This document shows positions 1 through 64,000 of a stretch of 64,000 nt of DNA, in pieces (the stretch's first letter is position 1; each line of letters opens with the position of its first letter). The DNA is taken from positions 1 through 64,000 of the forward strand of contig NZ_QWKI01000055.1 of NCBI RefSeq assembly GCF_009911645.1, in the 5' to 3' direction. Under the pieces are notes generated by a model, which made no database searches, was not told the origin of the DNA, and saw only the letters and a program-made list of their open reading frames with translations. The position numbers were made by a program, and so were the translations under genes. The DNA comes from Pseudoflavonifractor sp. 60. GTDB taxonomy: Bacteria > Bacillota > Clostridia > Oscillospirales > Oscillospiraceae.

Positions 1-273
1 AATGGAGACCCGGAGACCTTCCGCCAGGAGGTGCGGAACTACTGGCTGGTCGACGCCAGAGACTACAACAAGGAGGATAAGCCTGTGACCTATGAGGAGT
101 GGAAAGCCTTCATGGAGCGGTACCGCCAGGAGCTGCGGGAGCAGCCCGCCGGGATGCCCGACCTGCTGGTCGATGCCAAAGCGATGGGCCTCACCGACGG
201 CTACCGTCCCCGAGACTTTGTGACCCGGGAGGAGGCCGCCGTTATGGCCCGGGCCGCCGCGCTGAAAAAGTGA
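1..273 (+). CDS. C-terminal end of a protein with SLH-like tail (partial)
   Basis: The reading frame is open from the first base and stops at 271-273, so only the last 90 residues are seen. The end (AKAMGLTDGYRP, then FVTREEAAVMARA) resembles one S-layer-homology motif. Such tails occur on phage-type or secreted cell-wall hydrolases in Clostridia. The preceding part (residues about 20-55) is charged and helical with no catalytic motif. It belongs to the element left of the tRNA-Thr core at 1937. A cell-wall hydrolase tail is a guess; the SLH resemblance is reasonable. Confidence 0.55.
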   Translation, partial: NGDPETFRQEVRNYWLVDARDYNKEDKPVTYEEWKAFMERYRQELREQPAGMPDLLVDAKAMGLTDGYRPRDFVTREEAAVMARAAALKK

Positions 274-287
274 TATCACTCAAACAG

Positions 288-326
288 CTCCCAATGCTGG
301 ACTTCTGGCATTGGGGGATTTTTTTG
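288..326 (+). terminator. Intrinsic terminator after the partial gene
   Basis: A CCAATGC / GCATTGG stem closes about 15 bases after the stop of the left-edge gene and is followed by a run of seven T. Confidence 0.75.
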
Positions 327-551
327 CCAAATTCTCAGGTGTTTGGGGATTTGCCGCTCTGTGTTCAGTTTTCGAAGTGCGTATATGTAAAAGGGGCGGC
401 GATTGACTCCCCCTGTGCCGTGGGGTATACCCATGAGCGCCCGCCCCGGAGTGGGGGCGGCTGGACTTGCACCAGCGGCAGCCTGTGGCTGTCGGCCTTG
501 CGGGTTGTTAATGGGGCTGTTCCCAGCGACGGGTCGGCGGACCGTTTCGGC
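327..551. other. GC-rich intergenic stretch, no gene supported
   Basis: No open frame here has a ribosome binding site or recognisable protein. The stretch is GC-rich with short self-complementary runs (for example the GGGCGG/CCGCCC type around 440-475). It lies downstream of the leftward gene pair at 552-1042, so it may hold their 3' untranslated region. Confidence 0.4.
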
Positions 552-776
552 TTACTTGGCGGCGACCTCAATGTAGTGCCGCCAGACTCCGTCGGCTCCT
601 TTTCCGTGGGACCCGAACCGCTTCAGGTTCCGTTCTGCCCAAGGGCTTTCCATAAATTCCACCCCCGTCATATCGTGACGGGAAATGAATCGACTATTGG
701 GAGCCGTTTCATGGACCTCGAAGATATCAGGGGAATCCCAGCCGGTCCAGATGTTCAAAACGTCTTTTGCTTTCAT
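552..776 (-). CDS. Small conserved-looking protein of unknown function
   Basis: A 74-residue soluble protein starting MKAKDVLNIW. The in-frame ATG at 776 is preferred over 791 because a GGGAGGG site lies just upstream of it. Its start overlaps the stop of the preceding gene in an ATGA arrangement, so the two are translationally coupled. The sequence is rich in aromatic and charged residues (WTGWDSP, SPWAERNLKRFGSH). No domain is recognised. It probably belongs to the accessory genes of the element left of position 1937. Confidence 0.6.
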   Translation of the reverse strand: MKAKDVLNIWTGWDSPDIFEVHETAPNSRFISRHDMTGVEFMESPWAERNLKRFGSHGKGADGVWRHYIEVAAK

Positions 777-1042
777 AAAGTACCCTCCCACGATTTTTTC
801 ACAAAAAGGGTGTTCTGAATGGCTTCCTCGCGAGTTGCACCCATGCCATTCTGGCCGTCAAAACACCGGTCAGGATGGGGAATGCAGAGCCAGGTGTCCA
901 GAGAGATATCCGTGACGCTCTCCACAACGCCAATCTCCATCAGGTCTTTGAAGGTGCCGACGATGCCCAGCACCTCGGTCTTGTTGTCAGTGACAATTTT
1001 GCGAACCGTCCCGGTGTAGCCGCGCTTTTTCAAAAGTTTCAT
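773..1042 (-). CDS. Small protein of unknown function
   Basis: An 89-residue protein with a clear GCAAGGAGG site upstream of ATG 1042. It begins with a basic beta-type segment (KLLKKRGYTGTVRKIVTD) and ends LFVKKSWEGTL. Its stop overlaps the start of the next leftward gene by four bases, so the two form an operon. No catalytic motif or membrane segment is visible. Confidence 0.65.
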   Translation of the reverse strand: MKLLKKRGYTGTVRKIVTDNKTEVLGIVGTFKDLMEIGVVESVTDISLDTWLCIPHPDRCFDGQNGMGATREEAIQNTLFVKKSWEGTL

Positions 1043-1165
1043 GTCAATGCCTCCTTGCTTTTTTTGTCTTACTCTGTTATCATGGAGGCGGCCGGGGTAA
1101 GGCTCCCGGTTGCCCCTTTGGGGTTTGGGTAGCGGTTCTCTTTGGTAGGGGCTCCGCTACCCTTT

Positions 1166-1309
1166 TTACTTGTTGGCTGTCATCGCTTCGAGCTTTTTAA
1201 TCAGCTCATCCAGGTCTTTGCAGCTCCGGGCCAGTTCGAGCAGCTGGAGCCTTTCGGCTTCCCGTGCCAGCTTTTCAATGACCTCAGCGGCGTTTGACAT
1301 CTCGTCCAT
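1166..1309 (-). CDS. Short helical protein
   Basis: A 47-residue protein starting MDEMSNAAEVIEKL, almost entirely amphipathic helix with Leu/Glu/Lys repeats, so probably a small coiled-coil. A GGAGGGAGGA site precedes two possible ATGs (1309 and 1300). The frame is open further upstream to 1405, but that extension would run through the repeat operators and has no ribosome site. It is divergent from the small regulator at 1485, with the GTTAAACCGT repeats between them. Confidence 0.5.
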   Translation of the reverse strand: MDEMSNAAEVIEKLAREAERLQLLELARSCKDLDELIKKLEAMTANK

Positions 1310-1365
1310 ATCCTCCCTCCTTTCGCAAGGGGCTGGCCGCCCCTGCCTTACGAGTGTTATTATAC

Positions 1366-1448
1366 TACGGTTAAACCGTATTAACAATATCGGAATCTTC
1401 ACCAAAAATACGGTTTAACTTTTGGATATTTTGATACTGTTAAACCGT
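1366..1448. promoter_or_regulatory. Cluster of GTTAAACCGT operator-like repeats
   Basis: A perfect 15-base palindrome TACGGTTAAACCGTA lies at 1366-1380. Two half-type copies follow: ACGGTTTAAC at 1410-1419 and GTTAAACCGT at 1439-1448. The cluster sits between the divergent genes at 1309 and 1485 and overlaps where their promoters must be. The likeliest binder is the small protein encoded at 1485, acting as an autoregulator; this is inferred from position only. Confidence 0.6.
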
Positions 1449-1484
1449 TTTAGCTTGTGGTATTCTATATTAGGGTGATATAGT

Positions 1485-1691
1485 ATGCTGACTGAAAGCC
1501 AGAAAAAGTCGAGGAATAAGTGGGATGCAGCCAATATGACCGTGCTGGGCTGCAAAGTCCGGCGGGACAAGGCCGAACAGTTCAAGGTCGCCTGTAAAAA
1601 GAATGGTACATCGCCGAATGCGATTTTCATAGCCGCTATGGAGAAATTTATGGAGGAACATGGAGAGGTCGGGGAAAATCCTAAACCTTGA
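1485..1691 (+). CDS. Small Arc/ribbon-helix-helix-like regulator
   Basis: A 68-residue protein. The middle (VLGCKVRRDKAEQFKVACKK, then NGTSPNAIFIAAMEKFM) has the beta-strand, helix, Asn-Gly turn, helix pattern of small RHH regulators common in Clostridia. The beta segment would insert into the operator major groove. Three GTTAAACCGT-type repeats lie directly upstream. It is close to the right end of its element, ahead of the att core at 1937. The domain call rests on pattern, not on a profile search. Confidence 0.6.
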   Translation: MLTESQKKSRNKWDAANMTVLGCKVRRDKAEQFKVACKKNGTSPNAIFIAAMEKFMEEHGEVGENPKP

Positions 1692-1936
1692 AATTCCCAA
1701 TCGGTTACGAATTTGAAAAGGGTATAAAAAAATCCCCGGACGTGAAAGCGTCCTGGGTCAAGAAGCAACGTCGGTCCTCGCCCTTGGAGCGGCCCTGATT
1801 CTAGCGTCCATTTAGCGTCCACGGACGCTAGAAACGGCGAAATTGAAGGAGCTATACAAAAAATAAAAACTGCGGAGCCCTTGTCGCACAAGGATTACGG
1901 CGCTTCATTAAAATGCAACAGACATGGTTAAGACAG
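1692..1936. other. Right-end attachment arm of the element to the left
   Basis: Noncoding. Around 1800-1832 the motif TAGCGTCCA occurs twice directly and once inverted (CGGACGCTA), so part of it can fold as a hairpin. Elements 1 and 2 each have their own direct repeats at the matching distance from the tRNA core, so these are read as integrase arm-binding sites of the element that ends at 1937. Confidence 0.45.
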
Positions 1937-1981
1937 TTGGTAAGGATGAGGTCCCCAGTTCAAATCTGGGTAGCAGCTCCA
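1937..1981 (+). repeat. tRNA-Thr(GGT) 3'-fragment, attachment core 1
   Basis: Forty-five bases running from the anticodon loop (TTGGTAA) through the GGATG arm and the T arm (CCCAG TTCAAAT CTGGG) to TAGCAGCTCCA. The anticodon GGT and the T discriminator fit tRNA-Thr. No 5' half of the tRNA precedes it, so this is a duplicated att core. It is identical to the copies at 22510 and 43663. Confidence 0.92.
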
Positions 1982-2026
1982 AAATCCCGCTTGAATCCAT
2001 TGATTCTGGCGGGATTTCTCTTATTT
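1982..2026 (+). terminator. Element-borne terminator next to att core 1
   Basis: The stem AAATCCCGC / GCGGGATTT starts immediately after the CCA of the tRNA fragment and is followed by a T-rich run. Because it belongs to element 1, it would end transcription of a tRNA reconstituted at this junction. Confidence 0.65.
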
Positions 2027-2065
2027 TCTCAATTTTTTCGGTCGATTTATTTTTGCGACTTTTCG

Positions 2066-2097
2066 TTGACCCACACCGTGACCCACACGCCGAAATG
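2066..2097. repeat. Integrase arm-type repeats, left end of element 1
   Basis: Two direct copies of TGACCCACAC separated by CG, followed by GCCGAAA. The same string is found at 22374-22403, just inside the right end, on the same strand. Confidence 0.7.
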
Positions 2098-2169
2098 CCC
2101 GAAGAGGGACAGAGAGCACCAGACAGGAAGTTCTGCTTTCCTGTCTGGCGTTTTCGTCGCTTTTTTGGC

Positions 2170-3324
2170 TTACATGACCTGTGCCATGAAATTTCCCATC
2201 GTCTCCGCCGCCCGATTCTGCTGCTGCCGGGTAGCGTGGGTGTAGGTGCGGAGGGTGAAGCCCGCATCGTAGTGCCCCAGCATGCTGGAGACGGTTTTCA
2301 CATCTACACCGTTCTGGAGGGCCAGAGTCGCAAATGTGTGTCTGAGATCATGGAAACGAATGTGCTCCAGGCCGGCGTCCCTCAGGATTTTCTCATGGAG
2401 CTTTACCACTGAGTCCGGGTGGTACATCTCTCCGGTCACTGGCGAGGGGAACATATACGGATTGTCCAGGTGTTTGTCGTGCTCCTGGATTAGCAGGTCG
2501 ACTGCATCCTGTGGGATGGATACCTGCCTGACAGATGTCTCTGTTTTGGGCCTGGAGAGCATCACTGCGCCGCTAGGGTTGCGGACGTACTGCTTGCTGA
2601 CGGAGATCGTCTTATGCTCTGCATCCAGGTCGCTCCAGAGGAGCGCCACCAATTCACCTTTTCTCAGCCCACTGACCAGTTCCAAGTAGAACATGGGGAG
2701 TACCCCTCTGGCGTTTGCGGCGTTTAAATAGGCTTTCAGGTGTTCAGGCAGGAGCGTTTTCATTTCCACCTTCTGCACCTTGGGAGCGATGCAGTCATCG
2801 GTGGGGTTGCGGGGAATCAGTCTCTCTTTGACAGCCCTCTCGAAAGCGCAGTGGAGGGTGAGGTGGACGCTTCTCACAGTGGTGCTGCTCAGCCCAGGGT
2901 TGCCCTTGCCGCTCCGCTTCTGTATCCTGCCGCGCTCCATCAGGTCTTTGTAGAGTTTTTGGAGATCACGGGAGGTTAACTTGTTGAGCTTGATTTTGCC
3001 AATCCGAGGGATGGTGTAGGTCTCGATGATCAGGTAGTAGCGGTCCGCTGTGGCCGGCCTGACGTTGGGCTTGGCATAGAGTTCGTACCAGCTGCGGAGC
3101 CAGGTAGCCACTGTGTAGTCCTCACTGCGGCCCACATCCAGACCAGATGTCTCCTGCTGCGCCTGGGCGAGCTTCTCCTTGACCTCGGCTTGCGTCTTGC
3201 CGAGGACGTTCTTGATGATCCGCTTGCCGGTTTCTGAATCGTAGCCGGCAGTGTACCGGCCCTCCCAGCGACCATCCTTGCGCTTGCGGATGTTGCCCTC
3301 ACCGTTTGCTCGTTTCTTTGCCAC
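2170..3324 (-). CDS. int: Tyrosine recombinase (integrase) of element 1
   Basis: A 384-residue site-specific recombinase that inserts and excises the element at tRNA-Thr(GGT). The N-terminal 60 residues (GEGNIRKRKDGRWEGRY) form the arm-binding domain, followed by a SAM-like core-binding domain (about 70-175). The catalytic domain has Arg I in SGLRKGE, the HDLRH box and the nucleophile Tyr in TLRTYTH. GTG is taken as start because GGAGG lies nine bases before it. It begins three bases after the stop of the small gene at 3328, so the two are coupled. The gene lies right beside att core 1, as usual for these elements. Confidence 0.95.
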   Translation of the reverse strand: MAKKRANGEGNIRKRKDGRWEGRYTAGYDSETGKRIIKNVLGKTQAEVKEKLAQAQQETSGLDVGRSEDYTVATWLRSWYELYAKPNVRPATADRYYLIIETYTIPRIGKIKLNKLTSRDLQKLYKDLMERGRIQKRSGKGNPGLSSTTVRSVHLTLHCAFERAVKERLIPRNPTDDCIAPKVQKVEMKTLLPEHLKAYLNAANARGVLPMFYLELVSGLRKGELVALLWSDLDAEHKTISVSKQYVRNPSGAVMLSRPKTETSVRQVSIPQDAVDLLIQEHDKHLDNPYMFPSPVTGEMYHPDSVVKLHEKILRDAGLEHIRFHDLRHTFATLALQNGVDVKTVSSMLGHYDAGFTLRTYTHATRQQQNRAAETMGNFMAQVM

Positions 3325-3327
3325 CGC

Positions 3328-3624
3328 TTATCCACCTCCGTTCCTTATGTCGCCGTCATTCTCATCCATGCACTCGGCCATGATCCTGACGCCCAGCCGG
3401 AAGCCCAGGATGAAATTTTCGACTGCTGTGATGCTGTTGATCTCATGCTGCGACCGAATGAGCTTTGTGAGAGCATCTTGTTCAGTTTCCTCAAGCCGCT
3501 CCAAGAGCTGCTTTTCGCAGCTGGCGACACGGGCTACTGCCTTCTCCATTTCTGAGCCGGGAGTCATCTGCTGTTCATTGGGTGTGATGTTGCCATAGTA
3601 GAGATCTTCCAGAGTTTTTCTCAT
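3328..3624 (-). CDS. Small conserved accessory protein (DUF6809-like)
   Basis: A 98-residue helical protein beginning MRKTLEDLYYGNI. The ATG at 3624 is chosen because AGGAGG stands at good spacing; an ATG at 3630 is too close. It contains NEQQMTPGSE, then IRSQHEINSI and FILGFRLGVR. A close homologue lies at the same place in element 2 (25307-25601), next to the integrase, so the gene is part of the shared chassis. I recall this family as DUF6809, function unknown; the name is from memory. Confidence 0.75.
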   Translation of the reverse strand: MRKTLEDLYYGNITPNEQQMTPGSEMEKAVARVASCEKQLLERLEETEQDALTKLIRSQHEINSITAVENFILGFRLGVRIMAECMDENDGDIRNGGG

Positions 3625-3720
3625 TTTCATCAACCTCCTTTGCAGCAACACACAATACCCCAATCGCAACTGAATAGCCATCCCTTTTGAGCAGAGTTAT
3701 CAGAAATTTAATAGGTTGCT

Positions 3721-3750
3721 CTTGTTTACTGCGCAGCAGTTTTTGAGTGC
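3721..3750 (-). repeat. Module-boundary repeat copy A
   Basis: On the minus strand it reads CAAAAACTGCTGCGCAG then TAAACAAG. Related copies are at 6314-6341, 21511-21540, 42478-42502 and, weaker, 25679-25707. This copy lies between the relaxase stop and the next leftward gene. Confidence 0.5.
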
Positions 3751-5505
3751 TCACATGGACATTGACGGCCCGTTGTACTCCTCGTGATCATCTGCCTTGT
3801 GCCCCATAGCAATCTTCTTCTCTCCGATTTTGAGCCGCAGCTTTCGATCAACCTGTTGTCCTGCTGGGGCTTGAGGAGGAATAGAGTTATCCTGGAAAAA
3901 TTCACTTATGTGGTGGAGCAACTGAGTGACCGACAGCATGACCGAGGGAGGTTTCAGGTTATCCCAGCGATCCAGGAAGAACTGAGCGTACTCGTTTCCT
4001 TGTGTAGCGGATTGAGTGAACCAGTAGTGAGCTTGTTCCACATCTTGCCTGTCCAAGTACAGCTTGCCGAGTGCGTACTGCGCATATTGGTTGCCGCTCT
4101 TAGCCGCCTGGGTCAGGTATTCGATGGCTTTTTCCGTATTCTTTGGAGCACCATCACCCAGGAGATAGAGCTTCCCCAGCCGGTAGCTGGCATACTGGTT
4201 GCCCTGCGTGGCGGCTTTTTCAAACCAGTTGACAGCTTCTTCAACCCGTTTCCTACTTTGCAGCAGCTTGCCCAGCGCATACTGGGAGAAATCATTCCCG
4301 GCCTCAGCGGAGCGGCGGAACCACAGCTCCGCTTTGTCGTCATCTGGCAAGACACCCAAGCCATCCCGCCAGCACTTACCCAACTGATGCGCTGCCACAG
4401 CGAAACCAGCATCCCAGAGCTGTTCCAGGACTTGGACGGCCTTCTCCTGTTCTGTCCAAGTTGAATCGTCATCGCAGAGGACATACCGGGCTTCCCGATA
4501 TGCGTTCACCACTCGCCAGTGAGGGTGGATGTTCAGGACTTCTTCCTCCTCATCCAATTCATCGACCATCTGCTCGTCCTCGAATGTGATCTCGTCCAAC
4601 CGAATCCGCTCCGCCTCACGGATGACCATATTCTTGACCGACTTGAACTCCTTTTGCTGAGACAGCGGCAGGTGTTCCCTGGGTTTGTCCTTGTAGTAGT
4701 TCTCCAGCTCATCTCGCAGTTTGTTCCAGACCTCATAGCACTCCGCCACCGCCGGGAGCTGGGCCAACTCATCCACGATGGCGTCCACCTGAGCCTTGAC
4801 CTGTTTCGTCAGGTAGCCGTACACTTTTTTGCCCTTGACGTCCTGGAGCATCTCGGACAGGGTGAACAGCTTGTCTTCAATGACAGGACAGTCACAGATT
4901 CCGGACTTCATCTCTCGGATCAGATTGCGCATTGCCTCCTGCGCCGTATCGCGCACTTCCTGGTAGGACAGGTCCTTCTGTTTGTAGAGGTGCAGCAACT
5001 CGTCCTGAAAAATATTGTTGGTCAGCTTGGAGCGCATCATCTCGATACCCTGCTCTGTCAGATAACCTTGCTTCGGGTTTGCTGACCAGACCATCAGGTG
5101 GATGTGGGGATGGTGCTTTTCGTCGTGGAAGGCGGCGCACCAGCGGAACTGGTTAGGCGGTATCTTCATCGCCTCCGCCAGCTCCGTCTGGTGAGCCAGG
5201 AGGAGCTTCCGCCAGCTCTCAGCGGAGTCGTACCCCAGCCGGACAGCATCCTCCCGCTTGAGGGAGTAGATGAACGTCCAGACGGAAGCCGGGTGGCTGT
5301 TCACCTCCTGCATCGTCTTTTCCAAATCAGTATTTTGCACGTTGGAGAACAGGCCGTGAGAGCGGGGCCGCTCCGCGATGTACTTTAGGTACTGGTCGCC
5401 GGCGTTCAGCAGTTCCACACCGTCACGGGTACCGATGTACTCCGCGTAGTTCCCGGCGCCGCCGCCCGGCTTGATGTAGCCGCTCTTTTGGATCAGTCCC
5501 TGCAT
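3751..5505 (-). CDS. mobP: MobP-type relaxase with Sel1-like repeats
   Basis: A 584-residue relaxase that would nick the element's transfer origin and lead the strand into a recipient. Tyr residues near the N-terminus (SGYIKPGG, NYAEYIGTRDG) fit the catalytic Tyr region. The HUH metal motif is seen as HDEKHHPHIHLMVW at about residues 128-141. From about residue 370 to 520 there are at least four Sel1/TPR-like repeats (AAHQLGKCWRDGLG, SQYALGKLL, ASYRLGKLYLLGDG, AQYALGKLY), an unusual C-terminus that suggests a protein contact such as a helper coupling protein. Its start overlaps the stop of the MobC-like gene (TGATG). MobP3 is the closest subgroup I can suggest. Confidence 0.88.
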   Translation of the reverse strand: MQGLIQKSGYIKPGGGAGNYAEYIGTRDGVELLNAGDQYLKYIAERPRSHGLFSNVQNTDLEKTMQEVNSHPASVWTFIYSLKREDAVRLGYDSAESWRKLLLAHQTELAEAMKIPPNQFRWCAAFHDEKHHPHIHLMVWSANPKQGYLTEQGIEMMRSKLTNNIFQDELLHLYKQKDLSYQEVRDTAQEAMRNLIREMKSGICDCPVIEDKLFTLSEMLQDVKGKKVYGYLTKQVKAQVDAIVDELAQLPAVAECYEVWNKLRDELENYYKDKPREHLPLSQQKEFKSVKNMVIREAERIRLDEITFEDEQMVDELDEEEEVLNIHPHWRVVNAYREARYVLCDDDSTWTEQEKAVQVLEQLWDAGFAVAAHQLGKCWRDGLGVLPDDDKAELWFRRSAEAGNDFSQYALGKLLQSRKRVEEAVNWFEKAATQGNQYASYRLGKLYLLGDGAPKNTEKAIEYLTQAAKSGNQYAQYALGKLYLDRQDVEQAHYWFTQSATQGNEYAQFFLDRWDNLKPPSVMLSVTQLLHHISEFFQDNSIPPQAPAGQQVDRKLRLKIGEKKIAMGHKADDHEEYNGPSMSM

Positions 5506-5912
5506 CAGTCGAGCCTCTTTTGATATTTGTAGGCGGCCTCAAAATCGACTTCGCCGTTCGTCTCTTTGATGTCTTTGATACAGTTGACCCGTACCTTTTT
5601 CAGCGTGTCCAGATCCACATTGAACCCGTAGGCAACGATTTGTGCCATGATTGCCTCCTCCGTTGACAGCTTGAACAGCAGTTTCCCGATTCGGCCGCCC
5701 AGCGCACCCAACTTACCCTCTAGCACTTCTGCAAGCACACGGGGCAGGTAGCTGTCGGCCTGTTCGGCATCGAGATAGCCGGAGTAGAACTGGATTGCTT
5801 TCTCGATGTACTCATTCTGTGTGGAGCAGTTATCGGTGCGGTAGTGATCCTTGACTTTGTCCCAGGCCTCATCTGTCAGCCAGACGGTGTGGCGGTCCTT
5901 GTTTTTATTCAT
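5505..5912 (-). CDS. MobC-like mobilization accessory protein
   Basis: A 135-residue protein with an N-terminal RHH-like part (HTVWLTDEAWDKVKDHY, then NEYIEKAIQFYSGYL) and a helical C-terminal part ending AAYKYQKRLD. Such proteins bind the transfer origin and help the relaxase. GGGAGG precedes ATG 5912, and the stop overlaps the relaxase start. Element 2 has a clear counterpart at 25723-26169 with the same length and the same final (YKYQKR/VRYQRG) motif. It could also act as an autoregulator. Confidence 0.75.
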   Translation of the reverse strand: MNKNKDRHTVWLTDEAWDKVKDHYRTDNCSTQNEYIEKAIQFYSGYLDAEQADSYLPRVLAEVLEGKLGALGGRIGKLLFKLSTEEAIMAQIVAYGFNVDLDTLKKVRVNCIKDIKETNGEVDFEAAYKYQKRLD

Positions 5913-6319
5913 TGTGTAAAACCTCCCTTACTCTGTAATAGCGTCATTGCAAACTCTGCAATAACGGCGTTTTTCTCTGCTTTTTAAAGGATCAGCGTCA
6001 ATCGAAGATGTCAGCCCGCAGAAAAGCGTCAGCTTCCGTCTCTGAAACCGCCCGCACTGTGGGCGGTTGTGACCGCACCGGCGCAGCAAAAGCGCCGGCG
6101 CTTTCTCCTGCTTTCCCTCTCATCGCTCGCCTTGCACCTCCCAACGGGCGCACAGCTCGCCGCGTGGGTGGGGCTGGGTCAGATGTTGCCCGAGCAGGAG
6201 CCAGGGCACACAGGGCCGCTCTGGGGTGACGGTGGTCATATTCCGTTTGCCGTTTTTGGACACGACTGCGTTCTGCATCCACAGCGATCCACAGGCCGTC
6301 ACGGAGGGGTTTCTCTTGT
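5913..6319. other. Noncoding stretch upstream of mobC-like gene, candidate oriT
   Basis: No supported gene. Near-direct repeats ACTCTGTAATAGCGTC (5930-5945) and ACTCTGCAATAACGGC (5953-5968) lie right before the MobC-like gene, with an ATTGCA/TGCAAT inverted pair between them. GC-rich inverted segments follow around 6060-6200. Position and repeats fit a transfer origin recognised by the adjacent mobilization proteins. Long frames through this region have no ribosome sites and unlikely composition. Confidence 0.4.
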
Positions 6320-6341
6320 TTACAGCGACGCAGTTTTTGCA
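6314..6341 (-). repeat. Module-boundary repeat copy B
   Basis: On the minus strand it reads ATGCAAAAACTGCGTCGC then TGTAAACAAG. It overlaps the end of the winged-helix gene and matches copies A, C and D. Confidence 0.45.
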
Positions 6342-6709
6342 TACTTCCATCTTGCTGTTTGTACCTCCAGTCGGCGCAGTTCGTTCTGCTGATGCGCATC
6401 CAGCACCTCATGGAATGGACGGATGGTGTAGAGCAGGCTGCCGTTGTGCTTGAGACCGGTCCTGGTGAATACGATGGTGTCCTCTGTGCTGATGAGCCCT
6501 TTGTCAGCGAGAGCGCAGACGTGCTTGCGCACCGTATTGACGCTCAACTGAGTTGCTGCACCAATGGTTTTGTAGCTGGGCCAGCACTGACGGGTGCGCC
6601 GATTTGCACAGCGGAGCAGGTAGGAGTACACCGCAAACTCACCGGGGGATAATCCCAGAGAAAAAATTTCGTTGGGGGTGGGGAAATAGTTTTTGCCCGT
6701 CTTACTCAC
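6320..6709 (-). CDS. Winged-helix (RepA/helix-turn-helix) protein of element 1
   Basis: A 129-residue DNA-binding protein. The core TPNEIFSLGLSPGEFAVYSYL, then CWPSYKTIG and LSVNTVRKHVCALADKGLI, is the winged-helix domain found in plasmid replication initiators and element regulators. The GTG at 6709 is chosen: a GAGG site precedes it and it overlaps the excisionase stop by four bases (GTGA). The same gene pair with the same overlap exists in element 2 (26544-26978). It could be a replication initiator or a regulator of mobilization; nothing here decides. Confidence 0.75.
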   Translation of the reverse strand: MSKTGKNYFPTPNEIFSLGLSPGEFAVYSYLLRCANRRTRQCWPSYKTIGAATQLSVNTVRKHVCALADKGLISTEDTIVFTRTGLKHNGSLLYTIRPFHEVLDAHQQNELRRLEVQTARWKYAKTASL

Positions 6710-6918
6710 TGTGTACCTCCTTGAGTGTGATCTTCTACCCACTGGATGAATTTCTCCTTGGGGACCACCATTCTGCTGCCGACTTTCAGTACAGGGAAGT
6801 CGACTTCGTGCATGAGTTCGTAACTGCTGGACGGCGCAATGCCCAGCACCTTTGCAACCACCTCTACGTTGAGGAACAGCGGCAGTTCCTCATAGGTCTT
6901 GTAGACCGACTCTTTCAT
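6706..6918 (-). CDS. xis: Excisionase-type helix-turn-helix protein
   Basis: A 70-residue MerR/excisionase-like protein: FLNVEVVAKVLGIAPSSSYELMH is the winged helix-turn-helix, and VLKVGSRMVVPKEKFIQWVEDH is the wing and C-terminal helix. GAAGGAGG precedes ATG 6918. It heads the leftward chassis operon of element 1. Such proteins bend DNA at attachment arms and direct excision; here it may also control the operon. Confidence 0.8.
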   Translation of the reverse strand: MKESVYKTYEELPLFLNVEVVAKVLGIAPSSSYELMHEVDFPVLKVGSRMVVPKEKFIQWVEDHTQGGTQ

Positions 6919-7086
6919 TTTGATCCTCCTTCAAACTTTACTTGACTTTCTAACGGGTACGATGTAGACTGAATAAAAACAGGCGGGCGATATGTCCTTC
7001 TTGCTTGTAGTGTAACATTGCGTCAATCACTTGTCGAGTCCTATCTGAAAACAAATATAATTATGTCTAAGACGGGAGGAGCCGTT

Positions 7087-8055
7087 ATGCTTAACTATCA
7101 ATTCAAAACCTGCATCACAAACGGCAAGGAGCTTTATGCGTTTGTGGAGGAAGAGCTGAATGACCGCTGGATGTCTACGAGGAATGCGATGTTTCCGGAG
7201 AGCCTGATTTCCTTTCTGTACTTGGACATGGAGCAGATGAGACCGACCCTTCGACGCCTGTCTGACGGAGTGCGCAGAGTCATTTCAGAAAAAAGCAGAG
7301 AGGAATCAGACCGGGTCTATAGGCTCTTTTGTGATTTGGCGGATGTTCATGTCTACTTTGAGCTGCTTCGCTTGGACTGGAAGTTTCGCCTGGATCGTGC
7401 GCGGTATATGGGCTACGAGTTTCCGCAGAACTTTTTGCAGGTGGAGTATCTGGACGAGATGCCAGATAGACTTTTGACGCTTCAGCGGCAGGCACTGGAC
7501 TTGCTCACCCAGATTTGGGTCAAGGACACCAGCGAGAAATCGGTAGATGAAAAAATGACCGCCTGCTACCTTGCGGCGGAGCAGGCGGGGAAAGAACTGT
7601 TTTGCTTTCGTCCGCAGCGGATGAGCTACGAGCTGCTGTATCAGGAGACCTTCGCGGAGGTTTTATGTCCTGAGACGGTTTATGATCTAGTGGACTACCA
7701 TCTCCGGGAGTGCTTGAAGCGGGAGATCAAAATGCGGGTGTGCAAAAACTGCGGACGTCTCTTTGCGGTGACGGGCCACGGCGGCGTCGAGTATTGCGAC
7801 CGTCCCTTTGATGAGAAAGGCCGCACCTGCAAGGAGATCGGAGCGTTCCGGGTCTGGGAGAAGAGTAAGAGCGAGGACGAGGTGTTCAAGATTTACCGCC
7901 GAGAGTACAAGAAGCGCTTTGCCTGGATCAGGGCAGGTAAGATTTCGAAGGACGAGTTCTACGCCTGGAGCGAGAAAGCCAGAGAGAGAAAAGCGGAGTG
8001 CGAGGCTGGGAATATCACGCTGGATGAGTTCAGTTGCTGGTTAAGGGATTCTTGA
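7087..8055 (+). CDS. Zinc-ribbon-like protein of unknown function
   Basis: A 322-residue protein. The ATG at 7087 follows GGGAGGAG and is preferred over the one at 7018. The first 220 residues are helical without known motif. Near residue 220 it has CKNCGRLF followed by a second Cys pair (EYCDRP, then TCKEIGA), a likely zinc site. The C-terminus is basic with repeated short helices (YKKRFAWIRAGKISKDEF). It resembles the DUF6076-type proteins seen in Clostridial mobile elements, from memory only. It is divergent from the chassis operon and ends before a terminator, so it stands alone. Confidence 0.6.
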   Translation: MLNYQFKTCITNGKELYAFVEEELNDRWMSTRNAMFPESLISFLYLDMEQMRPTLRRLSDGVRRVISEKSREESDRVYRLFCDLADVHVYFELLRLDWKFRLDRARYMGYEFPQNFLQVEYLDEMPDRLLTLQRQALDLLTQIWVKDTSEKSVDEKMTACYLAAEQAGKELFCFRPQRMSYELLYQETFAEVLCPETVYDLVDYHLRECLKREIKMRVCKNCGRLFAVTGHGGVEYCDRPFDEKGRTCKEIGAFRVWEKSKSEDEVFKIYRREYKKRFAWIRAGKISKDEFYAWSEKARERKAECEAGNITLDEFSCWLRDS

Positions 8056-8117
8056 AAAAGATCGCCTTATTTTGCTTTAATGATGTTGACTTTTGTCTTG
8101 AATGTGTTGATTGCTTT

Positions 8118-8156
8118 CAACTCCGCCCGGTAAGGACGCCCGGACGGAGTTTTATT
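8118..8156 (+). terminator. Intrinsic terminator
   Basis: AACTCCGCCCGG pairs with CCGGACGGAGTT across a short loop and is followed by TTATT. It separates the zinc-ribbon gene from the beta-glucan cluster. Confidence 0.7.
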
Positions 8157-8288
8157 ATCCCCCCGGCATAATTCATGGTCCAGAAGTTTGCCTGCAAGCA
8201 TTTTGATATTTCAGTCATGGCAATGATATATCCTCAAAGGCGGTTAGAGATAAAATAAATAAAACGATTTGCAGGGAGGCTGGCGAAA

Positions 8289-8906
8289 ATGTTTCATCCG
8301 GACAGTTGTCTGATCCGATTTCTCGCAAGGATCTGTGATCTGCTGCTTCTGAATATTGCGCTGGTTCTTTCCTGCTGCACCGTTGTCCTTTCGGGAACCG
8401 CTGTTACTGCGCTCTACTCCATGACGCTGAAATTGATGCGGGGGCAGGACTGCGACCCAGTCAAAGGGTTTCTCCGGGCGTTGCGGGAAAATTTTCTGTC
8501 GTCGTCCTTCGCCACCATTCTGTTCCTTGCGGATGTGACCCTTCTGGCCGTCCTGCGCAGTGTGCTCTATGCCGAGACGCTGCTGATGCCGCCGGCGGTA
8601 TTCGTTATGCTGGCCATCCTCGCCGTATTTTTGACGGCCCTGTTGTCTTACCTGTTTCCCCTGCTGGCCCGCTTTGAGAATACCTTTTCCCATCATCTGA
8701 GCAACGCAATCCGGCTGTCCCTGGCCAATCTGCCCGTCACTGTTCTGATGACCACGGTCAATCTGCTGCCCCTGCTGATTGGCTTGTTGTTCCCCGCTCT
8801 GCTCGGAGTCGTATTTGCCTTCTGGCTGTTGTTCGGCTTCGCGGCAGGGGCCTGGATCAATTCCTTTTATTTGAATCGGATATTTGAAAGCAGAGAGGAT
8901 GGTTGA
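8289..8906 (+). CDS. YesL-family (DUF624) membrane protein
   Basis: A 205-residue integral membrane protein with about five hydrophobic segments (for example LLLNIALVLSCCTVVLSGTAV). The early TALYSMTLKL motif and the layout fit YesL/DUF624 proteins, which sit in Gram-positive polysaccharide loci and are thought to assist the ABC importer or its regulation. It is the first gene of the rightward cluster and overlaps the start of the GH16 gene. GGGAGG lies upstream of ATG 8289. Exact function is unknown for the family. Confidence 0.8.
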   Translation: MFHPDSCLIRFLARICDLLLLNIALVLSCCTVVLSGTAVTALYSMTLKLMRGQDCDPVKGFLRALRENFLSSSFATILFLADVTLLAVLRSVLYAETLLMPPAVFVMLAILAVFLTALLSYLFPLLARFENTFSHHLSNAIRLSLANLPVTVLMTTVNLLPLLIGLLFPALLGVVFAFWLLFGFAAGAWINSFYLNRIFESREDG

Positions 8907-9706
8907 TAACGGTGGAGGATTTGCTTTCCTATGAGGGCTGCCGCCTGGTGTTTGAGGACAATTTTGATGGAGCTGAGCTGGATCGGAGCCGCTGGAACGT
9001 GGAGCTGCACGAGCCGGGCTGGGTCAATGAAGAATTGCAGGAATATGTGGACTCCCCAGAAAGCATCAGCGTCAGGGGCGGAAAATTGCTGATCCGCCCG
9101 GTGAAAACGGTCCACGAAAACGGCACAATTTCCTACACCTCCGGCCGGATCACCACCCAGCACAAGTACGACTTTACCTACGGCCTGTTTGAGGCCCGGC
9201 TGAAGGTGCCCAGAGGGAAGGGCTTTCTGCCCGCCTTCTGGCTGATGACTACCGACGAGGACCGTTACGGCCAGTGGCCCGAGTGCGGCGAGATCGACAT
9301 CATGGAGATATGGGGAAGTCATACGGGGAAAAACCACGGGACCATCCACTACGGCCTGCCCCACCGGGAGAGCCAGGGGACGGTGGCCCTGGAAAACGGC
9401 GATTTTGCCGAGGAATTTCACAACTTCTCCCTGCTCTGGGAGCCGGGGCTGCTCCGATGGTATGTGGACGGTAGGTCCTTCTATGAGACAAGGGAGTGGT
9501 TTTCCGCCGGGGCGGACGGTGTGAAGAAGCCCTGCCCCGCCCCCTTTGACCACGATATGTACCTCATCCTGAATCTGGCCGTGGGAGGAAGCTGGGTCGG
9601 GTATCCGGACGAGACCACAGACTTTGAGCACGCCGCTTTTGAGGTGGATTATGTGCGGGTCTATCAGAAAATACAATCATCAACGGAGGTGACGGCACAT
9701 GGATAA
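8903..9706 (+). CDS. GH16 endo-beta-glucanase (laminarinase type)
   Basis: A 267-residue family 16 glycoside hydrolase that cleaves beta-1,3 or mixed beta-1,3/1,4-glucan with retention. The catalytic motif GEIDIMEIWG places the nucleophile at Glu130, the helper Asp at 132 and the acid/base at Glu135. Aromatic residues around (GFLPAFWLM, LLWEPGLLRWYVDG) fit the family. It starts with TTG after AGAGAGG, overlapping the DUF624 stop. There is no signal peptide, so it appears to act in the cytoplasm on imported oligosaccharides. Length is that of a lone GH16 domain. Confidence 0.9.
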   Translation: MITVEDLLSYEGCRLVFEDNFDGAELDRSRWNVELHEPGWVNEELQEYVDSPESISVRGGKLLIRPVKTVHENGTISYTSGRITTQHKYDFTYGLFEARLKVPRGKGFLPAFWLMTTDEDRYGQWPECGEIDIMEIWGSHTGKNHGTIHYGLPHRESQGTVALENGDFAEEFHNFSLLWEPGLLRWYVDGRSFYETREWFSAGADGVKKPCPAPFDHDMYLILNLAVGGSWVGYPDETTDFEHAAFEVDYVRVYQKIQSSTEVTAHG

Positions 9707-12341
9707 CATTCGTTTTTTGGATGAAAACGGAACATTTACGCTCAATAACCCGGAAAATGTAAGCGGGCTCTATTTCCCCCTGGCCAGCGAAACAGGGCTA
9801 AAAAGCGCCATTACTCCTAACTTGGGGGGCGACAGCAAACTGGATCAGGAGTCCTTTCTGCTGGAGCCGGTGAGCGCGGAGGACCTGCACAGCCGCCGCG
9901 GCACCCGGAATTTCTGGTGCGTCATGGAGGATGGTTGCTGGTCGGCCACGGGGGCGTCGGCGGAGCAGGAGGCGGATCGCTTCACCCCGGAGCAGGACGA
10001 GAGCACCTTGATCGCCGGCCTGATGTGGCAGAAAGTGAGCCGGGAGTCCAAGCGTTTCGGCCTCCAGTCGGAGATTATCTCCTTTGTTCCCGTTCGGGAG
10101 AATGTGGAGATTATGGAGGTCAAAATCACCAATACCGGGGCCGCTTCCCGGAAGCTGACCTGTGTAGCGGCCGTCCCCATCTACGGACGGAGTGCGGACA
10201 ACGTGCGGGACCACCGGAACGTGACCTCCATGCTCCATCGGACCCGGACCACAGAGCATGGGGTCCTGGTGAAGCCCGCCATGTCCTTTGACGAGAAGGG
10301 CCACCGGGAGAACCACAAAATCTACTATGTGCTGGGTTCCGCCGGGGACGGAACAGCTCCCGAGACCTTTTACCCCACGGTGGAGGGCTTCCTTGGCGAG
10401 GGCGGCACATTCCTACACCCCCGGGCGGTTTACGAGAGGGCGGAGGGCGTCCCCGCCGGGACCGAGATCGACGGACGGGAGGCCATGGGCGGTATCCGAT
10501 TCCCGGCTGTCACGCTGGAGGCGGGACAGAGTGTAGTGTATATCCTGCTGCTGGGCATTGCAGAGGACGGGCTGGAGATGGACCGGGTCCTGTCCACCTT
10601 TTCTACGGTGGAGCAGGTGGAGCAGGCCTTGGCCGAGACAAAGGCCCACTGGCAGGAACAGGTGAACGTCCGCTACCATACAGGCAACCCCAATTTCGAC
10701 CGCTGGATGCGGTGGGTAAGCTTTCAGCCCTTCCTGCGCCGGATTTACGGCTGTTCCTTCCTCCCCCACCACGACTATGGCCGGGGAGGCCGGGGCTGGC
10801 GGGACCTGTGGCAGGACTGTCTGTCCCTGCTGCTCATGGCCCCCCAGAACGTGGGGGAGATGATCCGGAAAAATTTCGGCGGCGTCCGGGTGGACGGCAC
10901 CAACGCCACCATCATCGGTGCGGGAGACGGAAACTTCATCGCCGACCGCAACGGCATCGCTCGGGTATGGATGGACCACGCCCTCTGGCCGCTGATGACC
11001 ACCAGGCTGTATATCGACCAGACCGGAGACCTGGATATTCTCCTGGAACCCGCCCCCTACTTCAAAGACCCCCAGGCCATGCGGGGCACGCAAATCGACC
11101 CGCTCTGGAATGAGGAGTACGGGAACCGGCAGCAGAGCCAGTCCGGGGCGGTGTACACCGGCAGCATTCTGGAGCACCTGCTTATTCAGCACCTGGCCGC
11201 CTTCTATGAGGTGGGAGCCCACAACATCTTCCGCCTCCGGGGGGCCGACTGGAACGACGCCCTGGATATGGCCGCTGAAAACGGGGAGAGCGTGGCCTTC
11301 ACCTGTGCCTACGCGGGGAACCTCCTAGATTTGGCCGGGCTGCTGCGCCGACTGGCCGAGCGGCAGGATAAAGTCGAGCTGCTGGCGGAGCTTCAGGAGC
11401 TGTTGGAGGCTGGCCCGGAGGTCTATGAGGATACCTCCCGCAAAACAGCGGTCCTGGAGGGGTACGCCCGGCGTTGTATCCATGAGGTCAGCGGGCAGAC
11501 TGTCGCGGTTCCCCTCACCGCCCTGGCGGAGGACCTGGAGGGTAAGGCCCGCTGGCTGATGGAGCACATCCGCCGTCAGGAATGGATCAAAGACGGAGAG
11601 GACGGCTGGTTCAACAGCTACTACGACGACCACTGCCAGCCCCTGGAGGGGATCACAGAGCAGGGCGTGCGCATGATGCTCACCGGGCAGGTGTTCGCCA
11701 TTATGAGCGGCACGGCCAGGTCGGAGCAGGTGAGGGCAATCGTCCGAAGTGCGGACCGCTATCTCTACAAGAAAGCGGCGGGAGGCTACCGGCTGAACAC
11801 GGATTTCCACGAGCTGAAACTGGATATGGGCAGGATGTTCGGTTTTGCCTATGGGGAGAAGGAGAACGGTGCGGTGTTCTCCCACATGACGGTGATGTAC
11901 GCCAACGCCCTCTACCGCAGGGGCTTTGTCCGGAAGGGGTACAAGGCCCTCCAGACCTTGGCGGAGACGGCGATGGACTTCCCCACCAGTAAAATTTTTC
12001 CCGGTATCCCCGAATACTTCAACGCCGACGGTCGGGGAATGTACCACTACCTCACCGGCGCGGCCAGCTGGTACATGCTGACGGTGATCACTCAGGTGTT
12101 CGGCGTACACGGCGAGGGGGGCGATCTGGTGATCGAGCCCAAGCTGGTGCGGGAACAGTTTGACGAAACCGGAGAGGCGGCAATCGACTTTTCCTTTGCC
12201 GGGAAGAGCTTCCATGTGGTGATTGTCAACCGGTTGGAGAAGGATTTCGGGGAGTACCTCCCTGTCAAGAAGGTGCTCAGCCGGGAAGTGGTAGATACCC
12301 TGCCGAAAGACGGGAATACAATCACGATTGAATTGATGTAA
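9699..12341 (+). CDS. GH94 glycoside phosphorylase (laminaribiose phosphorylase-like)
   Basis: An 880-residue inverting phosphorylase that splits a beta-glucobiose-type sugar with phosphate to give glucose 1-phosphate. The N-terminal beta-sandwich (1-300) is followed by the (alpha/alpha)6 barrel with GWRDLWQDCLSLLL and the general acid Asp517 in GADWNDALD. The length and the FQPFLRRIYGCSFLPHHDYGRGG region fit the laminaribiose/oligoglucan branch rather than classic cellobiose phosphorylase. It overlaps the GH16 gene by eight bases. With GH16 present, a beta-1,3-glucobiose substrate is likely but not proven. Confidence 0.85.
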   Translation: MDNIRFLDENGTFTLNNPENVSGLYFPLASETGLKSAITPNLGGDSKLDQESFLLEPVSAEDLHSRRGTRNFWCVMEDGCWSATGASAEQEADRFTPEQDESTLIAGLMWQKVSRESKRFGLQSEIISFVPVRENVEIMEVKITNTGAASRKLTCVAAVPIYGRSADNVRDHRNVTSMLHRTRTTEHGVLVKPAMSFDEKGHRENHKIYYVLGSAGDGTAPETFYPTVEGFLGEGGTFLHPRAVYERAEGVPAGTEIDGREAMGGIRFPAVTLEAGQSVVYILLLGIAEDGLEMDRVLSTFSTVEQVEQALAETKAHWQEQVNVRYHTGNPNFDRWMRWVSFQPFLRRIYGCSFLPHHDYGRGGRGWRDLWQDCLSLLLMAPQNVGEMIRKNFGGVRVDGTNATIIGAGDGNFIADRNGIARVWMDHALWPLMTTRLYIDQTGDLDILLEPAPYFKDPQAMRGTQIDPLWNEEYGNRQQSQSGAVYTGSILEHLLIQHLAAFYEVGAHNIFRLRGADWNDALDMAAENGESVAFTCAYAGNLLDLAGLLRRLAERQDKVELLAELQELLEAGPEVYEDTSRKTAVLEGYARRCIHEVSGQTVAVPLTALAEDLEGKARWLMEHIRRQEWIKDGEDGWFNSYYDDHCQPLEGITEQGVRMMLTGQVFAIMSGTARSEQVRAIVRSADRYLYKKAAGGYRLNTDFHELKLDMGRMFGFAYGEKENGAVFSHMTVMYANALYRRGFVRKGYKALQTLAETAMDFPTSKIFPGIPEYFNADGRGMYHYLTGAASWYMLTVITQVFGVHGEGGDLVIEPKLVREQFDETGEAAIDFSFAGKSFHVVIVNRLEKDFGEYLPVKKVLSREVVDTLPKDGNTITIELM

Positions 12342-12353
12342 GGAGCGGATGGA

Positions 12354-14759
12354 ATGCAGTACGGATATTTCGATGATCAGGCCCGGGAGTATGTCATCAC
12401 CCGGCCCGACACCCCGGCCCCCTGGGCCAACTACCTGGGGTCCCCGGAGTACGGGGCATTGATCTCCAACAACGCGGGGGGATACAGCTTTGTCAAGTCC
12501 GGGGCCAACGGGAGAATTTTGCGCTATGTGTTCAACCAGTTTGACCAGCCGGGGCGGTATATCTACCTCCGGGATAACGAGACGGGGGACTTCTGGTCCG
12601 CCTCCTGGCAGCCAGTGGGCAAGCCTCTGGATGTCTACAAAAGCGAGTGCCGCCACGGGACCGGATACACCCAGATGATTGCGGACTACGCTGGTATTCA
12701 CAGCGAGGCGGTGTACTATGTCCCCCTGGACGCCGCTCACGAGGTCTGGCTGCTGTCTGTGACCAACCAGTCGGAGAAGCGGCGGGAGCTGACCCTGACA
12801 GGCTACGCAGAGTTCACCAGCAACGGCAACTATGAGCAGGACCAGGTGAATTTGCAGTACTCTCAGTTCATCACCCGCACTATCTTTGACCGAGACCGCA
12901 TCCGCCAGCAGATTCACGGCAATCTGGACGCCCAGGACAGCGAAGTGGACGAAAAGGCAGTGATTGAGCGGTTCTTCGGCCTGGCCGGGGGGGAGGTATC
13001 CTCCTACTGCGGCGACAGGGCGGAGTTTCTTGGCCCCTACCATGGGTATGGAAACCCTGTGGGGGTGGAGCGGGGCGACCTGGGGGGCACCCTCAACTAC
13101 AACGGCAACAGCTGCGGAGCTCTGTCCACCGTTGTGGCCCTGGAGCCGGGAGAGAGTAAGGTTGTCGCCTTCCTGCTGGGGGAGAAGCCCAACAAGGACA
13201 GCGCCGCCCTTTTGGACGCCTATCGGGAGCCTCACAAGGTGTGCCGGCGGGAGCTGGATACCCTGATCCGCCACTGGCACGGACGGCTGTCCCATTTCCA
13301 GGTAAAGACGCCCTGCCCGGAATTTGACGCCATGGTCAACACCTGGAACGCCTACAACAGCTTTATTACCTTCACCTGGTCCCGAGCGGCCTCCTTCATC
13401 TACTGCGGCCTGCGCAACGGCTACGGTTACCGGGACACGGTGCAGGACATCCAGGGGATCATCCACCTGGAGCCGGAGGGGGCGGCGGAGAAGCTGCGCT
13501 TCATGCTCTCCGCCCAGGTGGACCACGGGGGCGGCCTGCCTCTGGTGAAGTTCACCCACAGCCCCGGCCACGAGGACACCCCGGAGGACGCGTCCTATGT
13601 CCGGGAGACCGGCCACCCCGCCTATCGGGCGGACGACGCCCTGTGGCTGTTCCCCACGGTGTACAAATACATCGCCGAGACGGGGAATACCGTCTTTCTG
13701 GACGAGGTAATCCCCTTTGCCAACCGGGACGAGGGTAGCGTCTACGAGCACCTGAAGCGGGCGCTGGACTTCTCCCTGAAGCATCTGGGCCCCCACGGGA
13801 TGCCCGCCGGACTCCACGCCGACTGGAACGACTGCCTGCGGCTGGGGGCCAACGGGGAGTCCTCCTTTGTGGCCTTCCACTTCTACTACGCCTTTACCGT
13901 CCTGCGGGAATTCGCCGCTCAGAAGCAGGATGCCGCCTATCTCCAGTGGCTGGAGCGGGAACAGAAAAAACTCCGGGCTTTGCTTAACGACCTGTGCTGG
14001 GACGGGGACCGCTTTATCCGGGGCTTCACCCAGGCCGGCGAGGTGATTGGCCATCACAGCGCCCCCGAGGCCAATCTGTGGCTCAACCCCCAGAGCTGGG
14101 CGGTCATCAGCGGCCTGGCGGCCCCCAAACAGGCAGAGCTGGCTATGGACAACGTCTATGCCCGGCTGAACACCGACTACGGCGCGATTTTGATGGACCC
14201 GCCCTACCACGCCCACGCCTTCGACGGGGCGCTGGCGGTGATCTACAATGCGGGGGTGAAGGAGAACGCCGGGGTGTTCTCCCAGTCCCAGGGCTGGCTG
14301 ATCCTGGCGGAGGCGCTGCTGGGCCACGGGGACCGGGCCTTTGCCTACTTCAAGGAGAACGCCCCCTCCATGCAGAACGACCGGGCGGAAATTCGGAAGA
14401 TCGAGCCCTACTGCTACGGCCAGTTCACCGAGGGGAAGGCCAGCCCCCACGCCGGCCGGTCCCACGTCCACTGGCTTACCGGCACGGCCTCTACCGTGAT
14501 GGTGGGCTGTGTGGAGGGCATTCTGGGGATGCGGCCCGATTTGGGAGGCATCAAAATAGCGCCCTCCATCCCCAAGGAGTGGAAGGCGCTGGAGATCTGG
14601 AAGGATTTCCGGGGGAAGAAGCTGCATATCCGGATCGAGAATCCCGACGGGAAGGAGACGGGCTGCGCGGGGCTCACGGTCAACGGCCGGGAAGTGCTCG
14701 GGGACTACGTGCCGGAGGCCCTGCTGACCGAGACCACGGAGATCGTGCTGACTATGTAA
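12354..14759 (+). CDS. GH94 glycoside phosphorylase (cellobiose phosphorylase-like)
   Basis: An 801-residue GH94 enzyme. The length, the AWNAYNSFITFTWSRAASF-type segment, GYGYRDTVQDIQGI and the general acid Asp490 in HADWNDCLRLG all match cellobiose phosphorylase. The C-terminal part has GSASTVM-like phosphate-site residues (LTGTASTVMVG) near 715. It starts twelve bases after the first GH94 stop with AAGGAGCGG as ribosome site. Two GH94 enzymes side by side suggest handling of both beta-1,3 and beta-1,4 disaccharides, as expected from mixed-linkage glucan. Confidence 0.85.
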   Translation: MQYGYFDDQAREYVITRPDTPAPWANYLGSPEYGALISNNAGGYSFVKSGANGRILRYVFNQFDQPGRYIYLRDNETGDFWSASWQPVGKPLDVYKSECRHGTGYTQMIADYAGIHSEAVYYVPLDAAHEVWLLSVTNQSEKRRELTLTGYAEFTSNGNYEQDQVNLQYSQFITRTIFDRDRIRQQIHGNLDAQDSEVDEKAVIERFFGLAGGEVSSYCGDRAEFLGPYHGYGNPVGVERGDLGGTLNYNGNSCGALSTVVALEPGESKVVAFLLGEKPNKDSAALLDAYREPHKVCRRELDTLIRHWHGRLSHFQVKTPCPEFDAMVNTWNAYNSFITFTWSRAASFIYCGLRNGYGYRDTVQDIQGIIHLEPEGAAEKLRFMLSAQVDHGGGLPLVKFTHSPGHEDTPEDASYVRETGHPAYRADDALWLFPTVYKYIAETGNTVFLDEVIPFANRDEGSVYEHLKRALDFSLKHLGPHGMPAGLHADWNDCLRLGANGESSFVAFHFYYAFTVLREFAAQKQDAAYLQWLEREQKKLRALLNDLCWDGDRFIRGFTQAGEVIGHHSAPEANLWLNPQSWAVISGLAAPKQAELAMDNVYARLNTDYGAILMDPPYHAHAFDGALAVIYNAGVKENAGVFSQSQGWLILAEALLGHGDRAFAYFKENAPSMQNDRAEIRKIEPYCYGQFTEGKASPHAGRSHVHWLTGTASTVMVGCVEGILGMRPDLGGIKIAPSIPKEWKALEIWKDFRGKKLHIRIENPDGKETGCAGLTVNGREVLGDYVPEALLTETTEIVLTM

Positions 14760-15522
14760 TGCCGGCGGGCTCCCGGTTGACATTCCAGTTGTTCAGATAG
14801 TTCTGTTTCCGGTAGGCTTTGGGGGTCATCCCCGTCTGGGAGCGGAAGTGCTGGATGAAGTGGCTCTGGGAGGAGTAGGACAGCATGACGGCGATCTCCA
14901 CAAAGTCGTAATTGCTGAACCGGAGGAGATTTTTCGCCATGTCGATCTTCCGCTGGCGGATGTACTCGCTGACAGCGACGCCCGTCTCCTGCTTGAAGAT
15001 GCGGGACAGGTGGGTGGGGGAGATGCCGACGGCCTCGGCCAGCTCGTTGACTGTGATCCGGTCCATGATGTGGACGTAGATGTAGTCGATGGCCTCGGCC
15101 ACCTGCTTGGAGGAGGCGATGTTCTTCCGCAGGTGGCGCATCCGGCACACAAAGTCCAGAGCCATCTGGTCGTGAACGTAGACAATCTCCGCCATGTTGT
15201 TGCAGCAGTCCATCCTGCGGATGTATTCGTCACTCAGGCCGAAAGCCTCCTCCATGGGCATCCCGCCCTCCATGCAGAAGCGGGTGAGCATGGCGGCGGT
15301 GACCACGAAGTGGTAGCGCAGATTGGTGACCGGGTTGTCGGAGAGCTTGCCCGCACCCTCCATGTTCTCAAAGGCCCCCCGGCTGCAGTTTTCCTGCACG
15401 GCGTCGATGAGCCCCGCCGCCACCGAGCGGTAGAAGAGAAATTCCTCCCCCGGCTCCCGGTGGCTGGTGACCTCGCCGTCCTCCTTCGGAAGAACGGGCT
15501 GCCAGTTCTTCTGTCCGTCCAT
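14752..15522 (-). CDS. AraC-family transcription regulator
   Basis: A 256-residue regulator. The N-terminal 150 residues are the helical ligand or partner domain of the type seen in Firmicute sugar loci. The C-terminal 100 residues hold two helix-turn-helix units (ITVNELAEAVGISPTHLSRIFKQ and FVEIAVMLSYSSQSHFIQHFRSQTG). ATG 15522 is chosen from GGGAGGTG upstream. The gene ends eight bases inside the second GH94 gene, convergently. It faces the importer promoter at 15650, so it likely switches on import, and perhaps the hydrolases, when glucan sugars are present. Confidence 0.88.
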   Translation of the reverse strand: MDGQKNWQPVLPKEDGEVTSHREPGEEFLFYRSVAAGLIDAVQENCSRGAFENMEGAGKLSDNPVTNLRYHFVVTAAMLTRFCMEGGMPMEEAFGLSDEYIRRMDCCNNMAEIVYVHDQMALDFVCRMRHLRKNIASSKQVAEAIDYIYVHIMDRITVNELAEAVGISPTHLSRIFKQETGVAVSEYIRQRKIDMAKNLLRFSNYDFVEIAVMLSYSSQSHFIQHFRSQTGMTPKAYRKQNYLNNWNVNREPAGIT

Positions 15523-15649
15523 GATGGCACCTCCCTGAAATTTTGGAACAAATATATCATGAATCTGACATTTTATCAAGAGGCAGCTTGGCGGTTTACG
15601 CGTAAAATTCGGAGAAAAATTGGGACAGTATCCAAAAGCTGTCATGGAT

Positions 15650-15677
15650 TTGATATTTGTCTATTGGTTTTTATATA
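15650..15677 (+). promoter_or_regulatory. Promoter of the ABC importer
   Basis: TTGATA at 15650, a 16-base gap, then TATATA at 15672. Downstream, TATAATTTTGATTATA is a palindrome (about 15701-15716) flanked by two imperfect copies of TATACGG-CG-CGCCCG, a possible regulator site. Confidence 0.5.
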
Positions 15678-15757
15678 CGGTCGCCGCCCGCCCGCCTATA
15701 ATTTTGATTATACGGCGGCCCGCGGGCTACGCAAACTGTGAACAGGAGGAGTGGAAC

Positions 15758-17141
15758 ATGAGAAAAAAGAGAATCCTGGGCCTGGCGCTGGCCTCCGTGA
15801 CAGCTCTGGGGCTGCTCAGCGGCTGCGGAGGGGGCGGCAGCGGCGGCCTGCTCAGCGGCACGCAGGCCAGCGACGGCGGCAAGGTCCTGAACATCTACGT
15901 GTGGAATGAGGAGTTCCAGGGCAAGTTCAACGAGAACTACCCCGAAGTAGAGCGCCTGTCCAACGACAAGTCGGTGGCCTATCTGAAAGACGGCACCGAG
16001 GTTCACTGGATCGTCAACCCCACCCAGGACGGCGTCTATCAGCAGAAGCTGGATGAGGCGCTGCTCAAGCAGGGCAGGGCGGCCGCCGACGAGCGGGTGG
16101 ACATGTTTCTGGTGGAGGCCGACTACGCCTTGAAGTACGTCGACCCTGAGGTCAACGTGGCCCTCCCCATCTCTCAGCTGGGCATCACCGACGCTGACAT
16201 CGCCAACCAGTACCGCTACACCTTGGAGGCCATGACCGGCTCCGACGGGGAGATTAGGGGCCTGAGCTACCAGGCCACCCCCGGCATGCTGGTCTACCGC
16301 CGCTCCATCGCCCAGGCCGTCCTGGGCACCGACGACCCGGAGGTCGTGGGCGCCGCCGTGGCCGACTGGGACAAATTCTACGAGACCGCCGGGCAGATGA
16401 AGGAAGCCGGCTACTATATGTACTCCGGCCGGGCCGACACCGCCCGGGTGTATTCCAACAACGTCTCCGCCCCCTGGGTGAAGAACGACAAGACCGTGGT
16501 GGTGGACCCCAACATGATGAACTGGGTGGAGCGCTCCATGGAGGACATCGCCAGCGGCGTCAGCCACAACGTGCCGGGCCAGTGGAACGACGAGTGGAAC
16601 AAGGACATGGGCCCCGACTCCAAGGTGTTCTGCTTCTTCCTCCCCGCCTGGGGCCTGGACGTGTGCATCGCCCCCAACGTGAAGGACACCGCCGCCGCCC
16701 AGGACTGGGCCGTCTGCCCCAGCCCCCAGAGCTTCTTTTGGGGCGGCACCTGGCTGGTGGCTGCCAACGGCACCGACAACGCCTCCCAGGTCAGGGACAT
16801 CATGCTGACCATGACTGCCGATCGGGAGCTCCTGCGCACCTTGGCACTGAACTACGGCGAGATGAGCAACGACCAGCCCCTGATGGAGGAGCTGGCCCAG
16901 TCCCCCGACTTCGGCATCGACCTGCTGGGCGGACAGAATTACATCGGCGTGCTCTCCGACGTGGCGGCCACGGTGGACCTGTCCAACATCTCCTCCTACG
17001 ACCAGGGCTGTGTGGAGGAGTTCCAAAACACCTTCGGCGACTACTTCAACGGCAAGATCAGCCTGGACAAGGCCAAGGCCAACTTTGAGATGTCCATCGC
17101 GCTACCCCTGGCTGGTAGGCGGCGGCGTGGAATGGCCATAA
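15758..17141 (+). CDS. Sugar ABC transporter substrate-binding lipoprotein (frameshifted near end)
   Basis: A lipoprotein (LLSGC lipobox) that binds oligosaccharide outside the membrane for the two permeases downstream. The mature part has the family-1 binding-protein features (VLNIYVWNEEFQGKF). ATG 15758 follows AACAGGAGG. Near 17099 one extra base seems present. Dropping it gives RYPWLVGGGVEWP and a stop at 17139-17141, a natural end. As written, the frame instead runs on past the permease start to 17299. So this is either a real single-base insertion or a sequence error. The end given assumes the frameshift. Confidence 0.8.
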
Positions 17142-17165
17142 AAATGAGAGAGAGGGGGACTTTTT

Positions 17166-18122
17166 ATGGAAAAACAGAATATAATCAAAAGCGTCAGCTA
17201 TGCCAAGTGGGGCTATATCTTCATCCTGCCCTTCTTCCTGTCCTACGCCATTTTTTCCCTGATCCCGCTGGCGGACACCATCCGGAACAGCTTCTATGAG
17301 TACTACGCCTTCGGCCTGAAAACCGTGGGCCCCAACTGGACGGGGCTGTCCAACTACATCTCGCTGCTCTCCTCCGATCTGCCCAAGTACGCCTGGAACA
17401 CCTTTGTGATGTGGGTGCTGGGCTTTGTGCCCCAGATCATCATCTCCCTGGTGCTGGCGTCCTGGTTCACCGACGCCCGGCTGAAAATCCGGGGCAAGCA
17501 GTTCTTCAAGGTGGTCATCTACCTGCCCAACCTGATCATGGCCTCCGCTTTCGCCATGCTGTTCTTCGCTCTGTTCTCCAACGCCGGGCCTATCAACAGC
17601 ATCCTGCTGCGCATGGGGATCGTCGGAGAGGCCATCCGGTTTATGGAGTCCACCCTGGGCGCCCGCACCCTGGTGGGGCTGATGAACTTCCTCATGTGGT
17701 TCGGCAACACCACCATTATGCTTATGGCGGCCATTATGGGCATTAATCCCTCCATTTTTGAGGCGGCGGAGCTGGACGGCTGCACCCACATTCAGAAATT
17801 TTTCCGGATCACCTTGCCCCAGATCAAGCCCCTGCTGACCTACACCCTGATTACCTCCCTCATCGGCGGCCTCCAGATGTTCGACGTGCCCCAGATTCTG
17901 ACCGCCGGCAAGGGCGCCCCCGACCGCACCACCATGACCCTGATCATGTACCTGAACAAGCACCTGCAGGCCAAGAACTACGGCATCGCCGGCGCCCTGT
18001 CCGTCTTCCTGTTCATCATCAGCGCCATTCTCTGCTGGATGGTCTTTAAGATGAACACCGACAGCGACCCGGACGGCTCCAAATCCGCGGCCAGGCGGGC
18101 CAGGAAGGGAGGCAAGGCATAA
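17166..18122 (+). CDS. ABC sugar permease, MalF/UgpA-like
   Basis: A 318-residue inner-membrane permease with six hydrophobic segments. The EAA loop that contacts the ATPase is EAAELDGCTHIQKFFRITLPQIKP at about 198-221. It follows the binding-protein gene by 24 bases and overlaps the second permease at the stop. The locus has no ATPase gene, so a shared MsmX-type ATPase elsewhere must drive it. Specificity comes from the binding protein. Confidence 0.92.
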   Translation: MEKQNIIKSVSYAKWGYIFILPFFLSYAIFSLIPLADTIRNSFYEYYAFGLKTVGPNWTGLSNYISLLSSDLPKYAWNTFVMWVLGFVPQIIISLVLASWFTDARLKIRGKQFFKVVIYLPNLIMASAFAMLFFALFSNAGPINSILLRMGIVGEAIRFMESTLGARTLVGLMNFLMWFGNTTIMLMAAIMGINPSIFEAAELDGCTHIQKFFRITLPQIKPLLTYTLITSLIGGLQMFDVPQILTAGKGAPDRTTMTLIMYLNKHLQAKNYGIAGALSVFLFIISAILCWMVFKMNTDSDPDGSKSAARRARKGGKA

Positions 18123-18964
18123 TGGAGAGCAAAAAATCCAACGGACGGACGATTTTAGCCCATGTGGTGCTGATCATCCTGGCCTTTTTGTGCCTGTTCT
18201 TCTTCTACATCCTGATTATCAACGCCACCCGGTCCCATGCGCAGCTCCAGCTGGGCTTCTCCTTCCTGCCCGGCTCCAGCTTCCTGACCAACCTGAACAG
18301 TGTTATCAACGACCCTGCCATCCCCATTTTGAAGGGCATCCAGAACAGCCTGATTGTCTCCGGCTGTTGCGCCGCCATCGTGACCTACTTCTCTGCCCTG
18401 ACGGCTTACGGCATCTATGCCTACGACTTCAAGCTCAAGCGCGCGGCCTTCACCTTCATCATGGCCATCCTGGTCATGCCCACCCAGGTGACCGCTCTGG
18501 GCTTCCTGCGCCTGATTACCAGCATGGGGCTGGACGACTCCCTGCTGCCTCTGATTATCCCCTCTATCGCCTCCCCCGCCGTGTTCTACTTCATGCACAG
18601 CTATATGCAGTCCTCCCTGCCCAGGGAGCTGATTGAGGCCGCCCGGATCGACGGCTCTAAAGAGTTCGGCACCTTCAACCGCATCGTGCTGCCCATCATG
18701 AAGCCCGCCATTGCGGTGCAGGCCATCTTCACCTTCGTGGGCTCCTGGAACAACTACTTCATTCCCGCCCTGGTCATCACCTCCAAGAACAAGCAGACAC
18801 TGCCCATCATGATCGCCACCCTCCGGGGCGCGGACTACATGAATTTTGACATGGGTAAAATTTATATGATGATTACCATCGCCATCGTGCCCATCATTAT
18901 CATTTATCTGCTGCTGTCGAAATTTATTGTGGAAGGCGTCACCCTGGGCGGCGTCAAGGAGTAA
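18122..18964 (+). CDS. ABC sugar permease, MalG/UgpE-like
   Basis: A 280-residue permease, partner of the preceding one, with six membrane segments. Its EAA loop is EAARIDGSKEFGTFNRIVLPIMKP at about 180-203, and VGSWNNYF is the usual motif after it. The ATG overlaps the upstream stop by one base, showing a tight operon. Confidence 0.92.
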   Translation: MESKKSNGRTILAHVVLIILAFLCLFFFYILIINATRSHAQLQLGFSFLPGSSFLTNLNSVINDPAIPILKGIQNSLIVSGCCAAIVTYFSALTAYGIYAYDFKLKRAAFTFIMAILVMPTQVTALGFLRLITSMGLDDSLLPLIIPSIASPAVFYFMHSYMQSSLPRELIEAARIDGSKEFGTFNRIVLPIMKPAIAVQAIFTFVGSWNNYFIPALVITSKNKQTLPIMIATLRGADYMNFDMGKIYMMITIAIVPIIIIYLLLSKFIVEGVTLGGVKE

Positions 18965-18974
18965 ATCAACACAC

Positions 18975-19004
18975 AAAGCGCCGTCGGCTTGACGGCGCTT
19001 TTTC
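18975..19004 (+). terminator. Terminator between importer and GH3 gene
   Basis: AAAGCGCCGTC pairs with GACGGCGCTTT across a five-base loop and ends in five T. It sits just ahead of the GH3 ribosome site AAGGAGG, so it probably lowers, rather than abolishes, expression of the last gene. Confidence 0.75.
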
Positions 19005-19016
19005 AAGGAGGAAATT

Positions 19017-21428
19017 ATGGAAAAGTGGATTCGCGCCCGCTATCAGCCCAATCTGCCCCTGGAGGGGGACCGGCGTGTAACGGCCAGTCCAGAGCACGTC
19101 GCCCTGTCCCGGCAGGCGGCCCAGGAGGGCATGGTGTTGCTGAAAAACGACAGGGGACTGCTCCCCCTGGCTCCGGAGACCCGGGTGGCCCTGTTCGGCA
19201 AGGGCAGCTTCGACTATGTGAAGGGGGGCGGCGGCAGCGGCGACGTGACCGTGGCCTATGTCCGGAACCTGTACGACGGACTAAAAGGAGAGGGGGTGCC
19301 CCTCTGCGAGCCCCTGTCCGATTTTTACCGGGACTATGTGGCCGGGCGGTACAAGGCCGGGGACGTGCCCGGCCTGATGGCCGAGCCGGAGCTGCCCCAA
19401 AGCCTGGTGGACGGGGCAAAGGAAAATACGGACGTGGCGGTGATTGTCCTCAGCCGCTTCTCCGGGGAGGGCTGGGACCGGGAGCCGGTGTTGTACCAGG
19501 AGCCAGACTATCCCTGGCCCGATGAGTTGGTGATGCCCCAAAAGGCAAAAGCGATTTTCCCTAAGGGGGATTTCTATCTGACTGGCGCTGAGCAGAATAT
19601 GGTGCGGCAGGTCTGCGCCGCCTTTGCGCAGGTGGTTTTGGTGCTCAACGTGGGCGGCGTGATGGATGTCTCCTGGTTCTGTGAGGATGACCGCATCCCC
19701 TCCGTCCTGCTGGCCTATCAGGGCGGGATGGAGGGGGGCGCGGCTGTCGCCGCCCTGCTCACCGGCAGGACCAACCCCTGCGGCAAGCTGCCCGACACCT
19801 TCGCCCGGGACCTGTCCGACTACCCCTCCACGGAGCATTTTCACGACTCCCCCCACTATGTGGAGTACACCGAGGATATCTATGTGGGCTACCGGTATTT
19901 CGAGACCATCCCCGGGGTGGCGGAGCGGGTGTGCTACCCCTTCGGCTACGGCCTGTCCTACACCACCTTTGCCCTGGAGACGGTGAACGCCGGAGGGTCG
20001 GACGGTCAAATTCGGGTTGCCGTCCGGGTGACCAACACCGGAAGCCGGGCGGGGAAAGAAGTGGTCCAGCTCTACTACCGGGCCCCCTGGGGGCTGCTCC
20101 AGAAGCCGAAACGCTGTCTGGCGGCATTCCAGAAGACGAAGCTGCTGGGGCCCGGCGAGAGTGAAACGGTAGAGCTGACCTTTGCCGTCTCGGATATGGC
20201 CAGCTTCGACGATTTGGGGAAGATCGCCCCCTCCGCCTGGGTGCTGGAGCAGGGGCGCTACGCCCTATATGTGGGGACCTCCGTGCGGGAGGCGGCAGAG
20301 CTGGACTGGGCTTGGGAGCAGGTTGAAACGGAGGTTACTCGCACGGTCAGCGACAGCCTGTCCCCGTCCCACCTTCCTAAACGCCTGCTGGCGGACGGGG
20401 GCTGGGAGGAGCTGCCCGCCGCCCCGGTAGCGGACACCGACATCAATCTGCTCCGGCCCATCCACGCTGGTCAGGCCGAGGCGGTTGCCCCCGCGACGCC
20501 TGGCCGGGGGCGCTGGCTGCTGACCCAACCCTACGCCGAGGGCGTACAGCCCCTCTCCGCCGTGGCGGAGGGGAAACTGACCCTGGAGGAATTTGTGGCC
20601 CAGCTCAGCGACGGCGATCTGATCCACCTGCTGGGGGGACAGCCCAACGTGGGAGTGTCCAACACCTTTGGACTGGGCAACCTCCCGGAGTACGGCGTGC
20701 CCAACCTGACTACCGCCGACGGCCCGGCGGGTCTGCGGATTCGGCCCGAGGTGGGGGTGTGTACCACCGCCTGGCCCTGCGCCACTCTGCTGGCCGCTAC
20801 CTGGGACTGGGAGCTGGTTTCCCGGGTGGGCGCCGCCGCGGCGGCGGAGGTCAAGGAGAACAATATCTCTGTCTGGCTGGCCCCGGCGGTCAATATTCAC
20901 CGCAATCCCCTGTGCGGCCGGAACTTTGAGTACTTCTCCGAGGACCCGCTGCTCACCGGAAAGCTGGCCGGGGCCGAGGTGCGTGGCATTCAGAGCCAAA
21001 ACATGGCCGCCACGGTGAAGCACTTCGCCTGCAACAACAAGGAGACCAACCGCAAGCACAGCGACTCCCGCCTGTCCCAGCGGGCCCTGCGGGAAATTTA
21101 CCTGCGCGCCTTTGAAATCATCGTCCGGGAGGCGAAACCCTGGGCCATTATGAGCTCCTACAACGTGATCAACGGCCGCCGCGCCTCCGAGAGCCGGGAG
21201 CTGCTGACGGATATCCTGCGGGGTGACTGGGGCTATACCGGCATGGTGATGACCGACTGGTGGACCCGGGGAGAGCATTACAAAGAAATTTTGGCCGGCA
21301 ATGACCTGAAAATGGCCAACGGCTACCTGGAGCGGGTACAGGAGGCCATGAAGCTGGGGGCAGTCAGCCACCGTGACCTGGAGATTTGCGCCGGTCGGGT
21401 ATTAGAGCTGATTTTGAAAGTCGATTAA
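19017..21428 (+). CDS. GH3 beta-glucosidase with permuted domain order
   Basis: An 803-residue cytoplasmic beta-glucosidase (no signal peptide) that would release glucose from short beta-glucans. The domain order is swapped relative to most GH3: the (alpha/beta)6 domain comes first (GMVLLKNDRGLLPL near 38, GKLPDTFA near 260), then an FN3-like domain (about 330-460), and the TIM barrel last. The nucleophile is Asp747 in VMTDWW; KHFACNNKETNR near 670 is the substrate loop. The same permutation is known in rumen Butyrivibrio and Ruminococcus enzymes. It follows the importer operon behind a terminator. Confidence 0.88.
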   Translation: MEKWIRARYQPNLPLEGDRRVTASPEHVALSRQAAQEGMVLLKNDRGLLPLAPETRVALFGKGSFDYVKGGGGSGDVTVAYVRNLYDGLKGEGVPLCEPLSDFYRDYVAGRYKAGDVPGLMAEPELPQSLVDGAKENTDVAVIVLSRFSGEGWDREPVLYQEPDYPWPDELVMPQKAKAIFPKGDFYLTGAEQNMVRQVCAAFAQVVLVLNVGGVMDVSWFCEDDRIPSVLLAYQGGMEGGAAVAALLTGRTNPCGKLPDTFARDLSDYPSTEHFHDSPHYVEYTEDIYVGYRYFETIPGVAERVCYPFGYGLSYTTFALETVNAGGSDGQIRVAVRVTNTGSRAGKEVVQLYYRAPWGLLQKPKRCLAAFQKTKLLGPGESETVELTFAVSDMASFDDLGKIAPSAWVLEQGRYALYVGTSVREAAELDWAWEQVETEVTRTVSDSLSPSHLPKRLLADGGWEELPAAPVADTDINLLRPIHAGQAEAVAPATPGRGRWLLTQPYAEGVQPLSAVAEGKLTLEEFVAQLSDGDLIHLLGGQPNVGVSNTFGLGNLPEYGVPNLTTADGPAGLRIRPEVGVCTTAWPCATLLAATWDWELVSRVGAAAAAEVKENNISVWLAPAVNIHRNPLCGRNFEYFSEDPLLTGKLAGAEVRGIQSQNMAATVKHFACNNKETNRKHSDSRLSQRALREIYLRAFEIIVREAKPWAIMSSYNVINGRRASESRELLTDILRGDWGYTGMVMTDWWTRGEHYKEILAGNDLKMANGYLERVQEAMKLGAVSHRDLEICAGRVLELILKVD

Positions 21429-21510
21429 ATGGCCTATAGGAAACTGTGATTTGCAATGAAGAAATGCAGAGATAAAAATAAAGCGAATTACACAGCGCCT
21501 ACAGCTTCCC

Positions 21511-21540
21511 TGTTGTTTACTGCGTAGCAATTTCTGCATG
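21511..21540 (-). repeat. Module-boundary repeat copy C
   Basis: On the minus strand CATGCAGAAATTGCTACGC, then AGTAAACAA. It lies between the catabolic cargo and the MNT/HEPN pair. Confidence 0.45.
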
Positions 21541-21548
21541 AGGTCCGC

Positions 21549-21577
21549 TTGTATTTTACTGCCCATTGTGTTACACT
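21549..21577 (+). promoter_or_regulatory. Promoter of the MNT/HEPN pair
   Basis: TTGTAT, a 17-base gap and TACACT, about 40 bases before the MNT start. Confidence 0.45.
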
Positions 21578-21619
21578 CATAGTGTCAAAAAACCTTGCTT
21601 GGAGAGAGGAGGGCATCCT

Positions 21620-21961
21620 ATGCGTACCAGGCAGGAAGTGACCACGATTGTTGCGGAATTGTGCAGCAGGATCGCCCTGCTGTTTCCGCAGGATAAAATA
21701 GAGGCCATCCTTTTTGGCTCTTATGCCAGAGGAGACGCTGATCCTGGGTCGGATATTGATGTGCTGATTTTGGTAGATGCCTCCCGCCAGGATATCTCAG
21801 ACCGAAATTGGCAGGTGGGAGACCTGGCCGCTGAGCTCTTGCTGGATCACGGTATTGCGGTGTCACCTCTTGTGGAAAACCGGGAGTATTTCAACCAAAA
21901 TTTGCAGCTGTTCCCATTCTACCGCAGTATTGAGCGTGAGGGAGTGAGGATCAGTGCCTAA
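21620..21961 (+). CDS. MNT-type minimal nucleotidyltransferase (antitoxin)
   Basis: A 113-residue nucleotidyltransferase of the MNT family. The active site is LFGSYARGDADPGSDIDVLI, with both metal-binding Asp residues (SDID). ATG 21620 has GAGGAGGG upstream. It overlaps the HEPN gene. In MNT/HEPN toxin-antitoxin pairs the MNT protein nucleotidylates and thereby silences the HEPN RNase. Its location at the very end of element 1 fits an addiction or defence role. Confidence 0.85.
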   Translation: MRTRQEVTTIVAELCSRIALLFPQDKIEAILFGSYARGDADPGSDIDVLILVDASRQDISDRNWQVGDLAAELLLDHGIAVSPLVENREYFNQNLQLFPFYRSIEREGVRISA

Positions 21962-22364
21962 TATCACAAAAGTTGACCTATCACGGTATCGTTTTCAGAA
22001 AGCCGAGGAAATGCTGGCATCTGCCAAACGGGATATGGAAGCAAGGGATTATGCTTCCGCCAACAACCGGGCGTACTATGCGATTTTTCATGCGATGCGG
22101 GCGGTGCTGGCTCTGGATGGCGAAGACTTCAGGAAGCACTCGGCGGTGATTGCCCGGTTTACCCTGAATTATTTGAAACCTGAAATATTGCCCAGAGAGT
22201 ACAGCAAATTGATCTCTAATGCCTCACTAATTCGAAACCGCAGTGATTACGAGGATTTTTATATCTGCTCTGTCGCAGATACCAATGCGCTATTTTCCGG
22301 TGCGGTGACTTTCTGTGGAGATGTAGGCGAGTATCTGGAACAGCGGTACCGTACAGAATTATAG
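21954..22364 (+). CDS. HEPN-domain protein (toxin)
   Basis: A 136-residue all-helical HEPN protein: NNRAYYAIFHAMRAVLAL is the first helix pair, and IRNRSDYEDFY is the place of the RNase motif. The usual R-x4-6-H is not present; the motif reads RNRSDYEDF, as in the UPF0332-like branch, so RNase activity is less certain. It starts with GTG inside the end of the MNT gene. The pair would stabilise element 1 or act in phage defence. Confidence 0.8.
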   Translation: MPNITKVDLSRYRFQKAEEMLASAKRDMEARDYASANNRAYYAIFHAMRAVLALDGEDFRKHSAVIARFTLNYLKPEILPREYSKLISNASLIRNRSDYEDFYICSVADTNALFSGAVTFCGDVGEYLEQRYRTEL

Positions 22365-22373
22365 GTTTGCGGG

Positions 22374-22403
22374 TTGACCCACACCGTGACCCACACGCCG
22401 AAA
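22374..22403. repeat. Integrase arm-type repeats, right end of element 1
   Basis: The string TGACCCACAC-CG-TGACCCACAC followed by GCCGAAA is identical to that near the left end (2066-2097). Confidence 0.7.
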
Positions 22404-22509
22404 AAAGCGGACGGAGTCAGTGGACGGGAAATGGCCCAAGAGCATGCCTTTCCCAAACAAAAACGCCCTGAAAGTGCCAAACAGCGGCATTCCCAGAGCT
22501 TCCAATCAC
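22404..22509. other. Right-end noncoding stretch of element 1
   Basis: No gene. It lies between the arm repeats and the att core and would become part of the joined attachment site on excision. Confidence 0.5.
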
Positions 22510-22554
22510 TTGGTAAGGATGAGGTCCCCAGTTCAAATCTGGGTAGCAGCTCCA
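22510..22554 (+). repeat. tRNA-Thr(GGT) 3'-fragment, attachment core 2
   Basis: The same 45 bases as core 1. It is the junction between element 1 (left) and element 2 (right). Confidence 0.92.
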
Positions 22555-22555
22555 T

Positions 22556-22598
22556 AAAGTCCAGTTTTTTCTCTTGAAAAGGCTGGACTTTTCTTGTA
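22556..22598 (+). terminator. Element-borne terminator next to att core 2
   Basis: AAAGTCCAG pairs with CTGGACTTT and is followed by TCTTG. It has the same position relative to the core as the ones at 1982 and 43714 but a different sequence. Confidence 0.6.
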
Positions 22599-22640
22599 TT
22601 TCAGAACTTTTCCTGCTGGTATGAATTTGTGGATTTGGGT

Positions 22641-22668
22641 TTGACCACACAACCAGCCACAGACAGAG
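22641..22668. repeat. Integrase arm-type repeat, left end of element 2
   Basis: GACCACACAACCAGCCACAG then ACAG. The matching copy at 43529-43553 differs at one base. Confidence 0.6.
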
Positions 22669-22718
22669 AAAAACGGTTCACCGAGGGGATATCCCGCTCG
22701 GTGAGCCGTGGATTTTCA

Positions 22719-24140
22719 TTAACCTGCTTTCAGATGCTCTCTTTCAGCGGCAATTTCCGTTCTCGTTTCTGCTATCATCTCTGCCAGCAGTTTTTCGCAC
22801 TCTTCCTCACTGTGAGCGTAGATGTTCCGGGGGTGCTTTTTGCCGTCCGGCCAGATAGGAGAGTAGCGGCCTTCCCAGAGTTTTTCGTTGATCTGGGTGA
22901 CGCATCCGGTTCCCGCTTTACGCCGCCGGCCTTTGTGGGCCTGGAATGTACTGGGAGCGGGCTTTCGTAGGACTGCCTGATTCTCCGGTTGAATCTCCGC
23001 TTTGCCGATGCCCTGGTCGATCTTTACCGCCGCTGTACGGCGCATCTCATCGGTAACGTGAGCGTAGATATTCAGTGTGGTACTGCTGGAGACGTGGCCG
23101 ATAATAGTGGACAGAGTTTTGATGTCCATCCCATGCTCCAGGGCAGTGGTAGAAAATGTGTGCCTGAGATCGTGAAATCTGATTTTCTTACATTCTGCCC
23201 GTTCCAGAACGGTCTGTAATCTTTTACGAACTGCGGCTGGGTCTCTGGGTGAGTCCTCGCTGACCGGGGAGGGAAACATCCACCGGGAGTTCACGGTTCC
23301 CTTGTAAGCCTTAAGGACATTCACCACAGGTGCGGGGAGGATCACGCTGCGGTTGCCAGCCTTGGTTTTGGGCGGAGAGGCCACCAGCCTGCTTTTGACC
23401 CGATGGACCTGTCGCTGTACTCGGAGTTCTCCAGTGCGGAGGTTGAGGTCATCCCATTGGAGGGCGCATATCTCGCCCCGCCGCAGTCCAGTGGAGAGCT
23501 CCAACAGGAGAAGCTCGAAGCAACTGTCCTCTTTGGCTTGGATCAGCAGACGTTGGATTTCCTCTGGAGTCAGCACCTGCATTTCTCTGGCTTTGGCGGA
23601 GGGGAGACGGCAGCCATCGGCGGGATTGCGGAAGAGGAGCTTTTCCGCAACGGCCTTGTCCAGTGCGGCATGGAGGGTAGTGTGGATGCCCCGAACAGTC
23701 TGATCGGATAGTCCCTCCCCATATAACTCTGTGCGGAGGAGTCTGCCGCCCTGCTGGAGTTTAGCGTAGAACTGCTGGATGTCGTTGGTGGTCAGCTTGT
23801 CTATCTGTATATTTCCCAGCGCCGGAATGATGTGCTGGTAGATGCGGCGTTCGTAAGACATTTGGGTGTTGGGCCGAAGATTGGATTTCTTGTAGGTTTG
23901 ATACCAGAGATCCAGCCAATCCCCCAGGAGGATTCCAGGTTTAGGCTGTTCGGGAGCAGGAGCCTGGATGCTGTCCCTCAGTGCCCTGAGTTTTGCGATA
24001 CAGTCCGACTTGGTCTTTGCCAGAACATTTTTGGTGACGGGGAGGCCTTTATCGTCGTAGCCGACGACTACCCTCCCTTCCCAGCGACCGTCTTTTCTCA
24101 GGCTGACGCCGCCGTCTCCCCGTTTTCTGCGTTTTGCCAT
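22719..24140 (-). CDS. int: Tyrosine recombinase 1 of element 2, with extra C-terminal DNA-binding domain
   Basis: A 473-residue integrase. The N-terminal arm domain reads GDGGVSLRKDGRWEGRVVVG; the catalytic domain has TGLRRGE, HDLRH and the Tyr in LNIYAH. After residue 390 it carries a second arm-like domain (INEKLWEGRYSPIWPDGKKH, then EECEKLLAEMI), which resembles the N-terminal one. Such a duplication is unusual and could let one protein bridge two arm sites. The start overlaps the end of the second integrase by 43 bases. It lies beside att core 2. Confidence 0.92.
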   Translation of the reverse strand: MAKRRKRGDGGVSLRKDGRWEGRVVVGYDDKGLPVTKNVLAKTKSDCIAKLRALRDSIQAPAPEQPKPGILLGDWLDLWYQTYKKSNLRPNTQMSYERRIYQHIIPALGNIQIDKLTTNDIQQFYAKLQQGGRLLRTELYGEGLSDQTVRGIHTTLHAALDKAVAEKLLFRNPADGCRLPSAKAREMQVLTPEEIQRLLIQAKEDSCFELLLLELSTGLRRGEICALQWDDLNLRTGELRVQRQVHRVKSRLVASPPKTKAGNRSVILPAPVVNVLKAYKGTVNSRWMFPSPVSEDSPRDPAAVRKRLQTVLERAECKKIRFHDLRHTFSTTALEHGMDIKTLSTIIGHVSSSTTLNIYAHVTDEMRRTAAVKIDQGIGKAEIQPENQAVLRKPAPSTFQAHKGRRRKAGTGCVTQINEKLWEGRYSPIWPDGKKHPRNIYAHSEEECEKLLAEMIAETRTEIAAEREHLKAG

Positions 24141-25303
24141 GGTTTCATCTCCTCTCCAAGGTAATCAGTCAGAAAGTCGCCGACAATGTCAGCGGCACGC
24201 TTCTGCATATCGCCAGTGGTGTGGGTATAGGTATCCAGAGTGAAGGACGCTTTGGTGTGGCCCAGGATTCCCGCCAGGGTTTTGGCGTCCACGCCGCTGG
24301 ACAGCGCATGAGTTGAGAATGTGTGTCTCAGGTCGTGGAAGCGGATATTTGGCAATCCAGCCTCTGTCAGAAATTTTTTCAGCTGCCGGTAGGCACTGTC
24401 AGGATTCATAGGAGCCTCTGGACGAAGTGGATCGTGAAAGATCCAGGGAGAGAAGGATTTCCGTTTTCGTTCTTTTAGTAGTTCCGCTGTACTGGGCGGT
24501 AGGACGATCTTCCGTGTGCCGGCGTAGGTCTTGGTATCTCCTGCCACCAGCCTACCGCCCTTTTCCCGATGAAGAGTACGGCAGACCTTCAGGGTGCCGC
24601 CACGCTCATCGAGGTCGGTCCACATGAGTCCGCAGATCTCACCCCTGCGCAGACCAGTAGTCAACTCAGTGTAGAAGAAGTCATACCAGAATTCATCGGC
24701 TTTGATCGTTGTCAGGAAAATATTCAGTTGTTCCTCGGTTAGAATCTTCATAGGCTGGTGAATTACCTTAGGCGGCTCCACCTCATCAGCGGGATTGATA
24801 GGAATGAGCCCCTGATCTCTCGCCGCTTTGAGCGCATGGTGGAGCGTGGTGTGGATTCCGTGGACAGTGGTGCTGGAGAGTCCGGAACTTTGACTGGAGC
24901 GAGGTTTCATTCTGCCATTTCGCTTCAAGGTATCATAGAGTTTTCGGAGATCAGCCGCAGTCAGCTGTGTGAGCGGTTTTGCTCCCAGGCGGGGCTTCAC
25001 GTGGTTTTCCATATCCCGGCGATAGTGTTCCAGTGTGCCAGGTCGGAGGGTGACCGCCATTTGCTCCAGCCATGTGTCCAGCCACTCCCCGAGAGTCATC
25101 CTGCTCTGCTCCGTCAGGTCAATGCCTTGGTAGGCATCGATATTCTGGCGGAGCTTTGCAGTCAACTCTTTTTGATTATCAGCGTAGACGTAGCGGAAGA
25201 TAGAGTCTCCGTTTTCCTTGTGGCCCACCACGATGCGGCCCTCCCAGCGACCGTCGTCTCGCTTACGCACCATGCCGTCGCCAGACGGTCTGCGTTTTGC
25301 CAT
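24098..25303 (-). CDS. int: Tyrosine recombinase 2 of element 2
   Basis: A 401-residue integrase of normal layout: arm domain (GDGMVRKRDDGRWEGRIVVG), core-binding domain, and catalytic residues in TGLRRGE, HDLRH and the Tyr of TLDTYTHTT. ATG 25303 follows GGAGGTG. It overlaps the first integrase and follows the small conserved gene at four bases, so all three are co-expressed. Either recombinase could be the active one, or both may act together. Confidence 0.92.
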   Translation of the reverse strand: MAKRRPSGDGMVRKRDDGRWEGRIVVGHKENGDSIFRYVYADNQKELTAKLRQNIDAYQGIDLTEQSRMTLGEWLDTWLEQMAVTLRPGTLEHYRRDMENHVKPRLGAKPLTQLTAADLRKLYDTLKRNGRMKPRSSQSSGLSSTTVHGIHTTLHHALKAARDQGLIPINPADEVEPPKVIHQPMKILTEEQLNIFLTTIKADEFWYDFFYTELTTGLRRGEICGLMWTDLDERGGTLKVCRTLHREKGGRLVAGDTKTYAGTRKIVLPPSTAELLKERKRKSFSPWIFHDPLRPEAPMNPDSAYRQLKKFLTEAGLPNIRFHDLRHTFSTHALSSGVDAKTLAGILGHTKASFTLDTYTHTTGDMQKRAADIVGDFLTDYLGEEMKPWQNAENGETAASA

Positions 25304-25306
25304 TTG

Positions 25307-25601
25307 TCATTCACCTCCAGTCCGAATATCACCGTCGTTTTCGTCCATGCACTCCGCTATCAGCCTGACACCCAATCGGAAACCCAGGATAAAATTCTCG
25401 GTTGCTGTGATACTGTTGATCTCATGCTGGGAGCGGATAAGTTTTGTAAGAGTCTCCTGCTCGGTTTCCTCCAGCTGTTCCATAAGCTGCTTTTCATATT
25501 TGGCGACACGGTCTACTGCCCGCTTCAGTTCTGAGCCAGGTGTCATCTGCTGTTCGTTGGGTATGATGTTGCCATAGTAGAGATCTTCCAGGATCGTTCT
25601 C
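25307..25601 (-). CDS. Small conserved accessory protein (DUF6809-like), element 2 copy
   Basis: About 97 residues beginning MRTILEDLYYGNI. It is closely related to the protein at 3328-3624: NEQQMTPGSE, IRSQHEINSI, FILGFRLGVR and AECMDENDGDIR are shared. The start is set by AGGAGG upstream; a longer open frame to 25726 is a chance extension. In both elements the gene directly precedes an integrase, so a role in integration or its control is possible. Confidence 0.75.
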
Positions 25602-25722
25602 ATATCTACTACCTCCTTTGCAACACCAACACATACCACACTTTGAGGAATATAGCTACTACTTTTTTCGAGGACTTTTATTCTTTGTTTTGCGGCGCAG
25701 AATCTGAGAGGGGGATGGATGA
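25602..25722. other. Short gap where the relaxase gene is missing
   Basis: In element 1 a 1.75-kb relaxase gene stands between the small conserved gene and the MobC-like gene. Here only 121 bases remain, containing a weaker copy (25679-25707) of the module-boundary repeat. Confidence 0.6.
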
Positions 25723-26169
25723 TCACAGGCCACCCCTTTGATAGCGGACAGCGTCATCCAGCGAGATACTGCCGCTGGTCTTTTTCACGTCCTGGATGCA
25801 CCGACCCCGGAGCGCCCTGAGCTGCTCATCGGGAATCTCCATCCCCGCCGCCAGCACATTCATCACCATGTCCTGTTCCACCGCCAGCTTGAACAGCAGA
25901 CGGCAGATTCGGTTCTCCGTGTCCTGCACCGTTCCGCGCAGAACGGACGCCAGTGCGGGTGGTAGATAGGCGGTAGCGTCCTGACCGGAGACGTAGCCGG
26001 CGTAGAACAGCGCGGCCTTCTCCAGATACTCACTGCGGCTTTTGGAGTTCGCGATTTTCATAGCTCTGTCCATCACTTCCAGCGTGGACGGGTACAGCCA
26101 GACGGGGATGCGCGTCTTAACTTCTGCGGGTGTGTTTGGTTCCACCGAAATGTGCGTATTTTTGCTCAT
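25723..26169 (-). CDS. MobC-like mobilization accessory protein, element 2 copy
   Basis: A 148-residue protein starting MSKNTHISVEP; AGGAGG precedes ATG 26169. The N-terminal RHH-like part (TRIPVWLYPSTLEVMDRAM, then SRSEYLEKAALFYAGYV) and the C-terminal half (CRLLFKLAVEQDMVMNVLAAG, ending VRYQRGGL) parallel the protein at 5505-5912. With the relaxase gene gone, it may still mark this element's transfer origin for a relaxase supplied by element 1 or another element. Confidence 0.72.
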   Translation of the reverse strand: MSKNTHISVEPNTPAEVKTRIPVWLYPSTLEVMDRAMKIANSKSRSEYLEKAALFYAGYVSGQDATAYLPPALASVLRGTVQDTENRICRLLFKLAVEQDMVMNVLAAGMEIPDEQLRALRGRCIQDVKKTSGSISLDDAVRYQRGGL

Positions 26170-26543
26170 TGGAAAATTCCTCCTTTTGGTTGGAAAACCA
26201 CCTGTCACAGCCACCTTGGAAAAGGTTGAAACAGGGCGGTTTTCCCTTTGTTTTTCTTCATTCCGACCACCTGGGACAGCCAACAGGGGGTAAAACCGAC
26301 CACCTATGGAAAATCCCCGACCCGCGTTGCGGGGCGGTGTGGCTGGCAGGGGGGCGCGTAAGCGACCACCTGCCTTTATCCTGCACATTTTTCGCCCCCC
26401 CGGTTCACCTGCCACTTTCGGCTGTGCTGAATTTGTTGGATGGCGCACACAGGCCACACGCTTTGGACACAACCGCATCTGCGGTGAGCGGCGGCTTGTT
26501 ACCCTCTGGGTACCAGCGAGGCCACACAGCGGCGCACAGGCTG
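26170..26543. other. Noncoding stretch upstream of MobC-like gene, candidate oriT
   Basis: No supported gene. Repeated ACCACCTG-type motifs occur (CCACCTGTCACAGCCACC, GACCACCTGGGACAGCC, GACCACCTATGG, GACCACCTGCC) at about 26207, 26265, 26299 and 26364. Their spacing suggests protein binding sites. The region corresponds to 5913-6319 of element 1, though the sequences differ. Confidence 0.4.
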
Positions 26544-26978
26544 TCACGCTGAGTGCGCGCTATCGCTGCGGAGTGCGAGTGCCGTTGTGACTCGCTGACG
26601 TTCAGCCGCCATGTCCATCTGCGTCAGCTGCTGTTTGTAGAACTGATCGAGCGCCAGTTGGATTGGACGGATGGTGTAGAGCAGGTTGCCGTTGCGCTTC
26701 AGACCATCCCTGGTGGTGACGGTCGTGCTTTCTGTACTGATGAGCTGGCGCTCCTCCAGCTCACACACATACTTGCGGACGGTGTTGGCGCTCATCCTCA
26801 CCGCTCTGCCGATAGTTTTGTAGCTGGGCCAGCATTGGTAGGTGTTTCGGTTCTCACAGCAGATCAGATAAGAGTAGACGGCCAGCGCGCCGGGTGACAG
26901 GCCCAGCAGGAATATCTCGTTGGGCAGCTGGAAGTAGTTCTTGACCGGATCACGCTTGGGCCACGGTTTGTATTTCAC
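26544..26978 (-). CDS. Winged-helix (RepA/helix-turn-helix) protein of element 2
   Basis: A 144-residue protein whose core (LPNEIFLLGLSPGALAVYSYL, CWPSYKTIGRAVRMSANTVRKYVCELEERQLIS) is clearly related to the one at 6320-6709. The GTG start at 26978 follows GGGAGG and overlaps the excisionase stop (GTGA), the same arrangement as in element 1. The C-terminus is longer and variable. Confidence 0.75.
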   Translation of the reverse strand: MKYKPWPKRDPVKNYFQLPNEIFLLGLSPGALAVYSYLICCENRNTYQCWPSYKTIGRAVRMSANTVRKYVCELEERQLISTESTTVTTRDGLKRNGNLLYTIRPIQLALDQFYKQQLTQMDMAAERQRVTTALALRSDSAHSA

Positions 26979-27187
26979 TCCGCACCTCCCTGGGTGTGCC
27001 GCAACACCCACTCCACGAATTGCTCCTTGGGTACCACCATCCTGCTGCCGATTTTCAGTACCGGGAAATCCGGTTCGTGCATCAGCTCGTAACAACTGGA
27101 CGGTGAGACACTCAGCACCTTTGCCACTGTTGCCGCGTTCAGGAACAGCGGCAGTTCGTCGTAGCTCTTATAGCTGGATTCTTTCAT
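26975..27187 (-). CDS. xis: Excisionase-type helix-turn-helix protein, element 2 copy
   Basis: A 70-residue protein (MKESSYKSYDELPLFLN) very like the element 1 protein at 6706-6918; the HTH is FLNAATVAKVLSVSPSSCYELMH and the wing is KIGSRMVVPKEQFVEWV. The start at 27187 is chosen by homology and an AGGAGG site eleven bases upstream. It heads the leftward chassis operon of element 2. Confidence 0.8.
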   Translation of the reverse strand: MKESSYKSYDELPLFLNAATVAKVLSVSPSSCYELMHEPDFPVLKIGSRMVVPKEQFVEWVLRHTQGGAE

Positions 27188-27684
27188 GCTGCGCTTGACC
27201 TCCTTTTCTTCATGACATAATTTTCTTCTCTGCCTTTTTACGTTGGCCCTCCTCACCTTTCTACCACAACCCGCAGCGGCTGAAACGGAACTTTTTTATA
27301 ATCGAGTTTACAAAATATTTACCGATTCAGAGCGCAGGATCCCTCATCCCTATACCACAACCTCCAGAGTCCAAAAGCGACATCTCATTTTCGAATTTTT
27401 TTGCCACAGTACCATTGCTGATGGGCAGGGAGAGGTTTGCAGTACATCAGTTCCCCTACTTTTCTTATTGTACATTTTCCGTTGGAAACGAAACAGCAGA
27501 GGAAAAATAATTTGCAGTAAAAAATCACCCGTCAGAATCAAGTCTGACGGGTAACCGCATCGGAAGATTCAAGGGGCGTCTAATGACGGGGCTGTACTTC
27601 TTTATTATGAAAACCAATCTCTGTCGGGGCGCAGCAAAGCTGCCCGCCGCAGATTTCCGTGCCGGGCAGGAAGTATCGCATATT
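27188..27684. other. Noncoding stretch between chassis operon and IS110
   Basis: No supported gene. At about 27523-27553 a stem (CCCGTCAGA / TCTGACGGG) is followed on the minus strand by a T-run, a leftward terminator. The rest is AT-rich and likely carries the chassis promoter and one end of the IS110 element. Confidence 0.5.
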
Positions 27685-28913
27685 TCAGGCGGTAATAGGG
27701 GAAAGCTCCGGCGTCCAGCCCAAGGCTTGCAGCCGTTTCAGGTAGTTCCGAATTTTATGTTCTCTGCGGAAACCGTCATAATAATCCGCTCCCAAATCAC
27801 GGAATGGAACGCCCTCCTTCAGAACATGGTAGATGGCGATGAGCATGGAGTGGGCCACGGCCATGGTCGCCCGGTTCTTTCCGCGTCTGGCTGCGATGCG
27901 CTGATACTGGGCCGCAAAATAAGAGCCCTTTCCTCTGCCGGCCACCTTGGCGCACTGCACCAGCATGGATTTCAGCGCCTGATTCCCCTTGCGTGTCTTG
28001 CCGTGATACCACTTCCCGGCACTCTGGTGGTTGCCCGGGCAGACCCCACAGCCCAGGAGCACAGATGTGCCGCGGAGGGGAAGCGGCTCATATCGATGCC
28101 CGTCTCCGCCAGAATGACCTCCGCACTGCGCCGGGCGATCCCGGGCATTTGGCAAACCTCCGCAATGGCCGGCTGGAACTGCGCCATGTACGTTTCCGCC
28201 ATCCGGTCCAGCTCCTGAATGCGTTTGTCCAGGTCGTCGATGTGGTCGAGAATCTGCGCCAGCAGAGCCCGCTGCAGCGGCGTGACGATCCCATCCAGAG
28301 CCGCCACGATCTCGTCTAGCTTGGACAGGAGACTCTTGTGGAGAAGCTTGGAGATCTCCTCACTGTCGTCCATTGTCTCTCCCGCAGCAAGCCGCTCCAG
28401 CAGACGCCGGGCGCTCTTACTGTGGATGTCCGCCACTACGCTGCCCAGCTTGATGTTGGCGCCCTCCAGCACCTTTTGCAGACGGTTCAGCTCCCGGCTG
28501 CGCTCTTCGATGATGCTCTTATGGTAGCGGGTCAGTTCCCGCAGCTCCCGCTGTTCCCGGCTGGGGACGAAGCTGGCCCGCAAAAGGCCGTGCTGGAGCA
28601 GCTCCGCAATCCACTCCGCGTCCTTCGAATCTGTCTTGCGTCCCGGCACCGCCTTCATGTGGGCGGCGTTAACGATCATGGTGTCCAAGCCCAGCAATTC
28701 GAACAGGTTGTACAGGGGCTTCCAGTACGGCCCCGTACTCTCCATGGCCGTCATTTCGCACCCTGCCTCTGTCAGCCAGTTGGCCAACACCTTGATCTCG
28801 CCAGTCATTGTGCCGAACTCCCGCAGCTCCTGCCTGCCGCCCTTTCTCAGACAGGCCACGATGAGGTTCTTGTGCACGTCGATCCCACAACAGCACCGAT
28901 AGACAACTTCCAT
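27685..28913 (-). pseudogene. IS110-family transposase, frameshifted
   Basis: The N-terminal part (from ATG 28913, MEVVYRCCCGIDVHKN) is the RuvC-like DEDD domain with GIDVHK and DSKDAEWIAELL. The C-terminal part in another frame (PGNHQSAGKWYHGKTRKGNQ) is the serine domain (Tnp_20). The frames change near 28030-28060, so no full-length protein is made as written. Both halves are otherwise intact, so the damage is recent or a sequence error. IS110 enzymes use an RNA guide encoded in the noncoding end of the element. Confidence 0.85.
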
Positions 28914-29175
28914 AATGAGCCTCCTCATTTGTTGTCACGGTGTGCTCTCCTACGGCTTCACTTTACTATGCGTCCTCTTGCCTAAATCGGGCCGGACAAT
29001 TTGTGGTTCAACGGGAGAGCATGATACCAGTTTGTTTAGCGCGCTCATGGCGGCATAGAAAAACCGGCCTTTTACCGTGCGCTTCCAGTCTACCATATCC
29101 GCCGGTTTTCGTCCTTCGTGGTGCGAGTTCCGCGCGTGAAGTTTGTTTAGGCGAAACAGTTTTTGAAGGCACACG
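28914..29175 (-). ncRNA. Candidate bridge/seek RNA region of the IS110 element
   Basis: About 260 noncoding bases lie directly upstream of the transposase start, where the IS110 group keeps its bridge RNA. They include self-complementary runs such as ACCGGCCTTTTACCGTGCG and CCGCCGGTTTTC. The boundary of the element cannot be set by eye, since IS110 elements lack long terminal repeats. The call rests on position and family knowledge. Confidence 0.35.
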
Positions 29176-29345
29176 GTTAGGGAGATCTGAAGCGGTTTTC
29201 TTTACCGGAGACACTGTGTTTCTGGACGGAGCAGCTTTTCCGCCGGGTCAGTTCATAACGGATGTTCTGAATCTCGACAGTGAGGCGCTGACGGGATAGT
29301 GTCAAATCCTTCGCAAATAAGTTTACAGACTCTGGAGCAATGGGA
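29176..29345. other. Junction between IS110 and IS256 remnants
   Basis: No gene. GATAGTGTCAAATCC near 29297 resembles the terminal sequence of IS256-type elements, so the IS256 right end is probably here. Confidence 0.35.
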
Positions 29346-30221
29346 TCATCCAGCAATAGAGGCATCCTCGATAGCGTCCTCCAGGTGCTTCATGTTCATG
29401 TGCTTTTTGTTGCCCCACTGTGTACCGACCACATAACGCAGCCTGGCACAGACCAGCATGAGGGCGGAGTTTCCATTTGGGAAACACCCCACCACCCTGG
29501 TGCAGCGGCGGATCTCCCGGTTGAGCCATTCAATAACATTGTTGGTACGGATGCGAGCCCAGTGCTCGCCGGGGAAAATCGCAGTAGGTAAGCGTCTCCT
29601 CAATCCCATCCTCAACCGCGGCTTTCGCTTTTCCCGGGCAGTCTTTTGCTCTCCTGGGCACGGATCACCTTGAGCATCTTCGCCACCAGTTTCACTTTAG
29701 AGCGAGACGTCACTGAAAATACATTGCGGCAAAAGTGGACGGTGCACCGCTGGTATTTGGCCTCTGGGAACACCGCTCCCACGGCCTCCAGCATTCCAAG
29801 GTGCTTGTCTCCCACCACCAGTTTCGCCCCGTCCAGGCTGCGGCCGCGCAGCCACTGAAAGAAATTGACCCAACTGGCCTTGTCCTCTTTCATACCCTCG
29901 GCGGCACCCAAAACCTCGCGATATCCGTCCTCGTTTACTGTGATCGCCACCAGAATGGCCATATTTTCATGCTCTCCGCCCCAGTTCCGGCGCAGATATA
30001 TCCCGTCCACATAGACATATGGATACCCCCCCTGTAGGGGCCGGTTGCGCCAAGCCTCAATATGGACGTAGGCTTTCTTGTTCAACTCGCTGATGGTTGC
30101 CAGAGATACTTTGCTGCCCCACAGTGCCTCAGTAATGTCCTCCACACGCAGTACAGATATGCCGACTGGGTACATCTCAATCAGGATCTCCTCCACGCTG
30201 TCAAAGTCAAGGAAGAATTCC
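29346..30221 (-). pseudogene. IS256-family (Mutator) transposase remnant
   Basis: Two frames together give most of a mutator-type transposase. One (from about 30221) reads LREFFLDFDSVEEILIEMYP, then YVYVDGIYLRRNWG, LVVGDKHLG and RCTVHFCRNV, with catalytic Asp residues. The other (29346-29615) reads RTNNVIEWLNREIRRCTRVV, including the last catalytic Glu. The N-terminal third is missing and the frames break near 29615, so it is inactive. Confidence 0.8.
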
Positions 30222-30255
30222 CTTAATCCAGCAAGGGTAATTATCCTAATTATGC

Positions 30256-30282
30256 TAAAAGCGAGCCTTGCGGCCCGCTTTC
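30256..30282 (-). terminator. Terminator of the defence-like operon
   Basis: Read leftward, AAAGCGGGCC pairs with GGCTCGCTTT around GCAA and ends in T. It lies 27 bases after the SfsA-like gene. Confidence 0.65.
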
Positions 30283-30308
30283 AATAGATTCGGAAAAAAT
30301 TGAGGCTA

Positions 30309-30992
30309 TTATCCAACCAATACCGGGATAGTTGAATGAATGAGCGGACAGCCGTCTTTCATTTTCAGTGTAATCCCATAAACCGTCATTCCTTTTTCTA
30401 AGCATACATTGAACAAGCGGGCGTATTCTTCAATACCATTGTTAATCTGTATCTCTCTGACGTGGTGACTAAACGATGCAAAGAGATAACAAACCTTGAA
30501 GCCTTCATCCAAAAGAGAGGATAACTGGACTAGTTGTTTGATTCCCCGTTCCGAATACACCGTTGGGAACAGGGCGGTCTTTTGGAATGAGAGGATGCTT
30601 TTGATTTCTATGAGAGTTTTTGTGTCCTCGATATACAAATCGCTTTTATAGTCTCCAATCCTCTTTTCTCGGACAATCTGCTTTCGTAAGCCAAGAAATG
30701 AAAAACGCCGTTTAGGAAGTGCCACTTCGATAATCCTGTTTGCCTGAGATAGATTCAGAAGAATAAACTCGTTTTTGATTTTCACGGCATAGACTGCATA
30801 TTTTGTTCGTGCGTCTTTGGCCTGATTGTGCTTCAAAAGAACAGTACGGCCTTTCATATCGATAAAGTTACCCAATCTACAGGAGGACGGGATATAGCAT
30901 TCAACATCCTCATTGTCTATGGTAACCTGACAAAGAAAGCGGTTCTTGGTCTCCTCCTTGAAGGTTCCATAGATTATTTGCGATTCAGTCAT
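30309..30992 (-). CDS. SfsA-family nuclease-like protein, last gene of the defence-like operon
   Basis: A 227-residue protein with the two SfsA domains. The N-terminal OB-like part (FLCQVTIDNEDVECYIPSSCRLGNF) matches the SfsA pattern. The C-terminal PD-(D/E)xK part has SDLYIEDTKTLIEIKS (Asp and Glu-x-Lys) and the FPTVYSERGIKQLVQLSSLL box. It starts 22 bases after the FtsK-type gene stop and is in the same operon. SfsA proteins bind or cut nucleic acid; standard dpt loci do not include one as far as I know. It may be the effector nuclease of the system. Confidence 0.82.
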   Translation of the reverse strand: MTESQIIYGTFKEETKNRFLCQVTIDNEDVECYIPSSCRLGNFIDMKGRTVLLKHNQAKDARTKYAVYAVKIKNEFILLNLSQANRIIEVALPKRRFSFLGLRKQIVREKRIGDYKSDLYIEDTKTLIEIKSILSFQKTALFPTVYSERGIKQLVQLSSLLDEGFKVCYLFASFSHHVREIQINNGIEEYARLFNVCLEKGMTVYGITLKMKDGCPLIHSTIPVLVG

Positions 30993-31013
30993 TTGCTACA
31001 CCCCGTCGTCCGA

Positions 31014-34000
31014 TCATTTATTTTTGTCCTTTACGTGCTGCACAATCTCATCAAGCTCTGCAATCTCTATCAGATATCCTTGGGCGCGCTCCAGTGTATC
31101 GCTGTTGCGATAAATCATATCACCATGCTTTTGCAAATACTGCGCATCGGAAGCTTCGATGATCATCCGCGAGGAAATTCCATCATTGACCCGGAGAGCC
31201 ACGCGCCCGTTAAGCTGCGCCTTTGTGGTCGGAGGAACGAGCTTTGCCTCTGGCCGCTGAGTGCAGATCACAAGGTGAATGCCTCTGCTGCGCCCGGCCT
31301 GCGCAATCCGTTGCACAGGCTTGAAAAACGCATCCTTCTCCTTTTTCGTTTCCAACTGGTCAGCCAGATCAGCAAACTCATCAATGACCACCACAATCGG
31401 CTCAAGTTTCTTTTCGGCTTTTTTGTTGTACTCTATGATATTTGCCACCCTTGCCTCAGCCAACAGTCTGCCTCTGCGTTCCGACTCTTCAAAGATTACA
31501 TTCTTGATAACATTTGTGGCCTCCGTCGCATCGGATATAATTGCGCCAGAATACAAATGCGGAAGTCCCTCAAAATGGATGAAATCCTCCAACTTGGACG
31601 AGGACAACACCAACTGTAAATCCTCCTTGTGCGGATGGGTCATCAGTAGTGCAGCGAGCATCGTAAACAGGAAAACAGATTTGCCAGATCCAGTACTACC
31701 GCCGACCAGCATGTGCGGCATTTGCCCCAAATCTTCTATCAGGTCGCGGCCATTCGGTGTGCGCCCGAGTGGGAAGAAAAGCTGTTCTGGTGAAGTAACC
31801 GGCGGTAAATTCTCAATCACATCACTAAACAATACCTTCTCCCGCTGAAGCCGGGGAACATCGAGCAGTAGTTCGTCGGAGTTGGGAACCGGCTGAACGA
31901 TAACGCCACTGCGTTTCATTTCACGCCCGATATCCTCGATATGGCTGGTTAAGCCCTGCAATGCCTGCCCTCTCGCCAATTTGAACTTTATGCGTATTAC
32001 GCTCGGACCAACCACGGCGTCACCGGCGTTGCATTCCTTGAGGTTTACACGATAATCATTGCAGGACCGTTTGAAATCCTTGACCAACTGCTCAATTTCC
32101 TCGGGGCTAACGCTCACTGGAATTTGTTTCGGCACAGATTGCGGCGTAGAAATGGTTACAGGTGCTTTTTCGGGTTCCGCCTCCAACTGAGAAAGCGGTT
32201 CCTCCATCGTGGATGCTTTTTCAGAAGTGGTTTTTGAGGTGGCGTCATCGGCAGTTACGACAAACTCGTCAATTACCTCTCCAGCCCGTTTCATATCCTC
32301 GTCCTCGGGAGAAGTTGCAACGGGTTCCTCGCTCTCATCGAAATCAATCGTAACAGAAGTCTTCACGACCACATCATCGCCGAGAACATCCCGCTGGATT
32401 TCATGCGATGTCAACTTCCAGAAATCGATTCTAACATCTTCGAACTCGGGATTATGGCAGATGATGTGTTCACCGCCAGTCGCTTCATTTAATTTGATGT
32501 GCAGAATAATGCCGGAAATATCAATCTGAATGTTACTGCTCTTGCCATTCCCGAATGCCTTTTTCAGAATGTCGTACCACTTTTTCTGCCATTGTGCATC
32601 ATGGACATTTCTAAAGCATTCAAAGACAATCTGATATTTCAGGACTTCTCGCCGCGCCGACGTAAACATATCGGTTGTGTCCTCGTCGGCAGAGAAGATT
32701 TCCTTCAACATTTCTGCGATAGAAGCGACCTGATTAGCGGCGTGACCTGTGATTGCAAAGGAAGAACTCCCATCCTCTTTTGTGATGGTAGAATCAGAAG
32801 AATCGTCCCGAGTTTTTACCTCAATGGGCTGGATATGGAGAGTATTCTTTTCTTCTTCGTAATAAAGTCCAACAAGGTCCGCCCGCTCATTTCCGTATTT
32901 GCTGTTTGAGAGCCAGAGTCTCGCCTTATCATCGTCAAGCGAAGCGACCAACGAATCCTCATGCTGTCTCGTATACCACGAAGCGGCAAGCAGGGTTCCG
33001 ATTAGCCCCTTTTTCTTGTTCTCGATGGCTTGCGTATTGCTCCCAAAGCGTGGAATACTAATCAGACCGTTGGAGGCAATATGGCCGAATTGCTTCAGCA
33101 GATTAATCAGGATGTTCTCTTTCGGATAAAGATTGTAACCGCGAAGGAGCGTGATGTACTGCGCAATAATCCGCGAATGGCTAGATGCCCAAACATTGAC
33201 CATTCGCTTGTCGTACTGCATTTCCCCGATGGGAATGGAAGCCTCGGGTTGGTAGTTATTCGTATCCCGATCTGCCACCACCAACCACTGTACCTGCATA
33301 TCATGGATCGTCGAAACAACATCCGTCATGTCCGCGTTTCCATTATAGGTAGTGCGCGGATTCATGTTATTGCTGATAACATCAGCGGATTTCATCAGTT
33401 TGTGATAATCGCCGATTAATCCCGAATCCATCTCAGTAGAGGGGAAAATGCTGCCCTTGTGTTGGATTTCATCAAAGTCATAATCATAAGTGATAACAAG
33501 CGGGTTAATGTAAAGGTTTTGGCTGTTCGGGCCGAACTCAATAGCGTATGCGGACTGGTCAAAATAGAATGCGACATGAACAGGCTTATCTTTGAGTATC
33601 TGCTTTATTTCGCCTGCCGATGCAACATTCTTTATGCTGATCGTTATCTTACCCGTTCTCAGGTACTCGCCGATCTCATAATCCTTGCCTGAATAATCGA
33701 GTTTGGAAAGTTCCGTGTTGCCGTTCTGATTGCGCGTGAGATAGACATCATACACGACTCGTCTGCATCCGTTTTTATCCATGAAGGCTTTGATCTGCCG
33801 GATGATCCCGGTCAGTTCGGGTGCGTCCACAGAGCAGATTCTTACCTCTTCTTTGGTGTATGGAGCAAAACCAATCCAGCGAGAGAGAATTTCGCCGACA
33901 GCAGCCGTTCCATCATCACCGAGGTAACGGTTAGTCTTGTTTTCAAAGGTTGGTAGCATTTCAATATTGCCGGAGCACGGCAGCACCTTATCATCCATTG

Positions 34001-35768
34001 TCCCCGTCACAACTCGATTGGCAATAACAAAGCTCAGAATTTGTGGCAGTTTTGAGAGAACCTTTGCTAACGCTTCCTTATCCTCGTTACTCAGCGTGGC
34101 TTTCTTTCCCGGCAGACTGCGGAAAACCTCATAGTACCGCCAGAGATAAATGGGATGAAGCGGGAGCAGAATCGCCTTCCATTCCTTCGGTGTCTTGATG
34201 TAAAGTACATCGAGCAGCAACAGTGCGCGGGCGACATAGCCAGTTCCTCCCGTACTAATCTGGCGCATTGTGGGTTCGTTGACATTAAAAGCATGATATA
34301 ATTTTTCCCACGCCCGGATGTAGTTAATCAGGAGATTTCGGCTTTTCTCATCAGAGCCAAACAACAGAACCGGATGATACATGATCATATCCAGTTCACG
34401 GCACAGGGTGTTTCGATGCTCGGTCAGTTCTTTTATAATTGGCAAAAAGGGTTCTGCCGTCTCAATTTGCTTTTCGGTAAATTGAGAATCAAACTGAGTC
34501 AGAAAATCAAACAGGGCCTGACCGCCATCAATCCCGCCCTTAAAGGCGACGAGGGATTCCTCGTCCTTCGGATTGAAGCTATACTGCTCTTTGATATCTG
34601 CAGAGATAGCATCCTTCAGAACGGTTTCCTCAGTTTCAATCAATGCACCCCATGTTTTGTCATTGCAAACACGCCCAACGAGTTTGCGGAGATCCGTCTG
34701 ATTATTCTCCAGCACAATAGGTCTGTCACCGAAGATGCCGCCGATTAATGGCAAATCCCCTTCGTTTTCGTCATTTTCTGTATCGTAGTGTTTTCTTAAT
34801 GCCGCCAGCAGTTCCTTAATATTTTCGAAATCATCTTCGCCGCCAAAAACAACGGCATCCGAGATAAGTGCATCCAGTTCCTTTGGACGGATAGGCGCAA
34901 TGGGGTTGGGAGCAACATCTAACTCTTCGATAGGCGAATCGTCTGGATTAACCTTCGGTTTTTTCGGCTGCTCTTTTTTCTGTGACGCAGAGAATAACTC
35001 CTGTACGGTTGAAAAATCGAGTTCCTGTAGCGTACTCTTCTGCGCATACTTATAGAAATTTTGGAGTGCGCGGTATGCTGTCTGGAGCCGATTCTTATCC
35101 TTTGTTTTAGTTCGGGCAAGTGAGCGGCTGAGTTTCTTCCGGGAATCCTCACTAAGCTGTCCGATAGCGATTATGAGTTCGCGGTTCCGGCGCAACCGAT
35201 CCTCTGGCTTGTTTTTCGTACTGAGGATATCAGGATCAGAGAGAAGATTCAACCTCCACATATTGACCGGGATGGCCGCAGATTGTTCGTTCGTTTCGCC
35301 AACAGCGGCAACAAAATCACTTATCGCTTCAAAGGAAAAATAATCGGAGGCGTCCAAAAGAGCCGTCCAGAAATTGTGTGTCGGCGTATTGCTGTCGTTC
35401 TTAATTTGTGCACCAATCAGATGCTGCGACAGGTCTCTTACAGACACCACATCGAACTCCGCGAGAGAATGGAGTTTATCTGTGTCGTTGCTGATGAACA
35501 CTACAATATGCCCTGCACGCTCCGGCATGCTACGCCAAAGCACTGCTTTTTCAATGGAGTCAGAGAGAATATAGTTGTTCTTCTCGCCGGTATCGGCCAG
35601 CGGGTAACCTACCGCTGCGGCGTAAATATACTGACCTGTGCTTTCGGCGACAGAGGCAATAATCTTATCCGCATCGATAGAATTCACGCCTTTGACAATG
35701 ATTCCGACCTTAGTTTGGGGCAAGCGTTCATTCAGAAGATCAACAACAATCTGCTGTTTATCAATCAT
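31014..35768 (-). CDS. DptH-like protein: PD-(D/E)xK motif plus FtsK/HerA motor
   Basis: A 1584-residue protein. The N-terminal 900 residues have no motif I can name. At about 957-981 RADLVGLYYEEEKN, then IQPIEVKTRDD looks like a PD-(D/E)xK nuclease core. A low-complexity acidic linker follows (about 1150-1220). The C-terminal motor has Walker A GGSTGSGKS near 1354, Walker B VVVIDEFADL near 1457 and the TQRP sensor, as in FtsK/SpoIIIE. Size, nuclease-like motif and motor match DptH of phosphorothioation-dependent restriction. It overlaps the preceding gene by eight bases. Likely a DNA-tracking restriction machine. Confidence 0.75.
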   Translation of the reverse strand: MIDKQQIVVDLLNERLPQTKVGIIVKGVNSIDADKIIASVAESTGQYIYAAAVGYPLADTGEKNNYILSDSIEKAVLWRSMPERAGHIVVFISNDTDKLHSLAEFDVVSVRDLSQHLIGAQIKNDSNTPTHNFWTALLDASDYFSFEAISDFVAAVGETNEQSAAIPVNMWRLNLLSDPDILSTKNKPEDRLRRNRELIIAIGQLSEDSRKKLSRSLARTKTKDKNRLQTAYRALQNFYKYAQKSTLQELDFSTVQELFSASQKKEQPKKPKVNPDDSPIEELDVAPNPIAPIRPKELDALISDAVVFGGEDDFENIKELLAALRKHYDTENDENEGDLPLIGGIFGDRPIVLENNQTDLRKLVGRVCNDKTWGALIETEETVLKDAISADIKEQYSFNPKDEESLVAFKGGIDGGQALFDFLTQFDSQFTEKQIETAEPFLPIIKELTEHRNTLCRELDMIMYHPVLLFGSDEKSRNLLINYIRAWEKLYHAFNVNEPTMRQISTGGTGYVARALLLLDVLYIKTPKEWKAILLPLHPIYLWRYYEVFRSLPGKKATLSNEDKEALAKVLSKLPQILSFVIANRVVTGTMDDKVLPCSGNIEMLPTFENKTNRYLGDDGTAAVGEILSRWIGFAPYTKEEVRICSVDAPELTGIIRQIKAFMDKNGCRRVVYDVYLTRNQNGNTELSKLDYSGKDYEIGEYLRTGKITISIKNVASAGEIKQILKDKPVHVAFYFDQSAYAIEFGPNSQNLYINPLVITYDYDFDEIQHKGSIFPSTEMDSGLIGDYHKLMKSADVISNNMNPRTTYNGNADMTDVVSTIHDMQVQWLVVADRDTNNYQPEASIPIGEMQYDKRMVNVWASSHSRIIAQYITLLRGYNLYPKENILINLLKQFGHIASNGLISIPRFGSNTQAIENKKKGLIGTLLAASWYTRQHEDSLVASLDDDKARLWLSNSKYGNERADLVGLYYEEEKNTLHIQPIEVKTRDDSSDSTITKEDGSSSFAITGHAANQVASIAEMLKEIFSADEDTTDMFTSARREVLKYQIVFECFRNVHDAQWQKKWYDILKKAFGNGKSSNIQIDISGIILHIKLNEATGGEHIICHNPEFEDVRIDFWKLTSHEIQRDVLGDDVVVKTSVTIDFDESEEPVATSPEDEDMKRAGEVIDEFVVTADDATSKTTSEKASTMEEPLSQLEAEPEKAPVTISTPQSVPKQIPVSVSPEEIEQLVKDFKRSCNDYRVNLKECNAGDAVVGPSVIRIKFKLARGQALQGLTSHIEDIGREMKRSGVIVQPVPNSDELLLDVPRLQREKVLFSDVIENLPPVTSPEQLFFPLGRTPNGRDLIEDLGQMPHMLVGGSTGSGKSVFLFTMLAALLMTHPHKEDLQLVLSSSKLEDFIHFEGLPHLYSGAIISDATEATNVIKNVIFEESERRGRLLAEARVANIIEYNKKAEKKLEPIVVVIDEFADLADQLETKKEKDAFFKPVQRIAQAGRSRGIHLVICTQRPEAKLVPPTTKAQLNGRVALRVNDGISSRMIIEASDAQYLQKHGDMIYRNSDTLERAQGYLIEIAELDEIVQHVKDKNK

Positions 35769-37254
35769 TGCTCAGCCCTCCTAATCTGATTTGCAGAATG
35801 CCATCTGCCATTTCCTCTGCAAAGTCCATTGATTCGAGCGCCGAAGCAAACGAGGTGAAGTTTGCTTCCAGTGCATCTTCATCGACCTGCATGATCATGC
35901 CGCTTTGACGGATCTTGTCTAACTCAAATTGACTCCCACCGATGATGATGCCAAAGCGGTCCCATAGACGTTCACGGATTTCCTTACCGTTCAGCACCTC
36001 ATCCGCCCCCACACAAGAGCGAAGCATCATCTCCAAGACATCCTGTGAAAGAACGAATCGTTTGTTTGGATGCAACTTGTCCGGTGGATAGAGAATACCA
36101 GAGGAGGTTCCTAAAACCTTCAGGCAGTTAACTGGATGTGAAGATGCTTCAAGCGCCAGCATGTCATACATCGTTTCTCCAAAGGTCAGACGCGCATCAT
36201 CCTCGGAGGCGGCATTCTCAGCGCGTTCCTTTGCCAGAGACCAAAGCGTTTCCAACTCGTCCTTGCTGGTGCTGGAAATCTTCTTATCCTTCTTATAGGT
36301 CGGAACACTACATTCGAGCAGTCCCCTTTTATCAAAGCCGTTCTCCTCCAGCCACCGAGAGTAACCCCATGCATAAAAACGGTTGATTGATTTGTGCATC
36401 TGCGTATACGACATTTCGGATGCTCTGGCAACGCTGCTCTGACTCGGGGCCTTTCCAGAGAAATCCAGCAGAATCGGCCTAATCTGCTCACCGCAGTAGA
36501 ATGCCTCGAGCATGGCCATATACCGAATCAGATGGAAGATGCAGAAAAAGTTGAACAAGCGAAGTTGGGTAAGTGTATTAGGATGCACCTTGAAATTTTC
36601 AAGAAGGCAAAGGCCACTCTCTTTGATTCCCTGCAAGAACCATGTTGTATTCTCGTTTATATTCTGGAAAGCCGGTAGTTCTTCGTGGCGACTCACATCC
36701 TGAAACTCTTCCATGTCTTTTTCTACTACCGGCTCGAACAACAAGGAAATCGGGTCATTTGCAGAGGAGAGCACACCCTTTATGTAGTTTGCCAGATCAG
36801 GACAATACTCCTTGATGAGACCGCCAATGAACTCGCCGGTGTCCTCGTACATTGAGCGCCGAGTGATAAAATAACTTGATCCAGCGGTATAGGAAATCAT
36901 GTCATCCTTGAGACCCTTTACGACATAAACGCCCTTATCGGCGGAAAGTAATCTCTGCATGACATTTCGGAGAGATTCCAGAGCATTCGGTGTGACGCTT
37001 TCCTCGATTTTCTCTCTCTCCTTCATCGAGTCATAAATGGTGTCGAGTTCATTTCCCTTCGGCACCACGCCTTTCGCATCAGAAACCAGTGCCAGCCGCT
37101 TAATGCTCATGGTAGTATTGTATTTACCATAGATGCTTCTCAACACACCACCCGCAACATGGACAGGTTTGATGGAGCCGCCATTCGGAGTGAAGCCGAC
37201 ATATTTTCTATCGACAGCCGTTCTGCTGTCGCTAAGAAAAATCTGCTCTGCCAT
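35761..37254 (-). CDS. Protein of unknown fold in the DptG position
   Basis: A 497-residue soluble protein (MAEQIFLSDSRTAVDRKYVG). It is mainly helical after residue 90 with aromatic-rich stretches (RLFNFFCIFHLIRYMAMLEAFY). The end (GIIIGGSQFELDKIRQSG, then NFTSFASALESMDFAEEMADG) is acidic and helical. No catalytic motif is visible. By gene order it stands where DptG stands in dpt loci and has a similar length; sequence similarity to DptG cannot be judged by eye. It begins one base after the large ATPase gene and overlaps the FtsK-type gene, so all three are likely made together as a complex. Confidence 0.6.
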   Translation of the reverse strand: MAEQIFLSDSRTAVDRKYVGFTPNGGSIKPVHVAGGVLRSIYGKYNTTMSIKRLALVSDAKGVVPKGNELDTIYDSMKEREKIEESVTPNALESLRNVMQRLLSADKGVYVVKGLKDDMISYTAGSSYFITRRSMYEDTGEFIGGLIKEYCPDLANYIKGVLSSANDPISLLFEPVVEKDMEEFQDVSRHEELPAFQNINENTTWFLQGIKESGLCLLENFKVHPNTLTQLRLFNFFCIFHLIRYMAMLEAFYCGEQIRPILLDFSGKAPSQSSVARASEMSYTQMHKSINRFYAWGYSRWLEENGFDKRGLLECSVPTYKKDKKISSTSKDELETLWSLAKERAENAASEDDARLTFGETMYDMLALEASSHPVNCLKVLGTSSGILYPPDKLHPNKRFVLSQDVLEMMLRSCVGADEVLNGKEIRERLWDRFGIIIGGSQFELDKIRQSGMIMQVDEDALEANFTSFASALESMDFAEEMADGILQIRLGGLSND

Positions 37255-37255
37255 T

Positions 37256-40200
37256 TCATGCTTCCTCCGTTCTTGAACTGTTCACCGAGAGATACTTTTT
37301 ATCCTCACGGTCAATCATGACATCAATTCGCTTTTTGTTCTGGATATCGAGCAGATTGATATTTACGATATCTTCCTCAATCCCATTAAAGGATTGCAAC
37401 TGTTCGATGAAACGCCAGACCTTCTTTACGAGATCGGATTCGAGGAAAAGGACGGGAACTCCGCGTTCTGCTTCTGAAAGCAGCAGATACATATCGAAGT
37501 CAATTTTCAGGAAAATGTTCGCTGCGTCCTTTTTCTCAAAGCGCACATAGTTCGGGATCATTTCAATTCCGGCTTGCATATTTTTTTGGAGCGTGGGTCT
37601 ACCGATACGAAAACTGCTGGTTTTTTGGGTGCCAATGGAAATCAGCACCTTGCGCGGTTCATTATCAAACCTGTGTCCAGACCAAATCTTCATTTCGGAG
37701 TTCGATGGTTTTGCGCTTCCGAAGAATGCGTTAATTTTTCGAATCAGTTCCTTGGCGATTTTCTTGTCGTTCTGCTGCAGGAAGGCTTGGAACTTAGAGG
37801 CGTCATCATCAAGTATCTTTAGGAGTTCCTCACCATGGGTATTGAAGAAATAAAACTGTCTTTTGCGGAGCCTGAACAACTCATCATTATCGTAGGCGAT
37901 GGCCTCGGCAGGAACCTTGTAACTCTCCGCCCATGAGTCTGCCTCAAGATCATTCAGAATGATTTTCTCATCCCAAAGTGGGTGCGAGATCTTGACCGGA
38001 TCGATACTGCGCCTTATTGCGTCAAACAGTCCACCCTTACCCGCATAGACCAGATTGGCGATATCATATTCATCATTACCAGCCGTCTGATTCAACTGTT
38101 TGCAGGTGCGGTTGCCAAAGAGTAGGAAAGCAATAAGACTTTGCACCTCTCGCAGTGTTGCGTGATACCCCTGAAGAACCACTCGTTCCAAGACGATAGA
38201 CAGCCGTTTCTGGAACAGAGCACCGTTTAACAAAGCGCGATTTCTTGTTACGACACAGTCATCGTGCAACGGGCATCCGTCACACTCTTTATAATGCTCC
38301 TTGGAGGTGAGCTTAGTAATCGCCTGGGCAAGCACCTCCGGAGTAAGGACCTCGCGTTTGCTGAGATCAAATACGACCACACTATCAGGATTGATCTCCT
38401 CGTTATGAAAAACGATTGAGGATGTCATTGCGCGGTATGCTTCGGCAATGGGTGCAAAAGCACTACCGTACTCCTTATTCACGGAGTAGAGTATAGCAGC
38501 ATTAATCGCAATGACAAACGCTTTCCCGTTATCGTGAGCATTGACCCAGCCATCAAAAATCTCTCGATTTGATAGTGTACTGGCATCAAGAACGATTTCG
38601 ATGGGCTTACCCAATTTTTCTAATTCGGGCTTCATTATTCTGATAATGTGTGTCTTGCCGTCGCCCGGATTGCCCGTAAGGACAATGTCTTTCCCGTTCT
38701 TTGCTGCGTCTATAATCGCAGAATCGAGTCTTGTTTTCAGGTGGATGAGAGATAGACGTTCGGGAGCAATGTGATCCGCATACCCACTTGAACCACGATA
38801 GAAGTCACGAACGAATTGGAGTCCTGCTTTTGCTTCGTCATTCGCCGGCATTTGTGCCACCTCCAATTGGGGAAAGCTCCACTCTTTTTCTCCATCTATT
38901 TGGTTTCCGACCATGAATGCGTTTTTATCAAACGCCCGTATCCGCTCATAGATCGGTTCATAATTCAGCCTGCTGGAGAGCCATCGCTCAGACCAATAAT
39001 CTATAATTTTTTGCGTTCCAGCCTTATACTGCTCCATATCGGTGTAGTAGTGCGGTCTATCAGCTTTGCCCAACAGGTAATCCGATGTATTAGCTGCAAG
39101 ACAGGCTCCATATACGATTCTCGACATGGCATGCTTTGAGAAATCCTTTGAGTCCTCATTTGTGGCCTCAAGGAGTTCCCGGATTGCCATTGTGAGAAGA
39201 CGCATTTTGGGGCTGGCCCCCTCGCCGAACACATGATTAATCCGGTTAAATCCGTCGCTTGTCGCCTCAGTGAGACTAAGAGTTGTGGCCTTGCTGATAT
39301 GCATCGTACCGAAGCCAATTGTCATTCCGAGCCGTTTCCAAACGACATCAAAATCCGATCCAAACACCTCGCTGGGGATTTTAAGCCGATTATACTGGCT
39401 TGAGCCAACATAATATAAGGACGTAGTGCCGACATAGACAAGCTCCGCTGGACGACACACTGGCTGGCCTTTGAGTCTGCTGGCAATTTCGCTGGCTTTG
39501 TTTTCATATCGGGTTTTATAGTCATGGACGACCTGGGGAGAGGTGGCAAGCAGAGCAACGAGTTTTCCACCTAAGATTTCATTGTACGGAGGGATTGCTC
39601 CGCAAACATTCAGTTCCATGAGGCTGGAGCCGATATGCTTGGTCTTTTGAGCAACGAGGGCATTGCGAATTACAGAACTACCAGTTTCGCTTTTGCAGAA
39701 ATTAATCCAGTTCTCATCATAATCAGGATCGTTTACAACGTCGGTAAGCGTTTTCTTGGCGATCAGTAATCTCGCAAGCTGCTCGGCCCGCTTCCTGTTG
39801 TAAAGGGCTTGCTCTGTTTTTGTAGATATGCTTCCGAGTTCGCTTCGTTCATCATCGTCGTATCCGTTTTCGGAAGAATTTCTGAGCGAATCCTGACGCT
39901 GCTGCTCTGCATTTGCTGCAAAATCAAGAAGCATACGGATATCTTCATTCGTTGGGTTCCTGACCGTCATTTCCGTACAAAGCTCGGAATAGTCGATGCC
40001 GGAGATACCATCCTCGATATATCCCAGCAGGCGCTGGAGCTCAAGACGAGCATCATCGCCGGGCAGTGTGAGGATATTCTCGATAAAAGCATACTGGTTC
40101 CAGCCAATATAGTCATCTCTACAAGTAATCTGCACGGCACAGTTTTCCAGAGATGCTATTCCCATGACTGCATGCATGGGGTGGGCGGCATCCCTGATGA

Positions 40201-40843
40201 GATATTGCATTGTTCTTCCGGGAGTAGTCTCGGAAGGCGTCGACCATGTCAGCCGGAAATATCTCCAAATCTCTGATATCTTAAGGCCGGTAAACTGGTC
40301 TCGTTCGTTTTCCGTAACGAGTTGCAGATATGGCTGGATTGCCTGCTTAACACTAATCCTTCCTGCGTGCGCCTGTTCTAACCGATTGGCAAGTTCGGGG
40401 CCGTCTGCAATAAGTTCGGAAATATCGTGTCCGACAGAGTTCCGAGCCTCCATATGCTTGATAAAGTCGGTAAAAGTAAGCAGACGCTCATGCCGACTTT
40501 CACGCATCCAACTCCGTAGCAGCTGCTTTACCTCGGGGGCGGACCCATCATGGGGGGAATTCCCGTTGAGGGTTGGGAGGTTCATGTAAAGGACGCCATC
40601 TCTATAAAACGCTTTCCACGAGGCATGGATAAGATCCCGGAAGAGGAACCAAACTGCTCTGTATTTTTTTCGTTGATTAAGATTGAAGGTGCATTCTGAA
40701 GTTACCCACTTGATTTCCTCATCCGCAATGTTTTCGATGTCGGCCAGAGTCGTGTCCTCAGTTATTCTGGATACCGCATTGTAAAACCGGATACGAAAAT
40801 CACCTTCGAGCCTTGGCCTAAAAGGGATTTCCCGAGTCAGCAT
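37256..40843 (-). CDS. DUF4338 (DruA-like) and DptF-like AAA ATPase fusion
   Basis: A 1195-residue protein in two parts. The N-terminal half resembles DUF4338, the DruA domain of type I Druantia: TPGRTMQYLIRDAAHPMHAV and CRDDYIGW (about 215-245), GSSQYNRL (about 480), then GFGTMHISK and a SPKMRLLT segment (about 510-550). The C-terminal half is a P-loop ATPase with GNPGDGKTH (about 722) and a Cys cluster CDGCPLHDDCVVTRNR (about 825), in the style of DptF. Normal DptF is only about half this length, so the DUF4338 part is an added domain. It starts 22 bases after the XRE gene. Lower GC than the flanks suggests separate transfer. Confidence 0.72.
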   Translation of the reverse strand: MLTREIPFRPRLEGDFRIRFYNAVSRITEDTTLADIENIADEEIKWVTSECTFNLNQRKKYRAVWFLFRDLIHASWKAFYRDGVLYMNLPTLNGNSPHDGSAPEVKQLLRSWMRESRHERLLTFTDFIKHMEARNSVGHDISELIADGPELANRLEQAHAGRISVKQAIQPYLQLVTENERDQFTGLKISEIWRYFRLTWSTPSETTPGRTMQYLIRDAAHPMHAVMGIASLENCAVQITCRDDYIGWNQYAFIENILTLPGDDARLELQRLLGYIEDGISGIDYSELCTEMTVRNPTNEDIRMLLDFAANAEQQRQDSLRNSSENGYDDDERSELGSISTKTEQALYNRKRAEQLARLLIAKKTLTDVVNDPDYDENWINFCKSETGSSVIRNALVAQKTKHIGSSLMELNVCGAIPPYNEILGGKLVALLATSPQVVHDYKTRYENKASEIASRLKGQPVCRPAELVYVGTTSLYYVGSSQYNRLKIPSEVFGSDFDVVWKRLGMTIGFGTMHISKATTLSLTEATSDGFNRINHVFGEGASPKMRLLTMAIRELLEATNEDSKDFSKHAMSRIVYGACLAANTSDYLLGKADRPHYYTDMEQYKAGTQKIIDYWSERWLSSRLNYEPIYERIRAFDKNAFMVGNQIDGEKEWSFPQLEVAQMPANDEAKAGLQFVRDFYRGSSGYADHIAPERLSLIHLKTRLDSAIIDAAKNGKDIVLTGNPGDGKTHIIRIMKPELEKLGKPIEIVLDASTLSNREIFDGWVNAHDNGKAFVIAINAAILYSVNKEYGSAFAPIAEAYRAMTSSIVFHNEEINPDSVVVFDLSKREVLTPEVLAQAITKLTSKEHYKECDGCPLHDDCVVTRNRALLNGALFQKRLSIVLERVVLQGYHATLREVQSLIAFLLFGNRTCKQLNQTAGNDEYDIANLVYAGKGGLFDAIRRSIDPVKISHPLWDEKIILNDLEADSWAESYKVPAEAIAYDNDELFRLRKRQFYFFNTHGEELLKILDDDASKFQAFLQQNDKKIAKELIRKINAFFGSAKPSNSEMKIWSGHRFDNEPRKVLISIGTQKTSSFRIGRPTLQKNMQAGIEMIPNYVRFEKKDAANIFLKIDFDMYLLLSEAERGVPVLFLESDLVKKVWRFIEQLQSFNGIEEDIVNINLLDIQNKKRIDVMIDREDKKYLSVNSSRTEEA

Positions 40844-40865
40844 GAATGAAGACCTCTCTCTCCGA

Positions 40866-41093
40866 TTATTCTCTCACCAGTTCCATGATGTCTCCTACAT
40901 CACAGTCGAGGGCGCAACAGATTTTGCAAAGGATCTCGGTATTGGTGCTTCCGCCGCGACCGAGCTTTGCAAGAGAGGTCGCACTGATTTCAGCCAGTTC
41001 GCAGAGGCTTTTTTTCTTGATTCCCTTATCAATCAGCAGTTTGAACAGCTTATTGTAGCTGAAACGTCCTTTTTTACCGGCATGGGTATCCAT
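40866..41093 (-). CDS. XRE-family regulator heading the defence-like operon
   Basis: A 75-residue Cro/C1-type repressor of the short HTH_26 style: NKLFKLLIDKGIKKKSLCELAEIS, then ATSLAKLGRGGSTNTEILCKICCALDCDVGDI. Small proteins of this kind often lead defence operons and hold expression down. It lies 22 bases before the ATPase-fusion gene, same strand. A purine-rich GGGGGG site precedes the ATG. The upstream stretch has CGAAAG motifs twice (about 41168-41260) and TAGAAT as a possible -10. Confidence 0.82.
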   Translation of the reverse strand: MDTHAGKKGRFSYNKLFKLLIDKGIKKKSLCELAEISATSLAKLGRGGSTNTEILCKICCALDCDVGDIMELVRE

Positions 41094-41342
41094 TACACTC
41101 CCCCCCTTGTTATTTGCGAAATCAATGGCACAAACCAGTTGGGCAATTATTGGCCAGCGCCCCTAATCGCCCGAAAATTGATGCCTCGGTCTGAAAACGA
41201 AAATATTCTATCACAAAATTGCGCTTTCGTCTATATTTTTCCACTTTCGCCAAAATATTTTATTGAAGTCTTGAATGGCAGCTTGATTGTCTTCTCGAGC
41301 TTTGATATTCTTGTCCATACTGCTCAGGACATAAAGTGTTGA
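41094..41342. promoter_or_regulatory. Promoter region of the defence-like operon
   Basis: Noncoding and AT-rich. Read leftward, TAGACG and TAGAAT with a 17-base gap (about 41206-41235) is a possible weak promoter. No other gene is seen. Confidence 0.35.
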
Positions 41343-41370
41343 GATGAAACGAACAGGGAAGTCGGTGCCA

Positions 41371-42091
41371 TGCGCATTCTCATGCTGGGTAGTAGCTTCA
41401 CATCTGCAAATCAGATGCCCCAAATGCTCGCTACCTTCATCGGCGGGGAGGTAGTCTGCCACACCCGGGGCAGGGCGCGGTGTGGCGGTCCGAACAGTTG
41501 AACCCTGACACCAGGCTGGGTGTCCAAACCCAGGCTGCACTGGCGACTATGTGGTGCTCCTGGAGATGAGCCACGGCCCCATCACCGTGCTCAAGAGCTT
41601 CTTTGCCGGTGTGGAGCGGCTCTGTGAGCCGATCCGGAAAATGGGGCCGTGCCGGTCCTGTTCGCCACCTGGGCGTATCAGCGGGGTGGAGCCAAGCTGG
41701 CCGCCAAGGGCTGGGCCTATGACGAGATGGTTCGGCGGCTGGCTGAGGTATATCGAAAAGCGGCCCTGGACAGCGGCGTCACGGTGCGGGACAATCTGAT
41801 CGGCCTTTCCCCGTCCTACCCCACAGACACCGGCCTCGTCCTGCTGAGGGCCTACCTCTACAGCGACTACCCGCCTGCTGACACCCTCACCATCTACGGT
41901 TCCTTGAACCAGAGCGAGGAGGACAAGATTGACTGTACCGAGAATGTGGTGGAAATCGAGGGTGACAACCACGCCCAGTTCGGCAATTACGGCCCCCAGA
42001 AGGGGGATGCGCTCGCCGTCATCTCAGCAGAGGAACAGTAGACCCGGACGGTGGAGGCTGTGGTGGACTTCATCGCCCAGCGGCGGGGATA
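41371..42091 (+). pseudogene. Chimeric remnant of SGNH-type and alpha/beta hydrolase genes
   Basis: Starts MRILMLGSSFTSANQMP as in SGNH-type (DUF4886-like) hydrolases, with a stop near 41500. It resumes in other frames as VVLLEMSHGPI and PVLFATWAYQRGGAKL up to about 41800. The remainder (NVVEIEGDNHAQFGNYG, then SAEEQ stop TRTVEAVVDFIAQR) is the C-terminal end of an alpha/beta hydrolase with its catalytic His. So two unrelated genes are joined by a deletion and both carry stops. Confidence 0.7.
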
Positions 42092-42525
42092 AATGAAAGG
42101 GCTGTGGAGCGGTTCACACATTGGGGGTGCCCTTCTGTTCTGCTCTGTCGGCGCAATATATTCAGACATCCATACAGCCGACTTTTTCGCAGACTTCGAG
42201 ATGTGTTATGTCCTGCGTGTAATGTCATTTTTTATGAGGGGGATGGCATTACAGTTACTTTGGCATGGCAAAACCGGTGGACAAACATGAATTCATTTGC
42301 CGTACTCCGGTTGCCGGACAATCTCCACGGGCTCTGTCATGGGAGCGTCATCTAGCACCTTGAAGAGATGACTCTCAAAAAGGCTGGAGGGCAGAGAAGG
42401 CGATTCGCTGTGTCGTTTTCGACATTTATGTATTTACGTTCGAAAAAATATTTGCAATCCGTTCTGGGGTTTATTCCTTGTTTACTGGTACGCAATATTT
42501 GACAGGATAGTTCTCCTAATCAATA
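42092..42525. other. Noncoding stretch after the pseudogene
   Basis: No supported gene; short frames lack ribosome sites. It ends with copy D of the module-boundary repeat at 42478-42502. Confidence 0.5.
42478..42502 (-). repeat. Module-boundary repeat copy D
   Basis: On the minus strand CAAATATTGCGTACC then AGTAAACAAG; the TAAACAAG end is identical to copies A and B. Confidence 0.4.
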
Positions 42526-42568
42526 AAGAAAGCAGTGCGTTCCAGGTAGTGTGGAATGCACCGCTTTG
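42526..42568 (-). terminator. Terminator of the CAP-protein gene
   Basis: Read leftward, AAGCGGTGCATTCCA pairs imperfectly with TGGAACGCACTGCTT and is followed by TCTTTATT. Confidence 0.65.
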
Positions 42569-42580
42569 TTTCATGTTTGG

Positions 42581-43354
42581 CTATGCGTAGAAGTTGACGC
42601 TGTTGGGTATTCCGACAAACATATAGCAGTATGTAATCCCGTCGTACTGGGTCACGCCCACACCGATGCAGTCGCATCTCGGATCGATCATCGTCTGGAA
42701 GTGTCCGGGAGAGTTGATCCAATTGTCGACGGCACGTTGAGCAGCATCGGCTGTACCGGTGAACACAGTCAGGTTATCACCGAAGCCGTAGGGGTAACCG
42801 GCGTCGACAGCGGCCTTGCTCTCCTCCGGAGAGTGATGCCAGGTGTACCGCCGGTTGGAGCAGATTTGGGCGGCGTTCATCAGGGCATCGTTGACCGGCA
42901 GCTCTGACACACCGTTGGCCTTGCGGGTCTGGTTGATGAGCCGTATCAGTTCCAGCCGTATCTCCATGCAGTCTGTCAGGCTGGTATTGTCATTCTCAAC
43001 GGAAGGGGCGGGGTCAACGGTGGCACCGACCGTGAGCGTCATGCTTCCACACTCCCCGGCACTGTTGGAGGCGGTGATCTCCGCTGATCCCTCTGACTTG
43101 GCGATGGCAACCCAGAAGGTCAGCACCTGTTCCACCGCCACGATGTCCGATGCGCTGGAGGTGACGGTGCACTCCGTACCTCTGGGGCCAATGATGAGTC
43201 CGCTTCGCTCTCCGACCTCCAAGGTACTGCCTTTGTAGCTGCTTACTTGGATGGATTCGTCTGGCGCTACTGTCGCTGTGGCGGGGATGGTGAGGGCGGT
43301 TGCGAGGATGCCTGCTGTCAGTGCGGCAGCGCTATACTTTTTTATACTAATCAT
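42581..43354 (-). CDS. Secreted CAP/SCP-family protein
   Basis: A 257-residue exported protein. Signal peptide: positive start, hydrophobic stretch (AALTAGILATALTIPATA). Residues about 30-115 form an Ig-like (BIG2-type) domain (SYKGSTLEVGERSGLIIGP). The CAP domain follows: LRLINQTRKANG-type helix, YTWHHSPEE with conserved His, GDNLTVF, and NWINSPGHFQTMIDP with the second His, then VGVTQYDGITYCYMF. AGGAGG precedes ATG 43354. CAP proteins in Clostridia are secreted and of unclear function. It is the right-most cargo of element 2. Confidence 0.88.
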   Translation of the reverse strand: MISIKKYSAAALTAGILATALTIPATATVAPDESIQVSSYKGSTLEVGERSGLIIGPRGTECTVTSSASDIVAVEQVLTFWVAIAKSEGSAEITASNSAGECGSMTLTVGATVDPAPSVENDNTSLTDCMEIRLELIRLINQTRKANGVSELPVNDALMNAAQICSNRRYTWHHSPEESKAAVDAGYPYGFGDNLTVFTGTADAAQRAVDNWINSPGHFQTMIDPRCDCIGVGVTQYDGITYCYMFVGIPNSVNFYA

Positions 43355-43662
43355 TTGCTTTTCCTCCTAATTTCAGCATTTTGTGGGGCTTTTGCAACCA
43401 ACACAATACCGAAACAGAAGATGAAAGTCGATAGGGACAAACGGAGAAATTCAGAGGCAAAAAGTAAGCAAACTATACAGTGCTTTGCTGTCCATGTGGA
43501 GGAGCCCTTTCGTTACGACAATCTTTCTGACCACATAACCAGCCACAGACAGGTGTGGAATACACGGAAACACTGTATTCAAAGAGTGTCGGAAAGCAAA
43601 TGGAATGGAACGGAAACGGCTAGAAATAGACAAAAAATATGTAAAAAATATTGCTATGGCAG
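43355..43662. other. Right-end noncoding stretch of element 2 with arm repeat
   Basis: No gene. GACCACATAACCAGCCACAG then ACAG at 43529-43553 matches the left-end repeat at 22641 except for one base, marking an integrase arm site. The CAP promoter should also be here. Confidence 0.55.
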
Positions 43663-43707
43663 TTGGTAAGGATGAGGTCCCCAGTTCAAATCTGGGTAGC
43701 AGCTCCA
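43663..43707 (+). repeat. tRNA-Thr(GGT) 3'-fragment, attachment core 3
   Basis: The same 45 bases as cores 1 and 2; right boundary of element 2 and left boundary of a third, decayed element. No fourth copy was seen to the right in the window. Confidence 0.92.
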
Positions 43708-44849
43708 GAGAAACCCGTTGTCCCGCAAGGGATAGCGGTTTTTTTTATTTTGTGGTTGCTGTAAAAAATCGGTGAGAAAAGAAGACCGTAATCCTGGTAT
43801 TCCTCGCCAAAGAAAGCCTTGTTTGCGGCGATCTCCTCCAGTCTGCCTTTCGGTTCATGGAGCAGCGGTGTGGTCAGGTACTGTTTGCGTACACTGCCAT
43901 CGGTTTTGGGGTCTTTCAGAATCAGCCTGCTTTTGGAAGTGGAGACCTGTTTCGGAAAGACCTTAATAATTTTTTCTTCTGGCAGTTCACGCAGAGCGTC
44001 ATCGGAGACACGCTCCACAATCTGAGTGATCCACATACTGCGGTCCCGAAAGTTGATACTGCCTGCCTCAAGGCCAACAACCTCACCGGAGCGGAGAGAG
44101 CAAATAAAGCCGAGGTGGACTGCCAAATGCAGCAGAGGGTCATTCTCAATGCTGTCCAGCACATCCAGAACTCGTTTGGGCTCCCAGGCCTTCCGTTTCT
44201 TTGTCTTTTCCGAGGGTGGAGTCGTTTCGGGAATCTCCGTGACATAGCCCCATCGTTTGGCGGTTGGAAAGCCAAGCATAAGAATGTTGTAGCATTTCTT
44301 GACAGTCGGAGAACTGAGCGTGGGAATTTCCGAGGCTTTCTTTCCGTAGCTCTTACTTCCGCGACAAGGCTTCCTGCGGAGATAATCAATGAAGTCGTCA
44401 ATGGCCTGTGGTGTGATGGAGCTCATGACCCAATCGCCCAAATAGGGGTAAATGTGGGCCTCTAAATTCTGCACATAGCTGTCGTAGGTCTTGGGTGAAA
44501 ACCCCTTATTCCTGGCGTGTACGGGTAGAAACCGCTGCATAAACTCACGGTATGTTCTATGGGTATTGTCCTCCTGACAGGAAGCAGTCGGAAGCTCTTT
44601 CACATCAGGATTTTCCTGGGAGATTCTTTGCGCGGATTTTTCAATGGCACGCTTCCTTTTGTAGTCCAGTGCAGCTTGCCGGATATCATCAGGGCGTTTT
44701 TGCGTTTGCAGAAAATCAATGTACGCTTTTCTCTGGATCGCTTCTAATTCGGTATTGTAGGATTCCCATTGCTGTTTACGGATGCCATCGGAGGTTTGAT
44801 AGGTATAAACGACATTATGGGAAGATCCCCTAATGGTGTAGGTTGCCAC
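43686..44849 (-). pseudogene. int: Truncated tyrosine recombinase of element 3
   Basis: The frame codes for 387 residues. The N-terminal arm part, the core-binding domain (GFSPKTYDSYVQNLEAHIYPYL) and Arg I (CSLRSGEVVGLE) are present. The HxLRH box and the nucleophile Tyr are missing. After DYGLLF the frame reads through the tRNA terminator and into att core 3, so its last residues come from noncoding DNA. It cannot recombine. A deletion reaching to the att core is the simplest cause. Confidence 0.85.
43714..43747 (+). terminator. Terminator next to att core 3
   Basis: CCGTTGTCCC pairs with GGGATAGCGG around GCAA, followed by eight T. It is the strongest of the three terminators beside the cores. 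Confidence 0.8.
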
Positions 44850-44876
44850 AACAGATCGTCCTCTCTATGGTGTGAT

Positions 44877-45083
44877 TTAAGTGGCGCTGCCTCCCTCGTT
44901 GAACCATTTGTCAAACGATTCTTTGTGGATGCGCAGACACCGCTTACCAAGCCGGATGACTTTGAAATCGCTTGTATGTTCGCAGAGATAATACGCTTTG
45001 CGAATGCTCACACCAAGGATATCAGCTACCTGCTCAGCGGTATAGGTACGCTGAACAGTGCCGCTGCAAGTAGATTTATCCAT
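44877..45083 (-). CDS. xis: Excisionase-type helix-turn-helix protein of element 3
   Basis: A 68-residue protein: YTAEQVADILGVSIRKAYYLCEH is the HTH, and VIRLGKRCLRIHKESFDKWF the wing and last helix. ATG 45083 follows AAAGGAG. It lies 27 bases before the truncated integrase gene, the usual xis-int order, so the two form the remains of an integration module. Confidence 0.82.
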   Translation of the reverse strand: MDKSTCSGTVQRTYTAEQVADILGVSIRKAYYLCEHTSDFKVIRLGKRCLRIHKESFDKWFNEGGSAT

Positions 45084-45496
45084 AACAGGACTCCTTTTGC
45101 AATTCGGCAACTACAACAGGTATGCAAAATGCCTCCTCTCTGAATTTGTTTAGCAGGGTAGGAACATTATATAGCATACCTGACGAATTGCCAAGAAAAT
45201 TTTATTGTTTGAATTTTTCCTATTCCCGGCCCATTTCCTGCGCTCTCATTCCAGACCGCGTATTGTCAGGCTGCCGCTGTGCGGCATTTCAGCGGCGGGT
45301 GTGCAGAGGCACACTGTCCGCCGCTCCTGTATAACCTCCGGGACAGGGTGTGGATGTACTGGCGCTTATGGCCGCTTCATCGTTTGTCAAGGTATGTGTC
45401 CGATTTGGGGCTTCTGCATAATAAATAGAGACAGGCCCCCTTTTTTTCTGCACCAGAAGAGAAAAAATTTTATTTTCTATATGTGGTATTTATTCC
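45084..45496. other. Noncoding stretch upstream of the element 3 operon
   Basis: No supported gene. It must carry the leftward promoter for the xis/int pair. A CTGCCGCTGTGC, then GCAGAGGCACAC stretch around 45270-45315 can fold but has no clear meaning. Confidence 0.45.
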
Positions 45497-45525
45497 TTGA
45501 CACACACAATATATTGTGCTAATAT
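45497..45525 (+). promoter_or_regulatory. Strong promoter with operator palindrome, element 3 operon
   Basis: TTGACA, an exact 17-base gap and TAATAT. The gap contains the perfect palindrome CACAATATATTGTG (45505-45518), an ideal place for a repressor. It would drive the operon starting at 45878 through a leader of about 350 bases. Confidence 0.7.
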
Positions 45526-45719
45526 CTCCTTGTAATTGATTCTATGTGCGTTCCTCTTTTTTGAGGGCAGGCCGTCAGGTCTGGGGGCGAAGGGTTTCGC
45601 ATTGCACACGTTACGGGAAAGGCTTGATACCAAGGCAGCCTTTTCCGGTGATTGTACGGACTGTCAGCGGTATTACTGCGCCCATTTATGGCGGGTATCT
45701 GCTGATTTTTTATTTTCAT

Positions 45720-45758
45720 ATGGGGAATCACCCCAACGCGAACAGCGGGAATGACTGA
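45720..45758 (+). CDS. Possible leader peptide (12 residues)
   Basis: ATG 45720 to TGA, giving MGNHPNANSGND. Its last codons form the left arm of the terminator stem at 45747-45819, so translation could stop the stem from forming. No strong ribosome site is visible. Read as a leader-peptide candidate only. Confidence 0.3.
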   Translation: MGNHPNANSGND

Positions 45759-45819
45759 TGCCACCAACCAGGTGGTGATCTGGCCTTTGGTCAGAGTACA
45801 GTCATTCCCATTTTTTTTT
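45747..45819 (+). terminator. Attenuator-like terminator in the operon leader
   Basis: GGGAATGACTG pairs with CAGTCATTCCC and is followed by about nine T. Inside the 41-base loop CCACCAACCAGGTGG forms a second hairpin. It lies between the promoter at 45497 and the first operon gene at 45878, so read-through must be controlled or partial. Confidence 0.7.
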
Positions 45820-45877
45820 GTTGCCCAAACGCCGCAAGGCTTTGAGGATAAATCAAACGATGAAAGGAGCGCAGACC

Positions 45878-46030
45878 ATGAAACGCAAACGACTTTGGAA
45901 AGCAGGAGGCCGCCCCAGACGGGGAATCGGCTCCATGCGTCTGAACCGCAGAAAAGACCAGCGGCTTAGACGCACAGACACAGCCCACAGAAAGGGGGTG
46001 AACACCTTTGGCGCAGACATCCCGGCGTGA
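45878..46030 (+). CDS. Small basic protein, first gene of the element 3 operon
   Basis: A 50-residue very basic protein (MKRKRLWKAGGRPRRG, then RLNRRKDQRLRRT). ATG 45878 follows AAGGAG. It overlaps the start of the YqaJ-like gene. The charge suggests nucleic-acid binding; no family is recognised. Confidence 0.5.
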   Translation: MKRKRLWKAGGRPRRGIGSMRLNRRKDQRLRRTDTAHRKGVNTFGADIPA

Positions 46031-46765
46031 CCCTCTGGTACTGGTGGATACCACCAGCCTCTCCAGAGAGGATTGGCTGGCATACCGCCGTCAGGGGATC
46101 GGCGGCAGCGACGCGGCGGCCGTTCTGGGCATCTCCCCGTTTCGGACCTCTGTAGACCTTTACTACGACAAGTTGAACCGTCCCATCGAGGATGACGGGG
46201 GCAACTGGGTCGCTATGGAGGTCGGAACTCTGTTGGAGGACCTGGTGGCCCGTATCTTCGCAAAAAAGACCGGGCTGACGGTCTACCAGCGCAAATCCAT
46301 GTTTCAGCACCCGGATCACCCCTGGATGCTGGCCGATCTGGACTACCTGGTTATATCGAGAATAATGGCGAGCTGATTTTGGAGAGCCTGCGCCGGCTGA
46401 TGGGACCGTCCATTAAGGATGCCCCTCCAGTTGCATTGACTCAGCCACAGTCCGCCAGGGTATTCCGTTACCTGGAACTGAAAGAGGAAAAGGGCCGTCT
46501 GGAGGCTGAAGCCAAGCGGCTCAAGGCCGAGATGGACCGTATGAAGGCCCTTATTCTGGCCGACATGGGGGGCAGTTGCACAGCAGTCTATGAGGATGCC
46601 AGCGGCAGCTACACCGTGACATTCCATCCCAGCTACAAGGAAAGCATTTTGAAGGACAGTCTGCTTCGGCTGAAGGAAAGCCACCCGGACATTTATACGG
46701 AATATGTTTCAGTCTCCGAGAGCAGACGATTCAGCATAAAATATGCCGCCTCAGATGCGGCGTAG
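46008..46765 (+). pseudogene. YqaJ-type exonuclease with internal deletion
   Basis: The first part (TTG 46008, RRQGIGGSDAAAVLGISPF, then VGTLLEDLVARIFAKKTG, LADLDYLV) is the start of a YqaJ/lambda-exonuclease recombinase. After LDYLVI a stop follows at 46374-46376. The C-terminal part resumes at 46379 (LELKEEKGRLEAEAKRLKAE, then YTVTFHPSYKES). The middle with the Asp/Glu/Lys nuclease centre is lost, so the enzyme is dead. Confidence 0.8.
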
Positions 46766-46778
46766 AGAGGTGAAAGTA

Positions 46779-49067
46779 ATGAGCATTGTCGCGGCCTTTG
46801 ACAAAACACTCTTTTACAATGAGGCCAGCAAATACTGCGTCCTGCGGCTGAAAACTGCGGACCTGATGGTTCCAGAGGACGCCCGAAGCACTTACAAATT
46901 CAGTGACCACTTGATCCGTTTTGTGGCTGTGGGCTACGACCTGCCCCAGACGGATTCCATTAAGATGGAGCTGGAGGGCATCTGGTCCAACGGCAAGTAC
47001 GGCTGCCAGCTCCAGGTGGAGCGTTGGCATGAGATCGTACCACCCACCATTGAGGGTATCCGGGGCTATCTGACCCCCGGGCTGCTGAAAGGGATCGGGC
47101 CTAAAACGGCCGAGGCCATTATTCAGCGGTTCGGCATCCAGTCTCTCTATGTGCTGGAGCACCAGCCAGAAAAGCTGCTGGAGATCAGAGGCATTACAGA
47201 GGAGCGCTTGGAGGAGATCAAGAATGGCTATGCCACAAGCAAGGCCATGCGTGACCTGATGACTCTTTTGGCCCCTTTCAAGGTAACCCCTACCACAGCC
47301 ATGAAAATCTATGAGCATTTGGGCTCAAATGGTGTGGAGCTGCTGCGGAAAAGCCCGTTTCGGCTGTGCCAGATTTCCGGTTTCGGCTTTAAGAGGGTTG
47401 ACGCCATCGTACAGAAGTCGGGCGGCGATCTCCACGACCCCATGCGGGTCCAGGGGGCGCTGTTCTACACCCTGGAGAAGTCCCGGACCGAGGGCGGCCA
47501 CCTCTATATGGAGGCGGAGACGCTGGTCAAGGAAGCTCTCCTGCTTCTGAACGAGAAGATTCCACAGCTGGACCTGCGGCTGGAGCGCCAGCAGGTGGAG
47601 CAGGAGTTGAAGGCCATGATTATGACCGACGTGATGGTGGCCAACAAGGGCAACATCTATCTGCCCCATGTGTTTACCCAGGAGAGCGAGACGGCCTGCA
47701 AGGTAGTCCAAATGCTTCTGGAGAGACCAGAGCCGGTCCGGCTTGCTCCTGTGATGGAGCAGATCAAAAGCCGGCTGGGGATTAAGCTGTCTCCCAAGCA
47801 GTCTGAGGGCGTGGAAATGGTATTCCGGCATAACCTGTCCATTATCACCGGAGGCCCCGGTACTGGCAAGAGTACCGTTTTGAAAGCGGTCATTGCGGCG
47901 TACCGACAGCTCTACCCCAGAAACACCATTCTGCTGGGGGCACCCACCGGCAAGGCCAGCCGCCGCATGGCGGAGACCACCAGCATGACTAAGGCCCAGA
48001 CCCTGCACAGCCTGCTGAAGCTGCATGGGGAAGATGCCGGATGGCAGAAACCAGAGGACCTGGAGGCCGATTTCCTGATTGTGGACGAGTGCTCCATGAT
48101 GGATATGTGGCTGGCCTACCAGATGTTCTCCCGGCTGAAAGCGGGTACGAAAGTGCTTTTGGTGGGTGACGCTGACCAGCTGGAGAGTGTCGGCGCGGGC
48201 AGTGTGTTCCGGGAGCTAATCCAGTGCGGTCTGGTTCCGGTTACAGTATTGGACCAGCTTTTCCGCCAGGCTAGGGACAGTCTGATCGCCCACAACGCGA
48301 AACTGATTAAAGATGGCAAATGTGAGCTGTACTATGGCCGGGATTTCAGCTTTGTCCAGGCCGATTCCCAGGAGGAGGCCGCAGAGCTGATTCGCACCAC
48401 TTATCGAAAGGAGCTGGAGCACACCAGCGTGAGGCAGGTGCAGATTCTCACCCCCTTCCGCTCAGAGGGAGCGGCGTCGGCCAACGGGCTGAACGAGGCC
48501 ATCCGGGATGAGATCAATCCGGCGGAACCGGGAAAACCGGAGATCACCTTTGGCGGCAAGCTGTTCCGGCTGCATGACCAAGTGATGCAGGTTAAGAATG
48601 ATAGTGATATCATCCTGCATAACGAGAATAACGAGCCTGTTTCCAGAGGTGTATTCAACGGCGAGGCGGGTATGATATCTGCCATCCGGTCCAGCACAGT
48701 GACTGTCAACTTTGACGGCCGCTTTGCGGATTATTCTCTGGCGCACCTGGGAGATCTGGACCTGTCCTATGCTACCACCATCCACAAGGCCCAAGGCAGC
48801 GAGTACGAGGTGGTGATCATCCCCATGCTCCCGGCCCACAAGATTCTGCTGTCCAGAAACCTGTTCTACACAGGGATTACCCGTGCAAAGAGGCGGGTAA
48901 TTTTGGTCGGCCATAAAAAGGCGCTTTACATGGCGATTGGAAAGAGCAGCAATGGACGGCGCAACACACTTCTGGGAGAGCGTATTACACTTTACCAGCG
49001 TGCTCTGACGCACAAGGCTGTTCCAGCTGCTTTGGACGGCGAAACAAAACTGAAAGACGCCAGTTAA
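46779..49067 (+). CDS. RecD2-like SF1B DNA helicase
   Basis: A 762-residue 5'-3' helicase. N-terminal OB-like and helix-hairpin-helix parts (GLLKGIGPKTAEAIIQRFG, then PEKLLEIRGITEERLEEI) are typical of RecD2. Walker A is GGPGTGKST near 358, Walker B VDECSMMD near 440, and motif VI is near the end (FYTGITRAKRRVIL). ATG 46779 is chosen after AGAGGTG. Such helicases ride on conjugative elements next to single-strand annealing or exonuclease genes, here the broken YqaJ. Likely a role in element replication or repair. Confidence 0.92.
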   Translation: MSIVAAFDKTLFYNEASKYCVLRLKTADLMVPEDARSTYKFSDHLIRFVAVGYDLPQTDSIKMELEGIWSNGKYGCQLQVERWHEIVPPTIEGIRGYLTPGLLKGIGPKTAEAIIQRFGIQSLYVLEHQPEKLLEIRGITEERLEEIKNGYATSKAMRDLMTLLAPFKVTPTTAMKIYEHLGSNGVELLRKSPFRLCQISGFGFKRVDAIVQKSGGDLHDPMRVQGALFYTLEKSRTEGGHLYMEAETLVKEALLLLNEKIPQLDLRLERQQVEQELKAMIMTDVMVANKGNIYLPHVFTQESETACKVVQMLLERPEPVRLAPVMEQIKSRLGIKLSPKQSEGVEMVFRHNLSIITGGPGTGKSTVLKAVIAAYRQLYPRNTILLGAPTGKASRRMAETTSMTKAQTLHSLLKLHGEDAGWQKPEDLEADFLIVDECSMMDMWLAYQMFSRLKAGTKVLLVGDADQLESVGAGSVFRELIQCGLVPVTVLDQLFRQARDSLIAHNAKLIKDGKCELYYGRDFSFVQADSQEEAAELIRTTYRKELEHTSVRQVQILTPFRSEGAASANGLNEAIRDEINPAEPGKPEITFGGKLFRLHDQVMQVKNDSDIILHNENNEPVSRGVFNGEAGMISAIRSSTVTVNFDGRFADYSLAHLGDLDLSYATTIHKAQGSEYEVVIIPMLPAHKILLSRNLFYTGITRAKRRVILVGHKKALYMAIGKSSNGRRNTLLGERITLYQRALTHKAVPAALDGETKLKDAS

Positions 49068-49136
49068 AAATGAGATGCAAGCGCAGAAAAAAGCGCTGGT
49101 ATCTCTTATTTAATTTTATGAAGGGAGAATATCTAA

Positions 49137-50042
49137 ATGAAAGAACAGAACCACACTTTGATCGAAACCGTCCCCGCCGCCCGGGAGCTGCGGAATGTGC
49201 CGGGCTTTGACCCAATGCGATTTGTTCGCGGGACGGCGGCCAAAACCGGCGAGACGGCCCTGAAGCTGGACCTGCCCTACAAGCGGCTGTGGTTCCGGCT
49301 GGCCTGCCCCGACGGACGGATGCTGCTGAATCCTCTGCGGATCACCGACCAGATGGCGATTTTCGAGGCCCGGCTCTACGCCAACCGGGACGACGCCTCT
49401 CTGATCTCCAGCTTTACCTCCACACAGCTGGCAAAGGATGGGTCCGGTGTCCAGTACATCTGCAAGGCCCAGGACGAGGCTCTGAACACAGCGTTGGACA
49501 ACGCCGGCTTCGGCATCCAGCTGTGTGAAGTGCCCAACAGTGGCGAGACCGAGACCCCGCAGGAACAGCCCGGCTCTGAGACGGCGGTGGAGCCTGCTTC
49601 CATCGCCCCCGAGGCCCAGCCGCCTGTAGAGCCAGCCAAACAAGTGGAAGCGTCGCCGCCCGTTCAGGAGACGCCCGCCCAGACAGCGTCCAAGGTGATT
49701 TCCATGCCTGCCCACGAGCAGACGCCTGCCCCGGCCGCAGAGCCTGTGGCTGCCCCTGTTGCGGAAACACCTCCGCAGCCGGTAAGCGAGGCCCCTTCCG
49801 CTCAGGAACCCCCGCGCTATACCGCCGACATGACGGTGGAGGAGATTCGGGCGCTTATGACCCTGGATGAGGCCAAGGCAATCATCGTCCCCCTGGGCTC
49901 CTGCGCGGGACTGACCCTGGGCCGGGTGGCCGAGGAGCGGAGAGCCAGCCTGAAGTGGTATCTGTATGCCAAAACCGACAACATCGTGAAGGCCGGCGCT
50001 TCCATGCTGATGGAAGAACTGGGGGTGAAAAAAGCCGGGTAA
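49137..50042 (+). CDS. Element protein with Pro/Ala-rich linker
   Basis: A 301-residue protein in three parts: a compact N-terminal domain (1-130, LYKRLWFRLACPDGRMLLNPL-type), a Pro/Ala/Glu-rich linker (about 135-225), and a C-terminal domain (TLDEAKAIIVPLGSCAGLTLGRVAEERRA). The last segment recalls the small C-terminal domain of exonuclease X-like and DUF3820 proteins. AAGGGAG precedes ATG 49137. Function unknown; context suggests DNA processing. Confidence 0.6.
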   Translation: MKEQNHTLIETVPAARELRNVPGFDPMRFVRGTAAKTGETALKLDLPYKRLWFRLACPDGRMLLNPLRITDQMAIFEARLYANRDDASLISSFTSTQLAKDGSGVQYICKAQDEALNTALDNAGFGIQLCEVPNSGETETPQEQPGSETAVEPASIAPEAQPPVEPAKQVEASPPVQETPAQTASKVISMPAHEQTPAPAAEPVAAPVAETPPQPVSEAPSAQEPPRYTADMTVEEIRALMTLDEAKAIIVPLGSCAGLTLGRVAEERRASLKWYLYAKTDNIVKAGASMLMEELGVKKAG

Positions 50043-50079
50043 GTTTCTGTCGTGTGCCTGATGGGAAGGAAAGGAGCTG

Positions 50080-51216
50080 GTGGCTATAGGTACGGCGGAT
50101 TTTCCCTTTTCGATACTGGATGTGGCCGCCTTTCTCCGCCTGAATATCAGGCGGAGGGGACCGGACTATGTCTATGCGGACTGCCCGATCTGTGGCGACC
50201 GCCGCGGAAAGATGAATCTCAACCTGACTAAAAATGTCTGGCGCTGCAACTACTGCGGTGAGGGCGGCGGAATGCTGGCCCTGTACGCAAAGGTCTATGG
50301 GGTCAGCAGTTCGGCGGCCTACCAGGAGATTTGTGACGCCTTGCAGACCGGGAGCGCCGCCCCGGAATATACGGTTCCCTATGCGGCCGCTTCCTCCAAT
50401 GAGATCCCACAGGCGGAACGGGCCAGCGTGCAGGAAATTCACCGCACCTTTACCGCGATGATGTCCGCCCTGACCTTGACCCCGGCCCATCGGGAGCACT
50501 TACGTGGCAAGCGGGGGCTGACGGACGCTGGGATTGAACAGTTTGGCTTCAAGAGCACCCCTCCCCCGCAGCTTTGCCGCACATTGGCAAGGCGTTTGGC
50601 GGAACGGGGTTACACAGTACAGGGCGTTCCGGGCTTCTATGTAGACGACTATGGAAAGCTGACTGTCAAATTCCATCAGCGGACCTCTGGGATACTGATT
50701 CCCATCCACAGCGTGGATGGACTGCTCTGCGGCCTTCAGACACGTCTGGATAAGCCCATCCGGGACAAGGACGACCCGCCGGAGAAAGAGGGGATCAAGT
50801 ACCTCACACTGTCCTCCGCAGGCAAGAAGATGGGTACGACATCTAAAAGCCCGGTCCATTTTGTGGGCGACCCCTGCTCCCGTGTGGTCTATGTGACGGA
50901 GGGGGCGCTGAAAGCGGATATTGCCCACACCCTGACAGGCCGCACCTTTGCGGCCACGATTGGGGCCAACAATACCGCCGGGCTGGACCAGCTGTTTGCC
51001 TTTTTAAGCAGAAATGGCACTGAGGAAATCATCGAGGCGGAGGATATGGACAAATATCGCAACCCGGCGGTCAACCGGGGAGCGGCAAAGGTACATCAGG
51101 TTGCAATCAAACACGGGATGGCGTGCCGGCAGTTGATCTGGGACCCCCAGTACAAGGGGATTGACGATTGGCAGCTGGCGCTTCATCGAAGAGAGCAGCA
51201 GAATGAGGAACAATGA
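50080..51216 (+). CDS. DnaG-type primase (CHC2 zinc finger plus Toprim)
   Basis: A 378-residue primase. The zinc finger is CPICGDRRGKMN, then WRCNYCGEGG (about 35-65). The Toprim-like part near 270-340 has VYVTEGALKADIAH and IIEAEDMDKYRN with acidic metal ligands. GTG 50080 follows AAAGGAG. Element-borne primases start second-strand synthesis after transfer or during rolling-circle replication. The stop overlaps the next small gene. Confidence 0.85.
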   Translation: MAIGTADFPFSILDVAAFLRLNIRRRGPDYVYADCPICGDRRGKMNLNLTKNVWRCNYCGEGGGMLALYAKVYGVSSSAAYQEICDALQTGSAAPEYTVPYAAASSNEIPQAERASVQEIHRTFTAMMSALTLTPAHREHLRGKRGLTDAGIEQFGFKSTPPPQLCRTLARRLAERGYTVQGVPGFYVDDYGKLTVKFHQRTSGILIPIHSVDGLLCGLQTRLDKPIRDKDDPPEKEGIKYLTLSSAGKKMGTTSKSPVHFVGDPCSRVVYVTEGALKADIAHTLTGRTFAATIGANNTAGLDQLFAFLSRNGTEEIIEAEDMDKYRNPAVNRGAAKVHQVAIKHGMACRQLIWDPQYKGIDDWQLALHRREQQNEEQ

Positions 51217-51454
51217 GGAAAAGCTGAAACAGCTTGAACATCTGTGCACGGCCTGCCGGGAATTGGGCGCCGAGGTGCGGTACCGCCCTGAGCATGGCTG
51301 CTTCACCGCAATGGTCTGGGATGGCTGGGATGAGCCCTACAACGAGGGGCCCGCCCAGGCCGTCCAGCATCAGATTCAACGACAGACAGCTCAATATCCT
51401 GACCTGGTGTGCTACTGCTTCGATCCATTCAGCACACTGGTCTATGCGGTTTGA
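51203..51454 (+). CDS. Small protein of unknown function
   Basis: An 83-residue protein starting MRNNEEKLKQLEHLC; ATG 51203 lies inside the primase end, in another frame. It has Cys-rich N- and C-terminal ends (HLCTACREL, LVCYCFDPF). No family is recognised. Confidence 0.55.
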   Translation: MRNNEEKLKQLEHLCTACRELGAEVRYRPEHGCFTAMVWDGWDEPYNEGPAQAVQHQIQRQTAQYPDLVCYCFDPFSTLVYAV

Positions 51455-51539
51455 GCAAATATGAGGGAAGGACGCAATATCGGTTTAACAGCCGGCTTGC
51501 GTCCTTTTCATTTCAATATTTTGGGAGGTTTTTATAGAG

Positions 51540-52361
51540 ATGGGTATTTTTTCTGAGATTGATGTGGAACAGGAGAGCCGCGATGAGCTCCAACATGAGA
51601 CAACTGAACAGCCGCAGATTTCGCTGGTGGAATCTCCGCCGCCGGCTGAATCCGATTCTGAAGCGGAGCCGGCCGAGACCCAATTGGTCGCCGACAGCCA
51701 AGACAAAGACGCAGCCCCGGCTGAGGACAAGGACGAGGAGACCAAGCGGAAAGAGCATGAGGCCGCTGAGGCCAAACGCAAGGCCGAATGGGAGGCCAGA
51801 CAGCAGAAGAAAAAAGCTGCCATGCAGGAGAAGCTGGATCGTCTGGCCGCCATGAGCGATGATGAGGTGATGGTCGCCTCCATGAAGCAGGTGAGCGCCG
51901 ATACTGAAAAGCTGACCCGGCGCAATATGAAGGACTGTGTGTCAGAGCACATTCAGACCCTGTGCCTGGACAACCCTGCCTTTGCCCGGAAGGTCATGCA
52001 CCCCGGCAAAAGCATGGTCCACTGTATCTGGTACATCAATCGAAAGGCAAAGGAGTTTGTTGAGCAAGAGATGAAGGATAACGATATCAAACCGGAAAAT
52101 GGTATCTATGGCAGTGATGTTCCGGACGATCTCTGTTATCAATGGGCTGTGGACTACTTCAATGATCCGGATGCCGAAGAGGACAAAGAAAAGGACGAGC
52201 AGTTTGTTCCGAAGCCTTATATCGGTAAATCCGCCAAGTCAAAGGGTAACGCAAAGAAAGCTGGAACGAAAAAAACTGAAAAGAAGGGAATTGATAAGCC
52301 CAAATCGGAATCCCAGCCAACTGGAGATGACGGCCAGCTCAGTTTACTGGGGGTGGCGTAA
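51540..52361 (+). CDS. PcfK-like protein
   Basis: A 273-residue protein: an acidic, low-complexity N-terminal third (about 1-90), a coiled-coil (EEARQQKKKAAMQEKL-type), then the PcfK core (MKDCVSEHIQTLCL, MVHCIWYINRKAKEFV, YGSDVPDDLCYQWAVDYFND) and a Lys-rich tail. PcfK is found beside PcfJ in pheromone-plasmid and related conjugative modules; role unclear. TAATG overlap with the PcfJ-like gene supports coupling. Confidence 0.82.
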   Translation: MGIFSEIDVEQESRDELQHETTEQPQISLVESPPPAESDSEAEPAETQLVADSQDKDAAPAEDKDEETKRKEHEAAEAKRKAEWEARQQKKKAAMQEKLDRLAAMSDDEVMVASMKQVSADTEKLTRRNMKDCVSEHIQTLCLDNPAFARKVMHPGKSMVHCIWYINRKAKEFVEQEMKDNDIKPENGIYGSDVPDDLCYQWAVDYFNDPDAEEDKEKDEQFVPKPYIGKSAKSKGNAKKAGTKKTEKKGIDKPKSESQPTGDDGQLSLLGVA

Positions 52362-53342
52362 TGGACGGAATTGATAAAAAAGCCTGCCGCCAGTTTTTGG
52401 AGCCTGGTCGGACCCCCAATTCTGACTGTGGACTGTTCCTTTTTCCCAAGTTGAAATACATCATCTGCACAGCGGTGAAAATTGTCGGTCACCGGCGCTT
52501 GCTGATTTTGTGTCTGTATGCCAGGGGGAATACCCCTGGCGACAAACCGAAGTTGACCTATACCATGTTTCAGGCCAGCGACAGCTTTATTACCTATAAC
52601 CATGGGACAGACACAAAAGCCGTGTCTCCAGAAGGTGGGAACTGATATCCGTGAACTGCGGCTGCTCCGTATTCTTCGGGCGGCAGGACATCAACCGGGC
52701 GATGCAATCTTTACCTGGGTGAATACCAATAAACTTACAGAAATGGATCAATTAACCTGCGCTCTGCATAATACTACCCCACACAAGCTGATGCGTTACT
52801 TGGATCAGTTGTTCGCAAAATTGGGCAACAGTACTTATCGGGGATGCGCTGGAGTTTTGTCCGATTACAGAGATTATTTGGGCTTTTGTGAGCAGTTGGG
52901 ATACGACTTGAAAAATGAATTTATCCTGTTCCCCAAAAACTTCAAGAGGGCGCATGATCAGGCCAACGATTTGGTAAAGCAGCATCGAGTGGAGCAGTAT
53001 GACCCGCAGATCGCCTCCATGCAGGAGAAGTTGAAGCATCGGTATCAATTCAAGTCTGACGGTCTTATCGTGCTGCCGCCCCATTCCGCGCGGGAAATCG
53101 TTGTCGAGGGTCAAAAGCTGCACCACTGTGTCGGCGGATATGCGCAGAGCATGGCCGAAAAGAGATGTATCATTCTGTTCATCCGGCAGGAAGCTAAAAG
53201 GAACAAACCGTTTTTCACGGTAGAGGTACAAGGTGATAAAATTCGCCAGGTACGGGGTTCTAACAACCGCGCACCTGTACCGGAGGTCACCGCGTTTTTG
53301 GACAAGTGGAAGAAGAAAAAACATTTGAAAGAAGCTGCATAG
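52361..53342 (+). pseudogene. PcfJ-like gene, frameshifted and shortened
   Basis: The N-terminal fragment (52361-52645; MDGIDKKACRQFLEPG, ending in TYTMFQASDSFITYNHGTDT) and the C-terminal fragment (frame of 52602-53342; CALHNTTPHKLMRYLD, then LHHCVGGYAQSMAE) are in different frames. The span between the two parts is shorter than in usual PcfJ proteins. The C-terminal PcfJ domain with HHCVGGY is intact and has a possible ATG at 52602, so a short PcfJ may still be made. Confidence 0.7.
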
Positions 53343-53357
53343 AATTGGAGGTTCATT

Positions 53358-53558
53358 ATGAAACAGCTTGGTAATTTGGCAATCGTCTGTGCCCGGCGTC
53401 CCGAGGCGCTGATGCAGGTCTATGGTGGTAAGGTAACTGTCTATGTCGGCTCCGGCCCGGAGCGGGAGGTCTTACATACCGCTTGGGACAACGACGCAGA
53501 AATCAGCCGTATCGTCCACGAATTGAATTTTGGAAAATACGCGAAGGAGGCGGCGTGA
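53358..53558 (+). CDS. Small conserved element protein
   Basis: A 66-residue protein (MKQLGNLAIVCARRP, then VTVYVGSGPEREVLH). TTGGAGG lies upstream of the ATG. Its stop overlaps the start of the ligase-like gene (TGATG). Beta-rich; no family is recognised. Confidence 0.6.
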   Translation: MKQLGNLAIVCARRPEALMQVYGGKVTVYVGSGPEREVLHTAWDNDAEISRIVHELNFGKYAKEAA

Positions 53559-54721
53559 TGGTACTGACAACTTTTCAGCAGCTGCGGGACTTGACCGCGC
53601 GGCTTAACCGTTACCGGCATGAGTATCACGACCTGAAGGCCCCCAGCGTGATCGACGAGGAGTATGACCGGGTTTTGGGAGACCTGACTGCATTGGAGAA
53701 GACCATCGGGACCCGTATGGCGGATTCCCCCACCTGGAAAATCGGCTACCCCTCGGTAAAGGAGCTGAAACAGGTGGTCCACACCATTCCGTTCCCCATC
53801 CCAAGGGTGGCTGCCCGGGTTGAGGATATTGCCAACTTTGCGGGCGAGCAGAAGGTTTTGATTCTGCTGTACCTGGACGGCCCGACCGTTAAACTGACCT
53901 ATGAGGGCGGAGAACTGATCGAGATGACCACCCAAGGCAATGGCAGCAAGGGTGAGGATATCACCCACAATGCCAGAGCAATCAGCGGTATCCCCGCAAA
54001 AATCACCTGTCAGGAGCGGCTGGTGGTGCTGGGCAAGGTATTCATCCGCCCCAGTGATTTTGAGGAGCTGAAGAACACACTGATAAGCGGCGATGGGAAA
54101 CCTTACCCCAGCGGACGGGACTTTGCAGAGGACTCTGTCCGGTTGCTGGAATCCGCTGTGTGCCGGGACCGGCGGCTCACCTTTATGCCCTTCCACGTTC
54201 TGGAGGGATTTGTGATGCTGGAGACAAAAGCAAAGCGGCTCCAGGAGTTAGGGCGCTACGGTTTTTGCGGCAGCGACGGCCTGGCAAGCAGGGGCACCCT
54301 ATCCAGTGAGGATTTGAACGGGGCACTTGAAAAACTGCCAAAGTATGCACAGAAGCAGGATCTGCCCCTTGACGGTATCCTGTTCGCCTACAATGATGTC
54401 GTTGTTTCCAAAACGCAGACGCAAGGCCAGGATATTCTTATATTTAAGACTGGAGGCGAGTGCGACCGGCGCCCTCCCTTTATGGACTGCCTGGCAGCCA
54501 TGAACATCCCTGAGCTTGGGATGAATGAAGTTCTCTCCCTGGCTCTGCATTTCTGTGACAACCTGGACGATTTTGAGGAAGCGGTTATGACCGGATATGA
54601 TTTCAGCCAGATTCCCAGCGTCGATGCGGCGCTGCAAGAAAGTATCTGCCAGTGGTTTCAGGACGAAGAAAAACTGGTGTCGCTGGATGGAGCTGCGGGA
54701 ACAGTTGGAGAGATGATTTGA
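53558..54721 (+). CDS. NAD-dependent DNA ligase-like protein without catalytic residues
   Basis: A 387-residue protein. The N-terminal helices (LTARLNRYRHEYHDLKAPSV, then DEEYDRVLGDL) and the following segment (FPIPRVAAR, then QGNGSKGEDITHNARAI) copy the LigA NAD-binding and adenylation domains. The active-site K-x-D-G reads YLDG, R-G-D-G reads QGNG, and R-G-E reads LGK. So the adenylated Lys and two other key residues are absent. OB, zinc-finger and BRCT parts of LigA are missing too. A ligase fold reused for another task is likely. ATG 53558 follows GAAGGAGG. Confidence 0.75.
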   Translation: MVLTTFQQLRDLTARLNRYRHEYHDLKAPSVIDEEYDRVLGDLTALEKTIGTRMADSPTWKIGYPSVKELKQVVHTIPFPIPRVAARVEDIANFAGEQKVLILLYLDGPTVKLTYEGGELIEMTTQGNGSKGEDITHNARAISGIPAKITCQERLVVLGKVFIRPSDFEELKNTLISGDGKPYPSGRDFAEDSVRLLESAVCRDRRLTFMPFHVLEGFVMLETKAKRLQELGRYGFCGSDGLASRGTLSSEDLNGALEKLPKYAQKQDLPLDGILFAYNDVVVSKTQTQGQDILIFKTGGECDRRPPFMDCLAAMNIPELGMNEVLSLALHFCDNLDDFEEAVMTGYDFSQIPSVDAALQESICQWFQDEEKLVSLDGAAGTVGEMI

Positions 54722-54852
54722 AAAGAGCGTATTACTCTGTTCCACACATACCTGTAGGGCGGCCTGTCATTTTGACAGACCGCCCTTTTTTGATAATCCT
54801 GTTGAAAACGACGTATTATATTCGTATAAAAAGAGTAAGGAGGCGTGAAGCT

Positions 54853-55767
54853 ATGTTAATCGCAATCGACCACGGCAATAAATTGATCAAAGTTCCCAAT
54901 CATGAGCCCTTTACCTCCGGTCTGGAGGAGAGTGATGTACCGCCTTTTGGAGGCGAAACCTTGAAGTACCAGGGGAAATACTACACACTTTCTGAGAAGC
55001 GTATTCCCTACCATCGGGACAAGACGGAGGATGAGCGATTCTTTATCCTCTCTCTGTTTGCCATCGCCTATGAGATCGAGGCGGCGGGCGGTTACTCCCA
55101 TAACGTCATGCGCATCCAACTTGCGGTAGGGCTGCCCCCGGCCCACTACGGCGCCCAGCACAAGAGCTTTACTGGTTACTTCACCGGGCGGGGCGTAGTC
55201 CAGTTTGAATACCAGAAGCGGCCTTACTCCATCTATATCGAGAAGGCCATGTGCTTCCCCCAGTCCTACGCTGCCGCTGTGACGATTTTGAAGTCGCTGC
55301 GGGACAAGCCCAAGGCGCTGGTCGTGGACCAGGGCGGCATGACGACGGACTTTCTGCTCCTGAAGGATGGGGTGGGCGACCTGTCCGTCTGCGACTCCCT
55401 GGAGTACGGGGCGATTACCCTCTATAACAAGATCAAGTCCAAGATCAGCGCCGAGCTTGATATTCTGATGGAGGAATCTGAAATCGACGCTGTTCTGATG
55501 GGGCGTACCGAGCATGTGCCGGACAAGGTAGCGGAGATCGTGGAGCAGCAGGCCCAGGTATTTGTCAACGATCTGTTCAGCACCCTGCGGGAGCGGGGCC
55601 TGGAGCTGAAATCCGGTACAGTGGTCTTTGTAGGTGGAGGAGCGATTTTGCTGCGCCGACAGATTGAGGCGTCTGGAAAAGTGGGAAATCCCTTATTCAT
55701 TGAGGACATCCAAGCCAACGTTAGGGGCTATGAGATGCTGTACCAGTATGCAGTGGACGGCAGGTGA
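54853..55767 (+). CDS. ParM-like actin-family ATPase
   Basis: A 304-residue actin-like protein. Phosphate-1 motif IAIDHGNKLIKV at the start, phosphate-2 VVDQGGMTTDFLLL near 160, and the adenosine motif VVFVGGGAILL near 265. ATG 54853 follows AAGGAGGCG. These filaments push plasmid copies apart during segregation. Its stop overlaps the next gene, which should be the DNA-binding adaptor. Partition genes on an integrated element point to a replicating stage. Confidence 0.85.
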   Translation: MLIAIDHGNKLIKVPNHEPFTSGLEESDVPPFGGETLKYQGKYYTLSEKRIPYHRDKTEDERFFILSLFAIAYEIEAAGGYSHNVMRIQLAVGLPPAHYGAQHKSFTGYFTGRGVVQFEYQKRPYSIYIEKAMCFPQSYAAAVTILKSLRDKPKALVVDQGGMTTDFLLLKDGVGDLSVCDSLEYGAITLYNKIKSKISAELDILMEESEIDAVLMGRTEHVPDKVAEIVEQQAQVFVNDLFSTLRERGLELKSGTVVFVGGGAILLRRQIEASGKVGNPLFIEDIQANVRGYEMLYQYAVDGR

Positions 55768-55772
55768 CGGGA

Positions 55773-56120
55773 ATGGGCGAGAAAAAGGACCCTGGCAAAT
55801 TCACCGTGCGTTTCAACGCCGCTGACCCACAACAAAGGACAGTAATTGAAATCCTAAATCAGCAGGGGCGGTACAAGGCGCAGTTCCTCACCAATGCGAT
55901 TTTACACTATATCCATTGCTCCCAAACACCAAAGATACAAAGTACGGTGACAGACAGCGCGGAGATAGAGCGTATTGTACGCCATGTTCTTGCACAGCAG
56001 CAGACAACCCCCGCCCTACAACAGGAGGTCAAACAAGCGGCCCAGATACCAGCCAGCCCATCAGAAGACGAGGACAGGGATGCGATTTTTAAGACACTAG
56101 AGGCATTTCAACAGAAATAA
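55773..56120 (+). CDS. ParR-like partition adaptor
   Basis: A 115-residue protein following the ParM-like gene. The N-terminal part (GKFTVRFNAADPQQRTVIEI, then GRYKAQFLTNAILHYI) has the RHH pattern of ParR/StbB adaptors. The C-terminal part is a flexible tail ending IFKTLEAFQQK, which could contact the filament. GTG 55764 is another possible start. Confidence 0.68.
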   Translation: MGEKKDPGKFTVRFNAADPQQRTVIEILNQQGRYKAQFLTNAILHYIHCSQTPKIQSTVTDSAEIERIVRHVLAQQQTTPALQQEVKQAAQIPASPSEDEDRDAIFKTLEAFQQK

Positions 56121-56125
56121 AACAC

Positions 56126-56161
56126 GGCCTAGCAGTCGAGTGGCTGCTAGGCCTTATTTTT
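56126..56161 (+). terminator. Terminator of the element 3 operon
   Basis: GGCCTAGCAG pairs with CTGCTAGGCC, followed by TTATTTTT. Confidence 0.85.
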
Positions 56162-56296
56162 CATTTGGAATTGCCACTGCGATAAAACTGTCTACCACAT
56201 CCTCCAGGTGGCGGTATTGTTCCGGGGAAAGTTGTGAAACTTTTTGGGAGAGGATAGAACGATCTTCCCCAGAGATTCTTCCCAAGAGAACATTTG

Positions 56297-56333
56297 TCAA
56301 GGGGGATTTCATCATAAAGATGAAATCCCCCTT
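56297..56333. repeat. Perfect inverted repeat
   Basis: AAGGGGGATTTCATC and GATGAAATCCCCCTT around a five-base loop. There is no T-run on either side, so it is not a standard terminator. It lies just past the end of the leftward gene at 56355 and could protect its mRNA 3' end or be an insertion scar. Confidence 0.5.
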
Positions 56334-56354
56334 GAATAAAATGGAAGCAGTATA

Positions 56355-56702
56355 TTAGACGACATTCTCACCTAGGATTATTTTGGGCATTGTAGTTAAA
56401 CAACGATTCCAACGCTTATAAAATTTCTCGATACCAAGCTTAGATACTCTTGCATGGACCTCTTCGTTTTCCAATACCCAATATAGCACATATGTTACTT
56501 TACCAATATTTCTTGTAAGGCGAATAGGTAATTCGCCCTCTTTAACTGCACTAAAATCTTTTTGTCGGTGAGTACGCTTTATGTAATGCACATCAATAAC
56601 ACCATCTTGTTCCAAATAAAATTCAGACACTTCTTTCATCAGTTCTTCAATTTCATCTATCTTAGTTAATTTCGCTTCATATATACATATCTCATTAAAC
56701 AT
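56355..56702 (-). CDS. Small protein of unknown function
   Basis: A 115-residue protein starting MFNEICIYEAKLTKIDEIEEL; ATG 56702 follows GGAGGGG. The pattern of N-terminal strand, helix (LMKEVSEFYLEQDGVIDVHYI) and later strands suggests a ferredoxin-like dimeric barrel as in ABM-domain proteins. It is AT-rich compared with neighbours and looks like a separate acquisition. Confidence 0.6.
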   Translation of the reverse strand: MFNEICIYEAKLTKIDEIEELMKEVSEFYLEQDGVIDVHYIKRTHRQKDFSAVKEGELPIRLTRNIGKVTYVLYWVLENEEVHARVSKLGIEKFYKRWNRCLTTMPKIILGENVV

Positions 56703-56759
56703 ATCTCCCCTCCTCAAATTCTGAGTTTAAGAAATTGATATGAGCAAAGTATACCACAA

Positions 56760-57187
56760 TTGCAAGCGCCGTTCAACTCTCAATTATCGGCACTGATAGT
56801 AGCGGCAAGCAATGCGCCGGTATATACCCGGCGCAGCTTGTTGGGGGTCGACGGCCCCCAAACTCCCGGTGCATCGGCGCAGCCCCGCCCGATGCACAAG
56901 CCGCCGGTGGCGTCTGCTGGCCTGTCCATACTGGGCAGGGAGGGGACGCCCGGCGGGCCGCCCCTCGGAGAGCGCACGACTGCCGCAGGCAGTACCACCA
57001 CCCGCTTGCGGGTGGTGGGTAAGTGCGCTCTTCGAGAGGGTCGGCAAAGAGAACGGAGCGCCCAGGTCATCCCCAGACGCTCCCGCTTCGGTTCCCTCCT
57101 GCTGGTTGATCACCGCCTTTCCAGCCTGTGTCATTTTGCCACAAATGAACCATCAGCCAATGTGTATTTGGATGGTGAAACCACCCT
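56760..57187. other. GC-rich, highly foldable noncoding region
   Basis: At least four tight hairpins in a row: GCGCCGG/CCGGCGC (about 56810-56832), GGGGGTCGACGGCCCCC (about 56840-56857), ACTGCCGCAGGCAGT (about 56978-56992) and ACCACCCGCTTGCGGGTGGT (about 56996-57015). GAGCGCAC and GTGCGCTC flank the last two. Open frames on both strands lack ribosome sites. It may be a structured RNA or a transfer origin. Confidence 0.5.
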
Positions 57188-57406
57188 TTACACAATACAT
57201 CTCAGCAGCAGATAGTCTGGGCTGATATCAAGGGCAGCGCAGATACTAATAATGTTTGCTGGGCGTAATGCTTTCTTCCCTGTTTCAGCAGTAGAAATTG
57301 TCTGTGTTGTCAAATCTGCGCGTTCTGCGACCTCTTCCTGAGTAAGCCTGAGCTGTTTTCTCCGCTCAACTAACCGTTTTCCCATTTCTTTCAGCAAGTT
57401 TTCCAT
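57188..57406 (-). CDS. XRE-family regulator
   Basis: A 72-residue Cro/C1-type protein: MGKRLVERRKQLRLTQEEVAERADLTTQTISTAE is the HTH. ATG 57406 follows GGGAGTGG. It is divergent from the SLOG gene, with the palindrome at 57419-57438 between them, so it likely represses itself and perhaps the SLOG gene. Confidence 0.85.
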   Translation of the reverse strand: MENLLKEMGKRLVERRKQLRLTQEEVAERADLTTQTISTAETGKKALRPANIISICAALDISPDYLLLRCIV

Positions 57407-57418
57407 TTCACCACTCCC

Positions 57419-57438
57419 ATGGATAATATTTTATCCAT
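57419..57438. promoter_or_regulatory. Operator palindrome
   Basis: ATGGATAA-TATT-TTATCCAT, a perfect inverted repeat directly upstream of the XRE gene. Confidence 0.65.
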
Positions 57439-57522
57439 TATGGCGAAAAAATTTAATAGACTATAGATAGATTAAATTAGCAATAACGTATATAATAGGC
57501 GAAACAGAAAGGAGAATTTATT

Positions 57523-58053
57523 ATGTATATATGTGCGATCACAGGCCATCGGCCGACCAGATTCAAATTCAAATACAATGAAAACGACTCCCGCTGCAAG
57601 CACCTAAAAAGGCGGCTGCGGGAGCAGTTTGTTGAGTTATACGATCAAGGCGTCCGGCGATTCCTGGTAGGTGGAGCCCTTGGTGTGGATATGTGGAGCG
57701 GGGAGATTCTGCTGAAAATGAAGCTGGAGCCGGACTACAAGGATATTGAATTGGTTGTAGTGCTTCCCTACCCTGGCCATGATGAACGGTGGGATGAACG
57801 GAGCAAAAAGCGACTGGCGTTCTTGATTGAGCATAGTACAGAGCATATTACAGTGGGACAGAAAGCGTGGAGAGATAGCTTTATCCAAAGAAACAGGTAT
57901 CTGGTTGGCCATGCTGACTGCCTTTTGGCTGTGTATGATAATGAGCGATCCATAAGGAGCGGTACCGGTATGACAGTAAATTATGCTAAAAAAAAGAAAG
58001 TGCCGGTTATTTTGATACACCCAGATATTATGGAAATGGTATGGCTTCAATAA
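57523..58053 (+). CDS. SLOG-family (DUF1273/YspA-like) protein
   Basis: A 176-residue Rossmann-type protein: ITGHRPTRF at the start, VGGALGVDMWSGEI (the glycine-rich ligand loop), VVLPYPGHDERW, and HADCLLAVYDNERSIRSGTGMTVNYA at the end. SLOG proteins are predicted to bind nucleotide-derived ligands and some act in conflict systems. AAAGGAG precedes ATG 57523, with TATAAT at 57491 as a likely -10. Confidence 0.85.
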   Translation: MYICAITGHRPTRFKFKYNENDSRCKHLKRRLREQFVELYDQGVRRFLVGGALGVDMWSGEILLKMKLEPDYKDIELVVVLPYPGHDERWDERSKKRLAFLIEHSTEHITVGQKAWRDSFIQRNRYLVGHADCLLAVYDNERSIRSGTGMTVNYAKKKKVPVILIHPDIMEMVWLQ

Positions 58054-58120
58054 GTTAAGATTTGCGCTATAAGATAAGTTTACAATATTCTATACAGTTT
58101 CATTGTGTTAGTAGGAGAAT

Positions 58121-58147
58121 GGGGCTGGAGTGTTATACTCCAGCCCC
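58121..58147. terminator. Convergent hairpin, probable terminator
   Basis: GGGGCTGGAGT and ACTCCAGCCCC around GTTAT, between the SLOG gene and the end of the flavodoxin gene. No strong T-run on either side. Confidence 0.5.
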
Positions 58148-58173
58148 CAGCTTAATATTTCAGAATGTGGTTT

Positions 58174-59745
58174 TCAGTTCACGTTAATGTCCAGTCCCAG
58201 ACCGTTTACCCACTCCACCATCGTATTGCGGGAGGTCCCACCGGCGAAGCGCCGTCCATCCAGCCAATCAGCGTCATTGGTCAGGCTGTGCAGATTTCTT
58301 GCGCTGGAGCCCATGCCGCTACTGTTGGAGGTGCAGAAAGGAACGATGGTCTTGCCGCTGAAGTCGTAACTCTCAAGGAAGGTGCTGACAATCCGGGGCG
58401 CCTCTCCCCACCAGATGGGGTAGCCAATGAATACAACATCGTACTGCTCCATATCCTCCACACTTCCAGAGATAGCGGGGCGGGCATTGGGATCATTCAT
58501 CTCTATCGAGGTCCGGCTGGAGGAGTTACCATAGTTCAGATCGGCGGAGGTGTAGGGGGTCTGGGGCACGATCTCGTAGATATCCGCGCCTAGGGAATCG
58601 GCAATATACTCCGCCAGAGGCTTGGTGGTATTGGTGGCGGAGAAGTAGGCTACCAGCACCTTGGTTTCATCGGCGGGAGCCGGTGTGGGAGTAGGGGCAG
58701 CGGCAGGGGTAAAATCAAGTCCTAAACCGTTGGCCCAGTTGGAAAGGGTATTTGTGGTGTCGCTGCTGAAGCAGCGGCGTCCATCCATCCAGGCAGCGCC
58801 GTCCGCCAGACCACGGATATTGGAGACACTATTGGCAATGCCGCTTCCGCCGGAAGTGCAGAAAGGTACGATGGTTTTGCCGCTGAGATTTTCACTTTCC
58901 AGGAAAGTATAGATAATACGGGGTGCATCGTTGTTCCAGATGGGATAGCCCAGGAAAATCACGTCATACTGTTCCAGGTTTGCCACGCTGTAGGCAATGG
59001 CGGGGCGGGCGCTGGGGTCATGCTGCTCGGTAACAGAGCGGCAGTTGGAATTGGTGTAGTCCAGGTCAGCCGCCGTATAGGGCTGTTCCGGCGCAATCTC
59101 ATGCAGGACAGCCACATCAGAACCAAGGGCAGTCACAAGGTTCTCCGCCACGCCTCTGGTGGTGCCGGTGCCGGAGAAATAGGCAACCAATACCCTGGCT
59201 CCGCCGTTGGGGGTGTCCTGACTGCGCGCGAGGTTCCACATGACGGCGGCGGTCTGGGCGCGGGTGACGGGAGTATTTTCGCCAGTAAAACCAGGAATAT
59301 TGTCCGTAATGGGCCGATCAGTGTACTTGTTCATGATGATATTCAACTGTGCTTGGGTGATGGCGTCGTTTGTTCCAAAGCGGCCATCTCCGTACCCCAG
59401 GATCAGCCGCTCGCTGGCTGCCCAGCGGATAGCCTCACTGTACCACTGGCCCTCGGGAACGTCGGAAAACTGCATCAGGTAATTGACCGCCGGGCTGCCC
59501 GCCTGCCGCCAGAGGACGGATACCAGCATGGCGCGGGTCAGGTTGCCCTCCGGGGCAAATTGCCTGTTTCCAATCCCGGACATCAGTCCGCGTTCCTGGC
59601 AATACATGACGGCTTCTGCATACCAGGAATCGGCGCTTACATCAGAGAAGCCAGTATCCTCCACAGCGGCAAAGGCTGTGACTGACAGAGCGAGGGTCAG
59701 GATGGCCGCCATCATCAAAGCGGCCAGACGTTTCAGATTTTTCAT
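58174..59745 (-). CDS. Secreted SLH protein with two flavodoxin-like domains
   Basis: A 523-residue exported protein. Signal peptide: KRLAALMMAAILTLALSVTAFA. SLH-type repeats (FSDVSADSWYAEAVMYC, FSDVPEGQWYSEAIRWA and a shorter third) span about 28-180. Two flavodoxin domains follow: VLVAYFSGTGTTRGVAEN (about 190-345) and VLVAYFSATNTTKPLAEY (about 365-520), each with a phosphate-binding loop and an FLGYPIW/FIGYPIW segment. A Pro/Thr linker joins them. ATG 59745 follows AAAGGAG. It probably holds FMN outside the membrane, anchored to the cell wall. Confidence 0.88.
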   Translation of the reverse strand: MKNLKRLAALMMAAILTLALSVTAFAAVEDTGFSDVSADSWYAEAVMYCQERGLMSGIGNRQFAPEGNLTRAMLVSVLWRQAGSPAVNYLMQFSDVPEGQWYSEAIRWAASERLILGYGDGRFGTNDAITQAQLNIIMNKYTDRPITDNIPGFTGENTPVTRAQTAAVMWNLARSQDTPNGGARVLVAYFSGTGTTRGVAENLVTALGSDVAVLHEIAPEQPYTAADLDYTNSNCRSVTEQHDPSARPAIAYSVANLEQYDVIFLGYPIWNNDAPRIIYTFLESENLSGKTIVPFCTSGGSGIANSVSNIRGLADGAAWMDGRRCFSSDTTNTLSNWANGLGLDFTPAAAPTPTPAPADETKVLVAYFSATNTTKPLAEYIADSLGADIYEIVPQTPYTSADLNYGNSSSRTSIEMNDPNARPAISGSVEDMEQYDVVFIGYPIWWGEAPRIVSTFLESYDFSGKTIVPFCTSNSSGMGSSARNLHSLTNDADWLDGRRFAGGTSRNTMVEWVNGLGLDINVN

Positions 59746-59770
59746 AGTCGCACACTCCTTTTTATTCTGC

Positions 59771-60898
59771 TTATGAACCAAAATAGTCCTGAATTTCCTC
59801 CATCCGATGGGACTGAGGCACATGGAAGGGACAGCGCCAGTCGCAGTGGCCGCATTTCACACAGTCCCCCGCCTTTTTCTCCAGTTTCGCATAGTGTCCA
59901 CGGGCCAGCTGATCCCCGGTCCGAGCCAGGTCGTAATACTTGTTGATGATACCCACGTCCAACCCAGCGGGGCAGGGCTGGCAGTGGTTGCAGTAGACGC
60001 ATTTTCCCGCCGCGTCCTGGGGCGCGAAGGTACCCAAGATGGAGTAGTCCTTTTCTTCCGGGGCGGCACTGAAATAGCCCAGGAGCTTTTGGAGGTCGGC
60101 CCGGTTCCGTACCCCGGCTATGACGGCCAGCACCCCCGGCTTATCCAGGGCATACTGCATACACTGGTACTCCGTCAGGGCCTTGCCGAAGGGGGAAGTC
60201 CGGTCATTGAGCAGCTGGCCCCCGCTGAAGGGCTTCATGACTGAGATACCAACCCGTTCCGCCTCACAGCGGCGGTACAGAGTGGGGTGTTCGTCCACGC
60301 CGCCCACGGCGTAGTTCTCACTGCCCAAGTCCACAGAGGAGCCGCCCCGGTAGTCGTAGCCGGGATTGATACTGAACATCAGCAGGTCGATGACCTTCAT
60401 GTCCAGCACCTTGTTGGCAAGCCTGGGGGTGTGGGAACCCAGAGCGATGTGCCGGACTGTCCCCTGGTCCTTCAGCGACTGGATGTAGTCCAATACGCCG
60501 CTCTCAACGGCCAGTTTCAGATCGGATTCCTCATCAATACAGTGGAGAAAGCCAAAGTCGATGTAGTCCGTTTTCAGCGCGGTGAGCTGCCAATCAATGG
60601 AGCGTTTGATGGTGTCCAAATTGGTAGTCCAACCATATTTCCCGCTGGTGTAGTCGGCTCCAAAATGGATCTGAAAATAGAGCTTTTCCCGCATCCCGGC
60701 AATGGCTCGGCCATAGGCAGAGAAAGGGGCTGTATCAGCTGAGGCCATGTCAAAGAAGTTAATTCCGGCCTCCAGGGCCAAACCCATAGTGGCCTCGATC
60801 TCCTTGTCACCTGCCGCACCGATGGAGCTTGTGCCCAACCCCAGAACGCTGAGCTGTTCCTCCCCGTGGGGGAGTTTGCGGTATTCCATAAATGACAT
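59771..60898 (-). CDS. Aldo/keto reductase with 4Fe-4S ferredoxin domain
   Basis: A 375-residue enzyme. The TIM-barrel reductase part shows LGLGTSSIG, then FFDMASAD and DYIDFGFLHCID. The C-terminal 75 residues bind iron-sulfur clusters through CVYCNHCQPCPAGLD and CVKCGHCDWRCPF. This predicted oxidoreductase class is common in anaerobes. The active-site Tyr of classic aldo/keto reductases is not obvious near residue 60 (ASADTAPFSAYGRA). It lies 26 bases upstream of the flavodoxin gene on the same strand and may be co-expressed. Confidence 0.9.
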   Translation of the reverse strand: MSFMEYRKLPHGEEQLSVLGLGTSSIGAAGDKEIEATMGLALEAGINFFDMASADTAPFSAYGRAIAGMREKLYFQIHFGADYTSGKYGWTTNLDTIKRSIDWQLTALKTDYIDFGFLHCIDEESDLKLAVESGVLDYIQSLKDQGTVRHIALGSHTPRLANKVLDMKVIDLLMFSINPGYDYRGGSSVDLGSENYAVGGVDEHPTLYRRCEAERVGISVMKPFSGGQLLNDRTSPFGKALTEYQCMQYALDKPGVLAVIAGVRNRADLQKLLGYFSAAPEEKDYSILGTFAPQDAAGKCVYCNHCQPCPAGLDVGIINKYYDLARTGDQLARGHYAKLEKKAGDCVKCGHCDWRCPFHVPQSHRMEEIQDYFGS

Positions 60899-60911
60899 TC
60901 CTCCTTTTTTA

Positions 60912-62243
60912 TTAAGCGATTACGCTGGCTGTCCGCCAGACCTCCCGGCGGTAGCGCCAAACAAAGCACATCGAACGGGCCAGCCAGTCCATACCCATTG
61001 CGATCCACACGCCGATCACGCCCCAATTCAGCACGACTCCGAACAGAAAGGCCGACCCCAGCCGGAACACGGCCATAGAGAGTACGCCCACATACATGGT
61101 GTATTTCACATCTCCTGCCGCCCGGAGGCTGTTGGCCAGATTAAAGGATGTGGGGTGGAGAGCAACGGCCAGCAGATTGTGCATGACAATGAGGACCGCG
61201 GCAAGCTGCAAGGTCTCCGGTTCCAGGCGGTAGAGCCGCAGGATCAGGGGGAGGGACAGGCAGACAGCGCCGCCAAGAATGGCTGTGGAAATATAGGAAA
61301 CCTTCATCAGCTTTTTGGTGTAATACTCCGCCTGCTCATACTCCCGTGCGCCCACGCACTGGCCCACCACGGTAATGACCGCCAGATTCACGGCGCTTAC
61401 CACGATGATGGCGATCTGGTTGATGCTGTTGGACACACCATTGGCGGCGATCTGCACTGTACCAAACTGAGACACCACGCTGGTGACCAGCACCTTTCCC
61501 AGGGCAAACAATCCGTTTTCTACTCCGCCGGGAACAGCAATGTGCAAGATGCGGACAACGGTTTCCCGCTTCCATGTCAGAATGTTCCGCCACGACAGAC
61601 GGAGCGGATTTTCCGTTTGAAAAGCCAGCCCCGACATGGCCAGCGCCGCCAGCCCCCTGGAGACCAGCGTAGGGACCGCCACCCCCAGCACTCCGGCATG
61701 GAGCAGGGATACCCCGATAAAATCTCCCGCGATATTGACCGCGTTCATCATCAGGGAGACGTACATGGTCATGCTGGTGCGTCCCATGCTGCGGAACTGC
61801 GCCGCCGCCGCGTTATAGACACCCAGGAAAGGGAAGGAACAGGCCGTCACAAGGAAGTACGTCAGGGCAGCGTCCATCACATCCGGCTCCACCGCGCCGA
61901 AGAACAGATGGAGGATGGGGACTCGAAGCAGGACGCACACGGCCATGATTCCGGCAGAGGACAGAGCGGAAACCGTCATGAGTTGTCCGGCAGAAACCGC
62001 AGCCTTGTCCGGTTGGCGGTTCCCTAAGTATTGCGACAGGATCACCGAGCCTCCAGTGGTCAGGGCGGTCAGCACGGTAATGACCAGAAAGTTTACCATA
62101 TCCACCAAGGCCACACCGGACACCGCCGCCGCCCCCACACTGGACACCATTACCGTGTCCACCATACCCACCAGCATGACAAGAATTTGCTCAATGACCA
62201 GTGGGAGCAGGAGCTTTTTCAGATCACGATTGGAGAATAACAC
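60912..62243 (-). CDS. MATE-family efflux transporter
   Basis: A 443-residue membrane protein with twelve hydrophobic segments in two halves. The start (LKKLLLPLVIEQILVMLVGMVDTVMVSSVG) and ISQYLG-like motif (VILSQYLGNRQPDKA) mark the family. It would export drugs or metabolites using an ion gradient. It ends fourteen bases before the aldo/keto reductase gene. Confidence 0.92.
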   Translation of the reverse strand: MLFSNRDLKKLLLPLVIEQILVMLVGMVDTVMVSSVGAAAVSGVALVDMVNFLVITVLTALTTGGSVILSQYLGNRQPDKAAVSAGQLMTVSALSSAGIMAVCVLLRVPILHLFFGAVEPDVMDAALTYFLVTACSFPFLGVYNAAAAQFRSMGRTSMTMYVSLMMNAVNIAGDFIGVSLLHAGVLGVAVPTLVSRGLAALAMSGLAFQTENPLRLSWRNILTWKRETVVRILHIAVPGGVENGLFALGKVLVTSVVSQFGTVQIAANGVSNSINQIAIIVVSAVNLAVITVVGQCVGAREYEQAEYYTKKLMKVSYISTAILGGAVCLSLPLILRLYRLEPETLQLAAVLIVMHNLLAVALHPTSFNLANSLRAAGDVKYTMYVGVLSMAVFRLGSAFLFGVVLNWGVIGVWIAMGMDWLARSMCFVWRYRREVWRTASVIA

Positions 62244-62283
62244 TGCAATACGCCTCGTTTTCTTGAATTTAATGGCTGCGGGA

Positions 62284-62805
62284 TCATCGTTCTGCCAGCG
62301 TCTGCGCAGGGTTCATCATGTGGGGCTTGCGCTGGAGCAGAAACTGTGCGCACAGTCCGGTAAAGTACCCCGCACAGCACCCGGAAACCAACAGAAATGG
62401 GAAATACATAGCAACTCCAAGACTTTTCATCACAAGAATTGCCGCTGTCATCTGCCCGATATTGTGGAATACCGCCCCCAAAATACTGCTGATCCAGAGC
62501 GCTTTTTCCGGGATCAGGCGGTGGAGCGGGAGCATCCCCAACAGGCAAAGCGCCCCGCCTGCCGCGCTGTATAACAGGGCCATCATGTTTCCACCGAAAA
62601 CCGCGCCCAGGATGATCCGAGTGGTCAGGAGCAGGATCACCTCTTTGGGCCGGAAGCGGTACACCGCGTAGACTGTTACGATATTTGCCAGTCCCAGTTT
62701 CACGCCGGGAAGTGGGATTGGATTGGGTATCTTGCTTTCTACCATGAAGATGGTCAGGGCGATGGTCGCCAGGAGCGCCAATTCTGTCAGCCTTTTGGTT
62801 TGCAT
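62284..62805 (-). CDS. Gx transporter family membrane protein
   Basis: A 173-residue membrane protein with about five segments. ALLATIALTIFMVESKIPNPIPLPGVKLGLANIVTV at the start is typical of the Gx transporter family (formerly heptaprenyl diphosphate synthase component I). These genes sit with ApbE and NusG-II genes in many anaerobes. GGGAGGG lies upstream of ATG 62805. Substrate unknown; a flavin or quinone precursor is possible. Confidence 0.88.
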   Translation of the reverse strand: MQTKRLTELALLATIALTIFMVESKIPNPIPLPGVKLGLANIVTVYAVYRFRPKEVILLLTTRIILGAVFGGNMMALLYSAAGGALCLLGMLPLHRLIPEKALWISSILGAVFHNIGQMTAAILVMKSLGVAMYFPFLLVSGCCAGYFTGLCAQFLLQRKPHMMNPAQTLAER

Positions 62806-62818
62806 GGTTTTCCCTCCT

Positions 62819-63181
62819 TCAGCCTGTGGCTCCGTCCGTTCCGGCCTGTTGATATTGAATTACCAGACGATTGGGCAGACAGACAATGGGCAGTCCCGTG
62901 TCAGATAAATATCCCATGTGAACACAGATTTGATCGGGACACTCCGCCTCCAGCACTCGGATTTTCCCATCCTGCACTTGGATGATATTGGAGCTTCCCG
63001 TATAAGGAATCTCAATCACCTGATCTTCGCTCCTCGACAGGTCGAGCGTGTAGAGCAGCTTTCCGTCTTGTAAAATTTCTACGGTATCTCCGCCGGTTGG
63101 CCGCAGCACCCAAAGGCATCCAGCCACCCCCAGCAGCAAAATCGCCGCACACAGAACCACCCAGAGTTTACTCTGCTTCAT
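62819..63181 (-). CDS. NusG domain II-type membrane-anchored protein
   Basis: A 120-residue protein with one N-terminal membrane helix (LWVVLCAAILLLGVAGCLWVL) and an outer beta domain (ILQDGKLLYTLDLSRSEDQVIEI, then CPDQICVHMGYLSDTGLPIVCLPNRLVI). The CPDQICV and ICLPN-like motifs define the family. It overlaps the ApbE gene by fourteen bases. Such proteins accompany ApbE and RNF or extracellular electron transfer genes. Confidence 0.88.
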   Translation of the reverse strand: MKQSKLWVVLCAAILLLGVAGCLWVLRPTGGDTVEILQDGKLLYTLDLSRSEDQVIEIPYTGSSNIIQVQDGKIRVLEAECPDQICVHMGYLSDTGLPIVCLPNRLVIQYQQAGTDGATG

Positions 63182-64000
63182 GATGGATCACCGTGACCTC
63201 TCTGCCGTTCTGTTCTTCATCCAGGGTGAATGCGTTCTCCAAGCCCCCGGTCAGCAGAACCGTTCCATTCTCTGTCACCAGTAGCATTTCAAAGTTGCCA
63301 TGTGCGCACCAATACTCAATGGCACGTTCCATACCCATGACGAACAGCGCCGTGGAGAGAGCGTCGCTCCGCTTTCCCTCTGGGGAAACCACCGTGACGG
63401 AGATAAGGCCGTTCCGGGCCGGATAGCCGGTCTGCGGGTCCAGGATATGCCAGTAAACATTTCCATCCGCATCCGTAAAGTACCGCTCGTAGCCGCCGGA
63501 GGTGACAACCGCTTGGTCCGTTATCTCTAAAACGCCTAAGTTCCCATTCGCCATAGGGTCACGCACGCCTATCCTCCAGGGAGAGCCATCCGCTTTTGCG
63601 CCGACTGCCTGAACATTACCGCCCAGGTTTATCAGGGCGGAAGTGATGCCGCATTTCCGAAGGCTATCGGCCACCAGATCACCAATATAGCCTTTGGCCA
63701 CCGATCCCAAGTCAATCTGGCATTCCACCGGCACTGTTACCGTGCCGCCTGTAAGCTGAATACTTTGATAGTCCACATAGGAGAGCAGGGTATCCAATTC
63801 TTCCTGGGAGGGAACCTGATAGCTGTCAGTGGTAAAACCCCAGGCTGTCAAAACCGGATAGATCGTGGGGTCCAGTGCGCCGTCTGTATCTTGCGCCATA
63901 TCCAGCACAAAGCGGAGAATCTCCGCAGTATCCTCACTGATGCTTGTGGGGTTCCCGCCGCTTTGGTTTACCGTGTAAATCTCACTGCCGGGGCTGGTAA
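63168..64000 (-). CDS. apbE: FAD:protein FMN transferase ApbE (partial)
   Basis: The frame runs off the right edge, so the N-terminus and signal region are missing. Visible motifs are ALDPTIYPVLTAWGF, IDLGSVAKGYIGDLVADSL, INLGGNVQAVG and the C-terminal WHILDPQTGYPAR and DALSTALFVMG (metal-binding Asp). ApbE attaches FMN to Thr or Ser of exported proteins using FAD. Together with the NusG-II and Gx transporter genes and the flavodoxin protein it suggests flavin chemistry outside the membrane. Confidence 0.93.
   Translation of the reverse strand, partial: TSPGSEIYTVNQSGGNPTSISEDTAEILRFVLDMAQDTDGALDPTIYPVLTAWGFTTDSYQVPSQEELDTLLSYVDYQSIQLTGGTVTVPVECQIDLGSVAKGYIGDLVADSLRKCGITSALINLGGNVQAVGAKADGSPWRIGVRDPMANGNLGVLEITDQAVVTSGGYERYFTDADGNVYWHILDPQTGYPARNGLISVTVVSPEGKRSDALSTALFVMGMERAIEYWCAHGNFEMLLVTENGTVLLTGGLENAFTLDEEQNGREVTVIHHEAE

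Follow-up and report, generated by a model that had tools for sequence, protein, structure and literature searches.

A DndFGH-type operon with a fused druA-dndF gene and an SfsA-type nuclease gene in Pseudoflavonifractor sp. 60

The window, i.e., the whole stretch of 64,000 nt of Pseudoflavonifractor sp. 60 DNA analysed here, contains a compact operon consisting of a fused druA-dndF gene followed by a dndG-position gene, dndH and sfsA. The block that holds these genes is interpreted as a horizontally moved, phosphorothioate-independent restriction operon of the DndFGH type, with DruA (free or fused) and an SfsA-type PD-(D/E)xK nuclease as standing partners; the probability of this interpretation is put at about 0.6. 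Observations that form its basis are the gene content, the kept gene order, the matching groups in DruA and DndF trees, the intact nuclease and motor residues, and the DndC and SspC results in three genomes. The domain make-up of DndFGH and its role in restriction are taken from the literature. The features are listed below in window coordinates.

30203..41336, no strand: block common to the window and Anaerotruncus colihominis (blastn, 94.9% identity, flanks unshared)
30309..30992, minus: sfsA-like nuclease gene, 227 aa, 21 nt past dndH
30600..30641, minus: SfsA nuclease residues D118 ... E129-x-K131, assigned from the PD-(D/E)xK pattern
31014..35768, minus: dndH/sspH, 1584 aa, REase and FtsK/HerA translocase, by SspH and FtsK_SpoIIIE profiles
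31680..31700, minus: Walker A of the DndH FtsK part, aa 1357-1363, by alignment of 9 DndH
32814..32879, minus: DndH REase residues D964 ... E983-x-K985, assigned from the PD-(D/E)xK pattern
35761..37254, minus: gene in the dndG/sspG position, 497 aa
37256..40843, minus: druA-dndF fusion gene, ATG start, 1195 aa, no internal stops
37259..38863, minus: DndF/SspF half, aa 661-1195, by SspF and DndF profiles
38255..38284, minus: Cys cluster C-x2-C-x5-C (C854, C857, C863), aa 854-863, by alignment
38648..38674, minus: DndF Walker A GNPGDGKTH, aa 724-732, by alignment
38924..40843, minus: DruA (DUF4338, GNAT-like) half, aa 1-640, by PADLOC DruA1, Pfam DruA and hhalign
39560..39592, minus: PPYNEILGGKL, aa 418-428, between the strand at 408-416 and the next long helix of the AF2 model
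40866..41093, minus: HTH_26 (Cro/C1-type) regulator, 75 aa, Pfam HTH_26 9.6e-14, 22 nt before druA-dndF

The N-terminal half of the fused protein matches the 675-position PADLOC profile DruA1 (PDLC00001) over aa 45-637 at 1e-118, and Pfam DruA (PF14236) at 5e-30 (105 bits, cut-off 27). The C-terminal half matches PADLOC SspF (PDLC02795) over aa 691-933 at 1.5e-15 and DndF at 2.6e-5, and its Walker A motif is intact. A sequence-only reading had proposed a DruA/DUF4338-like first half joined to a DptF-like ATPase, and both assignments are borne out; the motifs it quoted, CRDDYIGW (aa 241-248), GSSQYNRL (480-487) and GFGTMHIS (510-517), are located where it had placed them, and the GNPGDGKTH motif and Cys cluster it named are present. 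The strand FVIAIN, with N781, is consistent with the Asn-type Walker B described for DndF in PMC10853773. By analogy with the DndF of that paper, the C-terminal half would be formed by a P-loop kinase-like core and an alpha+beta domain, and the Cys cluster probably corresponds to the zinc insert in the lid. The cluster is not present in the split-type DndF of locus L023. Both halves are retained in 9 further full-length fused proteins with 66-97% identity to that of the window, among them one from the complete genome record of A. colihominis DSM 17241. An assembly error as the source of the fusion is ruled out by these 9 aligned homologues, one of which lies in a complete chromosome. A scan of 391 genomes at class level with the whole fusion gave, besides the window, just two short DUF4338 proteins.

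It should be noted that the fusion as such is already described. Rakesh, Aravind and Krishnan (2024, PMC10853773) list DUF4338, which they call a GNAT domain, among the N-terminal fusions of DndF, so the earlier statement that no described system combines DruA and DptF does not hold. The fused architecture is identical in both, as are the Asn-type Walker B, the Zn insert and a DndH with REase and FtsK parts. However, the fused domain is treated there as an occasional co-effector, whereas here DruA is read as a standing partner, and sections 20 and 25 of that paper contain neither split DruA nor DruE-linked loci. Its main text has no match to either Druantia or SfsA, and the Druantia link and the SfsA component are thus absent from that text. 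The conserved set with SfsA, the genomes with split DruA and DndF, and the haloarchaeal DruE link were not found in the literature searched. The suggestion of a new defence type is thus retained in part: these two elements are missing from that main text, but the operon is better termed a variant of DndFGH, and a role in defence is inferred.

The remaining genes of the operon were assigned as follows. The protein in the DndG position shows matches that are weak alone (SspG 0.0088, MAD7 6.6e-4), and its homology to DndG is suggested by a chain of comparisons: the window protein and a homologue in genome G024 match by BLAST at 5.7e-23, the haloarchaeal protein of L065 matches that of G024 at 1.0e-21, and the haloarchaeal homologue of L057 matches SspG at 2.5e-12. 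DndH matches PADLOC SspH at 5.9e-67 (aa 1214-1576) and Pfam FtsK_SpoIIIE at 5.5e-31. Its REase residues D964, E983 and K985 are invariant in 9/9 DndH, including two haloarchaeal ones, and invariant positions of its Walker A are G1357, T1359, G1360, S1361, G1362 and K1363. SfsA is identified by Pfam SfsA (6.5e-19), SfsA_N (2.4e-9) and the solved SfsA structure 4dap (2.9e-6), with D118, E129 and K131 invariant in all 12 SfsA from such loci. As it scores 86.4 bits, under the NCBIfam sfsA equivalog cut-off of 126.45, the operon's SfsA is, to judge by sequence, a divergent branch of the family. Genes in the DptG and DptH positions and an SfsA nuclease had all been anticipated by the sequence-only reading, and these identifications agree with it.

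The genes from druA-dndF to sfsA lie on a single strand with intergenic gaps of 1, -8 and 21 nt. Small HTH genes resembling the upstream regulator were seen by eye in L007-L011, L015 and L017, and by eye none was seen in L012 or L019. A scan for promoters and terminators gave nothing beyond the level of shuffled sequences. The 11.1-kb block has a GC content of 0.47 vs 0.54 for the window, and outside of it the window and A. colihominis share only four blastn matches, of 77-405 columns and 74-78% identity.

The DruA-DndF/DndG/DndH/SfsA set is conserved. SfsA follows DndH in 13/13 fused relatives whose contig reaches that far, or 10 loci once those of equal gene lengths are merged (L020 and L013 with L008, L014 with L009); L006, L018, L021 and G031, cut by contig ends, were left out of the counts. 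DruA and DndF are separate neighbouring genes in six genomes of the window's phylum, and SfsA is present in 5/5 split loci open to judgement, with G636 (L049) and G967 (L174) outside this count. The SfsA frame of G1152 is short (145 aa, 136 aligned), and that of G729 is inverted and still adjacent to the unit. In 4/6 genomes, A. colihominis included, the operon's SfsA is the sole SfsA found. The SfsA search of plasmids gave three matches, and SfsA was not found on the haloarchaeal and Hymenobacter plasmids. The loci were sought via DruA-DndF, DruA or DndF, a search that, outside of the SspF control below, mostly misses DndFGH-SfsA loci without DruA, and E-values of the related-locus search are relative to the candidates only.

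As a control, SspF-bearing loci without a long DruA were searched with profiles, and SfsA or DUF4338 was found in 0/9; this control is soft, as the SfsA and DruA profiles were made from alignments that include the seven test loci or their relatives, which match by construction. By the DndH profile, a DndH relative is seen in only one of the nine control loci (L191), and the DndF profile matched in 8/9. SspF frames of 855-1529 aa in 6/9 may be kinase fusions, and L194 and L193 span 5.6 kb and 10 kb. The SspF search behind the control also missed G729, a long-DruA genome that bears the unit.

These data bear on the view that the genes are merely neighbours in a defence island, with SfsA as a bystander. 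Defence islands do cluster such genes, and in L008 the unit has an ABC-3C system upstream of it. However, the short gaps on one strand, the like placement of SfsA in the 13 judged fused relatives, its adjacency even when inverted in G729 and the result of the soft control make this view quite improbable.

In the DruA tree a branch with 100/100 support parts 20 DndFGH-linked DruAs from 4 others. The DndF tree, compared by its groupings, repeats the groups of the DruA tree, i.e., Clostridia-fused, split and haloarchaeal; Hymenobacter forms a long branch of unsure placement. Where measured, DndF, DndG and DndH of the window are only about 21-28% identical to those of the split or haloarchaeal groups, and a common mechanism for all groups is therefore an assumption.

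DndFGH has been argued to be a stand-alone module, without a modification module and independent of DndABCDE (PMC10853773). The alternative that the operon uses phosphorothioate made elsewhere, in the manner of SspABCD-SspFGH (PMC8092258), draws on SspF, SspG and SspH, which are the best profile matches besides DruA and, within PADLOC, the profiles closest to the DndF, DndG and DndH parts. It also draws on SspC, tested in seven genomes, being strong in G467 (a split unit, with SspC on another contig) and weak in G636, G729 and G1001, and on SspE matches, limited to the first ~100 residues, in G000 (the genome of the window), G636 and G040 (A. colihominis). SspE was discarded as an indicator of phosphorothioate systems, since its matches are partial only and 7/14 control genomes match too. 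Against this alternative, three of the seven genomes, G000, G024 and G040, gave no SspC (PDLC02779), and in the same three no DndC (TIGR03183) exceeds the cut-off; G040 has a single sub-cut-off match of 19 bits. A dependence on phosphorothioate is thus highly improbable. The operon differs from SspABCD-SspFGH also by the added DruA and SfsA, and from the canonical Dnd system by the DndC result in these 3/3 genomes. The proposal that it acts without the dnd modification agrees with the lack of DndC over cut-off and of SspC in the genome, while independence of any mark whatsoever is inferred. Likeness to MADS is limited to the weak MAD7 match of the DndG-position protein and to matches of the DndH FtsK part to MAD8 and, at 0.01, to MAD3; a PADLOC scan of 8 window proteins gave no further MAD profile.

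The second link is to type I Druantia (DruA-E), with which the operon shares DruA. DruB-DruE were not found in the window operon with Pfam and PADLOC, its motor is the FtsK-type DndH, and its DruA is a long form. On 4/5 haloarchaeal plasmids, however, a DruE-type helicase adjoins DruA-DndFGH (identified by profile for L057 and by BLAST for L065, and from the layout for L058 and L059), and in L062 a long DruA lies beside a DruE-like helicase with no DndFGH within the stretch examined. In the genome of the window (394 contigs, 96.7% complete), two DruE1 genes lie on other contigs with DruD1 matches beside them, and DUF4338 was not found next to either. Solo DUF4338 genes occur in marine phages (31/50,697 records; phrog_19197). 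Scans of viral contigs with DruA and DndF profiles (A3, A4, A6) returned only three already-known viral contigs.

We know of no report on the activity of DruA itself. Long DruA and the short or phage DUF4338 align by hhalign at 4.4e-87, the long form having an extra N-terminus and a helical insert of ~200 residues. A model of a short DUF4338 (L147, pLDDT 84.5) gave acyltransferases in 46 of the best 50 PDB matches listed, by our own count, mainly protein, small-molecule and acyl-homoserine acyltransferases; the best of these has a probability of 0.92 and E 0.046, and none of the 50 reaches E < 0.001. The full-length model gave no match at E < 0.001, with acyltransferases absent from the best 50 of 605. 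DruA is probably a GNAT-fold protein, as the short model hints. GNATs usually carry Q/R-x-x-G-x-G/A in the CoA loop. PPYNEILGGKL would, in the predicted structure, sit where GNATs bind the CoA pyrophosphate; its L424, G426, K427 and L428 are invariant in 21/21 rows, and P418 and G425 are kept in at least 90%. Other residues invariant in these 21 rows, which extend from marine phages to the window protein, include P171, G209-R210, R242-D243, T473, S475, Y484 and R575.

Three roles of DruA can be weighed against these data. Rakesh et al. read exactly this DUF4338-DndF fusion as a co-effector (PMC10853773): nucleotides of the invader are sensed by DndF, and once the main restriction fails the fused GNAT acylates proteins and halts growth. 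The kinds of acyltransferase among the PDB matches listed and the further effector-like N-terminal domains borne by DndF in that paper speak for it. However, DruA remains with DndFGH and SfsA whether fused or split, although, the loci having been found via DruA or DruA-DndF, losses of DruA would be missed; this constancy counts against a co-effector because an optional back-up effector is expected to come and go. The solo DUF4338 of marine phages and the pair in L062 are no less compatible with a common specificity or modification part, and the co-effector role is considered somewhat unlikely. Loss of CoA catalysis, with DruA turned into a structural or DNA-reading subunit that places DndF and DndH (or DruE) on DNA, is rather doubtful: the presumed CoA-loop motif, P-Y-x-x-x-LGGKL, is not typical of GNATs and the helical insert could bind partners, but the residues invariant in the 21 rows look like an active site.

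The role leaned towards, tentatively, is that DruA acts on DNA, placing a self-DNA mark or testing for one in replacement of the sulfur mark. Mom-type GNATs, which are REase-fused in jumbo phages, offer a precedent for DNA acylation (PMC7824862). DUF4338 itself has no profile similarity to Mu Mom, and a relationship to Mom by sequence was rejected (hhalign A11 vs Mu Mom, probability 0.5%). A more specific and unlikely version would have DruA, as a GNAT directed at DNA, make or read a non-sulfur, perhaps acyl, self-mark. It would be a module common to two unrelated restriction motors, the FtsK-type DndH accompanied by SfsA and the SF2 helicase DruE; haloarchaeal plasmids with both motors and one DruA would be a joint form, and the solo DUF4338 of marine phages would forge the mark. 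Druantia is tabled in PMC12904381 as discriminating by DNA methylation, and phage Druad1 is described there as promoting methylation of phage DNA and so evading type I Druantia. These data fit a reading of DNA, yet they point to a methyl rather than an acyl mark, which lowers the weight given to this more specific version.

For the phosphorothioate-independent operon with DruA and SfsA as standing partners, we propose a mechanism in which defence, the role of SfsA and the substrate of DruA are conjectural. DndG and DNA-binding parts of DndH would locate a target on incoming DNA, in a complex gated by the nucleotide-binding DndF core. DndH would then translocate DNA by its FtsK motor and cut by its REase, and SfsA would serve as a second nuclease, probably on ends or strands exposed by the motor. 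DruA, tied to DndF, may place or test the mark.

PMC10853773 raises the question of how DndFGH distinguishes self from foreign DNA where the sulfur-marking genes are missing. The question becomes testable with a compact operon of four genes in the named strain A. colihominis DSM 17241, and the free-DruA version in related genomes and the DruE-linked version in haloarchaea add to this. DruA, a protein of Druantia, thereby gains a second, independent partner.

The druA-dndF fusion gene of the window and its neighbours are as follows.

37256-40843, minus strand: druA-dndF fusion gene, reading frame of 1195 aa
downstream of the fusion, minus strand: protein at the DndG/SspG position, 497 aa
downstream of the fusion, minus strand: DndH/SspH, 1584 aa
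downstream of the fusion, minus strand: SfsA-like protein, 227 aa
end 22 nt ahead of the fusion gene: regulator with Pfam HTH_26, 75 aa

In profile searches, aa 45-637 of the fusion match long DruA (PADLOC PDLC00001, 1e-118), aa 399-591 match Pfam DruA/DUF4338 (5e-30) and aa 691-933 match SspF (1.5e-15), the DndF profile being weaker (2.6e-5). The joining of a DruA half to a DndF half seen in the sequence-only reading is thus borne out. The four genes from the fusion to SfsA lie on one strand at intergenic distances of 1, -8 and 21 nt. The DndG-position protein itself gives weak matches (SspG, 0.0088; MAD7, 6.6e-4) and is identified through a chain of matches via relatives.

The sequence-only reading had also held that no described system combines these parts. 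Its gene set (DruA, DndF, the DndG and DndH positions, SfsA) stands, but the combination is not unprecedented: PMC10853773 (Rakesh, Aravind and Krishnan 2024) includes, in its account of N-terminal additions to DndF, a GNAT domain “annotated as DUF4338 in Pfam”. The DndF described there has a Walker B of the Asn type, and some versions have a Zn insert; both are present in the window fusion. Neither Druantia nor SfsA is mentioned in the main text of that paper. Among the main texts of open-licence PMC papers, none was found that mentions SfsA together with DndFGH, DndH, SspH or DUF4338; Druantia and DndFGH are both mentioned in PMC12602166, PMC12904381 and PMC12926258.

The entire set lies within 30203-41336, for which Anaerotruncus colihominis DSM 17241 has a counterpart of 94.9% identity. 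Beyond it the two sequences share only four matches (77-405 columns, 74-78%), and the GC content is 0.47 in the block versus 0.54 in the window. Because of the unshared flanks, the high identity and the GC difference, the sequence is read as a mobile block. An IS256-type transposase fragment (29612-30196) is found just outside the block, and on the other flank are an integrase gene (43686-44849), whose catalytic domain matches poorly (0.075), and a protein with a CAP domain (42581-43354).

Relatives of the fusion are found in 16 loci (13 + 3) on genome and viral contigs, and SfsA is next to DndH in 13/13 of the fused relatives whose contig extends past DndH. Merging repeats recognised by equal gene lengths (loci L008 = L013 = L020 and L009 = L014) leaves 10 distinct fused loci, window not counted. 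One of these, L016, is rearranged, with DruA in frame with the C-half of DndH: its 1472 aa gene (L016:10001-14419) runs as DruA-DndF up to ~aa 719 and then as DndH, either by operon deletion or by misassembly. ABC-3C genes (CTD11 and a DUF2326 ATPase, L008:6630-9620) lie directly upstream of the unit in L008, as does a DUF2326 ATPase (ABC-3C) in L015 (7955-9634), and L010, L011 and L013 have genes of like length at this place.

A split form, with separate adjacent DruA and DndF followed by DndG and DndH, is found in six genomes of the phylum (G024, G729, G467, G967, G1152, G1001). SfsA adjoins the unit in 5/5 that can be judged, the G967 contig stopping inside DndH; it is in opposite orientation in G729, and its frame is short in G1152. 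G636 has the fused form and stands outside the SfsA counts. In G467 (L051, L052; C8) two long DruA genes are present, one at each end of the DndFGH-SfsA unit, the second beyond SfsA. Among six genomes examined, the operon's SfsA is the sole copy found in A. colihominis, G729, G467 and G1001, and a second is present in G024 and in the window's own genome, G000. Between G024 and the window, SfsA is 44% identical and the rest less so (DruA 34%, DndF 26%, DndG 23%, DndH 24%); thus SfsA is the best-kept part.

As a control, SspF was searched in 398 genomes of the phylum. Three of the 12 positive genomes have long DruA (G000, G467, G636), and in 0/9 SspF loci without it was SfsA or DUF4338 found by profile among the fetched neighbours. 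The control is soft: a DndH relative was detected by profile in only 1/9 of these loci, long SspF frames are present in 6/9, 2/9 are on short contigs, and the search missed G729, which has the unit. Both SfsA and DUF4338 were found in 7/7 test loci, a match built in by construction since the profiles were made from those loci or their relatives.

As to whether the unit works independently of phosphorothioate, no DndC over cut-off and no SspC was found in G000, G024 or A. colihominis, the last having one DndC match below cut-off. SspC is strong in G467 and weak in G636, G729 and G1001. SspE matches, confined to the first ~100 residues, are found in G000, G636 and A. colihominis, and likewise in 7/14 control genomes.

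Long DruA is rare. It is present in 4/398 phylum genomes (11 others have short or partial DUF4338 only) and in 5/394 order genomes, window's genome and one fragment included; a single-sequence search of 391 class genomes gave only that of the window and two short DUF4338. The window's DruA is the only one found in G000 at E 1e-10. G000 also has two full-length DruE1 genes (C189:12769-18006, L164, 1825 bits; C176:15053-20290, L165, 1725 bits), each preceded by a DruD1-like gene, and no DUF4338 was found beside them.

A search of 72,556 plasmid records gave 15 with a match to the fusion protein. On five haloarchaeal plasmids DruA, DndF, DndG and DndH are each encoded by a gene of their own, L064 having broken copies of dndG and dndH, and a helicase adjoins the unit in four of the five. 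The L057 helicase is a full-length match to DruE1 (1569 bits); L058 and L059 share the L057 layout, judged by annotation, and the DruE of L065, 57% identical to its L057 counterpart, is arranged differently. These four represent a joint Druantia I/DndFGH locus in two arrangements. A companion gene in L057 is weakly similar to DruD1 (7e-6). SfsA was not found on the five plasmids; in L057 and L059 a 368-aa gene after dndH occupies its place and, by eye on the L057 sequence, looks like a CoiA-type nuclease, and in L065 a PDDEXK_1 nuclease (9.9e-20) is beside DruE. Hymenobacter canadensis has the fused form with an IS3 element within the unit, in which a search found no SfsA. In the stretches fetched, long DruA occurs without DndFGH in Paracoccus, with a DruE-like helicase, and in Leisingera, next to an annotated DEAD helicase. 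Loci of this kind lie on alphaproteobacterial plasmids and a viral contig (L061, L062, L063, L066, L069), with an MzaB-like gene just ahead of DruA in L063 and L069 and a DruE-like helicase after it in L062.

In trees of DruA and of DndF the same three groups are found: Clostridia fused, split forms and haloarchaea. A 100/100 branch separates 20 DndFGH-linked DruAs from four others. Hymenobacter is a long branch, so its fused form may or may not represent a second fusion event.

The fusion protein has no match in phage records. DUF4338 genes are found in 31/50,697 phage records, mostly in Synechococcus phages and also in Pelagibacter phages. Viral contigs L070-L146 are of marine phages, which we take to be T4-like, with solo DUF4338 proteins of ~385-430 aa; three marine-phage proteins scanned match phrog_19197 (annotated function unknown). 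Short DUF4338, phage DUF4338 and long DruA belong to a single family (hhalign E 4.4e-87); long DruA differs by an additional N-terminal part and a helical insertion of ~200 aa. L147, a short member, was modelled with AF2 (pLDDT 84.5, pTM 0.81), and 46 of the 50 PDB matches listed for this model are acyltransferases by our count, a few of them counted by family (e.g. LasI, RimJ, Rv0802c); the best of these has E 0.046 (prob 0.92), and none is below E 0.001 among matches listed. The model of the window's fusion protein (pLDDT 72.6, pTM 0.51) has no acyltransferase among its 50 matches listed. All 21 aligned rows, from phages to the window protein, share L424, G426, K427 and L428, and the LGGKL loop comes after a core strand, presumably at the place where GNATs hold CoA. 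Model m50f102560de8 has four viral matches below E 0.001 in BFVD: uncharacterised proteins of Faunusvirus (3.8e-18), Yasminevirus (6.5e-14) and Dasosvirus (2.5e-8), which we take to be giant viruses, and a phage fragment.

Mom-family GNATs add acyl groups to DNA, and jumbo phages have them joined to REases (PMC7824862), so that by analogy a DNA target is possible for DruA, but no profile similarity was found between Mu Mom and DUF4338. A review tables Druantia as discriminating self via DNA methylation and reports, from a preprint, that Druad1 promotes phage DNA methylation and so evades type I Druantia (PMC12904381), which would fit a DNA-reading DruA, not an acyl mark. For the fused domain, PMC10853773 proposes a back-up effector to a DndFGH that works alone. 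We lean to a DNA-directed DruA (probability about 0.4) over a co-effector, which seems rather unlikely, and a structural part, somewhat less likely still.

The DUF4338-DndF fusion was thus already known, and the link to Druantia and SfsA goes beyond the main text of its description. The unit is wider than the fusion, SfsA, DndG and DndH recurring in fused and split loci; it is a predicted DndFGH restriction operon in which DruA and SfsA are standing members, and in haloarchaea it is, judged from gene neighbourhoods, tied to DruE.
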